From Stappia sp. (GTDB lineage: Bacteria; Pseudomonadota; Alphaproteobacteria; Rhizobiales; Stappiaceae), in NCBI RefSeq assembly GCF_040110915.1, contig NZ_CP157793.1, positions 2,678,939 to 2,742,938 on the forward strand: a DNA stretch of 64,000 nucleotides. Direction: 5' to 3'. The position numbers were made by a program, and so were the translations under genes. The notes under the pieces are model-generated. The model made no database searches. It had not been told where the DNA came from and saw nothing but the letters and a program-made list of their open reading frames with translations. Positions 1-64,000 of the stretch are shown here, piece by piece (position 1 is the stretch's first letter; every line of letters starts with the position of its first letter).

Positions 1-18
1 GAATAATCTGCGAGCCCG

Positions 19-489
19 ATGACCTTCGACCGGATCGACCGTCACATCCTCACCCTGCTTCAGGAAAACGGCCGGATCGCCAACGCCGATCTGGCGGAGG
101 CGGTCGGCCTCTCGGCGTCCGCCTGCCTCAGGCGCGTGCGCGCGCTGGAGGATGCCGGCGTCATCGAGCGCTATGTCGCGCTGCTCGACCAGACCCGCAT
201 CGGGCGGCGGATGGACATTTTCGTCGAGATCTCGCTCACCTCGCAATCCAACGACGTGCTTTCCGCCTTCGAACGGGCCGTCGCCCGCTCGCCGGAGATC
301 ATGGAATGCCATCTCATGGCCGGCGACGCGGATTACCTGCTGCGGATCGCGGCCGCCGATCCGCTCGACTTCGAACGCATTCACCGCGATCATCTGGCGC
401 GCCTGCCCGGCGTGTCGCGCATGCGCTCGTCCTTCGCGATCCGCACGGTGACGAAATCGACCGCCTTTCCCCTGCCGCAGGCGAGCTGA
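19..489 (+). CDS. Lrp/AsnC family transcriptional regulator
   Basis: A 156-residue Lrp/AsnC-type DNA-binding regulator. Residues about 3-60 form the N-terminal helix-turn-helix (DRIDRHILTLLQENGR, then LSASACLRRVRALEDAGVI) and residues about 68-145 the RAM/ACT-like sensor fold (IFVEISL, EIMECHLMAGDADYLLRI), where family members bind amino acids or related small ligands. The length is normal for the family. It lies 54 nt upstream of the SMP-30 gene on the same strand, so the two may be co-expressed. The target and ligand cannot be deduced. Family assignment is secure; the specific role is unknown. Confidence 0.93.
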   Translation: MTFDRIDRHILTLLQENGRIANADLAEAVGLSASACLRRVRALEDAGVIERYVALLDQTRIGRRMDIFVEISLTSQSNDVLSAFERAVARSPEIMECHLMAGDADYLLRIAAADPLDFERIHRDHLARLPGVSRMRSSFAIRTVTKSTAFPLPQAS

Positions 490-543
490 CCCGCGCATCT
501 CACCTGCGCGCGGATCTCCCCTCACACGCACCGGAGCACCGTC

Positions 544-1422
544 ATGGATCCGACGATCTCGCGCCTGACCGACACCCGATGCCGGCTGGCCGAAAGCCCG
601 ACCTGGGATGCGCGCACGCAGCGCCTCTACTGGTGCGACATCCTCGGACGTCGCCTGCATGCGCTCGACTGGGCGAGCGGCGCCGAACAGCGCTGGGACA
701 TGCCGGACGTGATCTCCGCCGTAGGGCTCACGCGCAATCCCGAAACCCTCGTCGCCGCCCTGCGCGACCAGGTGGGCCTGCTCGATCTCAAGACGGGCGG
801 GTTCGAGACGCTGGTGGAGATCGAGGCGGACCGCCCGCATACGCGTCTCAACGACGGCAAGGTCGGCCCGGACGGGGCCTTCTGGATCGGCAGCATGGAC
901 GACCGGCCCGACCGCCAGCCGATTGCGGCGCTCTATCGCGTCACCGCGACGGGAGACTGCACCCGCCTGGTCGAAGATCTGATGGTGTCGAACGGCCTCG
1001 CCTGGTCGCCGGACGGGCGCACGCTCTATCACGCGGACAGCCGGCCCGGCTGGGTCGATGCCTGGGACTTCGAGCCGGCCACCGGCGCCATCGCCAACCG
1101 GCGGCGCTTCGCCCAGATGACCGACGAGACGGGCCGGCCGGACGGCGGCACGGTGGATGCAGACGGGCACTATTGGTCGGCCGGCGTCTCCGCCGGGGTG
1201 CTCAACCGCTTCGCGCCCGACGGCACCCGCGTCGCGAGCCTGCCACTGCCCGCGCCCAGGCCCACGATGCCGTGTTTCTGCGGCCCCGATCTCGACACGC
1301 TGGCGATCACGACCCTGCAGCCACCCGTCGACCCCGGCGCCGCGCCGGATACGGTGTCCGGCTATCTCTACTGCCTGACGCCCGGTCCGCGTGGCCTGCC
1401 GGGGTATCTCTTCGGCGCCTGA
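544..1422 (+). CDS. SMP-30/gluconolactonase/LRE family protein (sugar lactonase-like)
   Basis: A 292-residue six-bladed beta-propeller of the SMP-30/regucalcin type, a family of metal-dependent sugar-lactone hydrolases. The expected metal ligands are visible: Glu17 in RLAESPTWD, Asn in TRLNDGKVGPDG, Asn in VSNGLAWSPDG and Asp in LYHADSRPG. No signal peptide is seen, so it is probably cytosolic. It follows an Lrp-type regulator and converges on the SDR gene, with only 10 nt between stop codons. It may open an aldono-lactone in a sugar pathway, but no dehydrogenase partner adjoins it, so the substrate is unassigned. Confidence 0.9.
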   Translation: MDPTISRLTDTRCRLAESPTWDARTQRLYWCDILGRRLHALDWASGAEQRWDMPDVISAVGLTRNPETLVAALRDQVGLLDLKTGGFETLVEIEADRPHTRLNDGKVGPDGAFWIGSMDDRPDRQPIAALYRVTATGDCTRLVEDLMVSNGLAWSPDGRTLYHADSRPGWVDAWDFEPATGAIANRRRFAQMTDETGRPDGGTVDADGHYWSAGVSAGVLNRFAPDGTRVASLPLPAPRPTMPCFCGPDLDTLAITTLQPPVDPGAAPDTVSGYLYCLTPGPRGLPGYLFGA

Positions 1423-1432
1423 GACAGCCGCT

Positions 1433-2146
1433 CTACCAGGGCAGCCGCTCGCCGGTGTAGCTGAAGAAGCCGCCGGTCTCGCCCCCGTCGAGGCTTTCGA
1501 TCACCGACAGCATATGCTCAGTGGCCTCTTCCGGCGTCCGCACCGTGAGGCCGGCCTTGGCGAAGGGTTTCGACAGGGGCGTGTCGACGGTGCCGGGGTG
1601 CAGGGCAACCACCGCAAGCTCCGGCGTGCGCCGCGCGAGCTCGATGGACGCGGTCTTCACGATCTGGTTGAGCCCGGACTTGGCCGCCCGGTAGCTGATC
1701 CAGCCGCCGAGCCCATTGTCGCCGATGCTGCCGACCTTGGCCGACAGGGTCGCGAAGACGCTCTTGCCATTGCGCGGAAACAGCCGACCGAAATGCTTCA
1801 AGAGCAGTGCCGGGCCGATGGCGTTGATCGCATAGGCACGTGCCATCTGCCGCGGATCGATCTGGCGCAGGGTCTTTTCCGGTTGCATCTCGGCGTCCGA
1901 CAGGATGCCGGTCGCATCGATGACGAGCCTCAGATCGCCGAGATCGCGCACATGGGCGGCCGCGCGTTCGATGCTCGCTTCTTCCAGAAGATCGAGCGGC
2001 GGATCGCTGGCCCGCGACAGCCCGACCAGCCGCGCGAACCGCCCGCTGGCCTCAAGGTGGGAGAAGAAGGCCGCGCCGATGCCGCCGCTGGCGCCGATGA
2101 CGACGGCGGTGCCGCCTTGCGGAAAACTGTCGAGGGATAAGGTCAT
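1433..2146 (-). CDS. SDR family oxidoreductase (C-factor-like)
   Basis: A short-chain dehydrogenase/reductase of about 237 residues. The cofactor motif GASGGIGAAF is near the N-terminus, and the catalytic region WISYRAAKSGLNQ gives the YxxxK pair. The spacing and the C-terminal ALHPGTVDTPLSKPF resemble the C-factor/CsgA subgroup of NAD(P)-dependent SDRs. The ATG at 2146 (MTLSLDSF) is chosen because the 28 extra residues of the longer frame are Arg/Pro-rich and unlike the family. It converges on the SMP-30 gene. The substrate is unknown. Confidence 0.88.
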   Translation of the reverse strand: MTLSLDSFPQGGTAVVIGASGGIGAAFFSHLEASGRFARLVGLSRASDPPLDLLEEASIERAAAHVRDLGDLRLVIDATGILSDAEMQPEKTLRQIDPRQMARAYAINAIGPALLLKHFGRLFPRNGKSVFATLSAKVGSIGDNGLGGWISYRAAKSGLNQIVKTASIELARRTPELAVVALHPGTVDTPLSKPFAKAGLTVRTPEEATEHMLSVIESLDGGETGGFFSYTGERLPW

Positions 2147-2290
2147 GCCGGCGATACGCGCGCGATCCCGCCCCGGTTCACGCGAGACGCCTTTCCCTGT
2201 GGATGGAAAGGCGCACGGCCCACGACGCAAACGGGCCGCGCGGTGCGCGCGACCCGTCGGGTCGACTGAGCGGCTGTCGGGCGGGCGGTG

Positions 2291-3508
2291 TTACTCCGCC
2301 GGCACGGCCGCCCCGGAGACCGGCGCGCGAGGCGCCGACAGGAGCTTGGCGTTGAGGCGGAAGTAGGTGCGGATCGTGATCGCCAGAAGCGCCACGAGCG
2401 GAACATAGAGCGCGAACCAGACCACCGAGAACGGATCGACCACGCCGAGCCGCACCAGCCCCGCATTGATCACGAAGTTGCCGAAGACCCAGAGCGCCAC
2501 GCCCGGGCAGATCAGCGCGAAGGCCCCGGCCGAACGGCCCTGCCCGCGCACATATTGCTCGAAGTATCCGAAGCGCGTCATCACCGCATAGCCGATGATG
2601 CCGAACAGGATCTGCACCGCGAAGAGCGTCGACAGGAAGAAGAACACCGACGCCGCGTGCCATTCCGCGCCATAGGTATGGGCAAGGCCCATGTTCAGCC
2701 GGTAGAGCGCGATGCCCAGCACCGTCACGATGGGGATGAGGATCCACAGCGTCGGCGTCGTCTCGAGGCTCGCGGCATGCTCCATCATCGCGCGGAAGCC
2801 CAGCACGAGCATGATCGCGCCGAACAGGAGGGCCGCGACCACGAAGACCAGCGACAGCATCGTCGCCACGGCGGTGACCGCCGGCGAATGGCTCATCGCC
2901 GCAGGTGCCGAGAACCCGACGCCGACCATCGAAAAGGCGAAGACCGACAGCATCTGGCCGAAGGAATTGTTCTTGGCGCAGTCGAAGCCGCCCCTGGTGA
3001 GCACGCGCGCCAGGAAATCGGTGAAGATGCGCATGGCATAGACGCCGATTGCCAGGAAGGCGACCATCGCCGCCGGGAAGAGATATTCCACGATCGACCA
3101 CAGGCCCGGCACGAAGAGCGCGCCGACGATGAAGGAGGCGTTCACGCTCATGGCAAGGGTCAGCGGGATCGCCATCAACTGCGTTTCCGCATTGCTCTCG
3201 CGCAGAGCGCGATAGGCGTCGGTGCGCTTGAAGGCGGCGTATTCCCTGAGGTTCCACACCAGCGTGCGGACATGGAGAACGACGAAGACCGTCACCCCCA
3301 GATAGGCGCCGACAATCAGCGCCTTCATGGCGAGACCGCCCGCCTGGAACGCGGCGAGCGCGGTGTCGAAGGTCGCGATCGGCACGCCCTCATGCGGCGT
3401 CATCCACATCAGGAACATGAAGAAGGCCACCGACAAACCGCCGGCGCCGAGCGCGGTGAGAAAATACAGCGGCGAGTACCGTTCGCCGAGACCGGTTGCG
3501 TAGCGCAT
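2291..3508 (-). CDS. 10-TM integral membrane protein of unknown function (TsoY/SLAC1-like?)
   Basis: About 405 residues with roughly ten hydrophobic spans (for example residues 17-39, 60-88, 118-141, 143-172, 190-212, 218-248, 258-276, 286-311, 328-353, 362-383), so a polytopic inner-membrane protein. The number of spans recalls SLAC1/TehA-like carriers and a family annotated as TsoY-type (seleno)proteins, but no motif here proves either. A Cys lies before TM5 (GGFDCAKNNSFG). The frame can open at TTG 3514, but a GGAGGG Shine-Dalgarno lies exactly 6 nt before ATG 3508, which therefore is the likely start. It is a single-gene unit with its own promoter. Function unassigned. Confidence 0.75.
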   Translation of the reverse strand: MRYATGLGERYSPLYFLTALGAGGLSVAFFMFLMWMTPHEGVPIATFDTALAAFQAGGLAMKALIVGAYLGVTVFVVLHVRTLVWNLREYAAFKRTDAYRALRESNAETQLMAIPLTLAMSVNASFIVGALFVPGLWSIVEYLFPAAMVAFLAIGVYAMRIFTDFLARVLTRGGFDCAKNNSFGQMLSVFAFSMVGVGFSAPAAMSHSPAVTAVATMLSLVFVVAALLFGAIMLVLGFRAMMEHAASLETTPTLWILIPIVTVLGIALYRLNMGLAHTYGAEWHAASVFFFLSTLFAVQILFGIIGYAVMTRFGYFEQYVRGQGRSAGAFALICPGVALWVFGNFVINAGLVRLGVVDPFSVVWFALYVPLVALLAITIRTYFRLNAKLLSAPRAPVSGAAVPAE

Positions 3509-3538
3509 GACCAACCCTCCAGTTAATTCATGTTTTCA

Positions 3539-3567
3539 TATATTAGATTTTTCTAATTTACGTGCAA
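3539..3567 (-). promoter_or_regulatory. sigma70-like promoter of the 10-TM membrane protein gene
   Basis: Read on the minus strand: -35 TTGCAC (3567-3562), a 17-nt spacer, and -10 AATATA (3544-3539). This predicts a start near 3532, about 24 nt before the initiation codon. The stretch is conspicuously AT-rich in a GC-rich genome. Match and spacing are good, but it is a visual call. Confidence 0.6.
3542..3557. promoter_or_regulatory. FNR/CRP-spaced dyad inside the promoter (possible operator)
   Basis: Perfect inverted repeat ATTAGA-N4-TCTAAT. It lies within the -35/-10 spacer and overlaps the -10, a position typical of repressor operators or MerR-like sites. The half-site spacing equals that of FNR-type boxes, but the sequence does not match the TTGAT consensus. 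The binding protein is unknown. Confidence 0.4.
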
Positions 3568-3921
3568 TCCCGCCGTGTCCCGACACCCTGCGGCGCGCTG
3601 TCCCACGTAATCTCCCGTAGGCGACGACCACGCGCGGCGCCCGGACGCCGGCGCGGTTAAGACCGCGTTAACGCATCGCGCAGCCGCAAGCGGCGGCGCG
3701 GGCGTTCGACGGCTGGAAACTGCGTCGGCGGCATGCGACAGTCTCGCCCGGCCGGACGGCACCCGGCCTTGAAAAAGATCAATGCCCGCCGGTCATTCGC
3801 GTAGGGGTCGTTCGCGCCGGGGTCGTTCGCGCAGGCGTGCGGCGGCGCCGCGATCGGACCGCAACCGAGACCACAAAACCGGACCGCAATCCGGACCGCA
3901 ACCCAGGGGGAACCGCGCATC
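3568..3921. other. 354-bp intergenic gap with direct repeats upstream of phzF
   Basis: No convincing gene. It holds a 15-bp unit repeated three times (starts 3791, 3806, 3821; core GTCGTTCGCG) and the 10-mer CGGACCGCAA at 3855, 3880 and 3892, immediately before the PhzF gene. A -35/-10 pair for phzF is not obvious. Confidence 0.6.
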
Positions 3922-4833
3922 ATGGCCCGACGCTTCTTCGTGCTCGACGTCTTCACCAACCAGGCGCTCGCCGGCAATCCGCTCGCCGTGGTGCTGGACG
4001 CGGACGGGCTGTCGGAGGCGCGCATGCAGGCCATCGCCCGCGAGTTCAACCTGTCGGAGACCGTCTTCGTGCTGCCCGCCGACAACCCGGCCCATTCGGC
4101 GAAGCTGCGGATCTTCACCCCGGCCCGCGAATTGCCCTTCGCCGGACATCCGACGGTGGGCACGGCGATCCTGCTCGCCAAGGAGCGCTTCGGCGACACG
4201 GACGCGGATCAGAACGCGGTGGTGATGCTGGAAGAAGCCGTCGGCAACGTGCGCTGCGGCGTCGTGCTGAAGAACGGCGCGGCGGGCTTCGCCGAGTTCG
4301 ACGTGCCGCGCCTCCCCCGCCCGGCAGATCCGGTCGGGGACAAGGACATCATCGCCGCGGCCCTCTCGCTGGAACCCAATGAGGTCGGCTTCGAGAATCA
4401 CCGCCCCGCGGCCTTCGAGGCCGGCGTTCCCTATGCCTTCGTTCCGGTCGCCAATCTCGATGCCTTGTCGCGCGTGCGCCCGAACATGACCTACTGGACC
4501 GACGCCTTCGGCGGCGGCGATCACCCGGCCGCCTATGTCTATTGCCGCCAGACGACCGCGCATGATAGCACGTTTTCCGCCCGCATGTTCGCCCCCGGCA
4601 TGGGCATCGTCGAGGACCCGGCGACCGGCTCGGCCGCGGCCGCCTTCGCCGGCGTGGTGCGCCATTTCGACGAGCCCACCGACGGCACGCATTACCTCAG
4701 GATCGAACAGGGCATCGACATGGGCCGCCCCTCGATGATCGATCTGGAAATCGACGTCGACAACGGCACGCTCAACGCCGTGCGCATCGGCGGTCAGGCG
4801 GTGATCGTGTCGAAGGGCGAGTTGCTGGTGTAG
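3922..4833 (+). CDS. PhzF family isomerase/epimerase-like protein
   Basis: A 303-residue PhzF-family protein (two-lobed diaminopimelate-epimerase-like fold). The N-terminal [20 protein letters not shown], the conserved Glu46 in [10 protein letters not shown] (catalytic in PhzF), the [10 protein letters not shown] motif and the C-terminal [13 protein letters not shown] loop are all present. It is cytosolic. In phenazine producers PhzF isomerises dihydro-hydroxyanthranilate, but no other phz genes adjoin, so this is one of the common stand-alone homologues of unknown substrate. It is monocistronic; both flanks are repeat-rich gaps. Confidence 0.92.
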
Positions 4834-4861
4834 GGGGCCACGCGAAGGAGCTTCGTCTTCG

Positions 4862-5035
4862 CAGGAGCCGGGGCATCACGGCACCTGATGTGGCTCTCCG
4901 GTCCCGGATCTCCGCTTGCGCTGCGTCCGGGAGGACGCCAGCCATGCGCCCCATCCCGCCCCCTCACAAGACTGCGTCCTCCCGGGCAAGGCGCAGCCGC
5001 GACCCGGGATCGGAGAGGCACGGAGGTTCGGGCGT
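4862..5035. repeat. REP-like palindromic repeats
   Basis: Two imperfect palindromic modules: around 4898-4936 (TCCCGGATCTCCGC and GTCCGGGAGGAC) and around 4978-5015 (CCCGGG, GCAAGGCGCAGCCGCGA, CCCGGG). Near-identical modules recur at 6888-7062, 9735-9775 and 10975-11020. They form an interspersed extragenic palindrome family and have no coding capacity. Confidence 0.65.
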
Positions 5036-5038
5036 CCG

Positions 5039-6859
5039 CTAGAAAAAGAACCGCACAATAACCTGAAAGATCTCGCTGAAGCGCTGTCCCACCGTTGCTG
5101 CCGCCTCCGGCACCGTGAGCACATTCGTCGCGATCCCGGCCGAGATTGCAGCGGCGCCGGTGCCGAGGACGCCTGCAAGCCCTCGCAACGCACGCGAGAA
5201 GCGCCCCCGACGCGCCGCCTCCCCGGCCGCGCTAGGATCGGACGGCTCACCGGCCTCACGCCCCTCCTCAATGTAATGCTCAATTGCCGCAACGGCTGTC
5301 GGCGCGAGAACGCGCCCGCCATCCTTCTGGATCGTATCCTCGATGCCCTCGAAAACCTCTTCGAGCGCATCGTCAGATACCCGCGTCAAGTCCAGCACGG
5401 GCGGCGGATCCAAGGGAGCCGACGGATCGGGCTCCGGCGACTTGGGCTGTTTGGGCTGCAGCAACGGCCGAAGCTCCTCGGTGCGCCGGCATAGCCGCTC
5501 GACATCCTGCCGCGTCGCGCCGGGCCAGGACAGGTCTTCCAACAGGCCGAGATGATCGCGGAGATCTTGAGCCGCATCGTCGAGCGCGTACCAAACCGGG
5601 GGGCGCCGCTCCGCCACCTGCTGGAAATGTGCAAGATCCCTTGCAAGATACTGCCCGAGATTGTGCGGCATCTCGGTCAACGTCGCGAGGAGTTTGCCGG
5701 CAAGCGCGGACTGCGCGTGCAGCCGCTGCTCGAGATCTTCCGGGTGATCGACCGGCGGCGTGGCGTCCGGCGGACTGTCCCGCGCGCCGATCCGACCGTC
5801 CTCGATCACGGCCGACACGGGCGCCTGCGATATCAGCCCCCGTTCGACTGCCCGGCGCTGCTCGTTTCCGGCGGGCGATGAATCGCCTTCAGGCCCGCTC
5901 CCATCGTCGCTCGAGCCGGCATCGCCTATCGCCTCGCCGACCGCATCCCCGGCGGGGTCGCCGGTTTCGGATGGTATGTCCTCGCGACTTCTGGACGAAG
6001 CGTCGTCCCGCTCGGCAACCGCCTGCGCATCCTTCTTCGGCAACGTGTCCCGGATGCGCTTCAGTTCCGCGTTGACCGCCTTCGCACCCTCCTCCCAAAG
6101 ATCCTCCGGGAGATTCGCTCGCGCGATCTCGAACTCCAGATCCGCCGGGCGTCCCGCGAGCCGGTCGTCGTACCACTCGGTCCAGACCGACCAGATGGGA
6201 TCGAGGGAGAGGAGATCTTTGCGGAGGTTTTGCCAGTCGTTCGTGAGTTCCTTGGGCTGCCCCTCTGACCAGAGTGGACGGCGCACCAATTCCAGCGCGG
6301 ATAGACCGTCCTCGATTGCCTCACGATCTGACTTTAAGGCAGCGGCGTCGTCGGCGGCTCTGGCGGCGGCTCTGGCGGCGTCGGCGGCGTCGGCGCGGGC
6401 GTAGTCGGCGGCGGCGGCGGAGGCGTCGGCGGAGGCGTAGACGGCGGCGGCAGAGGCGGCGGAGGCGGCGGAGGCGGCGCGGGCGGCGGAGGCGGCGCGG
6501 GCGGAGGCGGCGGCGGCAGAGGCGGCGTGGGCGGCGGAGGCGGCGCGGGCGGAGGCGGCGGAGGCGGAGGCGCGTTTTACTCTGGCGTGGTTCCTGTCAT
6601 CGACAAACACCCACGCCAGAGTGCTAGCACGCAACACCGGCAAAAAAACGGTGTCGGCGGACTCCTCGTCGACCGGCACATGCCTTCCGACGATTGGCAA
6701 CACCCGCAGCGCCGCGCGCGACGCGAGCGCAACGGCGACCTCGCGCGGATGCCCCTTGAGCCACGTTTCGAACTCTACGCGGTCGAAATCCGGATCGGCC
6801 AATGCGCGCGCCTCGATTGAAAACTTCCGCAGTTTCGCGTGTCTCGATCGGCCGCGCAA
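5039..6859 (-). CDS. Hypothetical protein with Ala/Ser-rich repeat tract and C-terminal hydrophobic helices
   Basis: A frame of about 606 residues. Residues about 97-174 are almost pure Ala/Ser with scattered Arg, Asp and Tyr, in a loose three-residue AAS-type period. A conserved-looking segment follows (PLWSEGQPKELTNDWQ, then WSVWTEWYDDRLAGRP at about 223-238). Residues about 270-330 are acidic and low in complexity, and the last about 55 residues are hydrophobic (VLGTGAAAISAGIATNVL), suggesting a membrane segment. Similar W..WY..RL.G proteins occur in Rhizobiales without assigned function. The frame opens at TTG 6859 with no clear ribosome site, so the start is uncertain. It is flanked by REP-like repeats on both sides. 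No function proposed. Confidence 0.6.
   Translation of the reverse strand: MRGRSRHAKLRKFSIEARALADPDFDRVEFETWLKGHPREVAVALASRAALRVLPIVGRHVPVDEESADTVFLPVLRASTLAWVFVDDRNHARVKRASASAASARAASAAHAASAAAASARAASAARAASAASAASAAAVYASADASAAAADYARADAADAARAAARAADDAAALKSDREAIEDGLSALELVRRPLWSEGQPKELTNDWQNLRKDLLSLDPIWSVWTEWYDDRLAGRPADLEFEIARANLPEDLWEEGAKAVNAELKRIRDTLPKKDAQAVAERDDASSRSREDIPSETGDPAGDAVGEAIGDAGSSDDGSGPEGDSSPAGNEQRRAVERGLISQAPVSAVIEDGRIGARDSPPDATPPVDHPEDLEQRLHAQSALAGKLLATLTEMPHNLGQYLARDLAHFQQVAERRPPVWYALDDAAQDLRDHLGLLEDLSWPGATRQDVERLCRRTEELRPLLQPKQPKSPEPDPSAPLDPPPVLDLTRVSDDALEEVFEGIEDTIQKDGGRVLAPTAVAAIEHYIEEGREAGEPSDPSAAGEAARRGRFSRALRGLAGVLGTGAAAISAGIATNVLTVPEAAATVGQRFSEIFQVIVRFFF
6338..6571. repeat. 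GC-only triplet repeat tract encoding the Ala/Ser run
   Basis: About 230 bp made almost entirely of GCG/GGC/GCC-type triplets in variants of GGCGGAGGCGGCGCGGGC (top strand). It is read on the minus strand as the Ala/Ser tract of the 5039-6859 protein. The repeat is in triplets, so length changes would keep the frame. Antisense Arg- or Gly-rich frames here are artefacts. Confidence 0.8.
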
Positions 6860-6887
6860 GGGGTGGCGAAAGAGCCCACACCAGCGT

Positions 6888-7062
6888 CATACCGGGCAAG
6901 GCGAAGCCGCGACCCGGGGCCGCCCATTGGCAGCCGTATCGGCCGAGAGGGTCCCTGCGCTTGCGGCTGTCACCGGAAGCCCCGACCCACCGCTCCGGAC
7001 CCGATTGGATCCCGGACCTTCGCTTCGCCGCGTCCGGGAGGACGGTGGTGGGTGGTGCCGCG
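6888..7062. repeat. REP-like palindromic repeats
   Basis: Modules related to those at 4862-5035: ACCGGGCAAGGCGAAGCCGC followed by GACCCGGGG near 6891-6920, and GATCCCGGACCTTCGCTTCG followed by CCGCGTCCGGGAGGAC near 7009-7045. They are separated by about 90 bp with no gene. Confidence 0.6.
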
Positions 7063-7067
7063 TTCGG

Positions 7068-7210
7068 GATTGTTTGTCCGCGATGGTGTTAATCTGCGGG
7101 CGCTCTCCCGGCCCTCAGCAGACGGGAGAGCGGTGGCAGGCGACCGCTCCGGGGTTGGGTTTTCCCCCGTCGTCATCATCGCCACACAACCTCATTTTCC
7201 CGCTTGACGC
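7068..7210. repeat. Structured interspersed element, copy 1
   Basis: Homologous over about 140 bp to 9763-9906. It has a 10-bp stem (7101-7110 with 7123-7132, 12-nt loop), then the conserved tail GGTGGCAGGCGACCG, a second small GGG/CCC hairpin, and the end TTTTCCCGCTTG. A stem base pair differs from copy 2 by a compensatory change (C7103-G7130 here, G9802-C9830 there), which supports selection on RNA or DNA structure. No transposase lies next to this copy. Confidence 0.65.
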
Positions 7211-7241
7211 CGACGCACCGACGCGGCACTCTCCGTCACGA

Positions 7242-7251
7242 ACCGTACGGT
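7242..7251. promoter_or_regulatory. Palindrome upstream of the TetR gene (possible autoregulatory operator)
   Basis: ACCGTACGGT, a perfect 10-bp palindrome followed by a further GTACGGTAC overlap (7246-7258), lies about 160 bp upstream of the TetR-family start. TetR regulators usually bind such palindromes near their own promoters. TTGACG at 7204 could serve as a -35. Assignment is inferred from position only. Confidence 0.35.
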
Positions 7252-7405
7252 ACGGTACGCATTCATCGGTCGGCGAAACGCGCTGCAGTTGGCGGTGATC
7301 TCGGACCACGGAACCACCCCTCCCTCCGCGACCGTTCAGGCCGCTCTTTCGCATTCACCCGAGCGCGCCCGCGCAAGCCCCTTTCAGCCCCCGTCAGAGT
7401 TTTCG

Positions 7406-9725
<2,320 letters not shown>

Positions 9726-9734
9726 TTTGGCTCT

Positions 9735-9775
9735 CCGATCGCGGGTCGCGGCTGCGCCTTGCCCGGGATTGTTCG
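9735..9775. repeat. REP-like palindromic repeat
   Basis: GATCGCGGGTCGCGGCTGCG followed by CCTTGCCCGGGATTG is the reverse complement of the module seen at 4978-5015 and 6891-6920. It sits between the ilvC tail array and the structured element. Confidence 0.55.
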
Positions 9776-9906
9776 TTTGAAGGAGTGTTAGAGTGGGGGC
9801 GGTCTCCCGGCCCATAGATTGCCGGGAGACCGGTGGCAGGCGACCGTTCCGGGATTGGGTTTCCACCCGTCGTCATCAGGGTCCCTGCCGCTTCCTTTTC
9901 CCGCTT
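9763..9906. repeat. Structured interspersed element, copy 2 (upstream of IS110 transposase)
   Basis: The second copy of the 7068-7210 element. A 12-bp perfect stem (9800-9811 with 9821-9832, 9-nt loop) is followed by the conserved GGTGGCAGGCGACCG tail and a GGGT-TTCC-ACCC hairpin. It ends about 70 nt before the IS110-type transposase start. IS110 elements carry a structured bridge RNA in a non-coding end, so this element could be that RNA, or a dispersed repeat in which the IS landed. The sequence alone does not decide. Confidence 0.55.
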
Positions 9907-9978
9907 GGAGAGTTGATGGGGCCTCTGGCTGTCACCACGCCCGCGAACAATCCGAAGCCTGATCAGGATACCACCGCC

Positions 9979-10926
9979 ATGGCTTTTCTGGAACATGCCC
10001 CACCCCATGTCGTCGGCATCGATGTCTCGAAGCAGACGCTGGCCGTCTCCGCCTGTCGCGGCAATGCGGCGCGCAGCGTCGCCAACACGACCCGCGCGAT
10101 CCGCAAGCTCGTCGCCGGCCTGCCTTCCGGCACGCTGGTCGTCTGCGAGCCGACCGGCGGATATGAACGCCTGCTGCTGGTTGAACTCAGGGCCGCAGGG
10201 GTCCCCTGCCACCGGGCCGACACCTTGAAGGTCAAGGCTTTCGCACGCTCCTTCGGACGCCTGGCCAAGACCGACGCGATCGACGCCGGTCTGCTCGCCG
10301 CCTACGGGCAGGAGCGCTGGCAGCGCCTGTCGCTGCATCAGCCAAGCGGAGACACACAGGCCAGGCTGGCCGCGCTCGTGGCCCGTAGGCAGGATCTCAT
10401 GGCGATCCGGGTCGCCGAGCTCAATCGGGCCAAGTCTCCGGGCTGCGCGTTGATTGCCTCTTCCTGCAAGGCGCTCCTGCGGACGCTGGACCGGCAACTG
10501 GCGGCGCTCGATACAGCCATCGACGCGCTGTGCGTCCGCTGCAGACTGCTTGCCCGGCGCATCGCTCTTTACCGCAGCCTTCCGGGCGTGGGGCCGCGAA
10601 CCGCCATCGCACTCGCCGCCACCATGCCCGAACTGGGGACGATGACCGGCAAGCAGGCCGCCTCTCTCGCTGGCCTTGCTCCGCACCCCAGAGACAGCGG
10701 GACACTCCGGGGCTACAGAAAGACCCGCGGCGGACGCCCGCAGATCCGCTCCCTCCTGTTCATGGCCGCCCTTGGCGCGGCACGCAGCAAGGGCCCGTTA
10801 AAGCCCTTCTATCAACGACTTGTCGAAAACGGAAAGAAGAAGCTCGTCGCTCTCACGGCCGTCATGAGAAAGATCGTCGTCATCCTAAATGCACGCATGA
10901 GAGACGAACTCAACGCAATGAGTTGA
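9979..10926 (+). CDS. IS110-family transposase (DEDD/serine recombinase)
   Basis: A 315-residue transposase. The RuvC-like N-domain shows the DEDD tetrad: Asp15 (GIDVSKQ), Glu57 (CEPTGGYE), and Asp99 and Asp102 (KTDAIDA). The C-terminal Transposase_20 domain (LPGVGPRTAIALAA) has the candidate nucleophile Ser229 (AASLAGLAPHPRDSG) and the usual GRPQIRSLLFMAAL and TAVMRKIVVILNA segments. ATG 9979 is chosen because it begins just before the RuvC-like fold; upstream in-frame residues derive from the repeat. It appears intact, so may be active. Known IS110 enzymes act with a bridge RNA encoded in a non-coding end. Confidence 0.93.
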   Translation: MAFLEHAPPHVVGIDVSKQTLAVSACRGNAARSVANTTRAIRKLVAGLPSGTLVVCEPTGGYERLLLVELRAAGVPCHRADTLKVKAFARSFGRLAKTDAIDAGLLAAYGQERWQRLSLHQPSGDTQARLAALVARRQDLMAIRVAELNRAKSPGCALIASSCKALLRTLDRQLAALDTAIDALCVRCRLLARRIALYRSLPGVGPRTAIALAATMPELGTMTGKQAASLAGLAPHPRDSGTLRGYRKTRGGRPQIRSLLFMAALGAARSKGPLKPFYQRLVENGKKKLVALTAVMRKIVVILNARMRDELNAMS

Positions 10927-10974
10927 TGACGCCGGTGCGCGTTTTTGGTCATTGTGAGCAACGCAAATACTCAG

Positions 10975-11020
10975 CGTCATCCCGGCCGAATGCAATGAGA
11001 GCCGGGATCGGGGAGCCACG
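10975..11020. repeat. REP-like palindromic repeat right of the IS
   Basis: CGTCATCCCGGCCGAATGCA followed by ATGAGAGCCGGGATCGG: stem CCCGGC/GCCGGG. It belongs to the same dispersed palindrome class seen elsewhere in this region. Confidence 0.55.
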
Positions 11021-11071
11021 ATCGGAGCCCTCCTGCCCGCAACCAACACCAAGTCATGTTGACGGTCGACA

Positions 11072-11083
11072 GACCGATCGGTC
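11072..11083. promoter_or_regulatory. 12-bp palindrome upstream of folA (TetR-operator-like)
   Basis: GACCGATCGGTC is a perfect palindrome 7 nt after a TTGACG hexamer (11059-11064). This layout is typical of a TetR-family operator in a promoter. The next gene is folA at 11178, which is not a usual TetR target, so it may be a relic of the locus interrupted by the IS. Confidence 0.3.
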
Positions 11084-11177
11084 GAACGCTAGAAGCAGGT
11101 GGCGAATCGAAGCGGCCCGCCCTCCTCGCGCAGGCCATTCGCATGCCCTGTCACCCGAATAGGGAGAGACCCGCCCC

Positions 11178-11702
11178 ATGCCGGATCCCACCGCGCCCGA
11201 ACTCGTGCTGGTCGCCGCCGTCGGCGAGAACGGCGTGATTGGCGCGGACGGCGACATGCCCTGGCGCCTGTCCACGGATCTGAAGCGCTTCAAGCGCCTC
11301 ACCCTCGGCCATCCGGTTATCATGGGCCGCAAGACCTTTGAATCCATCGGCCGCCCGCTGCCGGGTCGCGCCAACATCGTCGTGACGCGGGATGCCGCAT
11401 GGGCGCATGAGGGCGTCGAAACGGTCGCTTCGCTCGACGCGGCGATCGCGCTGGCCGGCGCGCAGGCCCGCGCGGAAGGCACCGGCGCGGTGATGGTGAT
11501 CGGCGGCGGCGAGATCTACGCCGCGACCCTCCCGCTCGCCGACCGGCTGGAGATCACCCGCGTCCATCTGGCCCCTGAGGGCGACACGCATTTTCCCCGG
11601 ATCGATCCGGGGATGTGGCGCGAGGTGGCCCGCGAGACGCCCGAACGTGGCGCGAAGGACAGCGCTGACGTCACCTTCCTCACTTATCGGCGTCGCTCCT
11701 GA
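11178..11702 (+). CDS. folA: Dihydrofolate reductase
   Basis: A 174-residue DHFR that reduces dihydrofolate to tetrahydrofolate with NADPH, in the cytosol. Family motifs occur in order: LVAAVGENGVIGADGDMPWR (active-site loop; the acid is the Asp of STDLKRFK), VIMGRKTFESIG, LPGRANIVVTRD and VMVIGGGEIYA. The length is normal. thyA, which often pairs with folA, is instead at 42 kb on the opposite strand. Upstream is the right flank of the IS110 element, so folA may depend on a promoter in the repeat-rich gap. Confidence 0.97.
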   Translation: MPDPTAPELVLVAAVGENGVIGADGDMPWRLSTDLKRFKRLTLGHPVIMGRKTFESIGRPLPGRANIVVTRDAAWAHEGVETVASLDAAIALAGAQARAEGTGAVMVIGGGEIYAATLPLADRLEITRVHLAPEGDTHFPRIDPGMWREVARETPERGAKDSADVTFLTYRRRS

Positions 11703-11832
11703 CGCGAAGTCACGTCGCGCCTGAGCGTCTGCGCGTCGCCCGCCGGCCTTGCCGCCCGCCTGCAACCCCGCCTAGGATCGCACCCGAGAGACACGGTCGC
11801 GCGAAACGCCGCGCACCCCAGGAGGACACATC

Positions 11833-12945
11833 ATGGACGTACGTGCCGCCGTCGCACACAAGGCCGGAGCGCCGCTGACCATCGAAACCGTGCAGCTGGA
11901 CGGGCCCCGGCCCTTCGAGGTGCTGGTGGAGATCAAGGCGACCGGCATCTGCCACACCGACGAATTCACCCGCTCCGGCGCCGACCCGGAAGGCATCTTC
12001 CCCGCGATCCTCGGCCATGAGGGCGCCGGCATCGTGCGCGAGGTCGGCAAGGGCGTCACCAGCCTGAAGCCCGGCGACCACGTCATTCCGCTCTACACGC
12101 CGGAATGCCGCGAGTGCGAGTACTGCCTCAACCCGAAGACCAACCTGTGCCAGAAGATCCGCTCCACGCAGGGCGCGGGCGTGATGCCGGACGGCTCCAG
12201 CCGCTTTTCGCTGAACGGCGAGAAGGTCTTCCACTACATGGGCACCTCGACCTTCGCCAACTTCACGGTGGTGCCGGAGATCGCCCTCGCCAAGGTGCGT
12301 GAGGACGCCCCCTTCGACAAGATCTGCTACATCGGCTGCGGCGTGACGACGGGCATCGGCGCGGTGATCAACACCGCCAAGGTCGAGCCCGGCTCCACCG
12401 TCGTCGTCTTCGGCCTCGGCGGCATCGGTCTGAACGTCATCCAGGGCGCGCGTCTGGTCGGCGCGGACATGATCGTCGGCGTCGACATCAATCCGGCCAA
12501 GAAGGACATGGCCGAGCGCTTCGGCATGACCCACTTCGTCAATCCGGCGGAGGTGGAGGGCGATCTCGTGCCCTATCTCGTCGATCTGACGAAGGGCGGC
12601 GCGGACTACACCTTCGATGCGACCGGCAATGTGGGCGTGATGCGCACCGCGCTGGAATGCGCGCACAAGGGCTGGGGCGAATCGATCATCATCGGCGTCG
12701 CCGGCGCCGGGCAGGAGATTTCCACCCGCCCCTTCCAGCTGGTCACCGGCCGCTCCTGGCGCGGCACGGCCTTCGGCGGCGCGCGCGGGCGCACCGACGT
12801 GCCGAAGATCGTCGACTGGTACATGGACGGAAAGATCGAGATCGACCCGATGATCACCCACACCATGCCGCTGGAGAAGATCAACGAAGGCTTCGACCTC
12901 ATGCACGAGGGCAAGTCGATCCGCTCCGTCGTCACCTTCGACTGA
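11833..12945 (+). CDS. S-(hydroxymethyl)glutathione dehydrogenase / class III alcohol dehydrogenase
   Basis: A 370-residue zinc-dependent class III ADH. It oxidises S-hydroxymethylglutathione (formaldehyde plus GSH) to S-formylglutathione with NAD+. The catalytic zinc region is GICHTDEFTRSG and GHEGAGIVREVG. The structural zinc Cys cluster is PECRECEYCLNPKTNLC, and the NAD-binding GLGGIGLNV follows. The Shine-Dalgarno AGGAGG lies 8 nt before ATG 11833. The matching hydrolase gene is at 14017, with an XRE regulator and a GNAT between. Commonly named adhI, flhA or frmA. Confidence 0.96.
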   Translation: MDVRAAVAHKAGAPLTIETVQLDGPRPFEVLVEIKATGICHTDEFTRSGADPEGIFPAILGHEGAGIVREVGKGVTSLKPGDHVIPLYTPECRECEYCLNPKTNLCQKIRSTQGAGVMPDGSSRFSLNGEKVFHYMGTSTFANFTVVPEIALAKVREDAPFDKICYIGCGVTTGIGAVINTAKVEPGSTVVVFGLGGIGLNVIQGARLVGADMIVGVDINPAKKDMAERFGMTHFVNPAEVEGDLVPYLVDLTKGGADYTFDATGNVGVMRTALECAHKGWGESIIIGVAGAGQEISTRPFQLVTGRSWRGTAFGGARGRTDVPKIVDWYMDGKIEIDPMITHTMPLEKINEGFDLMHEGKSIRSVVTFD

Positions 12946-12985
12946 CGCGAAACCCCGACAGGCCGCACATCCGGGAGGACCGACC

Positions 12986-13402
12986 ATGAGCGAAACCGAG
13001 ACCATCTGGTCGGAAGCCCGCGACCGCGACACGATCGGCGGGCGCATCCGCCGCGCCCGCGAGGCGGCCAACCTGTCCGGCGCGCAGCTCGCGCGCCGGC
13101 TCGGCGTCAAGACGGCGACCGTGACCGCCTGGGAAAGCGGGCGCTCCGAACCGCGCGCCAACCGGCTGACGATGCTGGCCGGTTTCCTCGCGGTCAGCCC
13201 CACCTGGCTGCTCTACGGGCTCGGCGACGCGCCGGACGACGACCCGATGAGCACGGAGCTGTCGCTGATCGCTTCCAGCCTGAAGAGCCTGCGCGACGCG
13301 CACGAGCGCACCGGCGAGGCGCTCGACCGGCTGGAGGCGCAGATCTCCCAACTCGCCCGCACCGCGCGCACGCAGGCGGAAGACAGCGAAGACACCGCGT
13401 GA
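12986..13402 (+). CDS. XRE-family helix-turn-helix regulator
   Basis: A 138-residue protein with an HTH_3/Cro-CI domain at about residues 12-66 (IGGRIRRAREAANLSGAQLA, then RLGVKTATVTAWESGRSEPR) and a C-terminal helical tail that looks like a coiled coil (SLRDAHERTGEALDRLEAQI). It begins 40 nt after the class III ADH stop and its stop codon overlaps the GNAT start (GTGA), so it is probably in the same operon. The position suggests control of the formaldehyde genes, but this is an inference. Confidence 0.9.
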   Translation: MSETETIWSEARDRDTIGGRIRRAREAANLSGAQLARRLGVKTATVTAWESGRSEPRANRLTMLAGFLAVSPTWLLYGLGDAPDDDPMSTELSLIASSLKSLRDAHERTGEALDRLEAQISQLARTARTQAEDSEDTA

Positions 13403-13965
13403 ACGACACGGCCACCGACCTTACCGCGACCGGCGGCGCTCCCCGCGACGGTGCCCCGGTTGACGGCGTCCCCGCGCCGCCGGCCGTCGCCGGACGGGCG
13501 CCTCTGCGCGCCGGGTGGTTCGCCTTCGACGCCCTATCCCTTGCCCGCCTCTACGCGGTCCTGAAACTCCGCGTCGATGTCTTTATCGTCGAGCAGGTCT
13601 GCCCCTATCCCGAGATCGACGGACAGGATGCCGAGGCCCGGCATTTCCTTGTGGAAAGCGAGGACGGCGACCTCGCCGCCTATCTGCGGCTGTTTGCCCC
13701 CGCAGACGCCCGGGCGGCCGGGCGCGCCGCCCGGCTCGGGCGCATCGTGACCGCTCCGGCCTGGCGCGGCTGCGGGCTTGGCGACTATCTGATGCGCGCG
13801 GGCCTCGCCACCTGCGCGCGCCTGTTCCCCGACCACGACGTGGAGCTGGCCGCCCAGGCACACCTGCAGGGATTTTACGAGGCGCACGGTTTTCATTGCG
13901 TCTCGGATATCTATCCTGAGGATGGCATCCCGCATGTCGACATGCGGCGTCCCGCCGGGACCTGA
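13399..13965 (+). CDS. GNAT family N-acetyltransferase (ElaA-like)
   Basis: A 188-residue acetyltransferase. The core from about residue 38 (WFAFDALSLARLYAVLKLR, then VFIVEQVCPYPEIDGQD) matches the ElaA subgroup, and the acetyl-CoA motif is RLGRIVTAPAWRGCGLGDYL. The start is GTG 13399, overlapping the XRE stop; the first about 35 residues are low-complexity, so a later start is possible. Translational coupling suggests operon membership with the formaldehyde genes. The acceptor substrate is unknown. Confidence 0.88.
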   Translation: MNDTATDLTATGGAPRDGAPVDGVPAPPAVAGRAPLRAGWFAFDALSLARLYAVLKLRVDVFIVEQVCPYPEIDGQDAEARHFLVESEDGDLAAYLRLFAPADARAAGRAARLGRIVTAPAWRGCGLGDYLMRAGLATCARLFPDHDVELAAQAHLQGFYEAHGFHCVSDIYPEDGIPHVDMRRPAGT

Positions 13966-14016
13966 CACCGCATCGCCCGCTTTTTCCCACCCTCACCCGT
14001 TTGGAGTTTTTCCCTC

Positions 14017-14859
14017 ATGACGCTTGAGCTTGTGTCCTCCGCGCGCGCCTTCGGCGGCGCGCAGCGCGTCTATCGCCATGCGTCCGCTGCGACCGGAACG
14101 GACATGGAGTTCGCCGCCTTCCTTCCGGCCGAGGCCCTGCGCGGCGAAGCCTGTCCGACGCTCGTCTATCTCTCGGGCCTCACCTGCACCTGGGAGAACG
14201 CGACCACCAAGGCCGGCTACCAGCGCCTTGCCGCCGAGTTCGGCATGATCGTGCTCGCCCCCGACACCAGCCCGCGCGGCGACGGCATCGCCAATGACGC
14301 CGCCTACGATCTCGGTCAGGGCGCGGGCTTCTATGTCGATGCGACGCAGGCCCCCTGGGCGCCGCATTTCGCGATGGAAAGCTACATCACGCGCGATCTG
14401 ATCGACGCGGCGCAGGCGGAGCTGCCGATCTGGGCGGAGGCGATCGGCGTGAGCGGCCATTCCATGGGCGGCCACGGCGCGCTGACGCTCGCCATGAAGC
14501 ACCCCGAGCTCTTCCGCTCCGTTTCCGCCTTCGCCCCGATCGTCAATCCGACGAATTGCCCCTGGGGCGAAAAGGCGTTCGGCGCCTATCTCGGCACGGA
14601 CCGCGCGGCCTGGACGGCCCATGACGCGACCCATCTGGTCGCGACAAAAGGCTGGGCCGGCGACATCCTGATCGACCAGGGCGCGGCCGACGGGTTTCTC
14701 GAGGAGCAGTTGAAGCCCTGGGTGTTCGAGGCGGCCGCGCGCAAGGCCGGCGTCGACGTCACCCTGCGCCTGCAGGGCGGCTACGACCACTCCTACTACT
14801 TCGTCTCCACCTTCCTGCCCGACCACATGGCCTGGCACGCGGAGCGGCTGACGGGCTGA
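14017..14859 (+). CDS. fghA: S-formylglutathione hydrolase
   Basis: A 280-residue esterase-D-type serine hydrolase that splits S-formylglutathione to formate and glutathione, the second step of GSH-dependent formaldehyde oxidation. The oxyanion region LVYLSGLTCTWENATTKAGY and the nucleophile elbow GVSGHSMGGHGALTLAM (Ser in GHSMGG) are clear. The acid lies in LIDQGAADGFL and the His in GGYDHSYYF. It is cytosolic and lies downstream of the class III ADH, XRE and GNAT genes on the same strand. Confidence 0.96.
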   Translation: MTLELVSSARAFGGAQRVYRHASAATGTDMEFAAFLPAEALRGEACPTLVYLSGLTCTWENATTKAGYQRLAAEFGMIVLAPDTSPRGDGIANDAAYDLGQGAGFYVDATQAPWAPHFAMESYITRDLIDAAQAELPIWAEAIGVSGHSMGGHGALTLAMKHPELFRSVSAFAPIVNPTNCPWGEKAFGAYLGTDRAAWTAHDATHLVATKGWAGDILIDQGAADGFLEEQLKPWVFEAAARKAGVDVTLRLQGGYDHSYYFVSTFLPDHMAWHAERLTG

Positions 14860-14912
14860 GCGGACGTACGGGACGGCGCGAGAGACAGCGCGCGACAGAG
14901 GGAGCAGGACGC

Positions 14913-16166
14913 ATGCATGAGGTCGATGTCGTCGTGATCGGCGCCGGTGCGGCCGGGCTGGCCGCCGGCGAGGCGCTGGCCGCCTCCGGCCTCTCCTTCG
15001 CGGTTCTGGAGGCGAAATCGCGCGTCGGCGGGCGCGCCTGGACGGATGAGCGCATCTTTCCCGGCATCCCCTTCGACCGCGGCTGTCACTGGCTGCATTC
15101 CGCCTCCCGCAACCCGTTCCGCGAGGCGGCCGACCGGCTCGGGATCGCCTATGAGACGCGCGGCACCCGACGCTCGGCGAGCCTTTATCTCGACGGCGCA
15201 AAGGCGACATCCGCCGAGGCCACCGCCGCCTGGGATGCGGTGGAAGCGGCCTTCGAGGCGGCGGAGGCCGCCGGCGCGGCCGGGCGCGACGTGGCGGCCG
15301 AAAGCCTGTGCGACACCGCCGGTCCGTGGTGGCCGCTCGCCCGCCACTGGATGACGCTTCTGTCCTCTCTGCCGCCGGAACGGATCTCGACGCTGGATCT
15401 CGCCGCCTATGCCGACACCGGCGAGAACTGGCCGGTGGTCGAGGGATACGGCGCGCTCGTCGCCCGCGTCGCGGCCGGCGTGCCGGTCCATCTCGACGTG
15501 ACGGTGCGCGAGATCGACCGCACGGCGGCGCGGGTCGCGGTCACCACCGATCGCGGCACGCTGTCGGCGCGCTGCGTCATTCTCACCGTGTCGACCAACG
15601 TGCTGACCGGCGGCGCGATCCGCATGACGCCGCAGCTGCCGGACGAGGTGCTGCAGGCTGCCGCCGACTGTCCGCTCGGCGTGGCCGAGAAGGTCGCCTT
15701 CCTGCTCGACGCGCCGCTGACGGGTGTCGCGAACACCAGCTACATCGACACGATGACCCCGGCCACGCCCGCCCGCGCGCCGATCAATTTCGTGCTCAAC
15801 CATTTCGGACACCCGGTGATCGTGGCGCAGATGTGCGGCGAAACCGCGCGCGGTCTGCAGGCCGAGGGCGAGGCGGCGATGGTCGACTTCGCCAAGGCCG
15901 CGCTCAAGGACTGCTTCGGGGCCGACATCGGCCGCCGCATCCGCCGCGCCACCGCCACCCATTGGACCACCGACGCCCATGTCGGCGGCGCCTATTCCTG
16001 CGCGCTGCCCGGCCGCGCGGCGGCCCGCGCGGTTCTGCGCCAGGGCGTTGACGAGCGGGTTCTTCTGGCCGGCGAGGCGGTGTCCGCGACCGCCTATTCC
16101 ACCGCCCATGGCGCCCGCGAGAGCGGTCTCGAGGCCGCCCGACGCGCCCGCGGCGCGCTGACGTAA
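14913..16166 (+). CDS. FAD-dependent amine oxidase family protein
   Basis: A 417-residue flavoprotein of the monoamine oxidase/phytoene desaturase superfamily. The dinucleotide motif VVIGAGAAGLAAGEAL is at residues about 6-21, followed by the FAD ribose Glu (VLEAKSRVGGRAWTD). The C-terminal FAD segment is LLAGEAVSATAYSTAHGARE. There is no signal peptide, so it is cytosolic. It starts 53 nt after fghA. Oxidation of methylated or primary amines gives formaldehyde or aldehydes, which would fit its neighbours, but the substrate is not readable from the sequence. Confidence 0.9.
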   Translation: MHEVDVVVIGAGAAGLAAGEALAASGLSFAVLEAKSRVGGRAWTDERIFPGIPFDRGCHWLHSASRNPFREAADRLGIAYETRGTRRSASLYLDGAKATSAEATAAWDAVEAAFEAAEAAGAAGRDVAAESLCDTAGPWWPLARHWMTLLSSLPPERISTLDLAAYADTGENWPVVEGYGALVARVAAGVPVHLDVTVREIDRTAARVAVTTDRGTLSARCVILTVSTNVLTGGAIRMTPQLPDEVLQAAADCPLGVAEKVAFLLDAPLTGVANTSYIDTMTPATPARAPINFVLNHFGHPVIVAQMCGETARGLQAEGEAAMVDFAKAALKDCFGADIGRRIRRATATHWTTDAHVGGAYSCALPGRAAARAVLRQGVDERVLLAGEAVSATAYSTAHGARESGLEAARRARGALT

Positions 16167-16408
16167 ACCATCTCCGCAGGGGAGCAGCGGAAATCGACGC
16201 CATATCGCGGCGCGGACATTGACATTGCCGGCCCCCGACGCCACCTGCGACGCAAGGTTTGCGCGACGCGGGCTTCATTGAAAGCCCCCGGCGTTCTTCC
16301 TATAACCCGACAAGGCCCCTGCTTCATCCGTCATGGCCGAGGGGGCGCAAGAACACAACCGGATCTCGACGCCTCCCGCGGGCGGGATCCCCAGCGAAGG
16401 ATGTTTTG

Positions 16409-17590
16409 ATGCCTTGGAGCAACCAGAACGGTAGCGGCGGCCCCTGGGGCGGGTCCGGCGGCGGAGGCGGCCCCTGGGGCGGCGGTTCCGGCGGCGGCGG
16501 CGGCCCGTGGGGCGGCGGTCCGCAGCGCGGCGGCGGTGGCGGGGGCAACCCGCCCGATCTGGAAGAGCTTCTCAAACGCAGCCAGAACACGCTGAAATCC
16601 GTCCTGCCCGGCGGCAGCAATCTGGGCGGCAAGGGCATCTTGCTCGCGGTGGTGATCGCCGCCGCGATCTGGCTCGCGACCGGCTTCTACCGCGTGCAGG
16701 AAGGCGCGGTCGGCGTCGAACTCGTCTTCGGCGAGGTGTCCAACCAGACGGCGCCGGGTCTGAACTACAACTGGCCCTACCCGGTCGGCAGCGTCTACAC
16801 GCCGGAAGTCCAGCGCATCCGCGAGCTCACGGTCGGCATGCGCGAGACCGTGCGCGGCGCCCGCGTGTCGATCACCGATGTCACCGAGGAAAGCCTGATG
16901 CTGACCGGCGACGAGAACATCGTCGACGTCGACTTCAAGGTGCAGTGGCGCATCCGCAACACGCCGGAGGGCGTGTCCAACTTCCTGTTCAACATCCAGG
17001 ACCCGGAAGGCACGGTGAAGGCGGTGGCCGAGAGCGCCATGCGCGAGGTCGTCGGCGAAAGCCGCATCGACGCCATTCTCGGCGAGAACCGGACGCCGAT
17101 CCAGATCGCCGTGCAGGAGCTGATGCAGACCGCGCTCGACGGCTATGGCGCCGGCGTCGAGGTCACCGAGGTGCAGATGCAGAAGGTCGACCCGCCGCAG
17201 CAGGTCATCGAGGCCTTCCGCGACGTGCAGGCCGCGCGCGCCGACCAGGAGCGCATCCAGAACGAGGCGCAGACCTACGCCAACCGGATCGTGCCGGAAG
17301 CGCGAGGCGAGGCCGCCCGCGTGCTCGAGGCCGCGAACGCCTACCGCGACCAGACCATCGCCGAGGCGAACGGTCAGGCGCAGCGCTTCATCAAGGTTCT
17401 CGACGAATACGTGAAGGCGCCGGACGTGACCCGCGAGCGCCTGTATCTCGAGACGCTGGAACAGGTGCTCGGCGCCAACAACAAGATCATCATCGACGAA
17501 AGCGCGGGCAACTCGGGCGTCGTCCCGTATCTGCCGCTCGATCAGCTCAACCGCAATCAGGGTCAGAGCCGCACCGGAGGGAACCAGTAA
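16409..17590 (+). CDS. hflK: FtsH protease activity modulator HflK
   Basis: About 393 residues. The N-terminal 55 residues are a Gly/Trp/Pro-rich repeat (GGGGPWGGG-type units), followed by one TM helix (GILLAVVIAAAIWLATGFY) and an SPFH/band-7 domain in the periplasm. HflK and HflC form the cage around FtsH and modulate membrane-protein degradation. ATG 16409 (MPWSNQNG) is chosen because alpha-type HflK proteins begin that way and the longer frame adds 50 unrelated residues. The stop overlaps the hflC start (TAATG). Confidence 0.95.
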   Translation: MPWSNQNGSGGPWGGSGGGGGPWGGGSGGGGGPWGGGPQRGGGGGGNPPDLEELLKRSQNTLKSVLPGGSNLGGKGILLAVVIAAAIWLATGFYRVQEGAVGVELVFGEVSNQTAPGLNYNWPYPVGSVYTPEVQRIRELTVGMRETVRGARVSITDVTEESLMLTGDENIVDVDFKVQWRIRNTPEGVSNFLFNIQDPEGTVKAVAESAMREVVGESRIDAILGENRTPIQIAVQELMQTALDGYGAGVEVTEVQMQKVDPPQQVIEAFRDVQAARADQERIQNEAQTYANRIVPEARGEAARVLEAANAYRDQTIAEANGQAQRFIKVLDEYVKAPDVTRERLYLETLEQVLGANNKIIIDESAGNSGVVPYLPLDQLNRNQGQSRTGGNQ

Positions 17591-18528
17591 TGAAGAACGG
17601 TCTTCTCGGCATCGGCGGGATCGTGATCGCGGTCGCCGCGATCGCTCTTTACCTGTCGATTTACATCGTCAATCCGGCGCAGCAGGCGCTGGTGCTCCAG
17701 TTCGGCCAGATCAAGACGGCGGAACAGGACCCGGGCCTGAAATTCAAGATCCCCTTTGTGCAGAACGTGCTCTACTTCGACAAGCGCGTGCTGGACCTCA
17801 ACATGCCGCCGATCGAGGCCATCGCCTCCGACAAGAAGCGGCTGATCGTGGACGCCTTCGCCCGCTACAGGATCACCAACCCGGTGCTGTTCTACCAGAC
17901 GGTGAACAACACCAACGAGGCGAACCAGCGTCTCGCCACGTTCCTCCAGTCGAGCCTGCGCTCGGTGCTGGCGCGGGCGACCTTCGTGCAGGTCGTGCGG
18001 GACGAGCGTGCCGAGCTGATGGACGAGATCCGCGCCGACGTGGCGGCCCGCGCCGCGCCGATCGGCATCGAGGTGGTCGACGTCAAGATCCGCCGCGCGG
18101 ACCTGCCGCAGACCAACTCCGACGCGGTGTTCCGCCGCATGCAGACGGAGCGTCAGCGGGAAGCGACCGAGATCCGCGCCCAGGGTGAGGAACAGGCCCG
18201 CCGGATCCGCTCGCGCGCCGACCGTGACGCCACGGTGATCATCGCCGAGGCCAACCGCGAGTCCGAGATCATCCGAGGCGATGGCGACGCCGAGCGCAAC
18301 CGCATCTTCGCGGACGCCTTCGGCCGCGATCCGGAGTTCTTCTCCTTCTACCGGTCGATGCAGGCCTATGCGGCGGGGCTCCAGGCCGGCGACACCTCCA
18401 TGGTGCTGTCGCCGAACTCGGAGTTCTTCCGCTACTTCCGCGACCCGCGGGGCACCGAACTGTCGCCGACGCGCGCTCCGGCCACCCGGGCGCCGGGTGA
18501 AACGCCGACCGCCGCCGTCCAGCGGTGA
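17590..18528 (+). CDS. hflC: Protease modulator HflC
   Basis: A 312-residue SPFH protein, partner of HflK. It has an N-terminal membrane anchor (residues about 4-26, IGGIVIAVAAIALYLSIYIV), the band-7 domain, and a long charged helix (RQREATEIRAQGEEQARRIR) typical of the family. The start codon overlaps the hflK stop by one base. It is followed by an overlapping DUF2065 gene, the usual alphaproteobacterial order. Confidence 0.96.
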   Translation: MKNGLLGIGGIVIAVAAIALYLSIYIVNPAQQALVLQFGQIKTAEQDPGLKFKIPFVQNVLYFDKRVLDLNMPPIEAIASDKKRLIVDAFARYRITNPVLFYQTVNNTNEANQRLATFLQSSLRSVLARATFVQVVRDERAELMDEIRADVAARAAPIGIEVVDVKIRRADLPQTNSDAVFRRMQTERQREATEIRAQGEEQARRIRSRADRDATVIIAEANRESEIIRGDGDAERNRIFADAFGRDPEFFSFYRSMQAYAAGLQAGDTSMVLSPNSEFFRYFRDPRGTELSPTRAPATRAPGETPTAAVQR

Positions 18529-18710
18529 GCGAACTGCTTGTCGCGCTCGGCCTCGTGCTGGCGCTGGAGGGGACCCTCTATGCGCTGGCGCCGGGCGCGA
18601 TGAAGACCGCGATCCGGCAGATGCTCGATCTGCCGGATCAGACCCTGCGCACCGCCGGCCTCGTGGCGCTTGCCGCCGGCGTCGCCCTGGTGTGGCTGGT
18701 TCGGGGATAA
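18525..18710 (+). CDS. DUF2065 domain-containing small membrane protein
   Basis: A 61-residue protein with two hydrophobic helices (residues about 3-25 and 42-59) and the family core LEGTLYALAPGAMKTAIRQM. The GTG start at 18525 overlaps the last codons of hflC (GTGAGC), which implies translational coupling. DUF2065/YjeT proteins regularly follow hflKC. Function unknown; probably an accessory of the same membrane quality-control complex. Confidence 0.88.
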   Translation: MSELLVALGLVLALEGTLYALAPGAMKTAIRQMLDLPDQTLRTAGLVALAAGVALVWLVRG

Positions 18711-19039
18711 TGTGTGGCCGGTCCGGGGATGATCTCGTATCGCCGGTCCGGGCATACCCGGGTCGAATCGCCGGCTTCGGATCACCGGACGCGGCGGCAC
18801 GGAACGAGATCCGGGGATCGTGATCGCCGGTCGGCGCCGGCCCGCTTCCCCGACCCGCGCGAAGCGGGCTATGCTGAGCGGCCGCGCCAGACGGGACAGA
18901 CTTCGCGGGAGCAGCGGCGGAAGCGATGCCCTTCGTGGAGCTTGTGGCCTTGCGCAAGTCCGTTCCCTGGCGGATCGCGTATTCCCGGCTGACCACTTAA
19001 TCCCGGTTGACTGACATCATGACTGGAGGACAACGGCCC
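18711..19039. other. 329-bp gap between DUF2065 and Do protease genes
   Basis: No gene recognised. It contains the direct repeat GCCGGTCCGGG (18719 and 18750) and several ATCGCCGG copies. No convincing terminator or promoter was found by eye. Confidence 0.5.
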
Positions 19040-20563
19040 ATGGCCCAGCTTTACACCGACGGCGTGCTGCCCGGCGCCAGCGCGCCGCGCGCCGGCCGCG
19101 CGACGCGTCTCGCCCGCCGGATCGCGATTGCCGCGACAATCGCCGTGGTCGGCGCCGGGCTCGCGATCGCCGAGCCGCGCGTCGCCGCCGCGCACGGACC
19201 GGAGTCCGTGCCCGACCTTGCCGAGTCTCTGCTCGACGCGGTCGTGAACATTTCCACCGCGCAGAACGTGACCGCCCAGCGCTCCGTTCCCCGGCCGCAG
19301 GTTCCCGAGGGCTCGCCCTTCCAGGAGTTCTTCGACGAGTTCTTCAACCGTCAGGAGCGCAGCCCCGACCGGCCCCGCCGCGTGCAGTCGCTCGGCTCCG
19401 GCTTCGTGCTGGACGGCGTGGAAGGCATCATCGTCACCAACAATCACGTGATCGAGGGTGCCGACGAGATCAACGTCAATTTCAACGACGGAACGAAGCT
19501 GCCGGCCGAGGTGATCGGCACCGATCCCAAGACGGATATCGCCGTGTTGAAGGTCGAGCCCGATGCCCCGCTCAAGGCGGTGTCCTTCGGCGCGTCGGAG
19601 GAAATGCGCGTCGGCGAATGGGTGATGGCGATCGGCAACCCGTTCGGCCTCGGCGGCACGGTCACGACCGGCATCGTCTCGGCGCGCAACCGCGACATCA
19701 ATTCCGGTCCCTACGACAACTATCTGCAGACCGACGCGTCCATCAACCGGGGCAACTCCGGCGGCCCGCTGTTCAATGCGGCCGGCGAGGTGATCGGCAT
19801 CAACACCGCGATCATCTCGCCGTCCGGCGGATCGATCGGCATCGGCTTCGCGATCCCCTCCTCCATCGCGACCAACGTCATCGCCCAGCTGATCGAGTTC
19901 GGAGAGACCCGCCGGGGCTGGCTCGGCGTGCGCATCCAGGAAGTGACGGACGAGATCGCCGAAAGCCTCGGCATGGACGCCGCCGAGGGCGCGCTTGTCG
20001 CCGGCATCACCGAGGGCGGTCCGGCGGAAGCCTCCGGTCTCGAGGCGGGCGACGTGATCCTCGAGTTCAACGGCCAGCGCGTGCCGGAAATGCGCGATCT
20101 GCCGCGCATGGTCGCCGACACGGCCGTGGGCGAGGAGGTCGACGTCATCGTCCTGCGCAAGGGCGAGGAAGTCACCGTTCAGGTCACCCTCGGGCGGCTC
20201 GAGGAGGCCGATGTCGCCAGCGCGGATGGCACCACGCCCCCGGGCGACGAGGCTCCGGCGGCGACATCGATGATGGGCATGACCCTCGCGCCGATGAGCG
20301 ACGAGCTGCGCCAGCAGTATTCGATCTCCGAGGAGGTCGAGGGCGTGGTCGTCACGGCCGTGGAAGAGGGCTCGGACGCGGCCGAAAAGCGCATCAGCGC
20401 CGGCGACGTCGTGGTCGAGGTCGCCCAGGAAGCGGTTTCCACCCCCGCCGACATCCGCAACCGGATCGAGGAGCTGAAGGAAGACGACCGCCGTCTCGCC
20501 CTGCTGCTGATCTCCAATGCGCAGGGCGAGGTCCGCTTCATTCCCCTGCCCATCGAGGAGTGA
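19040..20563 (+). CDS. Do family serine endopeptidase (DegP/MucD-like)
   Basis: A periplasmic HtrA-type protease/chaperone of about 507 residues. The N-terminal signal sequence runs to about residue 45 (LARRIAIAATIAVVGAGLAI). The catalytic triad is His in TNNHVIEGADE, Asp in DPKTDIAVLKV and Ser in NRGNSGGPLFN. Two PDZ domains follow (GWLGVRIQEVTDE and MGMTLAPMSDEL regions). GGAGGA lies 9 nt before ATG 19040, which is preferred over ATG 19019. It lies downstream of hflK-hflC-DUF2065 and serves envelope stress. A terminator is at 20655. Confidence 0.96.
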   Translation: MAQLYTDGVLPGASAPRAGRATRLARRIAIAATIAVVGAGLAIAEPRVAAAHGPESVPDLAESLLDAVVNISTAQNVTAQRSVPRPQVPEGSPFQEFFDEFFNRQERSPDRPRRVQSLGSGFVLDGVEGIIVTNNHVIEGADEINVNFNDGTKLPAEVIGTDPKTDIAVLKVEPDAPLKAVSFGASEEMRVGEWVMAIGNPFGLGGTVTTGIVSARNRDINSGPYDNYLQTDASINRGNSGGPLFNAAGEVIGINTAIISPSGGSIGIGFAIPSSIATNVIAQLIEFGETRRGWLGVRIQEVTDEIAESLGMDAAEGALVAGITEGGPAEASGLEAGDVILEFNGQRVPEMRDLPRMVADTAVGEEVDVIVLRKGEEVTVQVTLGRLEEADVASADGTTPPGDEAPAATSMMGMTLAPMSDELRQQYSISEEVEGVVVTAVEEGSDAAEKRISAGDVVVEVAQEAVSTPADIRNRIEELKEDDRRLALLLISNAQGEVRFIPLPIEE

Positions 20564-20654
20564 GCCGGGCGCATCCGGCCGGCGTCCGAGCGACCGGGCC
20601 GCGGCAAGCGCCACGGGCAGGACTGCGCATGCACGACCGCGAACAAGCGATACC

Positions 20655-20683
20655 GGGCCGCGACGATGTCGCGGCCCTTTTTT
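20655..20683 (+). terminator. Intrinsic terminator after the Do protease gene
   Basis: A perfect 10-bp stem GGGCCGCGAC/GTCGCGGCCC with a 3-nt loop (20655-20677), followed by TTTTTT (20678-20683). It lies 92 nt after the protease stop. Confidence 0.9.
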
Positions 20684-20856
20684 CTTCCCTGCCTTTCACG
20701 CCGGACGTCCCCCCGGCCCCGCACGTGGCCCGGCCGATCGACACGTGCTAATGTCGCAAGGCGCTCGGCGGGAACGCGCTCAAGTCCCGTCAGTTTCCCG
20801 TCATCGTCTGCCCGCGGCGGCTTTTCCGGCCGCGCCCCTCCAACGGACGCATCACC

Positions 20857-21807
20857 ATGGACCGCACGCGCATGGCGCGCCTCGAAAGCCGCTCGCTTCT
20901 TGTCGGAATGGCCGCCAATCTCTTCATGGGGGCCGTCGGCGTCGCCGCCGCGGTGCTGTCCAATTCGACCGCGATCCTTGTGGACGGGCTCTTCTCGCTG
21001 ATCGGCTTTCTCGCCGCCTATCTCGGACAGCGCATCAGCCGGCGCGTGGACGCGGGTCCGGACCGGATCCGACCGCTTGGCTACGCGGCCGACGAGGCGT
21101 TGTTCACCACCTTCCGCGCGCTGTCCCTTCTGGGGCTCGTGGTCTTCGCCGTGGCCACCTCCGCCATGCAGATCCACGATCATCTGACCGGCGCGCAAGG
21201 CCCCGAGCTCCGCTTCGCCCCGATGCTGGCCTATTTCGCGGTCATCGGCACGACCTGCCTTCTGCTGTGGGGATGGCAGCGCTATGCCTGGATCCGGACC
21301 GGGCGCAAGAGCGACATCCTGCGTCTGGAATCCAAGGCGGCCCTCTTCGACGGCCTGATGACCGCCTCGGCCGGGCTGGGTCTCGGCGCGATCTATCTGT
21401 TCCGCGACGGCTTTCTGGCACCGGTCGCGCCGGTCGGCGATTCCATCGTCGTCATGGGCCTGTGTCTGCTGGTGCTCGGCCAGTATCGCCGCGACTTGAT
21501 GCAGGGCCTGTCCGAGCTTGCCGGCGCCACGGCCGAGCCGAAGACCATTGCCACCGCCCGGCGGGCGCTGCGCGCAGCCCTCGCGGACGACGGCGGCACG
21601 CTGGTCGATCTCTCGGTGATCAAGGTCGGCCGCAGCCACGTGGTGACCGTCTATTACGATCCCGGACGGCTGGTGCGTGCGCGCGAGGTCGACGCCCTCA
21701 ACCTGCGCCTGATCGCCGACATTCAACCGGAGTTGCCGGGCGCCGATGTCATCGTCTTCGTCACCGAGCATCCGCGCCGCTGGCCGGACGCGCTCGTTCC
21801 GGCCTGA
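20857..21807 (+). CDS. Cation diffusion facilitator family transporter
   Basis: A 316-residue inner-membrane CDF protein that exports divalent metals by proton exchange. Hydrophobic spans occur at about residues 14-35, 40-60, 88-110, 125-145, 165-190 and 195-215, then a cytosolic domain. Recognisable signatures are LVDGLFSLIGFLAAYLG in TM2 and ESKAALFDGLMTASAGLGLG in TM5. The first-helix metal-site Asp is present in VDGLFS. The metal is not assignable. The gene converges on serB with only 9 nt between. Confidence 0.9.
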   Translation: MDRTRMARLESRSLLVGMAANLFMGAVGVAAAVLSNSTAILVDGLFSLIGFLAAYLGQRISRRVDAGPDRIRPLGYAADEALFTTFRALSLLGLVVFAVATSAMQIHDHLTGAQGPELRFAPMLAYFAVIGTTCLLLWGWQRYAWIRTGRKSDILRLESKAALFDGLMTASAGLGLGAIYLFRDGFLAPVAPVGDSIVVMGLCLLVLGQYRRDLMQGLSELAGATAEPKTIATARRALRAALADDGGTLVDLSVIKVGRSHVVTVYYDPGRLVRAREVDALNLRLIADIQPELPGADVIVFVTEHPRRWPDALVPA

Positions 21808-21816
21808 CCGCCAAGC

Positions 21817-22743
21817 TCAATCCCGCACGAAATCCGCCGCGCGGTAGCCCTGGATGTACAAGAGCGCGGTGAGATCGCCATGGTCGATGCGGGCGTCGGC
21901 CACCGCGGCGACGGCCGGCTTGGCGTGATAGGCAACGCCGAGCCCCGCGAGATCGATCATGGCGAGATCATTGGCGCCGTCGCCGACCGCGAGCGCGGCC
22001 TCGGCCGGCAGCCCCTGTTCGGCGAGCAAGGCGCTCAGCCGGTCGCGCTTGGCCTGCCGGCCGAGGATCGGCTCCGCCACCCGCCCCGTCAACTTTCCGT
22101 CGGTGCTTTCGAGCCGGTTCGCGCGGTGCTCGTGGAAGCCGAGCCACTCCGCCACCACCGACGTGAACACCGTGAAACCGCCCGAGACCAGCGCGCAATA
22201 GGCCCCGTCGGCGCGCATGGTCTGCACCAGCATGCGCGCGCCCGGCGTCACTGTGATCTTGGTCGCAAGCACCGTGTCGACGATGCCGGCGTCGAGCCCG
22301 GCGAGCATCGCCGCGCGTTCCCGGAGCGCCGGCTCGAACTCCAGTTCGCCACGCATGGCGCGTTCCGTGATTTGGGAGATCTCCGCCTTCTTGCCCAGCA
22401 CATCGGCCAGTTCGTCGATGCACTCCTGCCCGATCATGGTGGAATCCATGTCGGCGATGAGCAAACGCTTGCGCCGCCCCGCGCGCTTTTGCACAACAAC
22501 GTCGACGGGCGCATCGCCGAGGCGATCGCGGATCGCGCGCTCGATCTCCGCGATCGCCTCGGGCGCGGCCTCTTCGGACGCGCGGTCCTTGGGCGCGAGT
22601 TCGAAGGCCAGATCCTCGGCGACGCCCGGCGCAAGCGTGTCGCTCTCGCTCAGTCCCGGCACGCAGGCGCGCACGGCGGCAAGGCGGTCGGCATCGAGAA
22701 CCGGGCGCGCCGGATCGCAAATCAGGGTGGCAACGTAGGACAT
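21817..22743 (-). CDS. serB: Phosphoserine phosphatase
   Basis: A HAD-superfamily phosphatase of about 308 residues that makes L-serine from phosphoserine in the last step of serine synthesis. An N-terminal ACT-like region (residues about 1-90) precedes the HAD domain. The nucleophile motif is IADMDSTMIGQECIDELAD, motif II is ALVSGGFTVF, and the Mg2+ motif is AVGDGANDLAMI. ATG 22743 (MSYVATLICD) is chosen from homologue-like N-terminal sequence. It is divergent from miaA with a 17-bp gap, so promoters must overlap coding sequence. Confidence 0.96.
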   Translation of the reverse strand: MSYVATLICDPARPVLDADRLAAVRACVPGLSESDTLAPGVAEDLAFELAPKDRASEEAAPEAIAEIERAIRDRLGDAPVDVVVQKRAGRRKRLLIADMDSTMIGQECIDELADVLGKKAEISQITERAMRGELEFEPALRERAAMLAGLDAGIVDTVLATKITVTPGARMLVQTMRADGAYCALVSGGFTVFTSVVAEWLGFHEHRANRLESTDGKLTGRVAEPILGRQAKRDRLSALLAEQGLPAEAALAVGDGANDLAMIDLAGLGVAYHAKPAVAAVADARIDHGDLTALLYIQGYRAADFVRD

Positions 22744-22760
22744 TGGCAGACGGATCCCGG

Positions 22761-23717
22761 ATGAAGGAGGGCGACAACGCCTTGGCGGGTGCGGTGACGT
22801 TGATAGCGGGGCCAACGGCCAGCGGCAAGTCGGGGCTGGCGACGGCGCTGGCCGAGCGGCTCGACGCGCTGGTGGTCAATGCAGACAGCATGCAGGTCTA
22901 TCGCGACCTCGACATCCTGACGGCCCGCCCGCCGGCGACCGATCTGGCGCGCGCCGAGCACCGCCTCTACGGGCACCTGGATGCCGCCACCCCCTATTCC
23001 GTCGCCGCGTGGCGCGCGGAGGTCGCCGCGATCCTGCGCGCGGCGGCACAGGACAATCGCCCGGTCGTTCTCGTCGGCGGCACGGGGCTCTACTTCAAGG
23101 CGCTCACGCAGGGCCTGTCCAGAATTCCGCCCATCCCCGACGCCATCCGCGCCCGCTGGCGCACGCAGGCCGACGCGGCACCCGCCGGGGCGCTGCATGC
23201 GGCGCTCGCCGCCCGCGACCCCGTCATGGCCGCGCGGCTGGCGCCGGGCGACACGCAACGGCTGGTGCGCGCGCTGGAGGTCATCGACGGCACCGGCCGC
23301 TCGCTCGCCGACTGGCAGGGCACCCGCGACGCCCCCCTGGTTCCGGCCGATGTGCAGCGCCTTGTGCTCGCTCCGCCGCGTCCCTGGCTGCACGCCCGCA
23401 TCGCCTCCCGCTTCTCCGCGATGGTCGCCGCCGGTGCCGTGGAAGAGGCCCGCGCCCTCCTGGCGCGCGATCTCGACCCGACGCTGCCGGCGATGAAGGC
23501 CATCGGCGTGCGCGAGCTCGGCGCGCTGCCCGACGATCGCGCCGGGCTGGAGGCCGCCTGTGCGCGGGCCACGACCGACACCCGCCGCTATGCCAAGCGG
23601 CAGGAGACCTTCTTTCGCGGTCAACTGCCCGACTGGCCGCGCATCGACCCGAGCGCCATGGACGTCGCCGAACTCGTCGACACGCTGTCCGACACCATGC
23701 GGAAGACTACGTGCTAA
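22761..23717 (+). CDS. miaA: tRNA dimethylallyltransferase
   Basis: MiaA adds the dimethylallyl group to A37 of tRNAs reading UNN codons. It has about 318 residues. The P-loop is AGPTASGKSGLATAL. The dimethylallyl and tRNA region is NADSMQVYRDLDILTARPPA, followed by VGGTGLYFKALTQGLS and YAKRQETFFR. ATG 22761 has no ribosome site; AAGGAGGG (22764-22771) lies 10 nt before TTG 22782 (AGAVTLIAG), so TTG may be the true start, which would also match the usual MiaA N-terminus. It is divergent from serB. Confidence 0.95.
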   Translation: MKEGDNALAGAVTLIAGPTASGKSGLATALAERLDALVVNADSMQVYRDLDILTARPPATDLARAEHRLYGHLDAATPYSVAAWRAEVAAILRAAAQDNRPVVLVGGTGLYFKALTQGLSRIPPIPDAIRARWRTQADAAPAGALHAALAARDPVMAARLAPGDTQRLVRALEVIDGTGRSLADWQGTRDAPLVPADVQRLVLAPPRPWLHARIASRFSAMVAAGAVEEARALLARDLDPTLPAMKAIGVRELGALPDDRAGLEAACARATTDTRRYAKRQETFFRGQLPDWPRIDPSAMDVAELVDTLSDTMRKTTC

Positions 23718-24134
23718 GATTGCACTGCCTTGATTCATGCACAAATGGCGCGTAGATAGCAGCGCATCGCAGTGCACGCGGAAGTATGTGCACTGCAGCG
23801 AAACAATTTTGGCTTGGACAGCAGATCGCCGCCGCCAGCCATGGTATGCTCCGCGCTCGAAGCGCGCAGGATGACATGCGGATTCGCGACCGGCGGGGGA
23901 CCGGCTCGTCATTCCGCCTCCGGAGATCGGGAGCGGCGACCGGGAGCGGCGACCGCGAACCGAGACCGGGAGCGGAGATCGCACCCGGCGATTCGACACG
24001 GAGATCGGCGGTCTCCGAATACAGACACCTGAGGCGCGAAATGCGCCACGGCCCCCGACCGCGACCATGTGCCGATGACGGGGCCGGGCCGGCGGGCCGC
24101 GCCGCCGGCTTTCGGGGACCAAGGAGAGGACAAG
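23718..24134. other. 417-bp gap with short tandem repeats
   Basis: No convincing gene. The middle carries a degenerate tandem run of GGGAGCGGCGACC-type units (about 23926-24010), and GTGCAC occurs twice near 23773 and 23788. Possible frames here are low-complexity Arg/Gly-rich and are not believed. Confidence 0.5.
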
Positions 24135-24680
24135 ATGGCGCCCACTGCGATCCTGGAGACGCGACGGCTGATGCTCAGCGCCTTCACGCCGGGAGATCTC
24201 GGTGATCTCTACGCCTTGCACCGCGACCCGGACGTCAACCGTTTCCTCGCCTCGCATGAGGTGATCGCCAGCCGCGGCGACGCCGAACGCCACCTGCAGG
24301 ACTATATCTCCGGCCAGGAGCGGCGCGGCTTCAGCCAGTGGAAGGCGACCTTGCCGGAAGGCGTCTTCGTCGGCCGCGCGGGCTTCTCGGTCTATGAGGA
24401 GACCTCCGAGGTCGCGCTGAGCATCTGCCTGAAGTCAGACTTCTGGGGCAAGGGCTATGCCTCCGAACTCGCCGACGCGCTCGTCGGCTGGTACTTCGAC
24501 AACACCTATTTCACCCATCTGATCGCCTTCGTCGCCTCGGGCAACGAACCCGCGCGCCGCATGATGGAGGGCATCGGCTTTCGCCAGCGCCAGCGCACGG
24601 TGATCGACGACGCCCCCTTCGACTGCCTGCAGATCCTCTCCCCCGCCCTCGCACGCCGCTTCGCCACCGGCATGGGCTGA
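24135..24680 (+). CDS. GNAT family N-acetyltransferase (RimJ-like)
   Basis: A 181-residue acetyltransferase of the Acetyltransf_3 type. It opens LETRRLMLSAFTPGDLGDLY and has the acetyl-CoA region EVALSICLKSDFWGKGYASE, with GNEPARRMMEGIGFRQR near the end, as in RimJ/RimL-type enzymes. AAGGAG lies 8 nt before ATG 24135, which fixes the start. It is a single gene, and the substrate is unknown. Immediately downstream the base composition drops sharply. Confidence 0.88.
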   Translation: MAPTAILETRRLMLSAFTPGDLGDLYALHRDPDVNRFLASHEVIASRGDAERHLQDYISGQERRGFSQWKATLPEGVFVGRAGFSVYEETSEVALSICLKSDFWGKGYASELADALVGWYFDNTYFTHLIAFVASGNEPARRMMEGIGFRQRQRTVIDDAPFDCLQILSPALARRFATGMG

Positions 24681-24734
24681 GCCGGGCTGAATCAGTCAAA
24701 TTCAACCGAAATCTTTGAATGCGGTCGGCGAAGA

Positions 24735-25481
24735 TCACCTGCGATAAGCCGGCCGACGCATACACTCACTTCGCACTGCGAGATTCTGGAGCCGGTCCCC
24801 AAGGTAGCGGTCGACAATCTGGTAATCGGCGAACTCGACCGGAGACAGCGAATAGGCAAAAATTCTACCAACAATCGTGGCAATCCAGTCAGCGCATTGG
24901 ATATTCTGGTTTGCGTAGCTTTCGACCTCAAATGGAGGACTTGCCATCGCTCGACATGGCTTCTCTCCATACATTGTCTTAATCGATGCCTCGAGTAATT
25001 CCTTTCGAGCGGAATGCTGATCGAATATGAGAATAAAAGTCTCTCCATTGTCTTCACAATAGCCATTCAATTTCCGAATCGCATGAGAAACAACAGTCTT
25101 ATACAAACCATTCGAATTCAAATCCGTTCGGTTTCGAAATTTTTCCCTGCCATAATAGAAAACGCCACCACCCCGCCGCTCCAGCCTGTTCAAGATACGA
25201 TTCAGCAATTGCCGAAGCACGGGATATTTTTCAAGAGGACTGGGCCGAATAAAGGACGTCCCCTTCTTCTCCCATTTGGCAGGAATTTGGCGCGATCGCT
25301 CTATTTCATCTCGGAAAACGAACTGTTTTTGCTGCAAGAAAAATGTAGCAAAATTGCGAACTTCTGCTTCAGGAAGAATAATACCACCGACGCCGAAAAC
25401 CGGACTTTCGTTATAACTAGTCTCGGCCCGCGCAACATAAGGGCCTATATGTCCAAATTCATCAAGATATACGAACAGCAT
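24735..25481 (-). CDS. DUF3800 domain-containing protein
   Basis: A 248-residue protein. It starts with MLFVYLDEFGHIG (the YxDE-type motif of DUF3800), has a central FILIFDQHSARKELLEASI, and ends with NIQCADWIATIVGRIFAYSL, the usual C-terminal Q.AD signature. DUF3800 proteins are scattered in phages and mobile regions, and the acidic motifs suggest a nuclease-like metal site, but activity is not established. The gene is markedly AT-richer and uses different codons than its neighbours, a sign of transfer. No clear Shine-Dalgarno. Confidence 0.88.
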   Translation of the reverse strand: MLFVYLDEFGHIGPYVARAETSYNESPVFGVGGIILPEAEVRNFATFFLQQKQFVFRDEIERSRQIPAKWEKKGTSFIRPSPLEKYPVLRQLLNRILNRLERRGGGVFYYGREKFRNRTDLNSNGLYKTVVSHAIRKLNGYCEDNGETFILIFDQHSARKELLEASIKTMYGEKPCRAMASPPFEVESYANQNIQCADWIATIVGRIFAYSLSPVEFADYQIVDRYLGDRLQNLAVRSECMRRPAYRR

Positions 25482-25578
25482 CTTGAAACACAGAGACCCG
25501 CGCCAATAATGGTCGCGGGCCCTGGAATGAGCGCAGCTTTCACTGCAACTCCGTAAATATATAATCCAATTCCACCCC

Positions 25579-25612
25579 GCACTTCAAGTTATATATCAAA
25601 ACACTGAAGTGC
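25579..25612. promoter_or_regulatory. Inverted repeat between DUF3800 and leuA
   Basis: GCACTTCA (25579-25586) and TGAAGTGC (25605-25612) flank an AT-rich 18-nt loop. It sits about 100 bp upstream of the DUF3800 gene and just downstream of leuA. There is no T-run, so it is not a standard terminator; it could be an operator or the edge of the foreign segment. Confidence 0.35.
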
Positions 25613-25643
25613 TAAGCAACATTGGATTGCAGAAAGCAGCGCC

Positions 25644-27191
25644 TCACACGGCCCTGAGTTCCTGGTGGTCCGGGCGGTTCTGGCGGGCGATCAGCTTGTT
25701 GAGCGCCGAGACATAGGCGCGGGCCGAGGCGACCAGCGTGTCGGTGTCCGCACCCTTGCCGGTGGAGATGCGTCCGTTGGCCTCCAGCCGCACGGAGACC
25801 TCGCCCTGCGCGTCCGTGCCCTCGGTCACGGCGTGCACCTGATAGAGCGACAGCGTCGCTTCATGCGGGACGATCGCCTTGATCGCGTTGAAGGTCGCGT
25901 CGACCGGGCCGTCGCCGGTGCTTTCCTTGGTGATGTGCTGGCCGTCGACATCCATGGTCAGGATCGCCTTCTGCGGGCCGCCCGTGCCGGCGATGACGGT
26001 GAGCGCGATCACCTTGATCTGCTCGCCCTGGGTCGCGATCTCGTTTTCGACCAGCGCCTCGATGTCCTCGTCGTAGACGTGCTTCTTGCGGTCGGCGAGA
26101 TCCTTGAAGCGGCGGAAGGCCTCCTCGAAGGCGTTGTCGCCGATCTCGTAGCCCAGTTCCTCCAGCTTCTGGCGGAAGGCATGGCGGCCGGAATGCTTGC
26201 CCATCACCAGCGAGGTGGCGCGCACGCCCACGTCCGCGGGCTTCATGATCTCGTAGGTCTCGGCGTTCTTCAGCATGCCGTCCTGGTGGATGCCGCTTTC
26301 ATGCGCGAAGGCGTTCTTGCCGACGATCGCCTTGTTGAACTGCACCGGAAAGCCGGAAACGGCCGACACCAGCTTGGACGCCCGCGTCAGATACTTCGGA
26401 TCGACGCTCGAATCATAGGGCATCACGTCGGCGCGGGTGCGGATCGCCATGACGATCTCTTCCAGCGCGGCATTGCCCGCACGCTCGCCCAGGCCGTTGA
26501 TCGTGCACTCGATCTGCCGCGCGCCACCGGCAACCCCGGCCAGCGAATTGGCGACCGCCAGGCCCAGATCGTCGTGACAATGGACGGAAAACACCGCCTT
26601 GTCCGCATCCGGCACCTGGGCGCGGATCGTCTCGAACATCGCCTTGTACTCGTCCGGCGTGGCATAGCCCACGGTGTCCGGCAGGTTGATCGTCGTCGCG
26701 CCGGCGCGGATCGCCGCCTCGACGCAGCGGCACAGATACTCGATGGGCGTGCGGGTCGCGTCCATCGCCGACCATTCCACGTCGTCGATCAGGTTGCGCG
26801 CCCGCGTCACCGTGTCGGTGATGATGTCGAGCACCTGCGCTTCCGTTTTCTTCATCTGGTGTTCCAGATGGATCGGCGAGGTCGAGACGAAGGTGTGAAT
26901 ACGGCCGCGTTCGGCGTGACGGACCGCTTCGCCGGCCCGGTCGATGTCGGCGTGAATGGCGCGCGCCAGGCCCGCGATCACCGAGCGCTTGGCCCGGCGG
27001 GCGATCTCGCTCACCGCCTCGAAGTCGCCGTTGGAGGCGATGGGAAAGCCCGCCTCGATGATGTCGACGCCCATGTCGTCGAGAATTTCGGCGACCTGCA
27101 GCTTCTCCTCCAGCGTCATGGAGGCGCCGGGCGACTGCTCGCCGTCGCGCAACGTGGTGTCGAAGATGAAGACGTGGTCCTTGCCAGCCAT
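25644..27191 (-). CDS. leuA: 2-isopropylmalate synthase
   Basis: A 515-residue enzyme that condenses acetyl-CoA with 2-oxoisovalerate, the first committed step of leucine synthesis. The TIM-barrel HMGL-like domain opens FDTTLRDGEQSPGASMTLEE and has the metal-binding HCHDDLGLAVAN and NGLGERAGNAALEEIVMA. The C-terminal regulatory LeuA domain (from about residue 370) binds leucine for feedback inhibition. The upstream leader (27246-27440) encodes a Leu-rich peptide and alternative hairpins, so transcription is probably attenuated by leucine. Confidence 0.97.
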   Translation of the reverse strand: MAGKDHVFIFDTTLRDGEQSPGASMTLEEKLQVAEILDDMGVDIIEAGFPIASNGDFEAVSEIARRAKRSVIAGLARAIHADIDRAGEAVRHAERGRIHTFVSTSPIHLEHQMKKTEAQVLDIITDTVTRARNLIDDVEWSAMDATRTPIEYLCRCVEAAIRAGATTINLPDTVGYATPDEYKAMFETIRAQVPDADKAVFSVHCHDDLGLAVANSLAGVAGGARQIECTINGLGERAGNAALEEIVMAIRTRADVMPYDSSVDPKYLTRASKLVSAVSGFPVQFNKAIVGKNAFAHESGIHQDGMLKNAETYEIMKPADVGVRATSLVMGKHSGRHAFRQKLEELGYEIGDNAFEEAFRRFKDLADRKKHVYDEDIEALVENEIATQGEQIKVIALTVIAGTGGPQKAILTMDVDGQHITKESTGDGPVDATFNAIKAIVPHEATLSLYQVHAVTEGTDAQGEVSVRLEANGRISTGKGADTDTLVASARAYVSALNKLIARQNRPDHQELRAV

Positions 27192-27245
27192 GTGTCGGTC
27201 CTCTCAAGCCGGGCCCGCGGACGGCGCCGCCCGGGCCCTAAAATC

Positions 27246-27345
27246 CTGCGCGCGGGAACGCGCGCTCCAAAAAACGAAGGGATTTCGAAGAAGGCTCCCC
27301 TGAGTGCCCGCTTCCGTCCAAGCGGAAGCAGCCGACGCTCAGGGG
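27246..27345 (-). promoter_or_regulatory. leuA attenuator (mutually exclusive hairpins)
   Basis: On the minus strand CCCCTGAG (27345-27338), containing the leader stop codon, can pair with CTCAGGGG (27304-27297). Between them is a GCTTCCG/CGGAAGC hairpin (27329-27310). The same 3' arm, as AGGGGA, can instead pair with TCCCTT, followed by CG and T6 (27274-27269): a weak terminator. A ribosome finishing the leader would cover CCCCTGAG and favour termination; one stalled at Leu codons would favour the antiterminator. A GC hairpin lies at 27265-27248. Confidence 0.6.
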
Positions 27346-27440
27346 CTGATAAGGAGAAGGAGGCCGCCAAGGCCAAGGGGTCCGCCGCGCGGAACGCGCG
27401 TGGAGATCGCGATATCGGCAGGGGTGCCAGCGGCGATCAT
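27339..27440 (-). CDS. leuL: leu leader peptide (33 aa, Leu-rich)
   Basis: A short reading frame ATG 27440 to TGA 27339, ending PLGLGGLLLLISP with four consecutive leucine codons (CTC CTT CTC CTT) and two more shortly before. It is 147 nt upstream of leuA, and its stop codon lies in the 5' arm of the predicted antiterminator. This is the layout of leucine attenuation leaders. No strong Shine-Dalgarno is visible (GAGG about 14 nt upstream). The Leu run and hairpin logic make it convincing. Confidence 0.72.
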   Translation of the reverse strand: MIAAGTPADIAISTRVPRGGPLGLGGLLLLISP

Positions 27441-27500
27441 GCGGACAATCCGTTCCTCGTCTTCGCGGTTGCGGGGACTTGATCGACCCGTTTCCGCCCG

Positions 27501-27514
27501 GCCATCGCGATGGC
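27501..27514. promoter_or_regulatory. 14-bp perfect palindrome upstream of the leu leader
   Basis: GCCATCGCGATGGC, 60 bp upstream of the leader start, in the region that must hold the leu promoter. It may be a regulator site. No -35/-10 pair is clear nearby. Confidence 0.35.
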
Positions 27515-27523
27515 CTGTCTCTT

Positions 27524-27558
27524 TCAGGCTGAGCGCCCGTCGTTCTCAGGCTGAGCGC
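27524..27558. repeat. 13-bp direct repeat at 22-bp spacing upstream of the leu leader
   Basis: TCAGGCTGAGCGC occurs at 27524-27536 and 27546-27558, two helical turns apart, and the second copy runs into a GAGCGC-AA-GCGCTC palindrome. The phasing suggests cooperative protein binding on one DNA face, but a local duplication is also possible. Confidence 0.35.
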
Positions 27559-27679
27559 AAGCGCTCAACAATCGGTTAACGCCTCGAATGGGTACCCGAT
27601 CGGCGGCGGCGACGCAAGAGGCCGACCGGCGCCCGAGGGATTGCGCGGACGGCGACCCTCGCCGCCGTCCGCGTCGCGA

Positions 27680-28252
27680 TCACAGCCCGTCCGGCCCGCG
27701 CTGCAGCGCGGCGACGCCGGAGCGCGAGACTTCCACCAGACCGAGCGGCTTCAGGATCGAAACGAACTGCTCGACCTTGTTGGTCCGCCCGGTGATCTCG
27801 AACACGAAATGCTCGGCCGTCGCATCGATCACCGTGGCGCGGAAGGCATCCGCCAGGCGCAGCGCTTCCAGCCGCTTCTCGCCGACGCCGGCGACCTTGA
27901 TCAGCGCCAGCTCGCGCTCCAGCGGCTTCTCGTAGTTGCGCCGCCGCGCATCGACCGTGAGGTTGGTCACCCGATGCACCGGCACCAGCCGCTCCAGCTG
28001 ATGATGGATCTGCTCGATCACCATCGGCGTGCCGGTGGTGACGATGGTGATCCGCGAGCGGTGCTTCTCGTGCTCGGTCTCCGACACGGTGAGGCTGTCG
28101 ATGTTGTAGCCGCGCCCGGAGAACAGGCCGATCACGCGCGCCAGCACGCCCGGTTCGTTATCCACCAGCACCGAGAGCGTGTGGCTTTCGGAGGGCTCCT
28201 CGATATCGGCCATGAAATAGGCCGACGGGGCATTGAGATTTTGTGCGTTCAT
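27680..28252 (-). CDS. ilvH: Acetolactate synthase small subunit
   Basis: The 190-residue regulatory subunit of acetohydroxyacid synthase. The N-terminal ACT domain SHTLSVLVDNEPGVLARVIG binds valine for feedback inhibition. The C-terminal ALS_ss_C domain includes VTNLTVDARRRNYEKPLER and ALRLADAFRATVIDATAEHF. It follows ilvI by 26 nt and is certainly co-transcribed. It is cytosolic and forms a complex with IlvI. Confidence 0.97.
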   Translation of the reverse strand: MNAQNLNAPSAYFMADIEEPSESHTLSVLVDNEPGVLARVIGLFSGRGYNIDSLTVSETEHEKHRSRITIVTTGTPMVIEQIHHQLERLVPVHRVTNLTVDARRRNYEKPLERELALIKVAGVGEKRLEALRLADAFRATVIDATAEHFVFEITGRTNKVEQFVSILKPLGLVEVSRSGVAALQRGPDGL

Positions 28253-28278
28253 GTGTCTCGTCTTCCAGATCGACGCGC

Positions 28279-30045
28279 TCAGACCAGCGCCTTGCCTTCC
28301 GCGGAGATGGCGTTGGCCACCGCTTCGTCGTTCGCCTCGTCGGGCAGCAGCATTTCGTTATGCGCCTTGCCGGAGGGGATCATCGGGAAGCAGTTGGCGA
28401 GGTTCGCCACCCGGCAATCGAAGATCACCGGCTTGTTCACCGCGAGCATCTCCTCGATCGCCGCATCCAGCTCGCCCGGCTTTTCCGCCCGGATGCCGTG
28501 CGCGCCATAGGCCTCGGCGAGTTTCACGAAGTCCGGCAGGCTGTCCATGTAGGAATGGGACAGGCGGTTGCCGTGCAGCAGCTGCTGCCACTGGCGCACC
28601 ATGCCCATGTACTGGTTGTTGAGGATGAAGATCTTGACCGGCAGGCCGTATTGCACGGTCGTCGACATCTCCTGGATGTTCATAAGGATTGAGGCATCGC
28701 CGGCGATGTCGATGCACAGCGCGTCCGGATGCGCCACCTGCGCGCCCAGCGCCGCCGGCAGACCGTAGCCCATGGTGCCGAGACCGCCCGACGTCAGCCA
28801 GCGGTTCGGCGCCTCGAAGCCGTAGAACTGCGCCGCCCACATCTGGTGCTGGCCGACCTCGGTGGAGACATAGGTCTCGCGATCCCGGGTCATCTCGTAA
28901 AGCCGCTGGATCGCGTATTGCGGCATGATGAAGTCCTCGGAAGGACGATAGGCGAGCGAATTGCGCGCCCGCCAGCGGTCGATCTGCGCCCACCACTCGC
29001 CGAGCGCGTCCTTGTCGACCTGATGCGAGCCGGTGCGCCACATGCGGACCATGTCTTCCAGCACATGCGCGACGTCGCCGACGATCGGCACGTCCACCTT
29101 GACCGTCTTGTTGATCGAGGACGGGTCGATGTCGATGTGCACCTTGAGCGAGTTCGGCGAGAAGGCGTCGAGGCGGCCGGTGATGCGGTCGTCGAAGCGC
29201 GCGCCGATGTTCACCATGACGTCGCAGTCGTGCATCGCCATGTTGGCTTCATAGGTGCCGTGCATGCCGAGCATGCCGAGCCACTGCTCGCCGGAGGCCG
29301 GATAGGCGCCGAGCCCCATCAGCGTCGAGGTGACGGGAATGCCGGTGAGCTGAGCGAATTCGCGCAGCAGCTGCGTCGCCGCCGGACCGGAATTGATCAC
29401 GCCGCCGCCGGTGTAGAGGATCGGCCGGCGGGCCCGCGCGATCAGTTCGACGGCGTGGCGGATCGCCTCCATGTCGCCCTTGACCTTCGGGCGATAGGTC
29501 TTGTGGGCGACATTGTTGGGCGGCTCATAGGCGCCGGTCGCGAACTGCACGTCCTTCGGAATGTCGACGACGACCGGGCCGGGCCGTCCGTTGGTCGCCA
29601 CGTAGAACGCCTCGTGCAGGATGCGCGGCAGATCCTTGATGTCGCGCACCAGCCAGTTGTGCTTGGTGCAGGGGCGCGTGATGCCGACCGTGTCGCATTC
29701 CTGAAAGGCGTCGTTGCCGATCAGATGGGTCGGCACCTGTCCGGTGATGCAAACGAGCGGAATGGAATCCATCATCGCGTCGGTGAGCGCGGTGACCATG
29801 TTGGTCGCCCCCGGCCCCGAGGTGACAAGAACGACGCCCGGCTTGCCGGTCGAACGCGCATAACCTTCCGCTGCGTGGCCCGCGCCCTGCTCGTGCCGCA
29901 CGAGAATGTGCTCGAGACCGTCCTGCTGGACGATCTCGTCGTAGATCGGAAGCACGGCGCCGCCCGGATACCCGAACACATGCCTGACCCCCTGGTCCTT
30001 GAGTGCCTGCAGCACCATTTCGGCACCGGTCATCTCGCGCTTCAT
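28279..30045 (-). CDS. ilvI: Acetolactate synthase large (catalytic) subunit
   Basis: A 588-residue ThDP-dependent enzyme that makes 2-acetolactate or 2-aceto-2-hydroxybutyrate. The N-domain carries [16 protein letters not shown] and the catalytic Glu ([16 protein letters not shown]), then an FAD-binding middle domain ([15 protein letters not shown]). The ThDP motif is [20 protein letters not shown] to [15 protein letters not shown] 30045 ([15 protein letters not shown]) fits family starts; the longer frame runs through the attenuator. It is regulated by a leader peptide and terminator upstream, and ilvH follows. Confidence 0.97.
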
Positions 30046-30133
30046 TGTCACATCCTCGATTTCACAAGCGTGCTGTCTCGACAGGCGGTTCGCGTCTGGC
30101 CCCGTGAGAGTGTTGTCCCGGCAGGCGGGCAAT

Positions 30134-30158
30134 AAAAAAGGCCCCCGAGGAGGCCTTT
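30134..30158 (-). terminator. ilvIH attenuator terminator
   Basis: Minus strand AAAGGCC (30158-30152), 8-nt loop, GGCCTTT (30143-30137), running on as TTTTTTATT to 30131. It lies between the leader peptide and ilvI, about 90 nt before the ilvI start. Upstream, CGCGCGCG (about 30170-30160) can pair with the GC run in leader codons 10-13, and CGAGG at the leader stop can pair with CCTCG, offering alternative folds. Confidence 0.85.
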
Positions 30159-30188
30159 CGCGCGCGTCGTCCCATGGGAAAGCGAGGG

Positions 30189-30242
30189 TTACCTCGTCCC
30201 GGTCGCGCGCGCCCCGCATACAAGAATGAGCGTCATGCCCAT
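30189..30242 (-). CDS. ilvL: ilv leader peptide (17 aa, Leu-Ile-Leu-Val)
   Basis: ATG 30242 to TAA 30189 encodes [17 protein letters not shown]. Consecutive Leu-Ile-Leu-Val codons are the regulatory amino acids of the branched-chain pathway. The Shine-Dalgarno GAGGG lies 7 nt before ATG 30242 (a second in-frame ATG is at 30236). It is followed after 30 nt by a strong intrinsic terminator and then ilvI. This is the classical architecture of attenuation by charged tRNA supply. Confidence 0.78.
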
Positions 30243-30446
30243 CGTCCAACCCTCTTCATGCCCCGGACGGATCCCTTTCGGGTGACACCGTCCCCGTTCG
30301 GGCGATCCCGTTCAAAGGCGGGTGCCATCGTGCCGACGCTGCCCGGCACCCGCATCTCCGCCGCGCCGCCGATTTCAACCCCGAACGAGGCCCTGAAATC
30401 GCGACGAGTCGGCAAGGGCGCCGCCGGGCCACCGGCGACGCTGCGC

Positions 30447-30475
30447 AAACTATCCGCGCGCCCGTGACCGGTCAA
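30447..30475 (-). promoter_or_regulatory. Predicted promoter of the ilvL-ilvI-ilvH transcript
   Basis: Minus strand -35 TTGACC (30475-30470), a 17-nt spacer, and -10 TAGTTT (30452-30447). Predicted start near 30440, giving a leader of about 395 nt before ilvI. Good match, visual call; the long untranslated stretch before the leader peptide is a reservation. Confidence 0.5.
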
Positions 30476-30612
30476 GCTCTAAGTCAGGAAATTTCACGCA
30501 AACACCGCCCGACTTGTCGAAAGTTTTAAGGCGCCCGGCGCGCGATCCGACTGAGACACCGGACGACTGAATCGGGCGACTGAATTGCGGGCGGCGCGTC
30601 CGTCCATCCCGG

Positions 30613-30657
30613 CCCATCCGCCTTCTGCCCATCCGCCTGCTGCCCATCCGCCTGTTG
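30613..30657. repeat. 15-bp tandem repeat, three copies
   Basis: CCCATCCGCCTKCTG-type units start at 30613, 30628 and 30643, with flanking degenerate copies. They lie in the gap between the ilv promoter and the tRNA promoter. No coding role seen. Confidence 0.75.
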
Positions 30658-30712
30658 CCTGTCCCGGATATCCCCAGCCGAGCGGTCACGAACAGGAAAA
30701 CGATCAAAACGC

Positions 30713-30741
30713 TTGCATCGCCCGCGCGCTTTCGGTAGATA
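30713..30741 (+). promoter_or_regulatory. Predicted tRNA-Lys promoter
   Basis: -35 TTGCAT (30713-30718), a 17-nt spacer, and -10 TAGATA (30736-30741). Transcription would start near 30748, about 67 nt before the mature tRNA. Confidence 0.55.
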
Positions 30742-30814
30742 CCCCTCTCACGGCGCCGCGTGCACAACGCGGATCGCGCGTGGGACCCTTCGCGGGTCCG
30801 GCCGACATGGCCAT

Positions 30815-30890
30815 GGGTGTATAGCTCAGTTGGTAGAGCAGCTGACTCTTAATCAGCCGGTCCTGGGTTCGAATCCCCGTGCACCCACCA
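30815..30890 (+). tRNA. tRNA-Lys (anticodon CTT)
   Basis: A 76-nt cloverleaf with encoded CCA. Acceptor stem GGGTGTA/TGCACCC, D arm GCTC...GAGC, anticodon stem GCTGA/TCAGC with loop CTCTTAA giving anticodon CTT (reads AAG), and T loop TTCGAAT. One T-stem pair (T50-C64 in standard numbering) is mismatched; everything else is canonical. Confidence 0.96.
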
Positions 30891-30962
30891 TTCCTACTCC
30901 CGCCGTTGTCATCGTGAGCATTTGTGCGATCCGCGGCGCATGCGCTGACGCGCCGTCGCCGC

Positions 30963-31919
30963 TCACGCGCCTCTTGCGTGGAACACGAACCCCAGGAAAT
31001 TCAGCAGGATCTGCGCGGCGAGGATCGCCGTCGAGCCCGACTGGTCATAGTCCGGCGCCACCTCCACCAGGTCGATGCCCACGACCTCGTGGCGGCGGCT
31101 GAGCGCCTGCAGCATCTCCAGCACCTCGTAGTAGAGAAATCCCCCGTGGCTCGGCGTGCCGGTGCCGGGTGCGATGGAGGGGCAGAAGCCGTCGATATCG
31201 AGCGTGACATAGACCCGGGCATCCTTCGGGATGCGGTCGATCACGCCTTGCGGCCCGAGCTTGCGCATCTGGCGCACGGAGAGGATGTCGGCGCCCATGG
31301 CACGCGCCGCCTCATAGCCCTCGCGCGCGGTGGACGACACGTTGCGGATGCCGACCTGGGTGAGACCCGTCACATAGTCCTTCTCCGCCGCCCGGCGCAT
31401 CGGGTTGCCGTGGCCGGCGCGCACGCCGTGGCGCTCGTCCACGAAGTCGAGATGCGCGTCGATCTGCAGGATATGGATCGGCCCGCGTCCGGCGAAGGCC
31501 TCGATGCAGGGAATATTGACCGAATGGTCCCCGCCGAGCACCACGGGAAAGGCCCCCGCGTCGAGGATCTTGCCGACGCCATGGGCGATGTTGGCGTGGC
31601 TTGTCGCGGTGTCGGTATGCACAATGTCCGCATCGCCCAGATCGACGATCCGCACGCTGTCGGGCAGATAGGTGACGTCGTCCTCGTGATCGTAGGCGCC
31701 CGCGTGCCCGAAGGAGAAGAGCGTCGACGCCTCGCGGATCGCGCGCGGACCGAATCGCGCGCCGGCGCGAAACTGCGTGCCGAAATCGAAGGGCGCGCCG
31801 AGCACGGCCACCTCCGCGTCGATGGCGTCCCAGGTCTCCACGTAAGGCCGCTTGCCGAAGGTCGCGATGCCGACGAAGGGCAGATTGAGCCGCCCGCTCT
31901 GATAGCCATGTCCGCTCAT
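30963..31919 (-). CDS. Agmatinase-family ureohydrolase
   Basis: A 318-residue Mn2+-dependent hydrolase of the arginase/agmatinase superfamily, which releases urea from guanidino compounds. The metal-binding motifs are GGDHSVNIPC, IDAHLDFVDE and TLDIDGFCPSIAPGTGTPSHGG. ATG 31919 (MSGHGYQSG) has GGAGG 9 nt upstream and is preferred over the longer frame. It lies 115 nt downstream of the AraC regulator, same strand, beside the monooxygenase cluster. The substrate could be agmatine, guanidinobutyrate or another guanidino acid; it cannot be told apart here. Confidence 0.9.
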   Translation of the reverse strand: MSGHGYQSGRLNLPFVGIATFGKRPYVETWDAIDAEVAVLGAPFDFGTQFRAGARFGPRAIREASTLFSFGHAGAYDHEDDVTYLPDSVRIVDLGDADIVHTDTATSHANIAHGVGKILDAGAFPVVLGGDHSVNIPCIEAFAGRGPIHILQIDAHLDFVDERHGVRAGHGNPMRRAAEKDYVTGLTQVGIRNVSSTAREGYEAARAMGADILSVRQMRKLGPQGVIDRIPKDARVYVTLDIDGFCPSIAPGTGTPSHGGFLYYEVLEMLQALSRRHEVVGIDLVEVAPDYDQSGSTAILAAQILLNFLGFVFHARGA

Positions 31920-32034
31920 CGTCGCTGTCCTCCCCGAACCGCAGACCGTGTTCTCGCCGGGCGCCATCCTCGCAGGCAGGCCCGGAGCATACAAGGGAAG
32001 CACAAGGGCCCGGCATGAGCACAGGGCAGGCGCC

Positions 32035-33045
32035 TCAGCGCATCCCCTTGAGCGTTTGCGAGGGCAATTCGCCGTAGCGGCGGCGATAGGCATCGGCGAA
32101 GCGGCCGAGGTTGGAAAAGCCCCAGTTCATCGCTATGGCGGTGACGGAGGCCTCGGGCGCGGCCGCGAGCAGGTCCTCGCGCACGCCCTCGAGCCGCACC
32201 GCCTTCAGCCGCGCCATCGGCGTGGTGTCGCGGAACCGGCGGAAGCCCTCGAACAGGGTTCGCACGCCGACGCCGGACGCCGCCGCGATGTCCTCCACCG
32301 TGAGCGCCTGCGCGGCGTTGGCGCGGATGAATTCCTCCGCGCGCACCACATGGCGCGGCGCGCAGGCCCCCGCCGGCGCGGCGAGCGCCTGTGAGTAATT
32401 GTGCCGGAACGCGCCGAGAAGCTGATGCATCAGCATGTCCTCGAGCTGGCGTCGCCCGGCCTGCGACAGGAAGAAGGAGTCGTCCGCGTCCAGCTCGCGG
32501 ATGACGAAGTCGAGCGTGCGGCGATAGCAGGCGGTTTCCTGCGTCTCGTTCGGCATGTCCGGCAGGAACACCAGCGGGCGCGTCACCGCGTCGTCGATCT
32601 GGACCGACAGGCACCGCTCCAGCGCCGCCCGGTCGACCTTCAGCACCAGGTGATCGCAATTGGCCGTCCAGGTCATGTGCAGGGGCAGCGTCGCCGAGGT
32701 GATCACGCTCATGCGCGGCGAGGCGACCAGATCGTGCGTGCCGACCTTCATCGCGCAGCGGCCACGGTCGATGAAATGCACCATGAACCAGTCTTCCGGC
32801 TCGCCGGCGTCGATCGCCACTTCCTCGCCATAGGTGATGTGACTGAGCGCCACCCGCCCGAGCGCGGCATAATGCTGACGGCTGGCAAGCGCGCGCCCGC
32901 GCCCGGCGAAATCGATCCGGTGTTTGCAGAACACCTGTCCGACGCGCTCGCAGGCCTCGTCCAGATCGGTCGTCTCGAACAGAAAGTGCCGCGCCATCGA
33001 CGCAGGACGAACGACCGAGGCGTCCAAGGATGTTTCCCGCACCAT
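32035..33045 (-). CDS. AraC family transcriptional regulator
   Basis: About 336 residues. The N-terminal part resembles the AraC-binding-like (AraC_binding_2) sensor (FIDRGRCAMKVGTHDLVASP). The C-terminal pair of HTH motifs is at residues about 235-335 (ALTVEDIAAASGVGVRTLFE and EASVTAIAMNWGFSNLGRFA). ATG 33045 (MVRETSL) has GGGGAG 7 nt upstream and is preferred to the longer frame. It is divergent from the cupin-SnoaL-monooxygenase genes and probably controls them, possibly also the ureohydrolase, in response to a small effector. Confidence 0.92.
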   Translation of the reverse strand: MVRETSLDASVVRPASMARHFLFETTDLDEACERVGQVFCKHRIDFAGRGRALASRQHYAALGRVALSHITYGEEVAIDAGEPEDWFMVHFIDRGRCAMKVGTHDLVASPRMSVITSATLPLHMTWTANCDHLVLKVDRAALERCLSVQIDDAVTRPLVFLPDMPNETQETACYRRTLDFVIRELDADDSFFLSQAGRRQLEDMLMHQLLGAFRHNYSQALAAPAGACAPRHVVRAEEFIRANAAQALTVEDIAAASGVGVRTLFEGFRRFRDTTPMARLKAVRLEGVREDLLAAAPEASVTAIAMNWGFSNLGRFADAYRRRYGELPSQTLKGMR

Positions 33046-33277
33046 GCGTACACTCCCCGCAGTATCCGGATAGAGAAGCGAGGCGACACCCCGCATTCTT
33101 TTAATCCTAAAACAAATGAAACGCCCGAATGACAGCGCCGTCAAGCGGGCAACACCTTCGGACCGGCGAGCGACAACCAGCGCCACGGAACGGAAGAAAT
33201 GCGCGCAAACCGCACCGCCACGTCGTGATCCTCACGACCGAGCCGGCGATGCAGCGCGCGAAAACGGGAGAGAGACC

Positions 33278-33706
33278 ATGGATTTCAGCAAGGGTGCCGC
33301 AACCATCGAGCAGGGCTTCAAGGGTCAGAAATGGACGATCCTCGGCGAGCCCTACGTGCCGCTGCACAAGACGCCGAGCGCGCTGCTGATGCACGCCGAA
33401 TTCGGCCCGGACAGCTTCGTCCCCGCCCACCTCCACGAGACCCAGGACGAAACCCTGCACATTCTCGAGGGCGAAATGCAGTTCGAGATGGAGGGCGAAA
33501 CCATCGTCGCCGGCGCCGGCACCAGCGTGATGCTGCCGATGGGCATTCCCCACGCACTCTTCAATCGCTCGGGCAAGACCGCGCGCGCGCTGGTCTTCGT
33601 CTCCCCGACGGGAAAGATGTACGACTACATGGCCGCGATCGACGGATTGACCGATCCGGCCGAGGTCGTGCGCCTCGGCGCCGAGCACGAGATCCGCTTC
33701 GTCTGA
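33278..33706 (+). CDS. Cupin domain-containing protein
   Basis: A 142-residue single-domain cupin. The metal-binding motif 1 is PAHLHETQDETLHILEGEM (two His and a Glu) and motif 2 is LPMGIPHALFNRS (His). Such cupins act as quercetinase-like dioxygenases, isomerases or ligand-binding proteins. It is the first gene of the forward cluster, divergent from the AraC regulator, so is likely part of the same pathway. The reaction is unknown. Confidence 0.88.
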   Translation: MDFSKGAATIEQGFKGQKWTILGEPYVPLHKTPSALLMHAEFGPDSFVPAHLHETQDETLHILEGEMQFEMEGETIVAGAGTSVMLPMGIPHALFNRSGKTARALVFVSPTGKMYDYMAAIDGLTDPAEVVRLGAEHEIRFV

Positions 33707-33892
33707 GACGACGCCGCGCCCCATCCCACAAGCCCGTCTCCGCGTTCGCGCAATCGCGCCGGTGACGCCGTGTGCATCGTCAGGATGCACACCGCGCGCG
33801 TCGCGACGCCCGAACCGGCCGACAAGACCGGTCTCCGTCGCGGTGCGTCCGCGCCGGCGCGGCGGCGCACATCCAAATCCGGGAGGACAGAC

Positions 33893-34294
33893 ATGACCGT
33901 GAAATCCGTCATCGAGGCGTTCTGGCGCGGCCACAGCGCCGGCGACCACGACGCCCTGAAGCAGATCGTATCCAGGAACGTGACTTGGACCGTGGTCGGC
34001 GACACCTGCCCGATCGCAAAGACCTATGAAGGCTGGGAGGGCTTCTTCGACGAGCTGCTCGGCGGGCTCGCCAAGGCTTTCGTCCCCGGCTCGCTCTCCA
34101 TGACGCTCAAGGGCCTGCACGCCGACGAGGAGACCGGCGTCGGCATCCTGCATCTGAGCGAAACCGCCACCCTGCACAACGGCAACACGGTGTCGCTGGA
34201 GATCGTGGACGTGATCACCGTCCGCGACGGCGAAATCACCGACGTGCGCGAGGTCATGGACCTCGCCGCCGTGAATGCCGCCTTCGGATTCTGA
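33893..34294 (+). CDS. SnoaL-like / nuclear transport factor 2 family protein
   Basis: A 133-residue cone-shaped NTF2-like domain (VIEAFWRGHSAGDHDALKQI at the N-terminus, VVDVITVRDGEITDVREVMD-like end). SnoaL-type proteins are hydrolases, isomerases or ligand binders in catabolic and polyketide pathways. It ends 11 nt before the flavin monooxygenase gene, so they are almost certainly co-transcribed and functionally linked. Specific activity unknown. Confidence 0.85.
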   Translation: MTVKSVIEAFWRGHSAGDHDALKQIVSRNVTWTVVGDTCPIAKTYEGWEGFFDELLGGLAKAFVPGSLSMTLKGLHADEETGVGILHLSETATLHNGNTVSLEIVDVITVRDGEITDVREVMDLAAVNAAFGF

Positions 34295-34305
34295 GGAGAC
34301 GCCCC

Positions 34306-35496
34306 ATGTTGACCACACTTCAAAAAGACGCCACCGAGCGCATGATCGCGCGCGTGCACGCGATCGGCCCGACGCTGCGCGACAATGCGGCCCGCGCCGA
34401 CAAGGAACGCCGCGTGCCGGCGGACTCCATCGCCGCTCTGGAGACCACCGGCGTCTTCGGCATCAACACGTTGGCGGTCAACGGCGGGGCGGAGGGCGGC
34501 GCGCGCATGCTGCTCGACGTCACCAGCACCATCGGCCAGTACTGTCCGAACTCCGCCTGGATCTCGGTGATTTCCAGCGTCTCGTCGCTGCTGCCCTTGC
34601 GCTTTCCCGAGAGCGCCCGGGCGCGCATCTTCGCCGGGCGGCAACCGGTCAAGATGGCCTCGGTGATCGTCGCCATGGGCAGCAAGGTGGTGCGCGAGGG
34701 CGACGGCTACCGCGTGAACGGCGAATGGCCCTTCGGGTCGAACATCCTCAATGCCGAGTGGGCAATCGGCGCGACCGCTCTGGACGAGGGCGACGGCAGC
34801 GCGCCCCGGCCCGGCTTCGTGCTGCTGCACAAGGACCAGTATACGATCAAGGACACCTGGTACACGATCGGCATGCGCGGCACCGGCAGCAACAATTTCG
34901 TCGCCGAGAACCAGTGGGTGCCCGCCGATCAGGTCGTCGACGCCGACACGGTGCTCGGTCCGGCGCTGGAAGCGCGCGAGGACGCGCATTTTCTCCAGCG
35001 CCTCACGCCGGTCTCGATGTTCCCCACCGTGATCATCTCCGGCCCGCTGGGCGGCGCGAAGGCGGCGCTCGACATGGTCGGCGAGATCTCCGCCAAGCGG
35101 CCGATCACCTATTCCCGGTACCACCCGCAGTCCACCTCGGGCGCCTTCGTGCAGGGCATCGGCGCCGCCAAGGCCAAGATCGACACCGCCGAAATGTGTC
35201 TGCAGCGCGCCGCCGACATGATCGACACGGCAGCCGCCGGCAGCACGCCGATGACGGTCGCCGAGCGCGCCAGCGTGCGCAATTGCTGCGCCCATGCGAC
35301 CCGCAACCTGGCCGATGCCATGAACGACCTCGCCTGGCTGCATGGCACCGCGCTCTTCGCCGAGGCCAACCCGCTCGGCCGGCTGTGGCGCGACGTGAAC
35401 ACCGGCGTGCGTCACGCCATCGCCGCGAGCCCGCTGTGCTACGAGATCGGCGGCGCCGGCTTCCTGGGGATCGAGCAACCGACCCCGCTCGTGTGA
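34306..35496 (+). CDS. Flavin-dependent monooxygenase, acyl-CoA dehydrogenase fold (group D, HsaA/HpaB/DszC-like)
   Basis: A 396-residue member of the acyl-CoA-dehydrogenase-like flavin monooxygenases, which take reduced FMN or FAD from a partner reductase and hydroxylate aromatics or heteroatoms. Features are the N-terminal helical domain (RRVPADSIAALETTGVFGI), the beta domain (GYRVNGEWPFGSNILNAEWA and WYTIGMRGTGSNNFVAENQW) and the C-terminal helical domain ending YEIGGAGFLGIEQPTPLV. The reductase candidate is at 36989. It differs from true acyl-CoA dehydrogenases in lacking their catalytic Glu context. Substrate unknown. Confidence 0.87.
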   Translation: MLTTLQKDATERMIARVHAIGPTLRDNAARADKERRVPADSIAALETTGVFGINTLAVNGGAEGGARMLLDVTSTIGQYCPNSAWISVISSVSSLLPLRFPESARARIFAGRQPVKMASVIVAMGSKVVREGDGYRVNGEWPFGSNILNAEWAIGATALDEGDGSAPRPGFVLLHKDQYTIKDTWYTIGMRGTGSNNFVAENQWVPADQVVDADTVLGPALEAREDAHFLQRLTPVSMFPTVIISGPLGGAKAALDMVGEISAKRPITYSRYHPQSTSGAFVQGIGAAKAKIDTAEMCLQRAADMIDTAAAGSTPMTVAERASVRNCCAHATRNLADAMNDLAWLHGTALFAEANPLGRLWRDVNTGVRHAIAASPLCYEIGGAGFLGIEQPTPLV

Positions 35497-35595
35497 CGCA
35501 CCGCCGGCGGCGCGTCCCGAGCGCGCCGCCGGCGGTTTCGACGGCCCCGGCATCGCGTGCCGGTGCCGCACGCCCCGAACCCCGGAGAGACCCCC

Positions 35596-36912
35596 ATGCC
35601 CCCGACCCTGGAGGACCGGCCCGTGCGTCGCGGCGCGGCGCGCGGGGTGCGCCGGAACGGCATCGATGCCTTCCACGGCCTGCGCTACGCCACCCTGTCC
35701 GATCCGGCCAATCCGTGCGCCGCGACCGTCCCGTCGAGCGGCCAGCTTAAGGGCGCGGAGCTCACCGACGTTCCCGTGTTTCCCCAGTTGCCGAGCCGGC
35801 TGGAGGGCGTGATGGGACCCGGCATCCGCGACAACCCGCAAAGCGACGACGCCTTCTTCTTCAACGTCTGGGCACCGGCGGAGGCGGATCGCCTGCCCGT
35901 GCTGGTGTTCCTGCACGGCGGTGCCTGGGTCAGCGGCGGGGGCGCCGCACGCTGGTATCGCGGCGAACGGCTCGCGTCAGAAGGCCTCGTCGTCGTCACG
36001 CTGAACTACCGCATCGGCCCCGCCGGGCATCTCGACGACGGTGTCGCGGACGACCGCCATCGCCCGATCGAGGATTGCCTCGCCGCCCTTCGCGTCGTGG
36101 CCGACCGCATCGGGGATTTCGGCGGCGACCCGGATCGCATCGCGCTGGCCGGCCAGTCCGCCGGGGCGTGGTACGCCTGGGCCCTGTCCTCGCTGCCGGA
36201 AACACGGGGCCTGATCCGGCGCACGGCGCTGTTTTCCATTCCCGCGATCACGCCGTGGACGGCGGACAGCCGGCGGGCCTTTACCGCGCGGGTCCATGAG
36301 ACCTGCGACAGGAACGCCGGAGGCTGGGTGCCTGGCGCCCTGCTGGAGGCGGGAGCAAAGGTGCTGGCGGACAGTCCGCGCATCCCCGGCGCGATCCCGC
36401 CGATGTATCTCCCGGTCTGGCCCACAGAGCGCGCCGGCGCCGACCTGCCCCTGCATGTCGAGGCGCTCCACCTGCGCGTCACCGCGCAGGAGATGTCGGT
36501 GTTCCTGCCCCCCTATGCGCCCGGCACGCGCGCCGCCAGCCTGCTTCTGGAGACGCTGCGCGCCCGCACGGCCGGCGAGTCTCTTCCCGAAGACCCGGTC
36601 CCCGAGAGCTGGTCGCGGGACCGGGCGGAGACGGTCGCCCGCGCGTCCTGGCACGGTTTCGGGCGCTTCGCCGACGCCATCGGCCGGGCGGCGGCGGCGC
36701 GCGGGGTGCGCGTCACCCAGCACCGCTTCACCGCCTTCGCCGGCCCGGGAGATCTTGGCGCGACCCATTGTTTCGACCTGCCGTTCCAGTTCGGCAACCG
36801 CGACGACTGGCGCGATGCCCCGATGCTGGAGGGCTGGTCGGCGGAGGCGTTCGAGGCGGTGAGCCGGGGCTTGCGTGCCGAGATCGCCGGCTTCGTGACG
36901 CGCAGCCCCTGA
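35596..36912 (+). CDS. Carboxylesterase family protein (type B)
   Basis: An alpha/beta-hydrolase of about 438 residues. The oxyanion-hole motif LVFLHGGAWVSGG and the nucleophile elbow IALAGQSAGAWYAW (Ser in GQSAG) are typical of type-B carboxylesterases. The N-terminal GIDAFHGLRYA also fits. GGAGAG lies 6 nt before ATG 35596, which fixes the start. It is the fourth gene of the cupin-SnoaL-monooxygenase unit and may hydrolyse an ester or lactone made by the oxygenase. There is no signal peptide. Confidence 0.9.
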   Translation: MPPTLEDRPVRRGAARGVRRNGIDAFHGLRYATLSDPANPCAATVPSSGQLKGAELTDVPVFPQLPSRLEGVMGPGIRDNPQSDDAFFFNVWAPAEADRLPVLVFLHGGAWVSGGGAARWYRGERLASEGLVVVTLNYRIGPAGHLDDGVADDRHRPIEDCLAALRVVADRIGDFGGDPDRIALAGQSAGAWYAWALSSLPETRGLIRRTALFSIPAITPWTADSRRAFTARVHETCDRNAGGWVPGALLEAGAKVLADSPRIPGAIPPMYLPVWPTERAGADLPLHVEALHLRVTAQEMSVFLPPYAPGTRAASLLLETLRARTAGESLPEDPVPESWSRDRAETVARASWHGFGRFADAIGRAAAARGVRVTQHRFTAFAGPGDLGATHCFDLPFQFGNRDDWRDAPMLEGWSAEAFEAVSRGLRAEIAGFVTRSP

Positions 36913-36988
36913 CCTACGCTCCGCCCGGGCCCATCGCCATGAGGAAAAGATCGCCGGGTGGAAAACCCCGACAGAGGAGGACACGATC

Positions 36989-37510
36989 ATGACCGACCCG
37001 CACGCGCTGACTCAGGCCTTTTGCGAGGCGTTTCGCTGCCACCCCGCCGGCATTGCCGTGATCACCGCCGCAGGCGCGCACGGCCCGGTGGCGCTGACCG
37101 TGAGTTCCCTGATCTCGGTGAGCGCCACCCCGCCGGTCGTGGCGTTTTCGCTGTCCGCCCGCTCGTCCTCCGCCGCCGCCCTGCTCGCCGCCGACACGAT
37201 GGTCGTGCATTTCCTGCGCTACTGCGACCAGTCACTCGCGCAATTGTGCGCCACGCCCGGCGCACAGCGCTTCGGCGATGCCGAGCCCTGGGAGCGCCTG
37301 CCCACCGGCGAGCCGCGCTACACGCGCATCGCGACCTGGTTCCGCGCCCGGGTGGCCGGCACCCTGGAGCAGGAAGATGCGACCCTCGTCACCGCCCGGT
37401 TGCTCGACGGCACGGCCTGCCCGCCCGCCGGCACGCCGGAAGCCGAGACGCTGGTCTATCTCGACCGCCGCTGGCATCGACTCGGACAGGGCGCCGGAAC
37501 CGCGGCGTGA
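36989..37510 (+). CDS. Flavin reductase family protein (HpaC-like)
   Basis: A 173-residue FMN-binding flavin reductase domain: HPAGIAVITAAGAHGPVALT, SSLISVSATPPVVAFSLSAR and a C-terminal LVYLDRRWHRLG. These enzymes use NAD(P)H to supply reduced flavin to two-component monooxygenases. It is the last gene of the cluster, and a Shine-Dalgarno GAGGAGG is 8 nt before the ATG. It is the obvious partner of the 34306-35496 oxygenase. Confidence 0.92.
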   Translation: MTDPHALTQAFCEAFRCHPAGIAVITAAGAHGPVALTVSSLISVSATPPVVAFSLSARSSSAAALLAADTMVVHFLRYCDQSLAQLCATPGAQRFGDAEPWERLPTGEPRYTRIATWFRARVAGTLEQEDATLVTARLLDGTACPPAGTPEAETLVYLDRRWHRLGQGAGTAA

Positions 37511-37639
37511 CAAGCACGCGCGCCGGCGCGAGGGCGCGGGCCTGCCAAAATTATCAGGATAGAACTGACACAGGCTTGGCATAAAGTGGAGCCGTTGCGA
37601 AAGGGCGCCGATCCACGCGCCCGAGCGAAGGGGGACACC

Positions 37640-38071
37640 ATGCGACTGCCCAAACTCGTCTTCGCCCTGGCCTTGTCCGGGGCCGCGGCGCTGGCCGCTG
37701 CCGCGCCCGCCGCGGCACAGACCGTCGGCTTCGCCGACGCCGTGAAGATCCTGCACTCCAGCTGCGGCAAGGACATCGAGACCTATTGCAAGTCGGTCAA
37801 CCTCGGCAACGGGCGGATGCAGCAATGCCTCGCCGACAATGCCGACAAGATCTCCGCGACCTGCAAGGCGGATTACGTCCAGGTCTATCTGTCGCTCGAG
37901 GCCCGCTTCGCCGCTCAGGCGGCGGTCGGCCAGATCTGCGACCGTGACGCGCGGCAGTATTGCAGCGGCACCAAGCCCGGCAAGGGCCATGTGCTGACCT
38001 GCCTGCTGAAGGCCGAACCCTCCGTCAGCGCCGCCTGCAATCAGGCGATCACCGACGCCGGCTACCGCTGA
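37640..38071 (+). CDS. Secreted cysteine-rich repeat protein
   Basis: 143 residues with a clear signal peptide (LVFALALSGAAALAAAAPAA, ending about residue 26). The mature part has two Cys-rich GLG1-type repeats: CGKDIETYCKSVNLGNGR then QCLADNADKISATC, and CDRDARQYCSGTKPGKGH then TCLLKAEPSVSAAC. The eight cysteines in C..D...YC...G.G...CL......C pattern suggest disulfides in the periplasm. Such proteins are common in Hyphomicrobiales, function unknown. It lies 35 nt before the OmpA-like gene, so the two are probably co-expressed. Confidence 0.82.
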   Translation: MRLPKLVFALALSGAAALAAAAPAAAQTVGFADAVKILHSSCGKDIETYCKSVNLGNGRMQQCLADNADKISATCKADYVQVYLSLEARFAAQAAVGQICDRDARQYCSGTKPGKGHVLTCLLKAEPSVSAACNQAITDAGYR

Positions 38072-38106
38072 TGCGCCGCCCGACCCGCCAGACCCGGAGA
38101 CATCGC

Positions 38107-38712
38107 ATGACACAGCGCATCCCGACACCGCGCGCGCGCTTCGCCGCGGCGCTCGTCGCTCTTCCCCTCGCGCTCCCGCTGACCCTCGCCCCGACGGCGG
38201 CGCAGACGCAGCTCTCCCGCAACGAGATCATCAACAGCCTGCGCGACGCCCAGGCGAAGGCGGAGTTCAGCGCCGACGATCTGCGCGCCCAGGCCCTGCA
38301 GAACATCAGGCAGAACCCGGGCGACAACGCCAGCACCTCGCTGCCGCTCGCCGAGCAGCTTGCCCGGCTGCGCCAGTTCAACGTGGAAATCACCTTCGAC
38401 TTCGATTCCGATCGCATCCGGCCCGAGTCCTACGAGACCATCGGCCTGATCGCGGACGCGCTGCACACGCCCTACCTCTGGGGCCAGCGGTTCTTCGTCG
38501 TCGGCCACACCGATGCGAAGGGGAAGCGCGAGTACAATCTGGAGCTCTCGCAGCGTCGCGCCAATGCGATCCGCGAGGCGCTGGTGACGACCTTCCGCGT
38601 GCCGGCCGAACAGCTCGAGGCGGTGGGGCTCGGCGAAGAGAACCTGCGCGATCCGCAAAACCCGGACGCGCAGATCAATCGCCGCGTGCAGCTCATCAAC
38701 GTCGGCTTCTGA
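38107..38712 (+). CDS. OmpA family protein
   Basis: 201 residues: signal peptide (FAAALVALPLALPLTLAPTA), a short linker, and a C-terminal OmpA/MotB peptidoglycan-binding domain (ITFDFDSDRIRPESYETI, VVGHTDAKGKREYNLELSQR, and ending QINRRVQLINVGF). GGAG lies 7 nt before ATG 38107, favoured over an upstream in-frame ATG at 38071. It is likely periplasmic and tethered to the cell wall. It pairs with the preceding Cys-rich protein gene. Confidence 0.92.
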   Translation: MTQRIPTPRARFAAALVALPLALPLTLAPTAAQTQLSRNEIINSLRDAQAKAEFSADDLRAQALQNIRQNPGDNASTSLPLAEQLARLRQFNVEITFDFDSDRIRPESYETIGLIADALHTPYLWGQRFFVVGHTDAKGKREYNLELSQRRANAIREALVTTFRVPAEQLEAVGLGEENLRDPQNPDAQINRRVQLINVGF

Positions 38713-38890
38713 CGCCCGCCGCGCCAGGCGGTGCAGGTGACGACGCGCCGAGCGGACGGGCGGCCGCCTCTTCCTCCGCGACGCGCGCGAAAGCGGGCGT
38801 TGAACCCCGCGCCATGGCCTGTATGCTGCGCCCGCCCGCCCCGCGATCCGCCGGGCGGGCGGTCGTTTCCAGACTGCCACCCGGGGTTCC

Positions 38891-39817
38891 ATGGCACCGA
38901 TTCTCGAGATTTCCGGTCTGTCCAAGACCTATGACACGGGCTTTCAGGCGCTCAAGGGCGTCGATCTCTCCATCGAGCACGGGGAGCTCTTCGCCCTGCT
39001 CGGCCCCAATGGCGCCGGCAAGACGACGCTGATCTCCATCGTCTGCGGTCTGGTGAACGCGACCGGCGGCAGCGTCGCCGTCGACGGCCACGACATCGTG
39101 CGCGACTACCGCGCGGCGCGCAGCCTCATCGGCCTGGTGCCGCAGGAGCTGACCACCGACGCCTTCGAGACCGTCTGGGCGACGGTGAGCTTCTCGCGCG
39201 GGCTCTTCGGCAAGCCGAAGGATCCGGCCCTGATCGAACGGATCCTGCGCGATCTTTCGCTCTGGGAAAAGAAAGACAGCAAGATCATGACCCTGTCGGG
39301 GGGCATGAAGCGCCGCGTGCTGATCGCCAAGGCGCTCAGCCACGAGCCGCGCCTGCTTTTCCTCGACGAGCCCACCGCCGGCGTCGACGTGGAGCTGCGC
39401 CGCGACATGTGGCGCGTGGTGCGCCGGCTGCAGGACACCGGCGTCACCATCATCCTGACCACCCATTACATCGAGGAGGCCGAGGATCTGGCCGACCGGG
39501 TCGGGGTGATCAACGGCGGCGAGATCGTTCTGGTGGAGGACAAGAAGGAGCTGATGCGCAAGCTCGGGCGCAAGCAGCTCACCCTGCATCTGGTCGACCC
39601 GCTCGACGCGGTTCCCGACAGCCTCGCCGCCCATGGGCTGGAGCTCGCCGACGAGGGCACGAGCCTCGTCTATACCTATGACACGCGCGGCGAGCGCACC
39701 GGCATCACCGCGCTGCTGCGCGATCTTCACGCGGAAGGCATCCGCTTCCGCGATCTCGTCACCGAGCAAAGCTCGCTCGAGGACATCTTCGTCAATCTGG
39801 TGAAGGCGCCGTCATGA
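38891..39817 (+). CDS. ABC transporter ATP-binding protein (ABC-2 type)
   Basis: A 308-residue ATPase. Walker A is [14 protein letters not shown], the signature is [16 protein letters not shown], Walker B is [12 protein letters not shown], and the His switch follows ([14 protein letters not shown]). The C-terminal about 75 residues form an extra regulatory region seen in drug/NodI-like exporters. The stop overlaps the permease start by 4 nt (ATGA). Substrate unknown. Confidence 0.95.
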
Positions 39818-40575
39818 ATTTCCACGCCATCAAGGCGATCTACAAGTTCGAGATGGCCCGCACGGGGCGGACGCTGTTCCAGAGCATCGTCTCGCCGGTG
39901 CTCACCACCTCGCTCTATTTCGTCGTCTTCGGCGCGGCCATCGGCTCGCGCATTTCCGAGGTCGACGGGGTGAGCTACGGCGCCTTCATCGTGCCGGGCC
40001 TGATCATGCTGTCGCTGCTGCAGCAAAGCGTGTCGAACGCCTCCTTCGGGATCTATTTTCCCCGCTTCACCGGCACGGTCTACGAGGTGCTCTCCGCGCC
40101 GGTCTCCTTTCTGGAGATCGTCATCGCCTATGTCGGCGCGGCGGCCACCAAGTCGATCATGGTCGCGGTCATCATCCTGGCGACGGCGCATCTCTTCGTG
40201 CCGATCGAGATCCAGCATCCCGTGTGGATGGCCGTCTTTCTGGTGCTGACCGCCGTGACCTTCGCCCTGCTCGGCTTCATTCTCGGCATCTGGGCCGACA
40301 ATTTCGAGAAGCTGCAATTCGTGCCGCTGCTGGTGATCACGCCGCTCGCCTTTCTCGGCGGCAGCTTCTACTCGATCAACATGCTGCCGCCGCTGTGGCA
40401 GACGGTGACGCTGTTCAACCCGGTGGTCTACCTGATCTCCGGCTTCCGCTGGAGCTTCTACGGCCAGGCCGACGTGGGCGTGGCGCTCAGCCTGACGATG
40501 ACCCTGCTGTTCCTGGGGATCTGCCTCGCCATCATCGCCCGCATCTTCAAGACCGGCTACGGGCTGAAGGCATAG
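39814..40575 (+). CDS. ABC transporter permease (ABC-2 type)
   Basis: A 253-residue inner-membrane protein with six hydrophobic spans (residues about 24-46, 56-77, 100-127, 138-160, 166-188 and 222-245) and the ABC2_membrane motif [20 protein letters not shown]. It forms an exporter with the preceding ATPase, to which it is translationally coupled. The two-gene transporter has no visible substrate clue. Confidence 0.93.
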
Positions 40576-40661
40576 GCGGCCTGCGGCGGGCGCGGCAGAT
40601 CGGCCCGCGACGGTGTAGACTGGGCCGATCCGGCAAGCGTTCGAACGGCGGGGAGGCGTGC

Positions 40662-41990
40662 ATGACGGAGACGGAGCGACCGGCGCCTTCGGGCAGAACC
40701 TACCCGGCGACGGTCACGCTGGTGCGCCGCTCGCGCCGCTACGCCGACGGGCCACCGCCGTCCGGTTTCGACCAGACCATCGAGGACTGGCTGCTCACCA
40801 CGGCGCTGGACGAAAGCGAGCTGCTCCATCTGTTCGAGGACTTCGTCTGGCGGCTGATCGACGACGGCCACCCGCTCGACCGCGCCAGCCTGCATGTGGG
40901 CACGCTGCACCCGCAGCTTTACGGCTTCGGCTGCAACTGGGAGCGCGCCGACCGGCTGTGCGACGAGATCAAGGTCCCGCAGGCCGCACTCGCCTCCGAC
41001 GCCTATCGCCGCAATCCGCTGTTTCGCGTCATCGAACACGGCGAGACGGTGCGGGTGCGCGCCGGCGATGCGCAGGCCGCCGCCCGCTATCCGCTGATCG
41101 CGGATCTGGAGGCCGCCGGGTTCAGCGACTATGTCGCCATGCCGCTGCGCGCCGGCGGGCGCTATCACAACGCGATGACCATCGCCACCCGACAGCCCGG
41201 CGGCTTCTCCGACACGCTCTATACGCGCTTCGCGCGGGCGGCGCGGATCTTCGCGCTGCACGTCGAGCGCCATATCGCCGAACAGCTCGCCGCCAATGTG
41301 GTGACCACCTACCTCGGCCGCGAGGCGGGCGCGCGCGTCCTCGACGGGTCCATCCACCGGGGCGACGGGCTGCCCATCGACGCAGTGATCTGGGTGTCGG
41401 ACCTGCGCGGCTTCACCGACCTGACCGACCGGATGGCGCCGGAGACGGTGCTGCGCCTGCTCAACGCCTATTTCGGCGCGATCGTCGCCGCGATCTCCGA
41501 CGCCGGCGGCGAGGTGCTGAAATTCATGGGCGACGGCCTGCTCGCGGCCTTCGCCTACGCCCGCTTCGACAGCCCGCAGGACGCCGCGCGGGCCGCCCTC
41601 GCCGCGACGCGCAGCGCGCTCGACGCGGTCGCGGAGCTGCACTTGGGCGGCGGCGAGGGCAACGGCGAGGGCGAAGGCGACGGCGAAGGCAAGGGCGACG
41701 ACACCCTGCCGCCGCTGCGCAGCGGCATTGCCCTGCACGAGGGCCGCGTGTTCTTCGGCAACATCGGCGGGGCGGAGCGGCTCGACTTCACGGTGATCGG
41801 CCGCGCGGTCAACACGGCGAGCCGCATCGAACGGCTGACCAAGACGCTGAACCGTCCGGTGCTGATCTCCGAAGCGGTGGCGGCCCTTGTCGATGAACCG
41901 ATGGAGACGATGGGCGCGCACCCCTTGCGCGGGGTCGGCGCGCCGGTCGCGCTCTACGCGCCCGAGGTTTCGCGGCCCCGGAACGCGTGA
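40662..41990 (+). CDS. Class III adenylate/guanylate cyclase domain protein
   Basis: About 442 residues. The N-terminal half (residues about 40-215) is a GAF-like region without TM helices. The catalytic domain has metal-binding Asp in VIWVSDLRGFTDLTD and in EVLKFMGDGLLAAF (the Lys before FMGDG favours adenine), and the transition-state Asn/Arg in FTVIGRAVNTASRIERL. An unusual acidic GEGNGEGEGDGEGKGD insert lies between the helices of the catalytic domain (about residues 330-346). GGGAGG lies before ATG 40662. Probably a cytosolic cAMP-producing sensor. Confidence 0.9.
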   Translation: MTETERPAPSGRTYPATVTLVRRSRRYADGPPPSGFDQTIEDWLLTTALDESELLHLFEDFVWRLIDDGHPLDRASLHVGTLHPQLYGFGCNWERADRLCDEIKVPQAALASDAYRRNPLFRVIEHGETVRVRAGDAQAAARYPLIADLEAAGFSDYVAMPLRAGGRYHNAMTIATRQPGGFSDTLYTRFARAARIFALHVERHIAEQLAANVVTTYLGREAGARVLDGSIHRGDGLPIDAVIWVSDLRGFTDLTDRMAPETVLRLLNAYFGAIVAAISDAGGEVLKFMGDGLLAAFAYARFDSPQDAARAALAATRSALDAVAELHLGGGEGNGEGEGDGEGKGDDTLPPLRSGIALHEGRVFFGNIGGAERLDFTVIGRAVNTASRIERLTKTLNRPVLISEAVAALVDEPMETMGAHPLRGVGAPVALYAPEVSRPRNA

Positions 41991-42012
41991 CCGGCGACGC
42001 GTGACCGGCGAC
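41985..42012. repeat. 14-bp tandem duplication across the cyclase stop codon
   Basis: GCGTGACCGGCGAC occurs twice in a row (41985-41998, 41999-42012). The first copy contains the TGA stop of the cyclase gene, and the second lies between it and the convergent thyA stop. Confidence 0.85.
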
Positions 42013-42020
42013 CTGGCGGC

Positions 42021-42815
42021 TCACACCGCGACGGCCGCCTTGATATGCGGATGCGGGTCGTAGCCGGTCAGCGTGAAGTCCTCGAAGCGGAAGGCGAAGA
42101 GATCACGCACATCCGGGTTGAGCGTCATGGTCGGTAGCGGCCGGGGGGTACGGGCGAGCTGCGTTTCCGCCTGCTCCAGGTGGTTGAGATACAGGTGCGC
42201 GTCGCCGAAGGAATGCACGAAGTCGCCGGGCTCGTAGCCCGTGACCTGCGCCACCATCATGGTCAGCAGCGCATAGGAGGCGATGTTGAACGGCACGCCG
42301 AGGAACACATCCGCAGAGCGCTGGTAGAGCTGGCAGGAGAGCTTGCCGTCGGCCACATAGAACTGGAACAGCGCGTGGCAGGGCGGCAGCGCCATCTCGT
42401 CGACCAGCGCCGGATTCCAGGCGGAGACGATCAGCCGGCGGCTGTCGGGGGTCTTGCGGATCATCTCCAGGAGCTTGGCGATCTGGTCGACGGAAGCCCC
42501 GTCCGGCGCCGGCCAGGAGCGCCATTGATAGCCGTAGACGGGACCGAGATCGCCGTTTTCATCCGCCCACTCGTCCCAGATCCGGACGCCGTTGTCCTTG
42601 AGATAGGCGATGTTGGTGTCGCCGGCGAGAAACCACAGAAGCTCATGCACGATCGACTTCAGATGCAGCTTCTTGGTGGTGACGAGCGGAAAGCCCTTCC
42701 CCAGATCGAAGCGCATCTGATGGCCGAACACCGACAGCGTGCCGGTGCCCGTCCGGTCGGTCTTGCGGTGCCCCTCGCGCAGGATGCGCCGCATCAGGTC
42801 GTGATATTGGTCCAC
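42021..42815 (-). CDS. thyA: Thymidylate synthase
   Basis: A 264-residue enzyme that methylates dUMP to dTMP with methylene-tetrahydrofolate. The catalytic Cys lies in [12 protein letters not shown], and the substrate motifs [19 protein letters not shown] and [12 protein letters not shown] are intact. The start is taken as GTG 42815 ([11 protein letters not shown]), which gives exactly the usual length. A longer frame from 42920 adds residues unlike ThyA. The gene converges on the cyclase gene with 30 nt between. The product dihydrofolate is recycled by FolA (11.2 kb). Confidence 0.96.
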
Positions 42816-42979
42816 AGTGCTCGGTCCCGCGCGCGTCCGCCAGCCGACGATTCCGTCAGGTGCGATTCTCTCAAGACTGAACTGTCGCGCCGCGTGCCGG
42901 ACGAGGCAAGGGATGCGCACGGCGCAGGGAAGGGCCGCGACGGGTTACGCCCGCAATCCACCCGCGCCGGCGGTCGGCG

Positions 42980-43468
42980 TCACTTCGGCGCAAGCTCCGG
43001 CCAGTTGGCGTCGGCCTTGGAGATGAAGCCGGGGATATCGGCCTGCCAGCGCTTCTGGATGCTGGCGTTGTAATTGAGGTAGAGCCGGCCGTCGACGATG
43101 TCCCAGTTCTTCGGGTCGCCCTTGGCGAGCTTGCCTTCCGCGATCGCCCAGGAGCAATAGCCGCCATAGGCGGGCGCGTATTTCGCCGGTTCGGCGAGGA
43201 AGGCCGCCTTGTTCTCCTCGCTGGAAAACCGCCATTCCGCCCCGCGATGGGTCGTCGTGATGGCTGCCGATCCCTCGACCGCGCGCCCCTGACGAAAATA
43301 GGCGACCGGATCGTAACCGCCGACCGCGACCCCCTCCACGAGGCCGGTGTAGACCGCGCCGGTGTCGTCGCTCGAAAACCAGCCGGCCTGCGCGGCCCCG
43401 CCCGCGACCAGGCCGCCGACCACCGCCAGAACGGCCATACGCCGTGAAATCTTCCGCCGTGACATCAT
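42980..43468 (-). CDS. YHS domain-containing protein, exported
   Basis: About 162 residues with a twin-Arg-rich N-terminus and hydrophobic signal (RRMAVLAVVGGLVAGGAAQA, cleavage near residue 27). The YHS-like domain follows (VGGYDPVAYFRQGRAVEG and FSSEENKAAFLAEPAKYAPA). AAAGGA lies 8 nt before ATG 43468. YHS proteins are often metal-associated, but function here is unknown. It stands between thyA and a 755-bp gap. Confidence 0.87.
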   Translation of the reverse strand: MMSRRKISRRMAVLAVVGGLVAGGAAQAGWFSSDDTGAVYTGLVEGVAVGGYDPVAYFRQGRAVEGSAAITTTHRGAEWRFSSEENKAAFLAEPAKYAPAYGGYCSWAIAEGKLAKGDPKNWDIVDGRLYLNYNASIQKRWQADIPGFISKADANWPELAPK

Positions 43469-43835
43469 CGCTTCTGTCCTTTCGACTGCGACGCTCGATG
43501 CCCCGGTTTTACGCCGCGCGCGCGCCGATGCCCAATGACACCGGCTCACAAGACCGCGAGAGGTGTGTGCGCGCAAAGATCCGCACGGTGTTTGCAAAGC
43601 CGGAATGAATGCCTATATTCCGTCTGTCGGTTTCGGCCGACTATGACGATAAACGGTTTGCGTAATAAGCCTATCGGACCCGGGGGCGGTACCCGGCGCC
43701 TCCACCCAAGCCCGTCGCGACATCCGGCCAGAAGCCGTGTGAGCGGCGGGTTTCGGCGGGGGCGAAACAGGATCGACGAGGGTGTAAAGGCATTTCTTTC
43801 GTCCGGCATGGTTCCGCCGTTATCGGGCCGTCTCA

Positions 43836-43856
43836 ATAGTTGCAAACGACAACTAT
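43836..43856. promoter_or_regulatory. ATAGTTG-N7-CAACTAT dyad
   Basis: A perfect inverted repeat, AT-rich, with a 7-nt spacer, in the 755-bp gap. It has the size and spacing of a MarR- or LysR-type operator, but no regulated gene starts nearby. Confidence 0.4.
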
Positions 43857-43887
43857 GCTATGGACAACGCCGTCGCCGCGTAATGCG

Positions 43888-43985
43888 GTGCCGGTAGTCC
43901 ACCAAAGTCCCGTCGGTTAGCCCCGACAGGCGGGGTCCGGAGGCACCTGGCAACAGAAGCCTCCACTTCTGCCGTCTTGCGCTTG
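43888..43985 (+). ncRNA. Candidate structured RNA (unassigned)
   Basis: GGTGCC can pair with GGCACC about 60 nt later, enclosing TCCC/GGGG and GTCGG/CCGAC to give a rod-like fold. Next to it, GGAGGC/GCCTCC and CAGAAG/CTTCTG form mutually exclusive hairpins. It lies in a gene-free 755-bp gap. No Rfam family is recognised. Based only on hand pairing, so weak. Confidence 0.2.
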
Positions 43986-44223
43986 TGCCCGCGGAGACCG
44001 CGCCGGCCTCGGACGTGCCTTTCTCGACCGTATCCGTGCCGATCGCGGCCATGCCCTCGCAAGGGTCGGTGAGCCGTCGCATGCGGCGATGCGGCATCGA
44101 AGACGGCACTGCGGCGAAAAAGGGCGAAAAAGAATGGTGGTCGGCACCCGCCAGCCCTTTTCAAGACGCCCCCTGCGGGTCATGTTGAGCAAAACCCCGA
44201 GTCAAAACCGGCAGTTCCACCTC

Positions 44224-44823
44224 ATGGCCGAAGACCTGATCCGCTACGATATCGTCATTCAGGATGCGCTGCGCGGCGCCGTCCGCAAGATCCTTGCCGA
44301 GGTGAGCCGTATCGGGCTGCCCGGCGAGCACCACTTCTACATCGCCTTCGACACCAATGCGCCGGGCGTGCGGATCTCGCCGCGCCTGAAGGAACGCTAC
44401 CCGAAGGAAATGACGGTGGTGCTGCAGCACCAGTTCTGGGATCTCACCGTGACGGACCACGCCTTCGAGGTCGGCCTGTCCTTCGGCGGCATTCCGGAAA
44501 AGCTGTTCGTGCCGTTTTCCGCCATCAAGGGCTTTTTCGACCCGTCCGTGCAATTCGCGCTCGAGTTCGAGCCGGGCAAGACCGCGGAGGAACTGCCCGA
44601 GGACCTCGTCGAGGCGGCGCAGGCGCACGAGCAGGCGGAAGCCCAGCTCGCCGAGATCGAGCGCTCGATGGGCGATCCGACCGGCACGGACGCCGCGAAA
44701 CCCGCGCCGCGCGCGGACGAAAAGTCCGCCGGTGCGAAGCAGGACGGAGCGCCGGACGCGGACGCCGACGAGTCTGCCGGGGCGGACGTCGTCTCGCTCG
44801 ACGCCTTCCGCAAGAAGACCTGA
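44224..44823 (+). CDS. SspB family protein (ClpXP adaptor, alphaproteobacterial type)
   Basis: A 199-residue SspB-like adaptor that delivers ssrA-tagged and other substrates to ClpXP. The folded domain spans residues about 3-135 (LIRYDIVIQDALRGAVRKIL, FYIAFDTNAPGVRISPRLKE and VPFSAIKGFFDPSVQFALEF). A disordered Ala/Asp-rich linker follows, and a C-terminal VVSLDAFRKKT resembles the ClpX-binding tail. ATG 44224 (MAEDLIRYD) is chosen by family start; ATG 44182 is a possible longer start. Confidence 0.93.
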   Translation: MAEDLIRYDIVIQDALRGAVRKILAEVSRIGLPGEHHFYIAFDTNAPGVRISPRLKERYPKEMTVVLQHQFWDLTVTDHAFEVGLSFGGIPEKLFVPFSAIKGFFDPSVQFALEFEPGKTAEELPEDLVEAAQAHEQAEAQLAEIERSMGDPTGTDAAKPAPRADEKSAGAKQDGAPDADADESAGADVVSLDAFRKKT

Positions 44824-44853
44824 CCCGGCCGGACCGGCCCCGGGCCTGAGCGT

Positions 44854-44914
44854 CATGTGAGCGAAGGCGGCATGTGAGCAAAGCCGGCATGTGAGCGAAA
44901 GGCGTCATATGAGC
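44854..44914. repeat. 17-bp tandem repeat across the DUF4169 start
   Basis: Units containing CATGTGAGC start at 44854, 44871 and 44888, with the variant CATATGAGC at 44906. The last one holds the DUF4169 ATG start. The earlier units read CATGTGAGC and could provide decoy GTG starts. Confidence 0.8.
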
Positions 44915-45145
44915 GCAGACGTCATCAATCTGCGACAGGCCCGCAAGGCGGCGAAGCGCCGCGACAAGGACGCGCGGGCGGCGGAAAACCGGCGCCTGCA
45001 CGGGCGCACCAAGGCGGAACGGCTGGAGGATCGCCGGCGGCGGGAAACGACCGAGCGTCACCTCGACGCGCATCGCCTGTCCGATGCGGAAGAGCAATCC
45101 GGGACGAAGCACAAGGCGCCGAACGACGGGCCTGCCGACGCGTAA
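44909..45145 (+). CDS. DUF4169 family protein
   Basis: 78 residues, very basic and charged. It opens MSADVINLRQARKAAKRRDK and continues ENRRLHGRTKAERLEDRRRR, the hallmark of DUF4169. ATG 44909 is chosen from this family start. It follows the sspB gene and precedes an RHH_4 gene, a recurring alphaproteobacterial neighbourhood. Function unknown; the charge suggests nucleic-acid or ribosome association, an inference only. Confidence 0.85.
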   Translation: MSADVINLRQARKAAKRRDKDARAAENRRLHGRTKAERLEDRRRRETTERHLDAHRLSDAEEQSGTKHKAPNDGPADA

Positions 45146-45253
45146 AGGCTCGCAAAGCGGCGACGCGCCCCGGTTCGCTGGCAGACAATTGCGCCGGCCG
45201 GCCTCCACAGACCCCTTCTCATTCCGACAGATAGCCGCACCCCGACCGCAGCC

Positions 45254-45484
45254 ATGGCCCTCGTCAAACGCTCGCTCACCCTGCACGGACACAGAACGAG
45301 CCTCGCGCTCGAACCGGACTTCTGGACCGCGCTCGAGGCGATGGCGGCGCAAGAGGCGGTCAGCCTGCCGGTCCTCGTGGCCCGCATCGACGATGCCCGC
45401 CATGTCGATCCGGCACAAACCCCGCCGGCGCTGTCCTCGGCGCTGCGCGTCGCCGCGCTGGCCTTTTATCGCGACCGCGCCTGA
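45254..45484 (+). CDS. Ribbon-helix-helix domain protein (RHH_4)
   Basis: 76 residues matching the small RHH_4 family: KRSLTLHGHRTSLALEPDFW, WTALEAMAAQEAVSLPVLVA and SSALRVAALAFYRDRA. It probably forms a dimeric DNA-binding ribbon-helix-helix. It is downstream of DUF4169 and converges on the AsmA gene with 9 nt between. Targets are unknown. Confidence 0.88.
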   Translation: MALVKRSLTLHGHRTSLALEPDFWTALEAMAAQEAVSLPVLVARIDDARHVDPAQTPPALSSALRVAALAFYRDRA

Positions 45485-45493
45485 TCCTCGTCT

Positions 45494-48400
45494 CTATTGA
45501 TCCGGCGCGCGCTCGATGAAGACCGGCGGATCGAGCGGCGGCAGCAATTGCATGGGCGCGCCGTCCGACGTCTCGGCGGGATTGGCCCGGCCGCGGGCGT
45601 CGAGCTCCTCCAGCGCGGCGCGAATGCGATCCTGAAAGCCTTCCGCGGGCGAGGGTTGCGGAGCGGGCTGCCGGGGGCGCGGTTGCGCAGCCGGCGCGCT
45701 GTCCCGGCGGACAGCGGTTTCGCCGTCCCGAGCGGGCGCATCCGGCGTGGATGATGCGTCGGTCGCGGAAGTGTCGCCCGCAGGCGTCTCCGCCTCCTCT
45801 TGCGGCGCTTGCGGCTCTGGCGGCGCTTGTGGCGGCTCGTCGGCGGAACGCAGGGAGCGTTCCTCGCGCGGCGGGTCCCCTGGCGCGCGTTGCCTGGCCT
45901 CCTCGCGCCGTTGTTCGCGTTCGATGAGCCGCAGGCGATTGTCCATCTCCCGCTCCTGCGCGTCGATTTCGGCCTGCAGTTCCTCGATCCGCCGAACCTC
46001 CTGCTCGAAGGCCCTGAGCGTCAGGAACGCGGTGAAGGGGGCGATGTCGATGCTGCGCTCCGGCGCGGCGAGATCGCCGGAGAACACCAGCCCCACTTCC
46101 GGCTCGGCCCCCGTGACCGCCTCGGCGCCCGGGTCGACCTCCAGCGAGAAGTCGCTGTCGAGCCTCAGCGTGTCCATGTCGACCTGCGCATTGCCGAAGA
46201 CGGTCGCCGCCTCCGTGTCGAGCGACAGATTGCTGACGCGCACCACCCCGCCGGAGATCGTCGCGCTCGCCTCCAGCGTCGCAAAGGGCAGCCGGCCGGC
46301 GTCCAGATGGCTGGCGAAGGCGGTGCGGATCGTGTCGTCGTCGAGCTCCAGCCCCGCATCGGCGGCCCGGATCACCAGATCGAAGGCGCGCGGATTGAGC
46401 CCGCGCAGCTCGCCGTCGCGCACACCGAGCGTGCCCCCGCCGGAGAGACTGGAGACGATGCCCGACAGCGAGCGCCCCGCCCCCTCCAGATCGAGCGACA
46501 GATCGGCGCGGCCCCTCGCGACCGGCCGCGCGGCGCGCTGCCATACGAGATCGTCGAGATCGGCGTTTTCCAGGCGCAGCGAGGCGTTCAGACCCGCCTG
46601 TCCCCCGGCCCGCGACACGGCATAGGTGCCGGTCAGCCGCCCGCCGGCGAAATCCGCTTGCGAAACGTCCAGCGTCAGCCTGTCGGACTTCAGGCCGAGC
46701 GTCGCGGCGACCCCGGTCGCGTCCGGCGCGGGCGCGAGCCGCATGCGCTCCACGGCCAGATCGAGCGCCAGATCGAGACCCGAGAGCACCGGCGGTCCGA
46801 AGGCGAGCGTCGACCAGGACCCTCCGCTGCGCGCCGCGCTCAGCTGATCGGCCCCGAGCATCAGGTCGCTGAGGGCCGCCGGGTCCATGTCCGACAGCGC
46901 GAGCCGGCCGCGCACGCGCGGATCGAGATCGGCCATCGCCTGGCGGAGATCGACCTCGACCGCGCCGTCGAGGCGCGTGCCCGCGACCGTGCCCGACAGG
47001 CCGGCGAGCGTGAAGGCATCGCCCACCCCCTCGACCGTCGCCACGAGATCCACCGCCTCGACGGAACTCGACAGCGACGGCAGTCGCCCCGTCAGCAGGG
47101 AAAAGGGCAGGAGATTGTCGGCCTTGGCGACCACATCCGCCGTATAGGCGACCTCTTCGTTCCCCGGCATCGACAGGGTGCCGACGCCGACCAGCGACGC
47201 GTCATCGAGATAGAATCGGGCGTGCCCGTCGAGCCCCTCCTCCGGAATGCCGGCCGCGCCCAGTTCGATCCGCGCCGCCCCCAGATCCGCCACCGGCAGG
47301 ACCGGCAGGCCCAGTTGCGCCAGCAGCGTGGTCCCTTCCTCGGCGGAGATCCCGAGTTCGAAATCCACCGCCGCCGCGCGCCAGGTGTCAAACCGGCCCG
47401 TGAGCCCGAAATCCGCATCGATCTCCGTGCCGCCGGCGGTTCCCTCGGCGGCCATGCGGGCCTGCGTGCCGGCCCCTTCTCCGCCGGCCAGCGCCTCGCC
47501 GTCGAAAACGACAGTGAGACGCGCCGGCGCGAAGGCCTCGGGCCGCGACGTGAACGGCGCCAGACCCTCGCGCTCCGGTGCCAGACGGCGGATGAGCGCC
47601 GCCACGCCCTCCAGCCGCTCGGCATCGACGGAGACGGTCAGGCGACCCGACGGCGACGTGGACAGCCGCTCGATCCGCCCGGAAGCGCTCAATCGCGCGC
47701 CGGCCAGATCGGCGAGGTTCGCCTCGTCGACGGTCAGCACATCGTCCTGATAGGCCGCGCGCACCGCGAGCGCGGAGGCCTCGAGCCCGCCGACCTCGAG
47801 CTCCTCGGCGAAGAGCCGCAGCGCCACCTGGGTGTCGCCCAGCGCGCCGGTCATCGTCGCCCCCTTCTTGCCGCCGAGCAGGAGACGGGTCAGCAGCACC
47901 GCCTGATCGGCGTTCAGCCGGTCGGCGTCGAGATCCACCTCGAAGACCGGCGGTCCGTTGCGCGGCACGCGGTAGCTGATCGCACCGCGCCCTGTCTCGC
48001 CGGCGATCTCGAACACCAGATCGGTGAGCGCGAGCCCCTCGGGCGACACGTCGAGCCGGCTTTCCACCGCGAAGGGATCGACCGCCGCGTCCAGCACCAC
48101 GCCCTGCCGCCACCAGTCCGCGAAGGCGTTGGGCTGCGCCACCGACACCGCGAAACTGCCGCGAAAGGCGGGCCTCGGCTTGAGTTCCAGATCGCCGCGC
48201 AGCAGGAAGGGGCTGCGCCCCGGCGCCTGGCCGGACAGTTCGGCAATGCGCCAGCCGCTGGCGAGCCGGCTTGCCTCGATGCGCAACTCCTGCATGAGAC
48301 CGCCGCCGCTGACGAGCGCCGGCACATCGAGCGTCACGGTTCCCTCGACCGGGGGATGCGGCAGCCCCTGAAGGGCCGTGAGCAGCACCCGGCCGGCCTC

Positions 48401-49384
48401 CTCGGCCGCCAGCGGGTCCTGCGGTCCCCGCCCGGCGATCCGGTCGAGATCGATCTGATTTGCGCTGGCCGTTACGTCGAAACGCACCGGCGCGGCGAGC
48501 GCCAGATCCATGTGGCCGGTGAGCGTGACGGGACGGTCCTCCGCGCCGTAGCGCAGGGTCGTCTCCCGGAGTCGCAGCGTGTCGATGTCGAGCGCGAAGG
48601 CGCCCTCGCTCGTCCATGCGCGCTCGGGCGTATCCTCCGGCGTGACCGAGGCGAGATCGAACCGGCCCTCGTAGCCGAGGCGCCCGCCATCGAGCGTCAC
48701 CCGCCCGTCGGCGACCAGATCCACCGGCACGGAGACGGGCGTGATGCCGGCGCGCAGGCGGATGCCGCCGTCCGCGTCGCGCCGTCCGGTGGCCAGCATG
48801 AGCGTCGCCCGTTGTCCTGCGTGGCTTGCCATGCCGTCGATCTTGTAGGGACCGAGCAGCGAGCGGGCGGAGACCGTGAGATCGACGTCCTCGAGCGTGT
48901 GCCGCGCGCCGTTGCGCGCATCGACGATGGCGATCCGCCCGTCGCGCACGCTCGCCTGTTCGAGCATCACAAGGTCCGGATCGACCGTGTCCAGCAACCC
49001 GTTGCGCCCGAGCGCGGTGAACCAGTCGAGCCGGCCGCGCTCGTCCAGCGACAGGTTGAGCGCGGGGCGCTCGAGCGTCATGTCGATGATGCGCACCTCG
49101 CCCTTCATCAGCGGCGGCAGCTCGATGCGCACGGCGAAGCGCGAGACGGCGAGCAGCGGATCTTCCGGCTCGCCCACCCGCACGTCGGTGAAGGTCAGCA
49201 TCGGGGTGGGCAGCAGCCGCATCTCCGCGTCGCCCATCACCGCGACGCGATGGCCGAGCAGCCGTTCGCCGTAGCGTTCGAAGGTGGTGCGATAGGCCGT
49301 CCAGTCGATGAAGAACGGTCCGACGAGCGCGGCGAGGAGCACCGCGAGGACGGCGAGGCCGATCGTGATGTAGATCGAATTCAG
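45494..49384 (-). CDS. AsmA family protein
   Basis: About 1296 residues. One N-terminal TM helix (NSIYITIGLAVLAVLLAALV) precedes a huge beta-rich AsmA/TamB-like periplasmic region, thought to bridge or regulate lipid transfer to the outer membrane. The C-terminal portion has a coiled coil (about residues 1150-1200, EVRRIEELQAEIDAQEREMD) and a Pro/Ala-rich tail. The TM helix is encoded in frame upstream of the first ATG/GTG candidate (GTG 49342). The probable start is CTG 49384 with GGGAGA 6 nt upstream, giving an N-terminus like AsmA homologues; GTG 49342 would cut into the TM helix. Confidence 0.88.
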   Translation of the reverse strand: MNSIYITIGLAVLAVLLAALVGPFFIDWTAYRTTFERYGERLLGHRVAVMGDAEMRLLPTPMLTFTDVRVGEPEDPLLAVSRFAVRIELPPLMKGEVRIIDMTLERPALNLSLDERGRLDWFTALGRNGLLDTVDPDLVMLEQASVRDGRIAIVDARNGARHTLEDVDLTVSARSLLGPYKIDGMASHAGQRATLMLATGRRDADGGIRLRAGITPVSVPVDLVADGRVTLDGGRLGYEGRFDLASVTPEDTPERAWTSEGAFALDIDTLRLRETTLRYGAEDRPVTLTGHMDLALAAPVRFDVTASANQIDLDRIAGRGPQDPLAAEEAGRVLLTALQGLPHPPVEGTVTLDVPALVSGGGLMQELRIEASRLASGWRIAELSGQAPGRSPFLLRGDLELKPRPAFRGSFAVSVAQPNAFADWWRQGVVLDAAVDPFAVESRLDVSPEGLALTDLVFEIAGETGRGAISYRVPRNGPPVFEVDLDADRLNADQAVLLTRLLLGGKKGATMTGALGDTQVALRLFAEELEVGGLEASALAVRAAYQDDVLTVDEANLADLAGARLSASGRIERLSTSPSGRLTVSVDAERLEGVAALIRRLAPEREGLAPFTSRPEAFAPARLTVVFDGEALAGGEGAGTQARMAAEGTAGGTEIDADFGLTGRFDTWRAAAVDFELGISAEEGTTLLAQLGLPVLPVADLGAARIELGAAGIPEEGLDGHARFYLDDASLVGVGTLSMPGNEEVAYTADVVAKADNLLPFSLLTGRLPSLSSSVEAVDLVATVEGVGDAFTLAGLSGTVAGTRLDGAVEVDLRQAMADLDPRVRGRLALSDMDPAALSDLMLGADQLSAARSGGSWSTLAFGPPVLSGLDLALDLAVERMRLAPAPDATGVAATLGLKSDRLTLDVSQADFAGGRLTGTYAVSRAGGQAGLNASLRLENADLDDLVWQRAARPVARGRADLSLDLEGAGRSLSGIVSSLSGGGTLGVRDGELRGLNPRAFDLVIRAADAGLELDDDTIRTAFASHLDAGRLPFATLEASATISGGVVRVSNLSLDTEAATVFGNAQVDMDTLRLDSDFSLEVDPGAEAVTGAEPEVGLVFSGDLAAPERSIDIAPFTAFLTLRAFEQEVRRIEELQAEIDAQEREMDNRLRLIEREQRREEARQRAPGDPPREERSLRSADEPPQAPPEPQAPQEEAETPAGDTSATDASSTPDAPARDGETAVRRDSAPAAQPRPRQPAPQPSPAEGFQDRIRAALEELDARGRANPAETSDGAPMQLLPPLDPPVFIERAPDQ

Positions 49385-49423
49385 GGCACTTCTCCCGGAC
49401 TGGCCGTTCCCGTTCCCGCCGCG

Positions 49424-50839
49424 TCAGCCGCCCGCGACGATCTTGCCGGGATTGAGGATGTTCATCGGATCGAGCGCGGTCTTGATCGCGCGCATGACAT
49501 CGAGCCCGGCGCCGTGTTCGCGCGCCAGATACTTCATCTTGCCCTGGCCCACACCGTGTTCGCCGGTGCAGGTCCCGCCCATGTCGATGGCCCGCCAGTT
49601 GAGCCGCTCGATGAACTCCTCGGCGGCCGCGATCTCGGCCGGATCGTCGGTGTCGACCAGCACCAGCACATGGAAGTTGCCGTCGCCCACATGGCCGACG
49701 ATGGCGGTGACAAGGCCCATCGTCTCGATATCCCGGTTGGTCTCGGCGATGCAATCCGCAAGCCGCGAGATCGGCACGCAGACGTCGGTCGACACGCCCT
49801 TGGCGCCCGGGCGCAGGCCCATGGCCGCCCAATAGGCGTCGTGGCGCGCCGACCACAACCGGGTCCGCTCCTCCGCCTGGGTCGCCCAGACGAAATCGCC
49901 GCCGCCGCAGTCGCGCGCGATCTCGCCGAAGAGATCGCTCTGCTCGCGCACGCCGGCCTGCGTGCCGTGGAACTCGACGAAGAGCGTCGGCGTCTCGGCG
50001 AGATCGAGCTTCGAATAGGCGTTGCAGGCGCGCACCTGGTTGGTGTCGAGCAATTCGATCCGCGCCACCGGCAGGCCGCACTGGATGGTCATGATCACGG
50101 CATTGCACGCCGTCTCGAGATCGGGGAACGGACACACGCCGCCCGACACGGCTTCGGGAATGCCGTGCAGGCGCAGGGTCAGTTCGGTGATCACGCCGAG
50201 CGTGCCTTCCGAGCCGACGAGCAGCCGGGTCAGGTCGTAGCCGGCCGAGGACTTGCGCGCCCGCCCGCCCGTCCGGACGATCCGCCCGTCCGCCATCACC
50301 GCGGTCAGCGCCAGGACGGCATCCTTCATGGTGCCGTAGCGCACCGCATTGGTGCCCGACGCCCGCGTCGCCGCCATGCCGCCGAGGCTCGCATCGGCGC
50401 CCGGATCGATCGGGAAAAACAGGCCGGTGTCGCGCAGATGCGCATTGAGCTGCGTGCGCGTCACCCCCGCCTGCACCGTGCAGTCGAGATCCTCCGGATG
50501 GACCGCGAGGATCTCGTTCATCTGCGACATGTCGATGGAAATCCCGCCCGCCGGCGCGTTGACGTGGCCCTCCAGCGAGGAGCCGGTGCCGAAGGGGATC
50601 ACCGGCACGCGGTGTTCGGCGCAGACCCGCACGGTCTCGGCCACCTCCTCGGTGGAGCGGGCGAAGACGACACCGTCGGGCGCCTGGGTCGGCAGCCAGG
50701 TGGTGGTGTGGGCATGCTGCTCGCGCACCGCCTGCGCCGCGCTGAAGCGCTCGCCGAAGCGCTGCGCGAGGATCTTCACGACGAGATCGATTCCCGCATC
50801 GTTGCGATCGACCGTCTGTTGCAGCGAGGCAAGCGACAT
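49424..50839 (-). CDS. FAD-linked oxidase (D-lactate dehydrogenase (cytochrome)-like)
   Basis: A 471-residue FAD-binding type-4 oxidoreductase. The N-terminal FAD domain has PVIPFGTGSSLEGHVNAPAG and PIDPGADASLGGMAATRASG. The C-terminal FAD-oxidase domain ends with GTCTGEHGVGQGKMKYLAR and ALDPMNILNPGKI. It is most like D-lactate/glycolate-type dehydrogenases (LDHD/Dld1-like), which pass electrons to cytochrome c or quinone. ATG 50839 (MSLASLQQT) is preferred to 50863. It lies 39 nt upstream of the AsmA gene; no functional link known. Confidence 0.9.
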   Translation of the reverse strand: MSLASLQQTVDRNDAGIDLVVKILAQRFGERFSAAQAVREQHAHTTTWLPTQAPDGVVFARSTEEVAETVRVCAEHRVPVIPFGTGSSLEGHVNAPAGGISIDMSQMNEILAVHPEDLDCTVQAGVTRTQLNAHLRDTGLFFPIDPGADASLGGMAATRASGTNAVRYGTMKDAVLALTAVMADGRIVRTGGRARKSSAGYDLTRLLVGSEGTLGVITELTLRLHGIPEAVSGGVCPFPDLETACNAVIMTIQCGLPVARIELLDTNQVRACNAYSKLDLAETPTLFVEFHGTQAGVREQSDLFGEIARDCGGGDFVWATQAEERTRLWSARHDAYWAAMGLRPGAKGVSTDVCVPISRLADCIAETNRDIETMGLVTAIVGHVGDGNFHVLVLVDTDDPAEIAAAEEFIERLNWRAIDMGGTCTGEHGVGQGKMKYLAREHGAGLDVMRAIKTALDPMNILNPGKIVAGG

Positions 50840-51039
50840 GAGCCCTCTCCGACTGTGGCGCAACTCCCGACGTCAGCGGGCGGTGCGCCCGTCCGACGCG
50901 GGCGCGATTTGCCTTCGCGCGCGGCCTCGGACTAGGTTTGGCGCACACTAGCAAAAACGACCATCCCGGCCAAAGACTTCCGCGCCGCGCGCGCCTTCGC
51001 CGCCGCACCGCGCAGTCCGGCCCCAGCAAGAGGCGGCGC

Positions 51040-51534
51040 ATGACCGAGGTTGCCCAGTTTCCGGCCCCCTTCAAGGGCTCGATCCAGACCGTGAAGGACG
51101 AATGGCTCGATTATAACGGCCATCTCAACATGGCCTACTACAACGTGTTGTTCGACACCTGTCTCGACGAGGCGTTCATCGCGCTCGGCCTCGGTCCGGA
51201 GTATGCGGCGACGCGCGGCGCCTCGTTCTTCACCGCCGAGGTGCATCTGTGCTACCTGCGCGAACTGGAGCGGGGAGATCCGGTCTACGCCACGGTTCAG
51301 CTCGTTGATTTCGATGCGAAAAAGGCGCATCTCTATCAGGAGCTTCACCATGCCGAAGAGGGCTTCCTGTCGGCCACCTCCGAACAGGTGTCGCTGCATG
51401 TCGATCTCACCGCGCGCAAGGTGGTGCCCTGGCCGGAGGATGTCGCCGAACGGCTTTCGGCCATGAAGGCGTCGCACGATGTGCTCGGCCGTCCCGAACG
51501 GGCCGGGCGGTCCATTTCCATCACCAAGCGCTGA
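51040..51534 (+). CDS. Thioesterase family protein (hotdog fold)
   Basis: A 164-residue 4HBT-type thioesterase. The catalytic loop DYNGHLNMAYYNVLFDTCLD is typical, followed by FFTAEVHLCYLRELERGDP. ATG 51040 (MTEVAQF) is chosen from the family start. Such proteins hydrolyse acyl-CoA or betainyl-CoA esters; the substrate here is unknown. It is followed by the ClC gene 40 nt downstream. Confidence 0.88.
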   Translation: MTEVAQFPAPFKGSIQTVKDEWLDYNGHLNMAYYNVLFDTCLDEAFIALGLGPEYAATRGASFFTAEVHLCYLRELERGDPVYATVQLVDFDAKKAHLYQELHHAEEGFLSATSEQVSLHVDLTARKVVPWPEDVAERLSAMKASHDVLGRPERAGRSISITKR

Positions 51535-51574
51535 GGCGGGACGCAACGCCGGCGGTCAAGGTTTCAAGGGTGCC

Positions 51575-53218
51575 ATGCCCTCTCTTCTCGATCAGGTGAA
51601 ACGCCTTCCCGCCATCGCGATCCGCTGGATCGAGCCGAACCTGCGCCTGTTCCGCACGACGCGCCTGCCGCTGGTCTGGCTGCTGGCGGTGCTGATCGGC
51701 GTGCTGACGGCGGTGGCCGCGATCCTGTTCCGCATGGCCATCGGCGCGATCCAGTGGACCTGGCTCGGCACGGCGGAGGAAACGGTGGTCTCGGCCGCCG
51801 CCGCCGTACCCTGGTGGGTGATCCTGCTCGCACCCGCCGCCGGCGGGCTCGTGGTCGGGCTCTATCTACAGTTCATCCAGCCGAAACAGCGCGCCGGCGG
51901 CGTCGCCGACGTCATCGAGGCGCGCGCGCAAGGCGGACGCGGTCTGCCCTTCTGGTCGGGCATTTCCTCCGCCTTCGTGACCGCCCTGTCGCTCGGCTGC
52001 GGCGCCAGCGCGGGGCGCGAGGGGCCGGTGGTGCATCTGGGCGCGACCATCGGCACGGCGATCTGCCAGACCTTCCGCCTGCCCGACGCGGCGCGGCGCA
52101 TCCTGCTCGCCTGCGGCGTGGCGAGTGCGGTCTCCGCCTCGTTCAACGCGCCGATCGCCGGCGTGCTCTTCGCCCATGAGGTGATTCTCGGCCACTACGC
52201 GCTGACCGCCTTCGTGCCCATCGTGATCGCCTCGGTTGTGGGGACCATGCTGTCGCGCCTGTGGTTCGGCGACGTGGCGGCCTTCATCATCCCCGAGTAT
52301 CAGATCACCTCGCTGTGGGAGCTGCCTGCCTTCGCCCTGCTGGGGCTGACCTGCGCCGCCGTCGCCGTGATCTTCCAGTTCGCGCTGATCGGCAGCGACT
52401 GGGTGGCGCGCAACATCCCCATGCCGCTGTGGCTGCGGCCGGTCACCGGCGGCCTCGCGGTCGGCGGCATCGGCGTGTTCTTCCCGGAAGTGCTGGGCGT
52501 CGGCTACGAGGCGACGGATGCCGCGCTCAAGCACCAACTGCCGCTTGCCACGCTTCTCATCCTTCTGGTGCTCAAGACGGCGGCGACCTCGATCACGCTG
52601 GCCTCGCGCTTTGGCGGCGGCATCTTCTCGCCCTCGCTCTATCTCGGCGCCATGTGCGGCGGCGCCTTCGGGCTGATCGCGGCCGCCGTCTTTCCCGAAC
52701 TCGCCTCCTCGCACGGGCTTTATGCGATCCTCGGCATGGGCGCGGTGGCGGCGGCCGTTCTCGGCGCGCCGTTTTCCACCACAATGATCGTCTTCGAATT
52801 GACCGGCGGCTATGCGCTGTCGATCGCGCTGCTGATCTCCGTTTCCATCGCCACCGGCCTGACCCAGGCGGTGCACGGGCGCTCCTATTTCCACTGGCAG
52901 CTGGAGATGCGCGGCGTGATGCTGCACGAGGGCGCGCACAAATGGCTGGTGCGCATCGTCCATGTGTCCGACTTCGTGGAACGCCTGCCCGCCGACGCGG
53001 AGCGGCCCGAGTTCGACGTCGGCGCCGGAACCCCCTATCTTCATCTGACCGACACGCTGGAAACGGCCCTCAGGGTCTTCGACGAAAGCGGCACCAACCG
53101 CCTGCCCGTGGTTGACCCGAACGACCCGGGACAGGTGATCGGCCACGCAACGCATGTGCGCGCGCTGCGCTTCTTCAACAAGGAACTGATCAGCCAGCAG
53201 GTCGAGGAACACCGCTGA
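51575..53218 (+). CDS. Chloride channel protein (ClC family) with C-terminal CBS domain
   Basis: A 547-residue ClC-type anion channel or H+/Cl- antiporter. The selectivity-filter motifs are GCGASAGREGPVVHLGA (with the gating Glu in GREGP) and FGGGIFSPSLYLGAMCGG. At least ten TM helices are seen. The C-terminal part (residues about 470-547) carries a CBS-type segment (DTLETALRVFDESGTNRLPV). Ion choice and coupling cannot be read from motifs alone. ATG 51575 fits the start. Confidence 0.92.
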   Translation: MPSLLDQVKRLPAIAIRWIEPNLRLFRTTRLPLVWLLAVLIGVLTAVAAILFRMAIGAIQWTWLGTAEETVVSAAAAVPWWVILLAPAAGGLVVGLYLQFIQPKQRAGGVADVIEARAQGGRGLPFWSGISSAFVTALSLGCGASAGREGPVVHLGATIGTAICQTFRLPDAARRILLACGVASAVSASFNAPIAGVLFAHEVILGHYALTAFVPIVIASVVGTMLSRLWFGDVAAFIIPEYQITSLWELPAFALLGLTCAAVAVIFQFALIGSDWVARNIPMPLWLRPVTGGLAVGGIGVFFPEVLGVGYEATDAALKHQLPLATLLILLVLKTAATSITLASRFGGGIFSPSLYLGAMCGGAFGLIAAAVFPELASSHGLYAILGMGAVAAAVLGAPFSTTMIVFELTGGYALSIALLISVSIATGLTQAVHGRSYFHWQLEMRGVMLHEGAHKWLVRIVHVSDFVERLPADAERPEFDVGAGTPYLHLTDTLETALRVFDESGTNRLPVVDPNDPGQVIGHATHVRALRFFNKELISQQVEEHR

Positions 53219-53237
53219 AGCAGGCGGCAGCCGGCGG

Positions 53238-53365
53238 CGCCGCCTGCAGCGCCCCGGTGTCGCCTGTCCCGTGGAGCCTACAGGGGCCCGTGTCTCTTGT
53301 TCCGCGCCGCCTACAGCGGCCCCTGTCTTTTGGTTCGCGCCGCCTACAGCGGCGCGGTGGCCCCC
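53238..53365. repeat. 33-bp tandem repeat across the aminopeptidase P stop codon
   Basis: Four units share CCTACAG/CCTGCAG cores at 53243, 53277, 53310 and 53343 (spacing 34, 33, 33). The unit at 53343 contains the TAG stop (CTA on the top strand) of the aminopeptidase gene; the others lie beyond it, in the gap shared with the ClC gene. Confidence 0.8.
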
Positions 53366-55155
53366 TCCAGCCAGGCTCGCGTCTGCGGATCGACCAGCGG
53401 GCCGATCTCGCGCAGCACCCGCGCGTGATAGCGGTCGAGCCAGTCCCGTTCGCCCGCGTCGAGCAGATCGGCGACCACCAGACGCCGGTCGATGGGCGCC
53501 AGCGTCAGCGCCTCAAAGCCGAGCATCTCCCGTTCGCCGTCCGCGATGGGCGCGGGCGGGGTCACCAGTTCCAGGTTCTCGATGCGGATGCCATGCGAGC
53601 CGGCCTTGTAGAAGCCCGGCTCGTTGGAGACGATCATGCCCGGCTCCAGCGCCACATGCCCCGACTTGGCGATCCGCTGCGGTCCCTCGTGCACCGAGAG
53701 ATAGGATCCCACGCCATGGCCCGTGCCATGGTCGAAGTCGAGCCCCGCCTTCCACAGCGCGATGCGCGCCAGCGCGTCGATCTGCGCGCCGCTCGTGCCG
53801 ACGGGAAACCGTGCCGTGGCAATCGCGATATGGCCCTTCAGAACCAGCGTGAAATGCCGTTTAATCTCCGCCGCGACATCGCCGACGGCCATCGTGCGGG
53901 TGATGTCTGTCGTGCCGTCGGCATATTGCGCGCCGGAATCGATCAGGAACAGGCTGTCGGGCGGAATCCGGCGGTTGCTCGCCCGGTCGACCCGGTAATG
54001 CGGGATCGCCGCATTGGGGCCGGCCGCCGAGATCGTGTCGAAGGAGATCTCCTTGAGCGCGCCGGTCTCCGCACGAAACCGCTCCAGCGTCTCCGCCACC
54101 GTGATCTCGTCGAGCCCTCCGGCGACGGTTCCGTCGAACCACGCGAGAAAGCGCGCATAGGCCGCCCCGTCGCGCAGATGCGCGGCGCGCGCGCCGGCAA
54201 TCTCCGCCGCCGTCTTGATCGCCTTGGCCCGCGTGACCGGATCGTCGCGTTCAATGACCCGTCCGCCCGCGCCCGTCACGGCCGTGGCCAGCGCGTCGCC
54301 GGCCCAGTTCGCATCGAGCATCACGCGCGCGCCGTCCGCCCCGAGCGCGGCAAGCGCCGGCACCAGGGCGTCGGGCTGGTCGATGTCGGTCAGCGCGTCA
54401 AGCGCCTCGCGCACCGCATCGGAGAGCTTGCCCGCCGCGATGAACAGCCGGGGCCGGCCCTGCGCCGGCAGAAGGGCGAAACTGAGCGGTACCGGCGTAT
54501 GCGGCACGTCGGCGCCGCGAATGTTGAACAGCCAGGCAATGCAATCGGGCTGCGTCAGCACCAGCGCGTCGGCGCCCGCCTCGCTCACGGCCACCTGCAT
54601 GCGCGCGATCTTGTCCCGCGCCGCCTCGCCGGCCAGCGCCGCGTCGTGCAAAACGACCGCTTCGACCGGCGGCGCGGGACGGTCGGTCCACACCGCATCG
54701 ACCGGATTGTCCGAGACAGGGACGAGTTCCGCGCCGGCCGCCTCGCAGGCGGCGCGCAACCGCCGCGCGCCGGCCACCGTGTGCAGCATCGGATCGTATC
54801 CCAGCCGGTTGCCCGGCTTCAGCACGCCGCCGAGCCAGGTCGCCGGCGGCATCTCGATCAGATGCAGCGGCTCGAAGACGGCGGTGTCGACCTGCTCGCG
54901 CACCTGGATCGTGTACCGCCCGTCGACGAAGATCGCCGCCCGGTCGGCGAGCACGACCGCCGTGCCGGCCGATCCGGCGAAACCGGTCAGCCATGCGAGC
55001 CGCGCCTCGGACGGCGGAACATATTCGCCCTGATGCGCGTCGCCGCGCGGAATGAGGAACCCGTCGAGGCCGCGGGAGTTCAGTTCTTGCCGCAGCGCCG
55101 CGCACCGCGCGGAGCCGACGGACGGATCGATGACCGTGTCGAAGCTTTGAAACAT
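53344..55155 (-). CDS. Aminopeptidase P family protein (M24)
   Basis: A 603-residue Xaa-Pro aminopeptidase of the long type with two N-terminal creatinase-like domains and a C-terminal pita-bread domain. Metal ligands are the two Asp in LIDSGAQYADGTTDITRTM, the His in HGVGSYLSVHEGP, and Glu in NEPGFYKAG and MLGFEALTLAP. It removes the N-terminal residue before proline, in the cytosol. The 33-bp tandem repeat starts at its stop codon. Confidence 0.95.
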   Translation of the reverse strand: MFQSFDTVIDPSVGSARCAALRQELNSRGLDGFLIPRGDAHQGEYVPPSEARLAWLTGFAGSAGTAVVLADRAAIFVDGRYTIQVREQVDTAVFEPLHLIEMPPATWLGGVLKPGNRLGYDPMLHTVAGARRLRAACEAAGAELVPVSDNPVDAVWTDRPAPPVEAVVLHDAALAGEAARDKIARMQVAVSEAGADALVLTQPDCIAWLFNIRGADVPHTPVPLSFALLPAQGRPRLFIAAGKLSDAVREALDALTDIDQPDALVPALAALGADGARVMLDANWAGDALATAVTGAGGRVIERDDPVTRAKAIKTAAEIAGARAAHLRDGAAYARFLAWFDGTVAGGLDEITVAETLERFRAETGALKEISFDTISAAGPNAAIPHYRVDRASNRRIPPDSLFLIDSGAQYADGTTDITRTMAVGDVAAEIKRHFTLVLKGHIAIATARFPVGTSGAQIDALARIALWKAGLDFDHGTGHGVGSYLSVHEGPQRIAKSGHVALEPGMIVSNEPGFYKAGSHGIRIENLELVTPPAPIADGEREMLGFEALTLAPIDRRLVVADLLDAGERDWLDRYHARVLREIGPLVDPQTRAWLEGATAPL

Positions 55156-55446
55156 GCGCCGAACGCTAGCCGATCGCGGGCGCCCGCAAAAGGCGTTTCC
55201 TGCCTGACCTCAAGGCACCCTGCCCGCGATGCGGGCACCGCCGGCACGCCGCCGCAACTCTCGGTCCGAAAACCTATACCGCGCTGCAATATCGTTACTT
55301 CGCACATGCAACATCTGCAGCACAGCCATGCACTTATCGCTCTTTTCGCGGCGCGGCGCGCTCCCCATTATCCTGGTCAAGAGTTTGAGGGAGGAAACTC
55401 TGTCGCGCTCCGCGACACATGAGACCTCGACCTGGAGATTGAAGAC

Positions 55447-55662
55447 ATGGCTATCGCAACCATCACGTCCACCTCGCTCGCCAGCACCGGCGGCAAGAGC
55501 TTCATGCGCCGCGCCTTCGACGGCCTGGTCAGCGCCCGCGAGCGTCAGGCCCGCCGCTATGTGAACGGCTACCTGCTGTCGCTCGACGATGCCACGCTGG
55601 CCGCCCACGGTTACGACCGTGCCGAGCTGGAGCGTCAGGGTGCGGTGACGAGCGCATTCTGA
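55447..55662 (+). CDS. DUF1127-like small protein
   Basis: 71 residues. The core FDGLVSARERQARRYVNGYL and SLDDATLAAHGYDRAELERQ resemble DUF1127 (YjiS-like) small proteins of alphaproteobacteria, some of which bind RNA and act in phosphate or carbon metabolism. A strong bidirectional terminator follows. It is monocistronic. Membership is by pattern and should be confirmed. Confidence 0.75.
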   Translation: MAIATITSTSLASTGGKSFMRRAFDGLVSARERQARRYVNGYLLSLDDATLAAHGYDRAELERQGAVTSAF

Positions 55663-55687
55663 GCGCCCTCACCCACGACACCTGAAG

Positions 55688-55722
55688 AAAACGGGGTCCG
55701 GTCAGCCGATCGGACCCCGTTT
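55688..55722. terminator. Bidirectional intrinsic terminator
   Basis: AAACGGGGTCCG/CGGACCCCGTTT, a perfect 12-bp stem with a 10-nt loop, bounded by A- and T-runs. It lies between the DUF1127-like gene (+) and the prmA gene (-) and can serve both. Confidence 0.9.
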
Positions 55723-55770
55723 CGCGTTATGGGCCCTTCGCGCGCGATCGATCGGGCATATGCTCGTCGA

Positions 55771-56661
55771 TCAGGGAACCCGGCGGCCGCGCACCAGCGT
55801 GAGCGTCAGCCAGCCGTCGCGCTCCTGACGTCGGGCCAGATGAAACCCTTGCGCGCCATAGGCGAAGAGAATGCGCGGCCCGTCCTCGACGCGCAGGCCC
55901 GAGAGAACCAATGTCGCCTCGCGGGTCATCCGCCGGCCCAGCGCCGCGGCCATGCGCATCAGCGGCCTTGCGAGAATGTTCGCCACCACCAGATCGAAGG
56001 GCCCGTTTTCCGCGAAGACGCGGGCGTCGACGCCGGCGGCAGTCACCGCGCGCACCAGCGGGCCGACCTGGTTGTGCCGGGCATTGGCCTGCGTCGTCAG
56101 CGTCGCGACCGGATCGATATCGCTCGCCAGCACCCGCTGACGCGCCCGCTTCGCCGCCGCGATCGCCAGCACGCCGGTGCCGGTCCCCAGATCCAGAATG
56201 CGCCGATAGGAGCGCCGCGACAGCAGCCGGTCGAGTTCGATCAGGCAGCCGGCCGTCGTGCCGTGATGGCCCGTTCCAAAGGCGAGCGCGGCCTCGATCT
56301 CGATGGCGAGCGCGTTGAAGGGGCGCTTGTCCCGGTCGTGCGATCCATGCACGAAGAAGCGGCCGGCCGAGACCGGCGACAGGCCCTCCAGGCTCTTTTC
56401 CACCCAGTTGATGTCGTCGAGCGGAACCGCTTCCAGCGGCGCGGCGAAGGCGTCGGCGCCCAGCCGGTCGCGCACCAGCGCGGCCGCATCGTCCACGCTC
56501 ATGTCGAACAGCAGGATCTCGGCGGTCCATTCACGCCCGTCGGGAGAAGATTCGAACACGGTGACGGGATTGCCGTCGTCCTCGAAATCGCGGGCAAGCA
56601 GCTCGTAGATGCGCTTCGCCTCGAGTTCCTCGGCGGTGATACGGACGCGAACGGTGGACAT
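55771..56661 (-). CDS. prmA: Ribosomal protein L11 methyltransferase
   Basis: A 296-residue SAM-dependent methyltransferase that trimethylates L11. The N-terminal substrate-recognition domain is followed by the SAM motif RILDLGTGTGVLAIAAAKRA, then VLASDIDPVAT and the catalytic-type FDLVVANILARPL. An active-site GTGHHGTTAGCLIEL precedes them. Length and motifs are normal for the family. Confidence 0.96.
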   Translation of the reverse strand: MSTVRVRITAEELEAKRIYELLARDFEDDGNPVTVFESSPDGREWTAEILLFDMSVDDAAALVRDRLGADAFAAPLEAVPLDDINWVEKSLEGLSPVSAGRFFVHGSHDRDKRPFNALAIEIEAALAFGTGHHGTTAGCLIELDRLLSRRSYRRILDLGTGTGVLAIAAAKRARQRVLASDIDPVATLTTQANARHNQVGPLVRAVTAAGVDARVFAENGPFDLVVANILARPLMRMAAALGRRMTREATLVLSGLRVEDGPRILFAYGAQGFHLARRQERDGWLTLTLVRGRRVP

Positions 56662-56714
56662 GAGGGCTCCGGTTCAGGGACGGGCCTTCCCTTTACCCGC
56701 CGGACCGCTCCGCT

Positions 56715-58553
56715 TCAACGGGCATCGCGCGTCTCGGATTTCGCCGACTTCGGCGCAGACTTGGGCGCCGGCGGCAACAGGGTCACGATCATGTCGCCGG
56801 GCTTGAGACCGCTGGCATCGGAGGCGGGTTCCGGTTTCAGCCGCCCGCCGGCGGTGAGCGCGAACAGCGGGATCGCCTCGTCGGAGCGGTCGGCGGCATA
56901 GGCAGCGGCGTCATACTCCTCGCTGAGCACCGTGGTGGACACGCGCCAGCCTTCCGAGACCCGGGCGATCAGACTGTGCAGCCCGCCCGCGTTCGCCAGG
57001 AACGGCCGCCCGCCGAGCGTCACCGACAGCTGGCGATGCTCCGGCGTCGGTTCCTTGTCGCGGCCGATCTGCAGCACCTCCGAGCGGCCGATCTCCGGTC
57101 CGAAGTTGGTGCAGACCAGCGCGTTGTAATCGTCGTTGTCGGTCGCCGCGAGCAGATGGCTGTAGGGTGCGAGCGAGATCGTGTGTTCCGCGACCTCGGA
57201 GAGGATTTCGCCGTAATGCGTCTCGATCCCCGCCTGGCGGGCATGGCGCAACCGCCCCCAGTTGCGGTCGGTCATCAGCACGGGGATGTCGCGCTCCTTC
57301 AACTTGGCGGCAAGCGCCACGGTAAACCGGTTCGCCCCGACGATGAGAAGCCCCGCGCGCCCGCCGGAGGCCAGCCCCAGCGCGCGCGCCAGCGGGCCGA
57401 TGGTAAAGCCATGCGCCAGAACCGTGGCCACCACCACGGCAAAGGCAAGCGGCACCAGCCGCTCCCCGTCCTCCACGCCGCGCGCCACAAGGAGGCCGGC
57501 AAAGAGCCCCGACACGGCCACCGCGACCACGCCGCGCGGCGCGATCCAGCCGACCAGCGCCCGTTCCTGCCACGTCAGGCCGGCGCCGATGGTCGCCACC
57601 CAGATGGAGACCGGACGCACGACAAAGAGCACCACCAGCACGAAGGCGAGCGTGCGCATGTCGACCGCCGCCGCCAGTTCCCGCGGCTCCAGCGAGGCCG
57701 TCAGGATGATGAACACGCCCGAGACCAGCAGGATCGTCATGATCTCCTTGAAGCGCTTGACCTCCCCGAGCGAGGCGATGCGCGAATTGCCGAGCGCCAG
57801 CCCCAGCATGGTCACCGTCAGCAGCCCGCTTTCCTCCAGCACCGCGTTGGAGATCGCGTAGGTGCCGAGCACGGTGGTCACGATCACCGGGATCTTCAGG
57901 TATTCCGGCACGTGACCGCGCACGAAGGCCTGCACCAGCGCCTTGCCGGCGTACCAGCCCCCGGCGAGCCCCAGCACGAGCGCGACGACGATGCGCAGGA
58001 TCAGCGTGTCGGCGTCGTGGTGTCCCGACGTGACGAGGAAGATCTCGTAGACGAAGACCGCCATCAGCGCGCCGAGCGGATCGGCGAGGATCGCCTCCCA
58101 GCGCAACAGCGCGGCCGGCCGCCGCGACAGCGCCGACTGGCGCAGCAGCGGAATGATCACCGTGGGGCCCGTGACCACCAGAATGCCGGCGAAGACGAGC
58201 GCCGGCCACAGGCTCAGGCCCGCAACGTAATAGGCGCTCGCACCTGCCAGCAGGAAGGTGATCGGCGCGCCGAGGATGACGATGCGCCGCACGCCCGTCC
58301 CGCTTTCGCGCAAGTCGTGGAAGTTCAGCGTCAGCCCGCCCTCGAACAGGATGATCGCAACGGCGACGGCCACGAGCGGCTGCACCAGGCCGGCGAACTG
58401 TTCGTCCGGCTGCACGAGACCCGTGACCGGCCCGGCGAGCGCGCCGGCCGCCAGGAGCAGCACGATCGCCGGCAGGCGGAAGCGCCACGCAAGCCACTGG
58501 GCGGCGACGCCGGCGGCGGCGATCAGGGCAACGGCGATGATGACGGGGGACAT
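56715..58553 (-). CDS. Cation:proton antiporter (CPA-type) with C-terminal regulatory domain
   Basis: A 612-residue protein. The N-terminal Na+/H+-exchanger domain has about 12 TM helices (residues about 1-390; AIILFEGGLTLNFHDLRESG and the acidic WEAILADPLGALMAVFVYEI). Residues about 400-520 are a Rossmann/TrkA-N-like domain (LLIVGANRFTVALAAKL), and the C-terminal end is TrkA-C-like. ATG 58553 (MSPVIIAVAL) is chosen as the family start; the 865-residue longer frame is not believed. It likely exports K+ or Na+ under nucleotide control. Confidence 0.9.
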   Translation of the reverse strand: MSPVIIAVALIAAAGVAAQWLAWRFRLPAIVLLLAAGALAGPVTGLVQPDEQFAGLVQPLVAVAVAIILFEGGLTLNFHDLRESGTGVRRIVILGAPITFLLAGASAYYVAGLSLWPALVFAGILVVTGPTVIIPLLRQSALSRRPAALLRWEAILADPLGALMAVFVYEIFLVTSGHHDADTLILRIVVALVLGLAGGWYAGKALVQAFVRGHVPEYLKIPVIVTTVLGTYAISNAVLEESGLLTVTMLGLALGNSRIASLGEVKRFKEIMTILLVSGVFIILTASLEPRELAAAVDMRTLAFVLVVLFVVRPVSIWVATIGAGLTWQERALVGWIAPRGVVAVAVSGLFAGLLVARGVEDGERLVPLAFAVVVATVLAHGFTIGPLARALGLASGGRAGLLIVGANRFTVALAAKLKERDIPVLMTDRNWGRLRHARQAGIETHYGEILSEVAEHTISLAPYSHLLAATDNDDYNALVCTNFGPEIGRSEVLQIGRDKEPTPEHRQLSVTLGGRPFLANAGGLHSLIARVSEGWRVSTTVLSEEYDAAAYAADRSDEAIPLFALTAGGRLKPEPASDASGLKPGDMIVTLLPPAPKSAPKSAKSETRDAR

Positions 58554-58754
58554 GACGGGGTGGTCCTGACAGGGCGGAGCGATGATCCGCGAACGGAGGA
58601 GGAACAGTGATCGACAAGAGGCTTGCGGTCCCGCGCGCGCCAAGTCAACCGCGCGGCACGTGTTTGGCGTCCGACCTCCTGCCCCTTGGCGACAGCCGTT
58701 CGACGCGGCATCCTTGAGGACGTGCCGGGCGAACCGCTGCGGAAGGAGACCGCC

Positions 58755-59369
58755 ATGACATGCGCAAGAGCCGGCGATGCGCCGGACGCCCCGGGGCGAT
58801 GGCTGCGCCGGCTGCGGGCGGCGAGCGGGCTGCTCGCGGCCGTGATCGCCGCCCTTGTTTCCGCCCCGGCCCTTGCACGCGCCGACACGGATGCTCTTTT
58901 CGCCGCCCTCAAGGCGGCGGCGAGCGAGCGCGAGGCCCGCGCCATCGAAGCCGAGATCTGGGAGGGCTGGATCGACGCCGCTCCGACGCCCGAAATCAAC
59001 GCCATGACCCGCGAAGCGATGGACAAGCGCGCATCCTATGATTTCGAAGGCGCCCGGGTCCTTCTCAACGAGGTGGTCGCCCGCGCGCCCGACTATGCGG
59101 AAGGCTGGAACCAGCGCGCCTTCGTCCTGTTTCTTCAGGAGAAATACGACGCCTCGCTTGCCGATCTCGACCGGGCGCTGGCGCTGGAGCCGCGCCACTT
59201 CGGCGCGATGAGCGGCAAGGCGCGCATTCTCATGGGCCAGGGGCGCATGCGACTGGGGCAGAAGATCCTGCGCGAGGCGGTCGCGCTGCACCCCTTCATC
59301 CAGGAGCGCCACATGCTGATCCCGTTACCGCATGAGCGCGACACCCCGGAAGACGACCGGAAACCTTGA
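58755..59369 (+). CDS. Tetratricopeptide repeat protein, exported
   Basis: 204 residues with a signal peptide (ASGLLAAVIAALVSAPALARA, cleavage near residue 44). Two or three TPR-like helices follow (NEVVARAPDYAEGWNQRAFV and ASLADLDRALALEPRHFGAM). AAGGAG lies 8 nt before ATG 58755. It is probably a periplasmic scaffold; the partner is unknown. It is divergent from the antiporter gene and precedes a pentapeptide-repeat gene. Confidence 0.88.
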   Translation: MTCARAGDAPDAPGRWLRRLRAASGLLAAVIAALVSAPALARADTDALFAALKAAASEREARAIEAEIWEGWIDAAPTPEINAMTREAMDKRASYDFEGARVLLNEVVARAPDYAEGWNQRAFVLFLQEKYDASLADLDRALALEPRHFGAMSGKARILMGQGRMRLGQKILREAVALHPFIQERHMLIPLPHERDTPEDDRKP

Positions 59370-59433
59370 TGCCGCGCGTGACGCGCGACGTTTTGCAGAC
59401 TGAAATTTTCAACAGCAAGGGGCCTGGGCTTTT

Positions 59434-60486
59434 ATGAGTGACGGGGGGCGTTTGAAAAGGCTGGCCGACCGGCTGGACGACTGGCACGTGGTCCGCATTC
59501 TGGCGGCTCTGAGCCACTTCGCGATCATCGTGACGCTCATTGCCTTCGTGATCGACCTGATGGCGCGCGAGGAAGACCGGAAGCGATATCTTGAGGAAAA
59601 GGCCGAATGGCAATTCGGCCGACTGGTGGCCGCCTGGAGCCTGCTGACCACGAAAAGCTCCGGCAATTCCGGAAAGATCACCGCGATCAACGTCCTCTTC
59701 GGCGCCGGGGAAGACATCGTGGGCGTGGATCTGTCCTGCGAAAACAACGGCGGCTCGCTGACCGAGACACCGACGTTGCCCTCGCGGTCCGTCCTGACCT
59801 GCGACCGCGGTGTGTTCCTGTCCGGGCTGGAGATCCGAAACGCCACGACGGCAGGGCGCACCCTGTTCTCCGATTCCGATCTTTCCGGCGTCAATCTCTC
59901 CCGGTCCAGGCTCGAGGGATTGACGATCCGTTCCGCCGCGTTCGTCGGCGCCGACATCACGGGACTGCAGATCCTGAACACGACGCTGGACCGCGTGGAT
60001 TTCTCCCGCGCGCTCGGAACGCCCCTGGATCGGCCCGAACGTCCCGTGCGCCTTCTCCTCGAGGCGCCGGATCGGGAGCGCCACATCGCGCGCTTCACCA
60101 ACGTCACCTTCCAGAACGCCAACTTGTCGGGCGCCCGCCTTTTCGGCGCGTCTTTCGTCGGATCGGAAGCGGTCGGCATCGACTTCGCCGGCACGAACCT
60201 GCGCGACGCCGATCTCGGCAATGTCACCTTTCAAGGGGTGCGGATCGACGCCGACACGATCACGGAAGGCGTCAACATCAGTGGCGCGACGCTGCGGCTT
60301 CTGTGTCAACGCAGAAACCGGGACCACGCGATGTGCAAGGCCAAGCTGGCGCAGATGTGGGCCTGGAGCGACCGCCCGCCGGACGTCGATCCGAGGGAGG
60401 ACTGGCGGGTCTGGAAGGCGTGTCCGGCGGCGCTGCAAACCGCTTACGACGAACGCGGCGGTCTCGGCGTCCCGTCCGGGTGCTGA
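59434..60486 (+). CDS. Pentapeptide repeat-containing membrane protein
   Basis: 350 residues. One TM helix near the N-terminus (ILAALSHFAIIVTLIAFVID, residues about 23-43) is followed by a pentapeptide-repeat solenoid in two blocks: FSDSDLSGVNLSRSRLEG to TLDRVDFSRA, and NVTFQNANLSGARLFG to FAGTNLRDADLGNVTF. The C-terminal about 80 residues are helical and Cys-containing. Whether the repeats bind DNA mimicry targets or proteins is unknown. It ends 7 nt before the convergent uvrD gene. Confidence 0.85.
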   Translation: MSDGGRLKRLADRLDDWHVVRILAALSHFAIIVTLIAFVIDLMAREEDRKRYLEEKAEWQFGRLVAAWSLLTTKSSGNSGKITAINVLFGAGEDIVGVDLSCENNGGSLTETPTLPSRSVLTCDRGVFLSGLEIRNATTAGRTLFSDSDLSGVNLSRSRLEGLTIRSAAFVGADITGLQILNTTLDRVDFSRALGTPLDRPERPVRLLLEAPDRERHIARFTNVTFQNANLSGARLFGASFVGSEAVGIDFAGTNLRDADLGNVTFQGVRIDADTITEGVNISGATLRLLCQRRNRDHAMCKAKLAQMWAWSDRPPDVDPREDWRVWKACPAALQTAYDERGGLGVPSGC

Positions 60487-60493
60487 ACGCCCC

Positions 60494-62926
60494 TCAATGG
60501 CGCTCGACGAAACTGTCGAGCACCTTCTTGGTGCTCGCCTTCTCGAAATCGACGGTGAGCTTGTTGCCCTCGATGGCGACGATCGCGCCATAGCCGAACT
60601 TCAGGTGGAAGACGCGCTCGCCAATCGAGAAGGCGGACGGCGTTTCGGCGACCGACTTGGCGACCAGTTCGCCCTCGATGGTGCGCGGACCGCCGGCGCC
60701 GCGCGCGCTCCCGCCGCCCATGCGACCGGCGAAGCCGCTGTCGCCGCCGGCCTTGGTGCGGGCCTTCTGCGCGCGCTGCCAGCCCGGCGTCGAATAGCTC
60801 GCCTGGAAGGGATCGCGCGTGTCGAAGCGGCTTGCGCCATAGCCCCCGCCGCCGTAGCCGCCATAGCGCGTCGGCGCCTCGACCACGTCGACATGGGCCT
60901 CGGGCAGCTCGTCGAGAAAGCGCGAGGGCACCGTCGACTGCCACAGGCCGTGAATGCGCCGGTTGGAGGCGAACCAGACCTTCGCCCGCCGCCGCGCCCG
61001 CGTCAGCCCGACATAGGCGAGCCGGCGCTCCTCCTCCAGCCCGGCGCGGCCCGATTCGTCGAGCGCGCGCTGGTGGGGGAACAGCCCCTCCTCCCAGCCC
61101 GGCAGGAACACCGTGTCGAACTCCAGCCCCTTGGCCGAATGCAGCGTCATCAGCGACACCGCCTCGGCGTTGCCCTGCGCGTCGCGGTCCATCACCAGCG
61201 AGACGTGCTCCAGAAACCCTGCGAGCGATTCGAACTCCTCCATGGAGCGCACCAGCTCCTTGAGGTTGTCGAGCCGGCCCGGCGCCTCCGCAGAGCGGTC
61301 GTTGCGCCACATCTCCGTATAGCCGGACTCGTCCAGCACGATCTCGGCGAGATCCGTGTGCGACATCGACGCCATCTGATCGCGCCAGCGGTCGAAATCG
61401 CCGAGCAGCATCCTGAGCGCCGTGCGCGCCTTGGGCCGCAGTTCCTCCGTCTGGCAGAGGTCGGAGGCGGCCTGCATCAGCGGGATGCGGTTGGCGCGGG
61501 CATAGGCATGCACCAGTTTCAGGCTCGCCTCGCCAAGCCCCCGCTTCGGCGTGTTGACGATGCGCTCGAAGGCGAGATCGTCGGCCGGCTGCACGATGCA
61601 GCGGAAATAGGCCATGGCATCGCGGATCTCCATGCGCTCGTAGAAGCGCGGGCCGCCGATCACCCGGTAGTTGACCCCGAGCGTGACGAAGCGGTCCTCG
61701 AATTCGCGCATCTGGAAGGACGCGCGCACCAGAATCGCCATCGAGTCCAGACTGTGCCCCTTGGCCTGAAGCGCCTCGATCTCGTCGCCGATGGCGCGCG
61801 CCTCTTCCTCCGAATCCCACGAGGCGGCGACGCTGACGCGCTCGTCCTCGCCCTCCTCGTCCTGAACGTCGGTGAAGAGCGTCTTGCCGAGCCGTTCCTC
61901 GTTGTGGGCGATCAGATGCGAGGCGGCGGCGAGGATATGGCTCGTGGAGCGGTAGTTGCGCTCCAGCCGGATGACCTTGGCGCCCGGAAAATCGTGGTCG
62001 AAGCGCAGGATGTTGTCGACCTCCGCCCCGCGCCAGCCATAGATCGACTGGTCGTCGTCGCCCACGCAGCAGATGTTGGTGTTGCCCTGGGCAAGCAGGC
62101 GCAGGAAGAGATACTGCGCGATGTTGGTGTCCTGATACTCGTCCACCAGCATGAAGGCGAAGCGGCGCTGATAGTCGGCGAGCACATCCGCATGGGTGCG
62201 GAACAGCGTGATCACATGCAGCAGCAGGTCGCCGAAATCGGCCGCGTTCAGGATCGACAGCCGCTCCTGATACTGCTCGTAAAGCGCCCGCCCCTTGCCG
62301 TTGCCAAAGCTGCGCGCCTCGCCTTCCGGCACCTGCTCCGGCGTCAGCCCGCGGTTCTTCCAGCCGTCGAGGAGGCTGGCGAAGGCGCGCGCCGTCCAGC
62401 GCTTGTCGTCCAGCCCCTCGGCCTGGATGATCTGCTTGATGAGCCGGATCTGGTCGTCCGTGTCGAGAATGGAGAAGCCGGACTTGAGCCCGACAAGCTC
62501 GGCGTGCCGGCGCAGGATCTTGACGCAGATCGCGTGGAACGTGCCGAGCCAGGGCATGCCTTCGGCGCTGTCGCCGATCAGCGCGGCGATGCGCTCCTTC
62601 ATCTCGCGCGCCGCCTTGTTGGTGAAGGTGACGGCGAGGATCTGGCTCGGGAAGGCGCGGCGCGTGGCGAGAATATGCGCGATGCGCGTCGTGAGCACCT
62701 TGGTCTTGCCGGTGCCGGCCCCGGCGAGCACCAGAACCGGACCGTCGAGCGCCTCCACCGCCGCGCGCTGCTCCGGGTTGAGCGCGTCGAGATAGGGTGC
62801 GGCCGAGGGGGCGGGCGCGAGCGCGGCCCTTGCGCGCGCCGCGATGCCACCGCCCGCCGGAGGGGCCGGCGCAAGGGTCTGCGCGCGGCGGAACGGGTCG
62901 GACGGGTCACCGGGAAGATCGGGCAT
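60494..62926 (-). CDS. uvrD: ATP-dependent DNA helicase UvrD/PcrA type
   Basis: An 810-residue SF1A helicase. Motif I is LVLAGAGTGKTKVLT, II is MLVDEYQDTN, III is GDDDQSIYGWRGA, IV is LERNYRSTSHIL, V is MTLHSAKGLEFDTVFLPGW and VI is RRLAYVGLTRARRR. The C-terminal Tudor-like segment (VFHLKFGYGAIVAIEGNKLT) is typical of PcrA/UvrD. ATG 62926 (MPDLPGDPSDPF) is favoured over the longer frame. It functions in nucleotide excision and mismatch repair. ligA lies just upstream on the same strand. Confidence 0.96.
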   Translation of the reverse strand: MPDLPGDPSDPFRRAQTLAPAPPAGGGIAARARAALAPAPSAAPYLDALNPEQRAAVEALDGPVLVLAGAGTGKTKVLTTRIAHILATRRAFPSQILAVTFTNKAAREMKERIAALIGDSAEGMPWLGTFHAICVKILRRHAELVGLKSGFSILDTDDQIRLIKQIIQAEGLDDKRWTARAFASLLDGWKNRGLTPEQVPEGEARSFGNGKGRALYEQYQERLSILNAADFGDLLLHVITLFRTHADVLADYQRRFAFMLVDEYQDTNIAQYLFLRLLAQGNTNICCVGDDDQSIYGWRGAEVDNILRFDHDFPGAKVIRLERNYRSTSHILAAASHLIAHNEERLGKTLFTDVQDEEGEDERVSVAASWDSEEEARAIGDEIEALQAKGHSLDSMAILVRASFQMREFEDRFVTLGVNYRVIGGPRFYERMEIRDAMAYFRCIVQPADDLAFERIVNTPKRGLGEASLKLVHAYARANRIPLMQAASDLCQTEELRPKARTALRMLLGDFDRWRDQMASMSHTDLAEIVLDESGYTEMWRNDRSAEAPGRLDNLKELVRSMEEFESLAGFLEHVSLVMDRDAQGNAEAVSLMTLHSAKGLEFDTVFLPGWEEGLFPHQRALDESGRAGLEEERRLAYVGLTRARRRAKVWFASNRRIHGLWQSTVPSRFLDELPEAHVDVVEAPTRYGGYGGGGYGASRFDTRDPFQASYSTPGWQRAQKARTKAGGDSGFAGRMGGGSARGAGGPRTIEGELVAKSVAETPSAFSIGERVFHLKFGYGAIVAIEGNKLTVDFEKASTKKVLDSFVERH

Positions 62927-63071
62927 GCAGTCTCGGGTCTCGCGATGGGGCTTGGGGATGGTGCGAATCTGTTCGCGCTTTGGACCAATATAGCATGTTC
63001 CCGCGCCAGATCGAGATCCGGCGCCGAAACCCGCGCCCCGACAGGCTCCCGGCGCGCCTCGCCCCTGCAGT

Positions 63072-64000
<929 letters not shown>

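Follow-up and report, generated by a model that had tools for sequence, protein, structure and literature searches.

The window, a stretch of 64,000 nucleotides from the genome of a Stappia species (4.67 Mb, a single contig), carries leuA, the gene for 2-isopropylmalate synthase, with ilvN and ilvB upstream of it on the same strand. Among 80 related genome contigs, the best named match to this LeuA is from Stappia sediminis (90% identity). Between ilvN and leuA lies a short open reading frame (ORF) for a peptide of 33 amino acids, MIAAGTPADIAISTRVPRGGPLGLGGLLLLISP, that ends in a run of four leucines and a few further residues (Table 1). The initial annotation of this DNA had described the ORF as a leader peptide before leuA, with four consecutive leucine codons and with its stop codon embedded in a pairing arm. 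That description of the sequence is correct: ORF and coordinates were found again on the minus strand, and CCCCTGAG, which holds the stop codon, is fully complementary to CTCAGGGG. The gap between ilvN and the leader contains two close copies of one short sequence, TTTCAGGCTGAGCGC and TCTCAGGCTGAGCGC (27520-27560), and, elsewhere in the window, a permuted tmRNA gene of alphaproteobacterial type occupies 43587-43967.

Table 1. Features of the leuA leader region, in positions of the window
Feature	Position	Strand	Remarks
leuA, 2-isopropylmalate synthase	25644..27191	minus	start at 27191; regulated gene in the proposal
Leader ORF	27339..27440	minus	33 codons and TGA; ATG at 27440, TGA ending at 27339; C-terminus LLLLISP
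Leu codons CTC CTT CTC CTT	27351..27362	minus	putative sensor codons and proposed anti-Shine-Dalgarno sequence
Hairpin 5' arm, CCCCTGAG	27338..27345	minus	holds Pro codon and stop
Hairpin 3' arm, CTCAGGGG	27297..27304	minus	full hairpin 27297-27345
Base stem, leader side, UCCUU-A-UCA	27347..27355	minus	minimum-energy fold; partner 27199-27206
Base stem, leuA Shine-Dalgarno side, UGAGAGGA	27199..27206	minus	minimum-energy fold
TCCCTT and T6	27269..27282	minus	3' part of the terminator proposed initially; judged not conserved

DNA upstream of leuA was taken from 110 loci, mostly of Hyphomicrobiales, and a leader with a leucine run, together with the hairpin, recurs in 107 of them, which is far beyond chance. 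The alignment of leuA leaders from relatives, suggested as a check when the leader was first noticed, finds both the run and the hairpin arms kept. Within the genus, where 13 other members were compared, all encode MIAAG...LLLL[I/T][S/C]P-stop and keep the start MIAAGT; the ending LLLL..P-stop is conserved across the order. The run ends, in the same 107 of 110 loci and with few single-position exceptions, in the pattern CTN CTN CTT ANN NNC CCC TGA/TAG. Proline precedes the stop in 107 of 107 of these Hyphomicrobiales leaders, and the stop is UGA in 105 of 107, features that are partly built in because the search pattern demanded CCN ahead of a stop.

The last leucine codon (Leu -3) is CTT in 106 of 107 relatives; CTT makes up 4% of the leucine codons in the window's leuA, ilvN and ilvB. 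The base that follows it is A in 105 of 107, independent of the amino acid encoded: when the next residue is arginine its codon is the rare AGA (22 of 24), and when it is serine the codon is AGC or AGT (28 of 28). Since CTT-A is kept whatever amino acid comes next, the constraint acts on the RNA, and not on the peptide alone. The strictness of CUU-A (27350-27353, and its counterparts in relatives) is explained by pairing to the Shine-Dalgarno (SD) sequence of leuA, described below, in some families only. A programmed +1 slip at this site was considered and rejected: in just 15 of 71 cases does the +1 frame continue without a stop beyond the start of leuA, and there is therefore no conserved slip product. 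Outside the order, a subgroup of about 30 loci (L157-L210) has the motif CTKCGACTTA, in which an arginine codon, CGA, stands between two leucine codons and is conserved despite not coding for leucine. An arginine CGA before CUU would fit a pause at this point, but the subgroup has fewer leucine codons.

The hairpin that contains the leader stop is strong. It spans 49 nt, with a stem of 8 bp, and has a folding energy of -31.5 kcal/mol (z -4.1 versus shuffles). Across 73 distinct sequences, 99.7% of the cells of the stem are paired, with two-sided changes at two of the pairs. The base after the stop codon pairs as GC, GU, UG, AU, CG or UA, and a change of the stop from UGA to UAG is matched by a change in the opposite arm. 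Most measures of this co-variation lie above those of all shuffles, and slid controls are lower. The nested hairpin accounts for the conserved columns; between it and the SD sequence, a search for a pairing partner of the 3' arm, or for a further motif, found only SD words, GC-rich words and U runs.

An almost invariant Pro-UGA, even if CCN-stop was demanded by the search pattern in the Hyphomicrobiales, is also what one would expect of a nascent peptide that arrests at its terminal Pro-stop, in the manner of TnaC, and itself senses leucine or another effector. Other relatives make this highly improbable. In the stem of Rhodobacterales-like genomes CCUC pairs with GAGG or GGGG, and leucine is the last residue before the stop; in more distant relatives the position of the stop is taken by UAG, UAA or even UGG, which is no stop; the stem is still paired in all of these. 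These variants contradict a Pro-stop arrest, and the constraint follows the pairing of the RNA.

How would such a leader affect leuA? The initial annotation envisaged ribosome-controlled attenuation with an intrinsic terminator as output, in which the 3' arm of the hairpin pairs instead with TCCCTT just before a T run. As classical transcription attenuation, this would have the ribosome cover the stop codon when leucine is in excess, so that the freed CTCAGGGG pairs with TCCCTT and transcription ends at T6. The required sequences are present, and in the right order: TCCCTT occupies 27282-27277 and T6 27274-27269, with two bases between them, and AGGGGA and TCCCTT are able to pair. The resulting hairpin, however, is weak (-6.2 kcal/mol, z +0.36; 127 of 200 shuffles are at least as good), and TCCCTT and the T run are missing in most members of the genus. 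Nor does the 3' arm co-vary with the next 40 nt, own versus permuted (z +0.60, n=71; z +0.25, n=82; z +0.85, n=29), and a scan for consensus terminators found none on the leader strand. An intrinsic terminator made from the 3' arm therefore fails as a general feature on energy, on conservation, and on permutation in three sets, and transcription attenuation of this kind is an unlikely account of the element. T5 runs do occur after the hairpin in 8 of 74 sequences, against 0.5 expected from mononucleotide shuffles, and several Stappiaceae have a U run there; because of this excess, termination in single species is possible. What stands of the attenuator first proposed is the leucine leader through which a translating ribosome would control leuA, strongly supported by its conservation, and not its terminator.

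Termination could also depend on Rho, which would load on the untranslated stretch before leuA once the ribosome is released at the leader stop, and would be blocked by a stalled ribosome or by the hairpin. Intrinsic terminators are mostly lacking, as this would lead one to expect, and the first 40-45 nt past the hairpin show some enrichment in C (C 0.31-0.34, G 0.26), but the excess is small and Rho leaves unexplained the co-variation of the leucine run with the leuA SD sequence, to which we now turn. We regard it as less likely still than an intrinsic terminator.

A run of leucines encoded by CTY is complementary to SD sequences, which by itself proves nothing. Each run was therefore compared in its coupling to its own SD sequence and to permuted ones. 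In a first set of 71 loci, own pairs of leucine run and SD had energies of -8.31 kcal/mol versus -7.39 for permuted pairs (z -4.5; 0/5000). Controls with the SD or the run reversed, with three other stretches, or with leuA codons 2-8, gave z values from -0.9 to +0.4, and two other leader segments reached about -2.4 to -2.6. The starts of leuA were picked by rule, and are wrong in a few cases; loci so affected were excluded from this first test. A second set of 82 loci outside the first gave z -6.35 (controls -2.6 to +2.5), and the CTKCGACTTA subgroup (the LRL group, 29 loci) gave z -2.9. When all were pooled and the codon after the run was included, z was -8.7 for energy and 8.9 for uninterrupted Watson-Crick length; reversed SD sequences gave about 1, and the stretch just upstream of the SD reached z -3.6, so part of the pooled value may stem from kinship, some effects of which the permutation tests, being without a tree, leave in. 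In about one-third of the sequences the complementarity amounts to just 3-4 consecutive Watson-Crick bases. Rhodobacterales-like genomes provide the clearest cases, in which leader and SD change together: UCCUUAGC faces GCUAAGGA in L259 and L262, UCCUAAUC faces GAUUAGGA in L168, and UCUUAGCC faces GGCUAAGA in L261. Here the invariant CUU-A would have a function as well, but this does not hold for all families.

Predicted folds lead in the same direction. In the window, the minimum-energy fold is a base stem, formed by the leucine run and the SD region, around the intact hairpin, and most members of the genus examined fold alike. Partition-function folds of 149 leaders place the SD core in pairs with the leucine run with a mean probability of 0.34, versus 0.16 (p 1e-9) when synonymous leucine codons, drawn from an assumed high-GC usage, are substituted; in the window alone synonymous codons pair the SD equally well (0.65 vs 0.67). 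Masking the leucine run, in imitation of a stalled ribosome, raises the predicted probability that the SD is unpaired from 0.35 to 0.56 (mean of the 149 leaders), and from 0.18 to 0.54 in the window alone.

A covariance model built from the leucine run and the hairpin, with a cut-off of E 0.01 or better, matches 167 of the 199 genomes scanned within the order and 75 of the 289 within the class, and nearly all of the matches examined directly precede leuA. A scan of the phylum (299 genomes) yielded 41 firm matches, all alphaproteobacterial, and one borderline match outside that class (E 0.009). No family in Rfam, Pfam or NCBIfam covers the element, and the gathering score of Rfam Leu_leader is not reached. 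A search for a second copy in the host genome returned matches of E 0.006 and 0.9, the first of which (L112) has neither leuA nor a plausible leader. In four genomes (L133, L135, L136 and L139) the element lies ahead of another type of LeuA, dissimilar in sequence (e.g. the alternative 2-isopropylmalate synthase of L133, which starts MTYAGKVSQFSAPKVDIAAKYKPWPPIDLPDRQ), and it is therefore tied to the pathway rather than to one gene lineage. It looks, in these four loci, as though a replacement leuA had acquired the element. In two Rhodobacterales-like genomes (L168 and L177) a cupin-like gene directly follows the leader, and the leucine run is complementary to the SD sequence of that gene; in L168, leuA comes after it. 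This cupin-like gene may belong to leucine metabolism. Our literature search found no account of an alphaproteobacterial leuA element; Vitreschak et al. 2004 lay outside its scope, and we do not claim priority. That paper reportedly treats the ilvBN attenuators of Alphaproteobacteria, and it is the likeliest place for a mention of leuA leaders of the class.

The co-varying complementarity of the leucine run to the leuA SD sequence points to translational attenuation. As the simplest reading, we think it probable that, in this element, a ribosome on the leader attenuates the translation of leuA in response to leucine. In RNA that is free, or transcribed in leucine-replete cells, the leucine run and the codon after it would pair with the SD sequence around the stop-codon hairpin, whose strength would serve to bring the two strands together; leuA would then be poorly translated, its SD region being paired to the run. 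A shortage of charged tRNA-Leu would stall the translating ribosome on the leucine codons of the leader, where it would cover the anti-Shine-Dalgarno sequence and so open the ribosome-binding site of leuA. An advancing ribosome should meet the hairpin while the invariant CUU is being decoded, because the base of the hairpin lies five bases after CUU.

With somewhat less assurance, we also favour a broader reading: that this is a class-wide RNA element of Alphaproteobacteria, absent from Rfam, in which one stretch of 12-16 nt is both leucine sensor and mask of the leuA ribosome-binding site, around a stop-codon hairpin. It would identify the probable control of leucine synthesis in a large and well-studied class of bacteria, and would give genome annotation a uniform element, leader and RNA together, that has so far gone unannotated. 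It would also offer a clean case in which synonymous changes can tell the coding constraint on a set of codons from the base-pairing constraint on them.

One of the known systems nearest to it is the leu attenuator of Escherichia coli and Salmonella (leuL; Rfam Leu_leader), where the leader upstream of leuA monitors charged tRNA-Leu through its leucine codons and an intrinsic terminator is the output. The alphaproteobacterial element shares with leuL the leucine codons in the leader, and so has what is expected of a classical attenuator at this point, a short ORF ahead of the biosynthetic gene that contains a series of regulatory codons. Unlike leuL, it lacks a conserved terminator, the mutually exclusive antiterminator and terminator with U tract being absent as a conserved feature, and it has no Rfam match. 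The ilvBN attenuators described in Alphaproteobacteria (Caulobacter) as transcriptional (PMC4117421) share with it the class and a leader peptide for branched-chain amino acids, but belong to another operon and use Ile/Val codons. In translational attenuators of the ermC type, a ribosome stalled in the leader exposes the SD sequence of the next gene (PMC10219788). The element resembles these by prediction, since its SD sequence is predicted to be masked by default and to open when the leader is masked; it differs in that the ermC signal is an antibiotic, whereas here it would be uncharged tRNA-Leu, with the sensor codons themselves the masking strand.

The element also resembles the LEU element of Actinobacteria, which lies upstream of leuA, and in which a base stem of leucine codons and leuA SD sequence encloses a pseudoknot (Seliverstov et al. 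2005, PMC1262725). The authors of that study lean towards a protein-binding site, and the mechanism is unsettled (PMC1262725). Both elements have a leader with a leucine run before leuA and no obvious terminator, and in both the run pairs, here by co-variation and predicted fold, with the SD box of leuA as a base stem. In the alphaproteobacterial element the predicted stem encloses a plain hairpin whose 5' arm holds the stop codon of the leader, where the LEU element as described has its pseudoknot. If our reading is true, leucine codons have this double role in two distant lineages, whether the two came to it separately or have it in common, and the alphaproteobacterial element bears on how its actinobacterial counterpart works.
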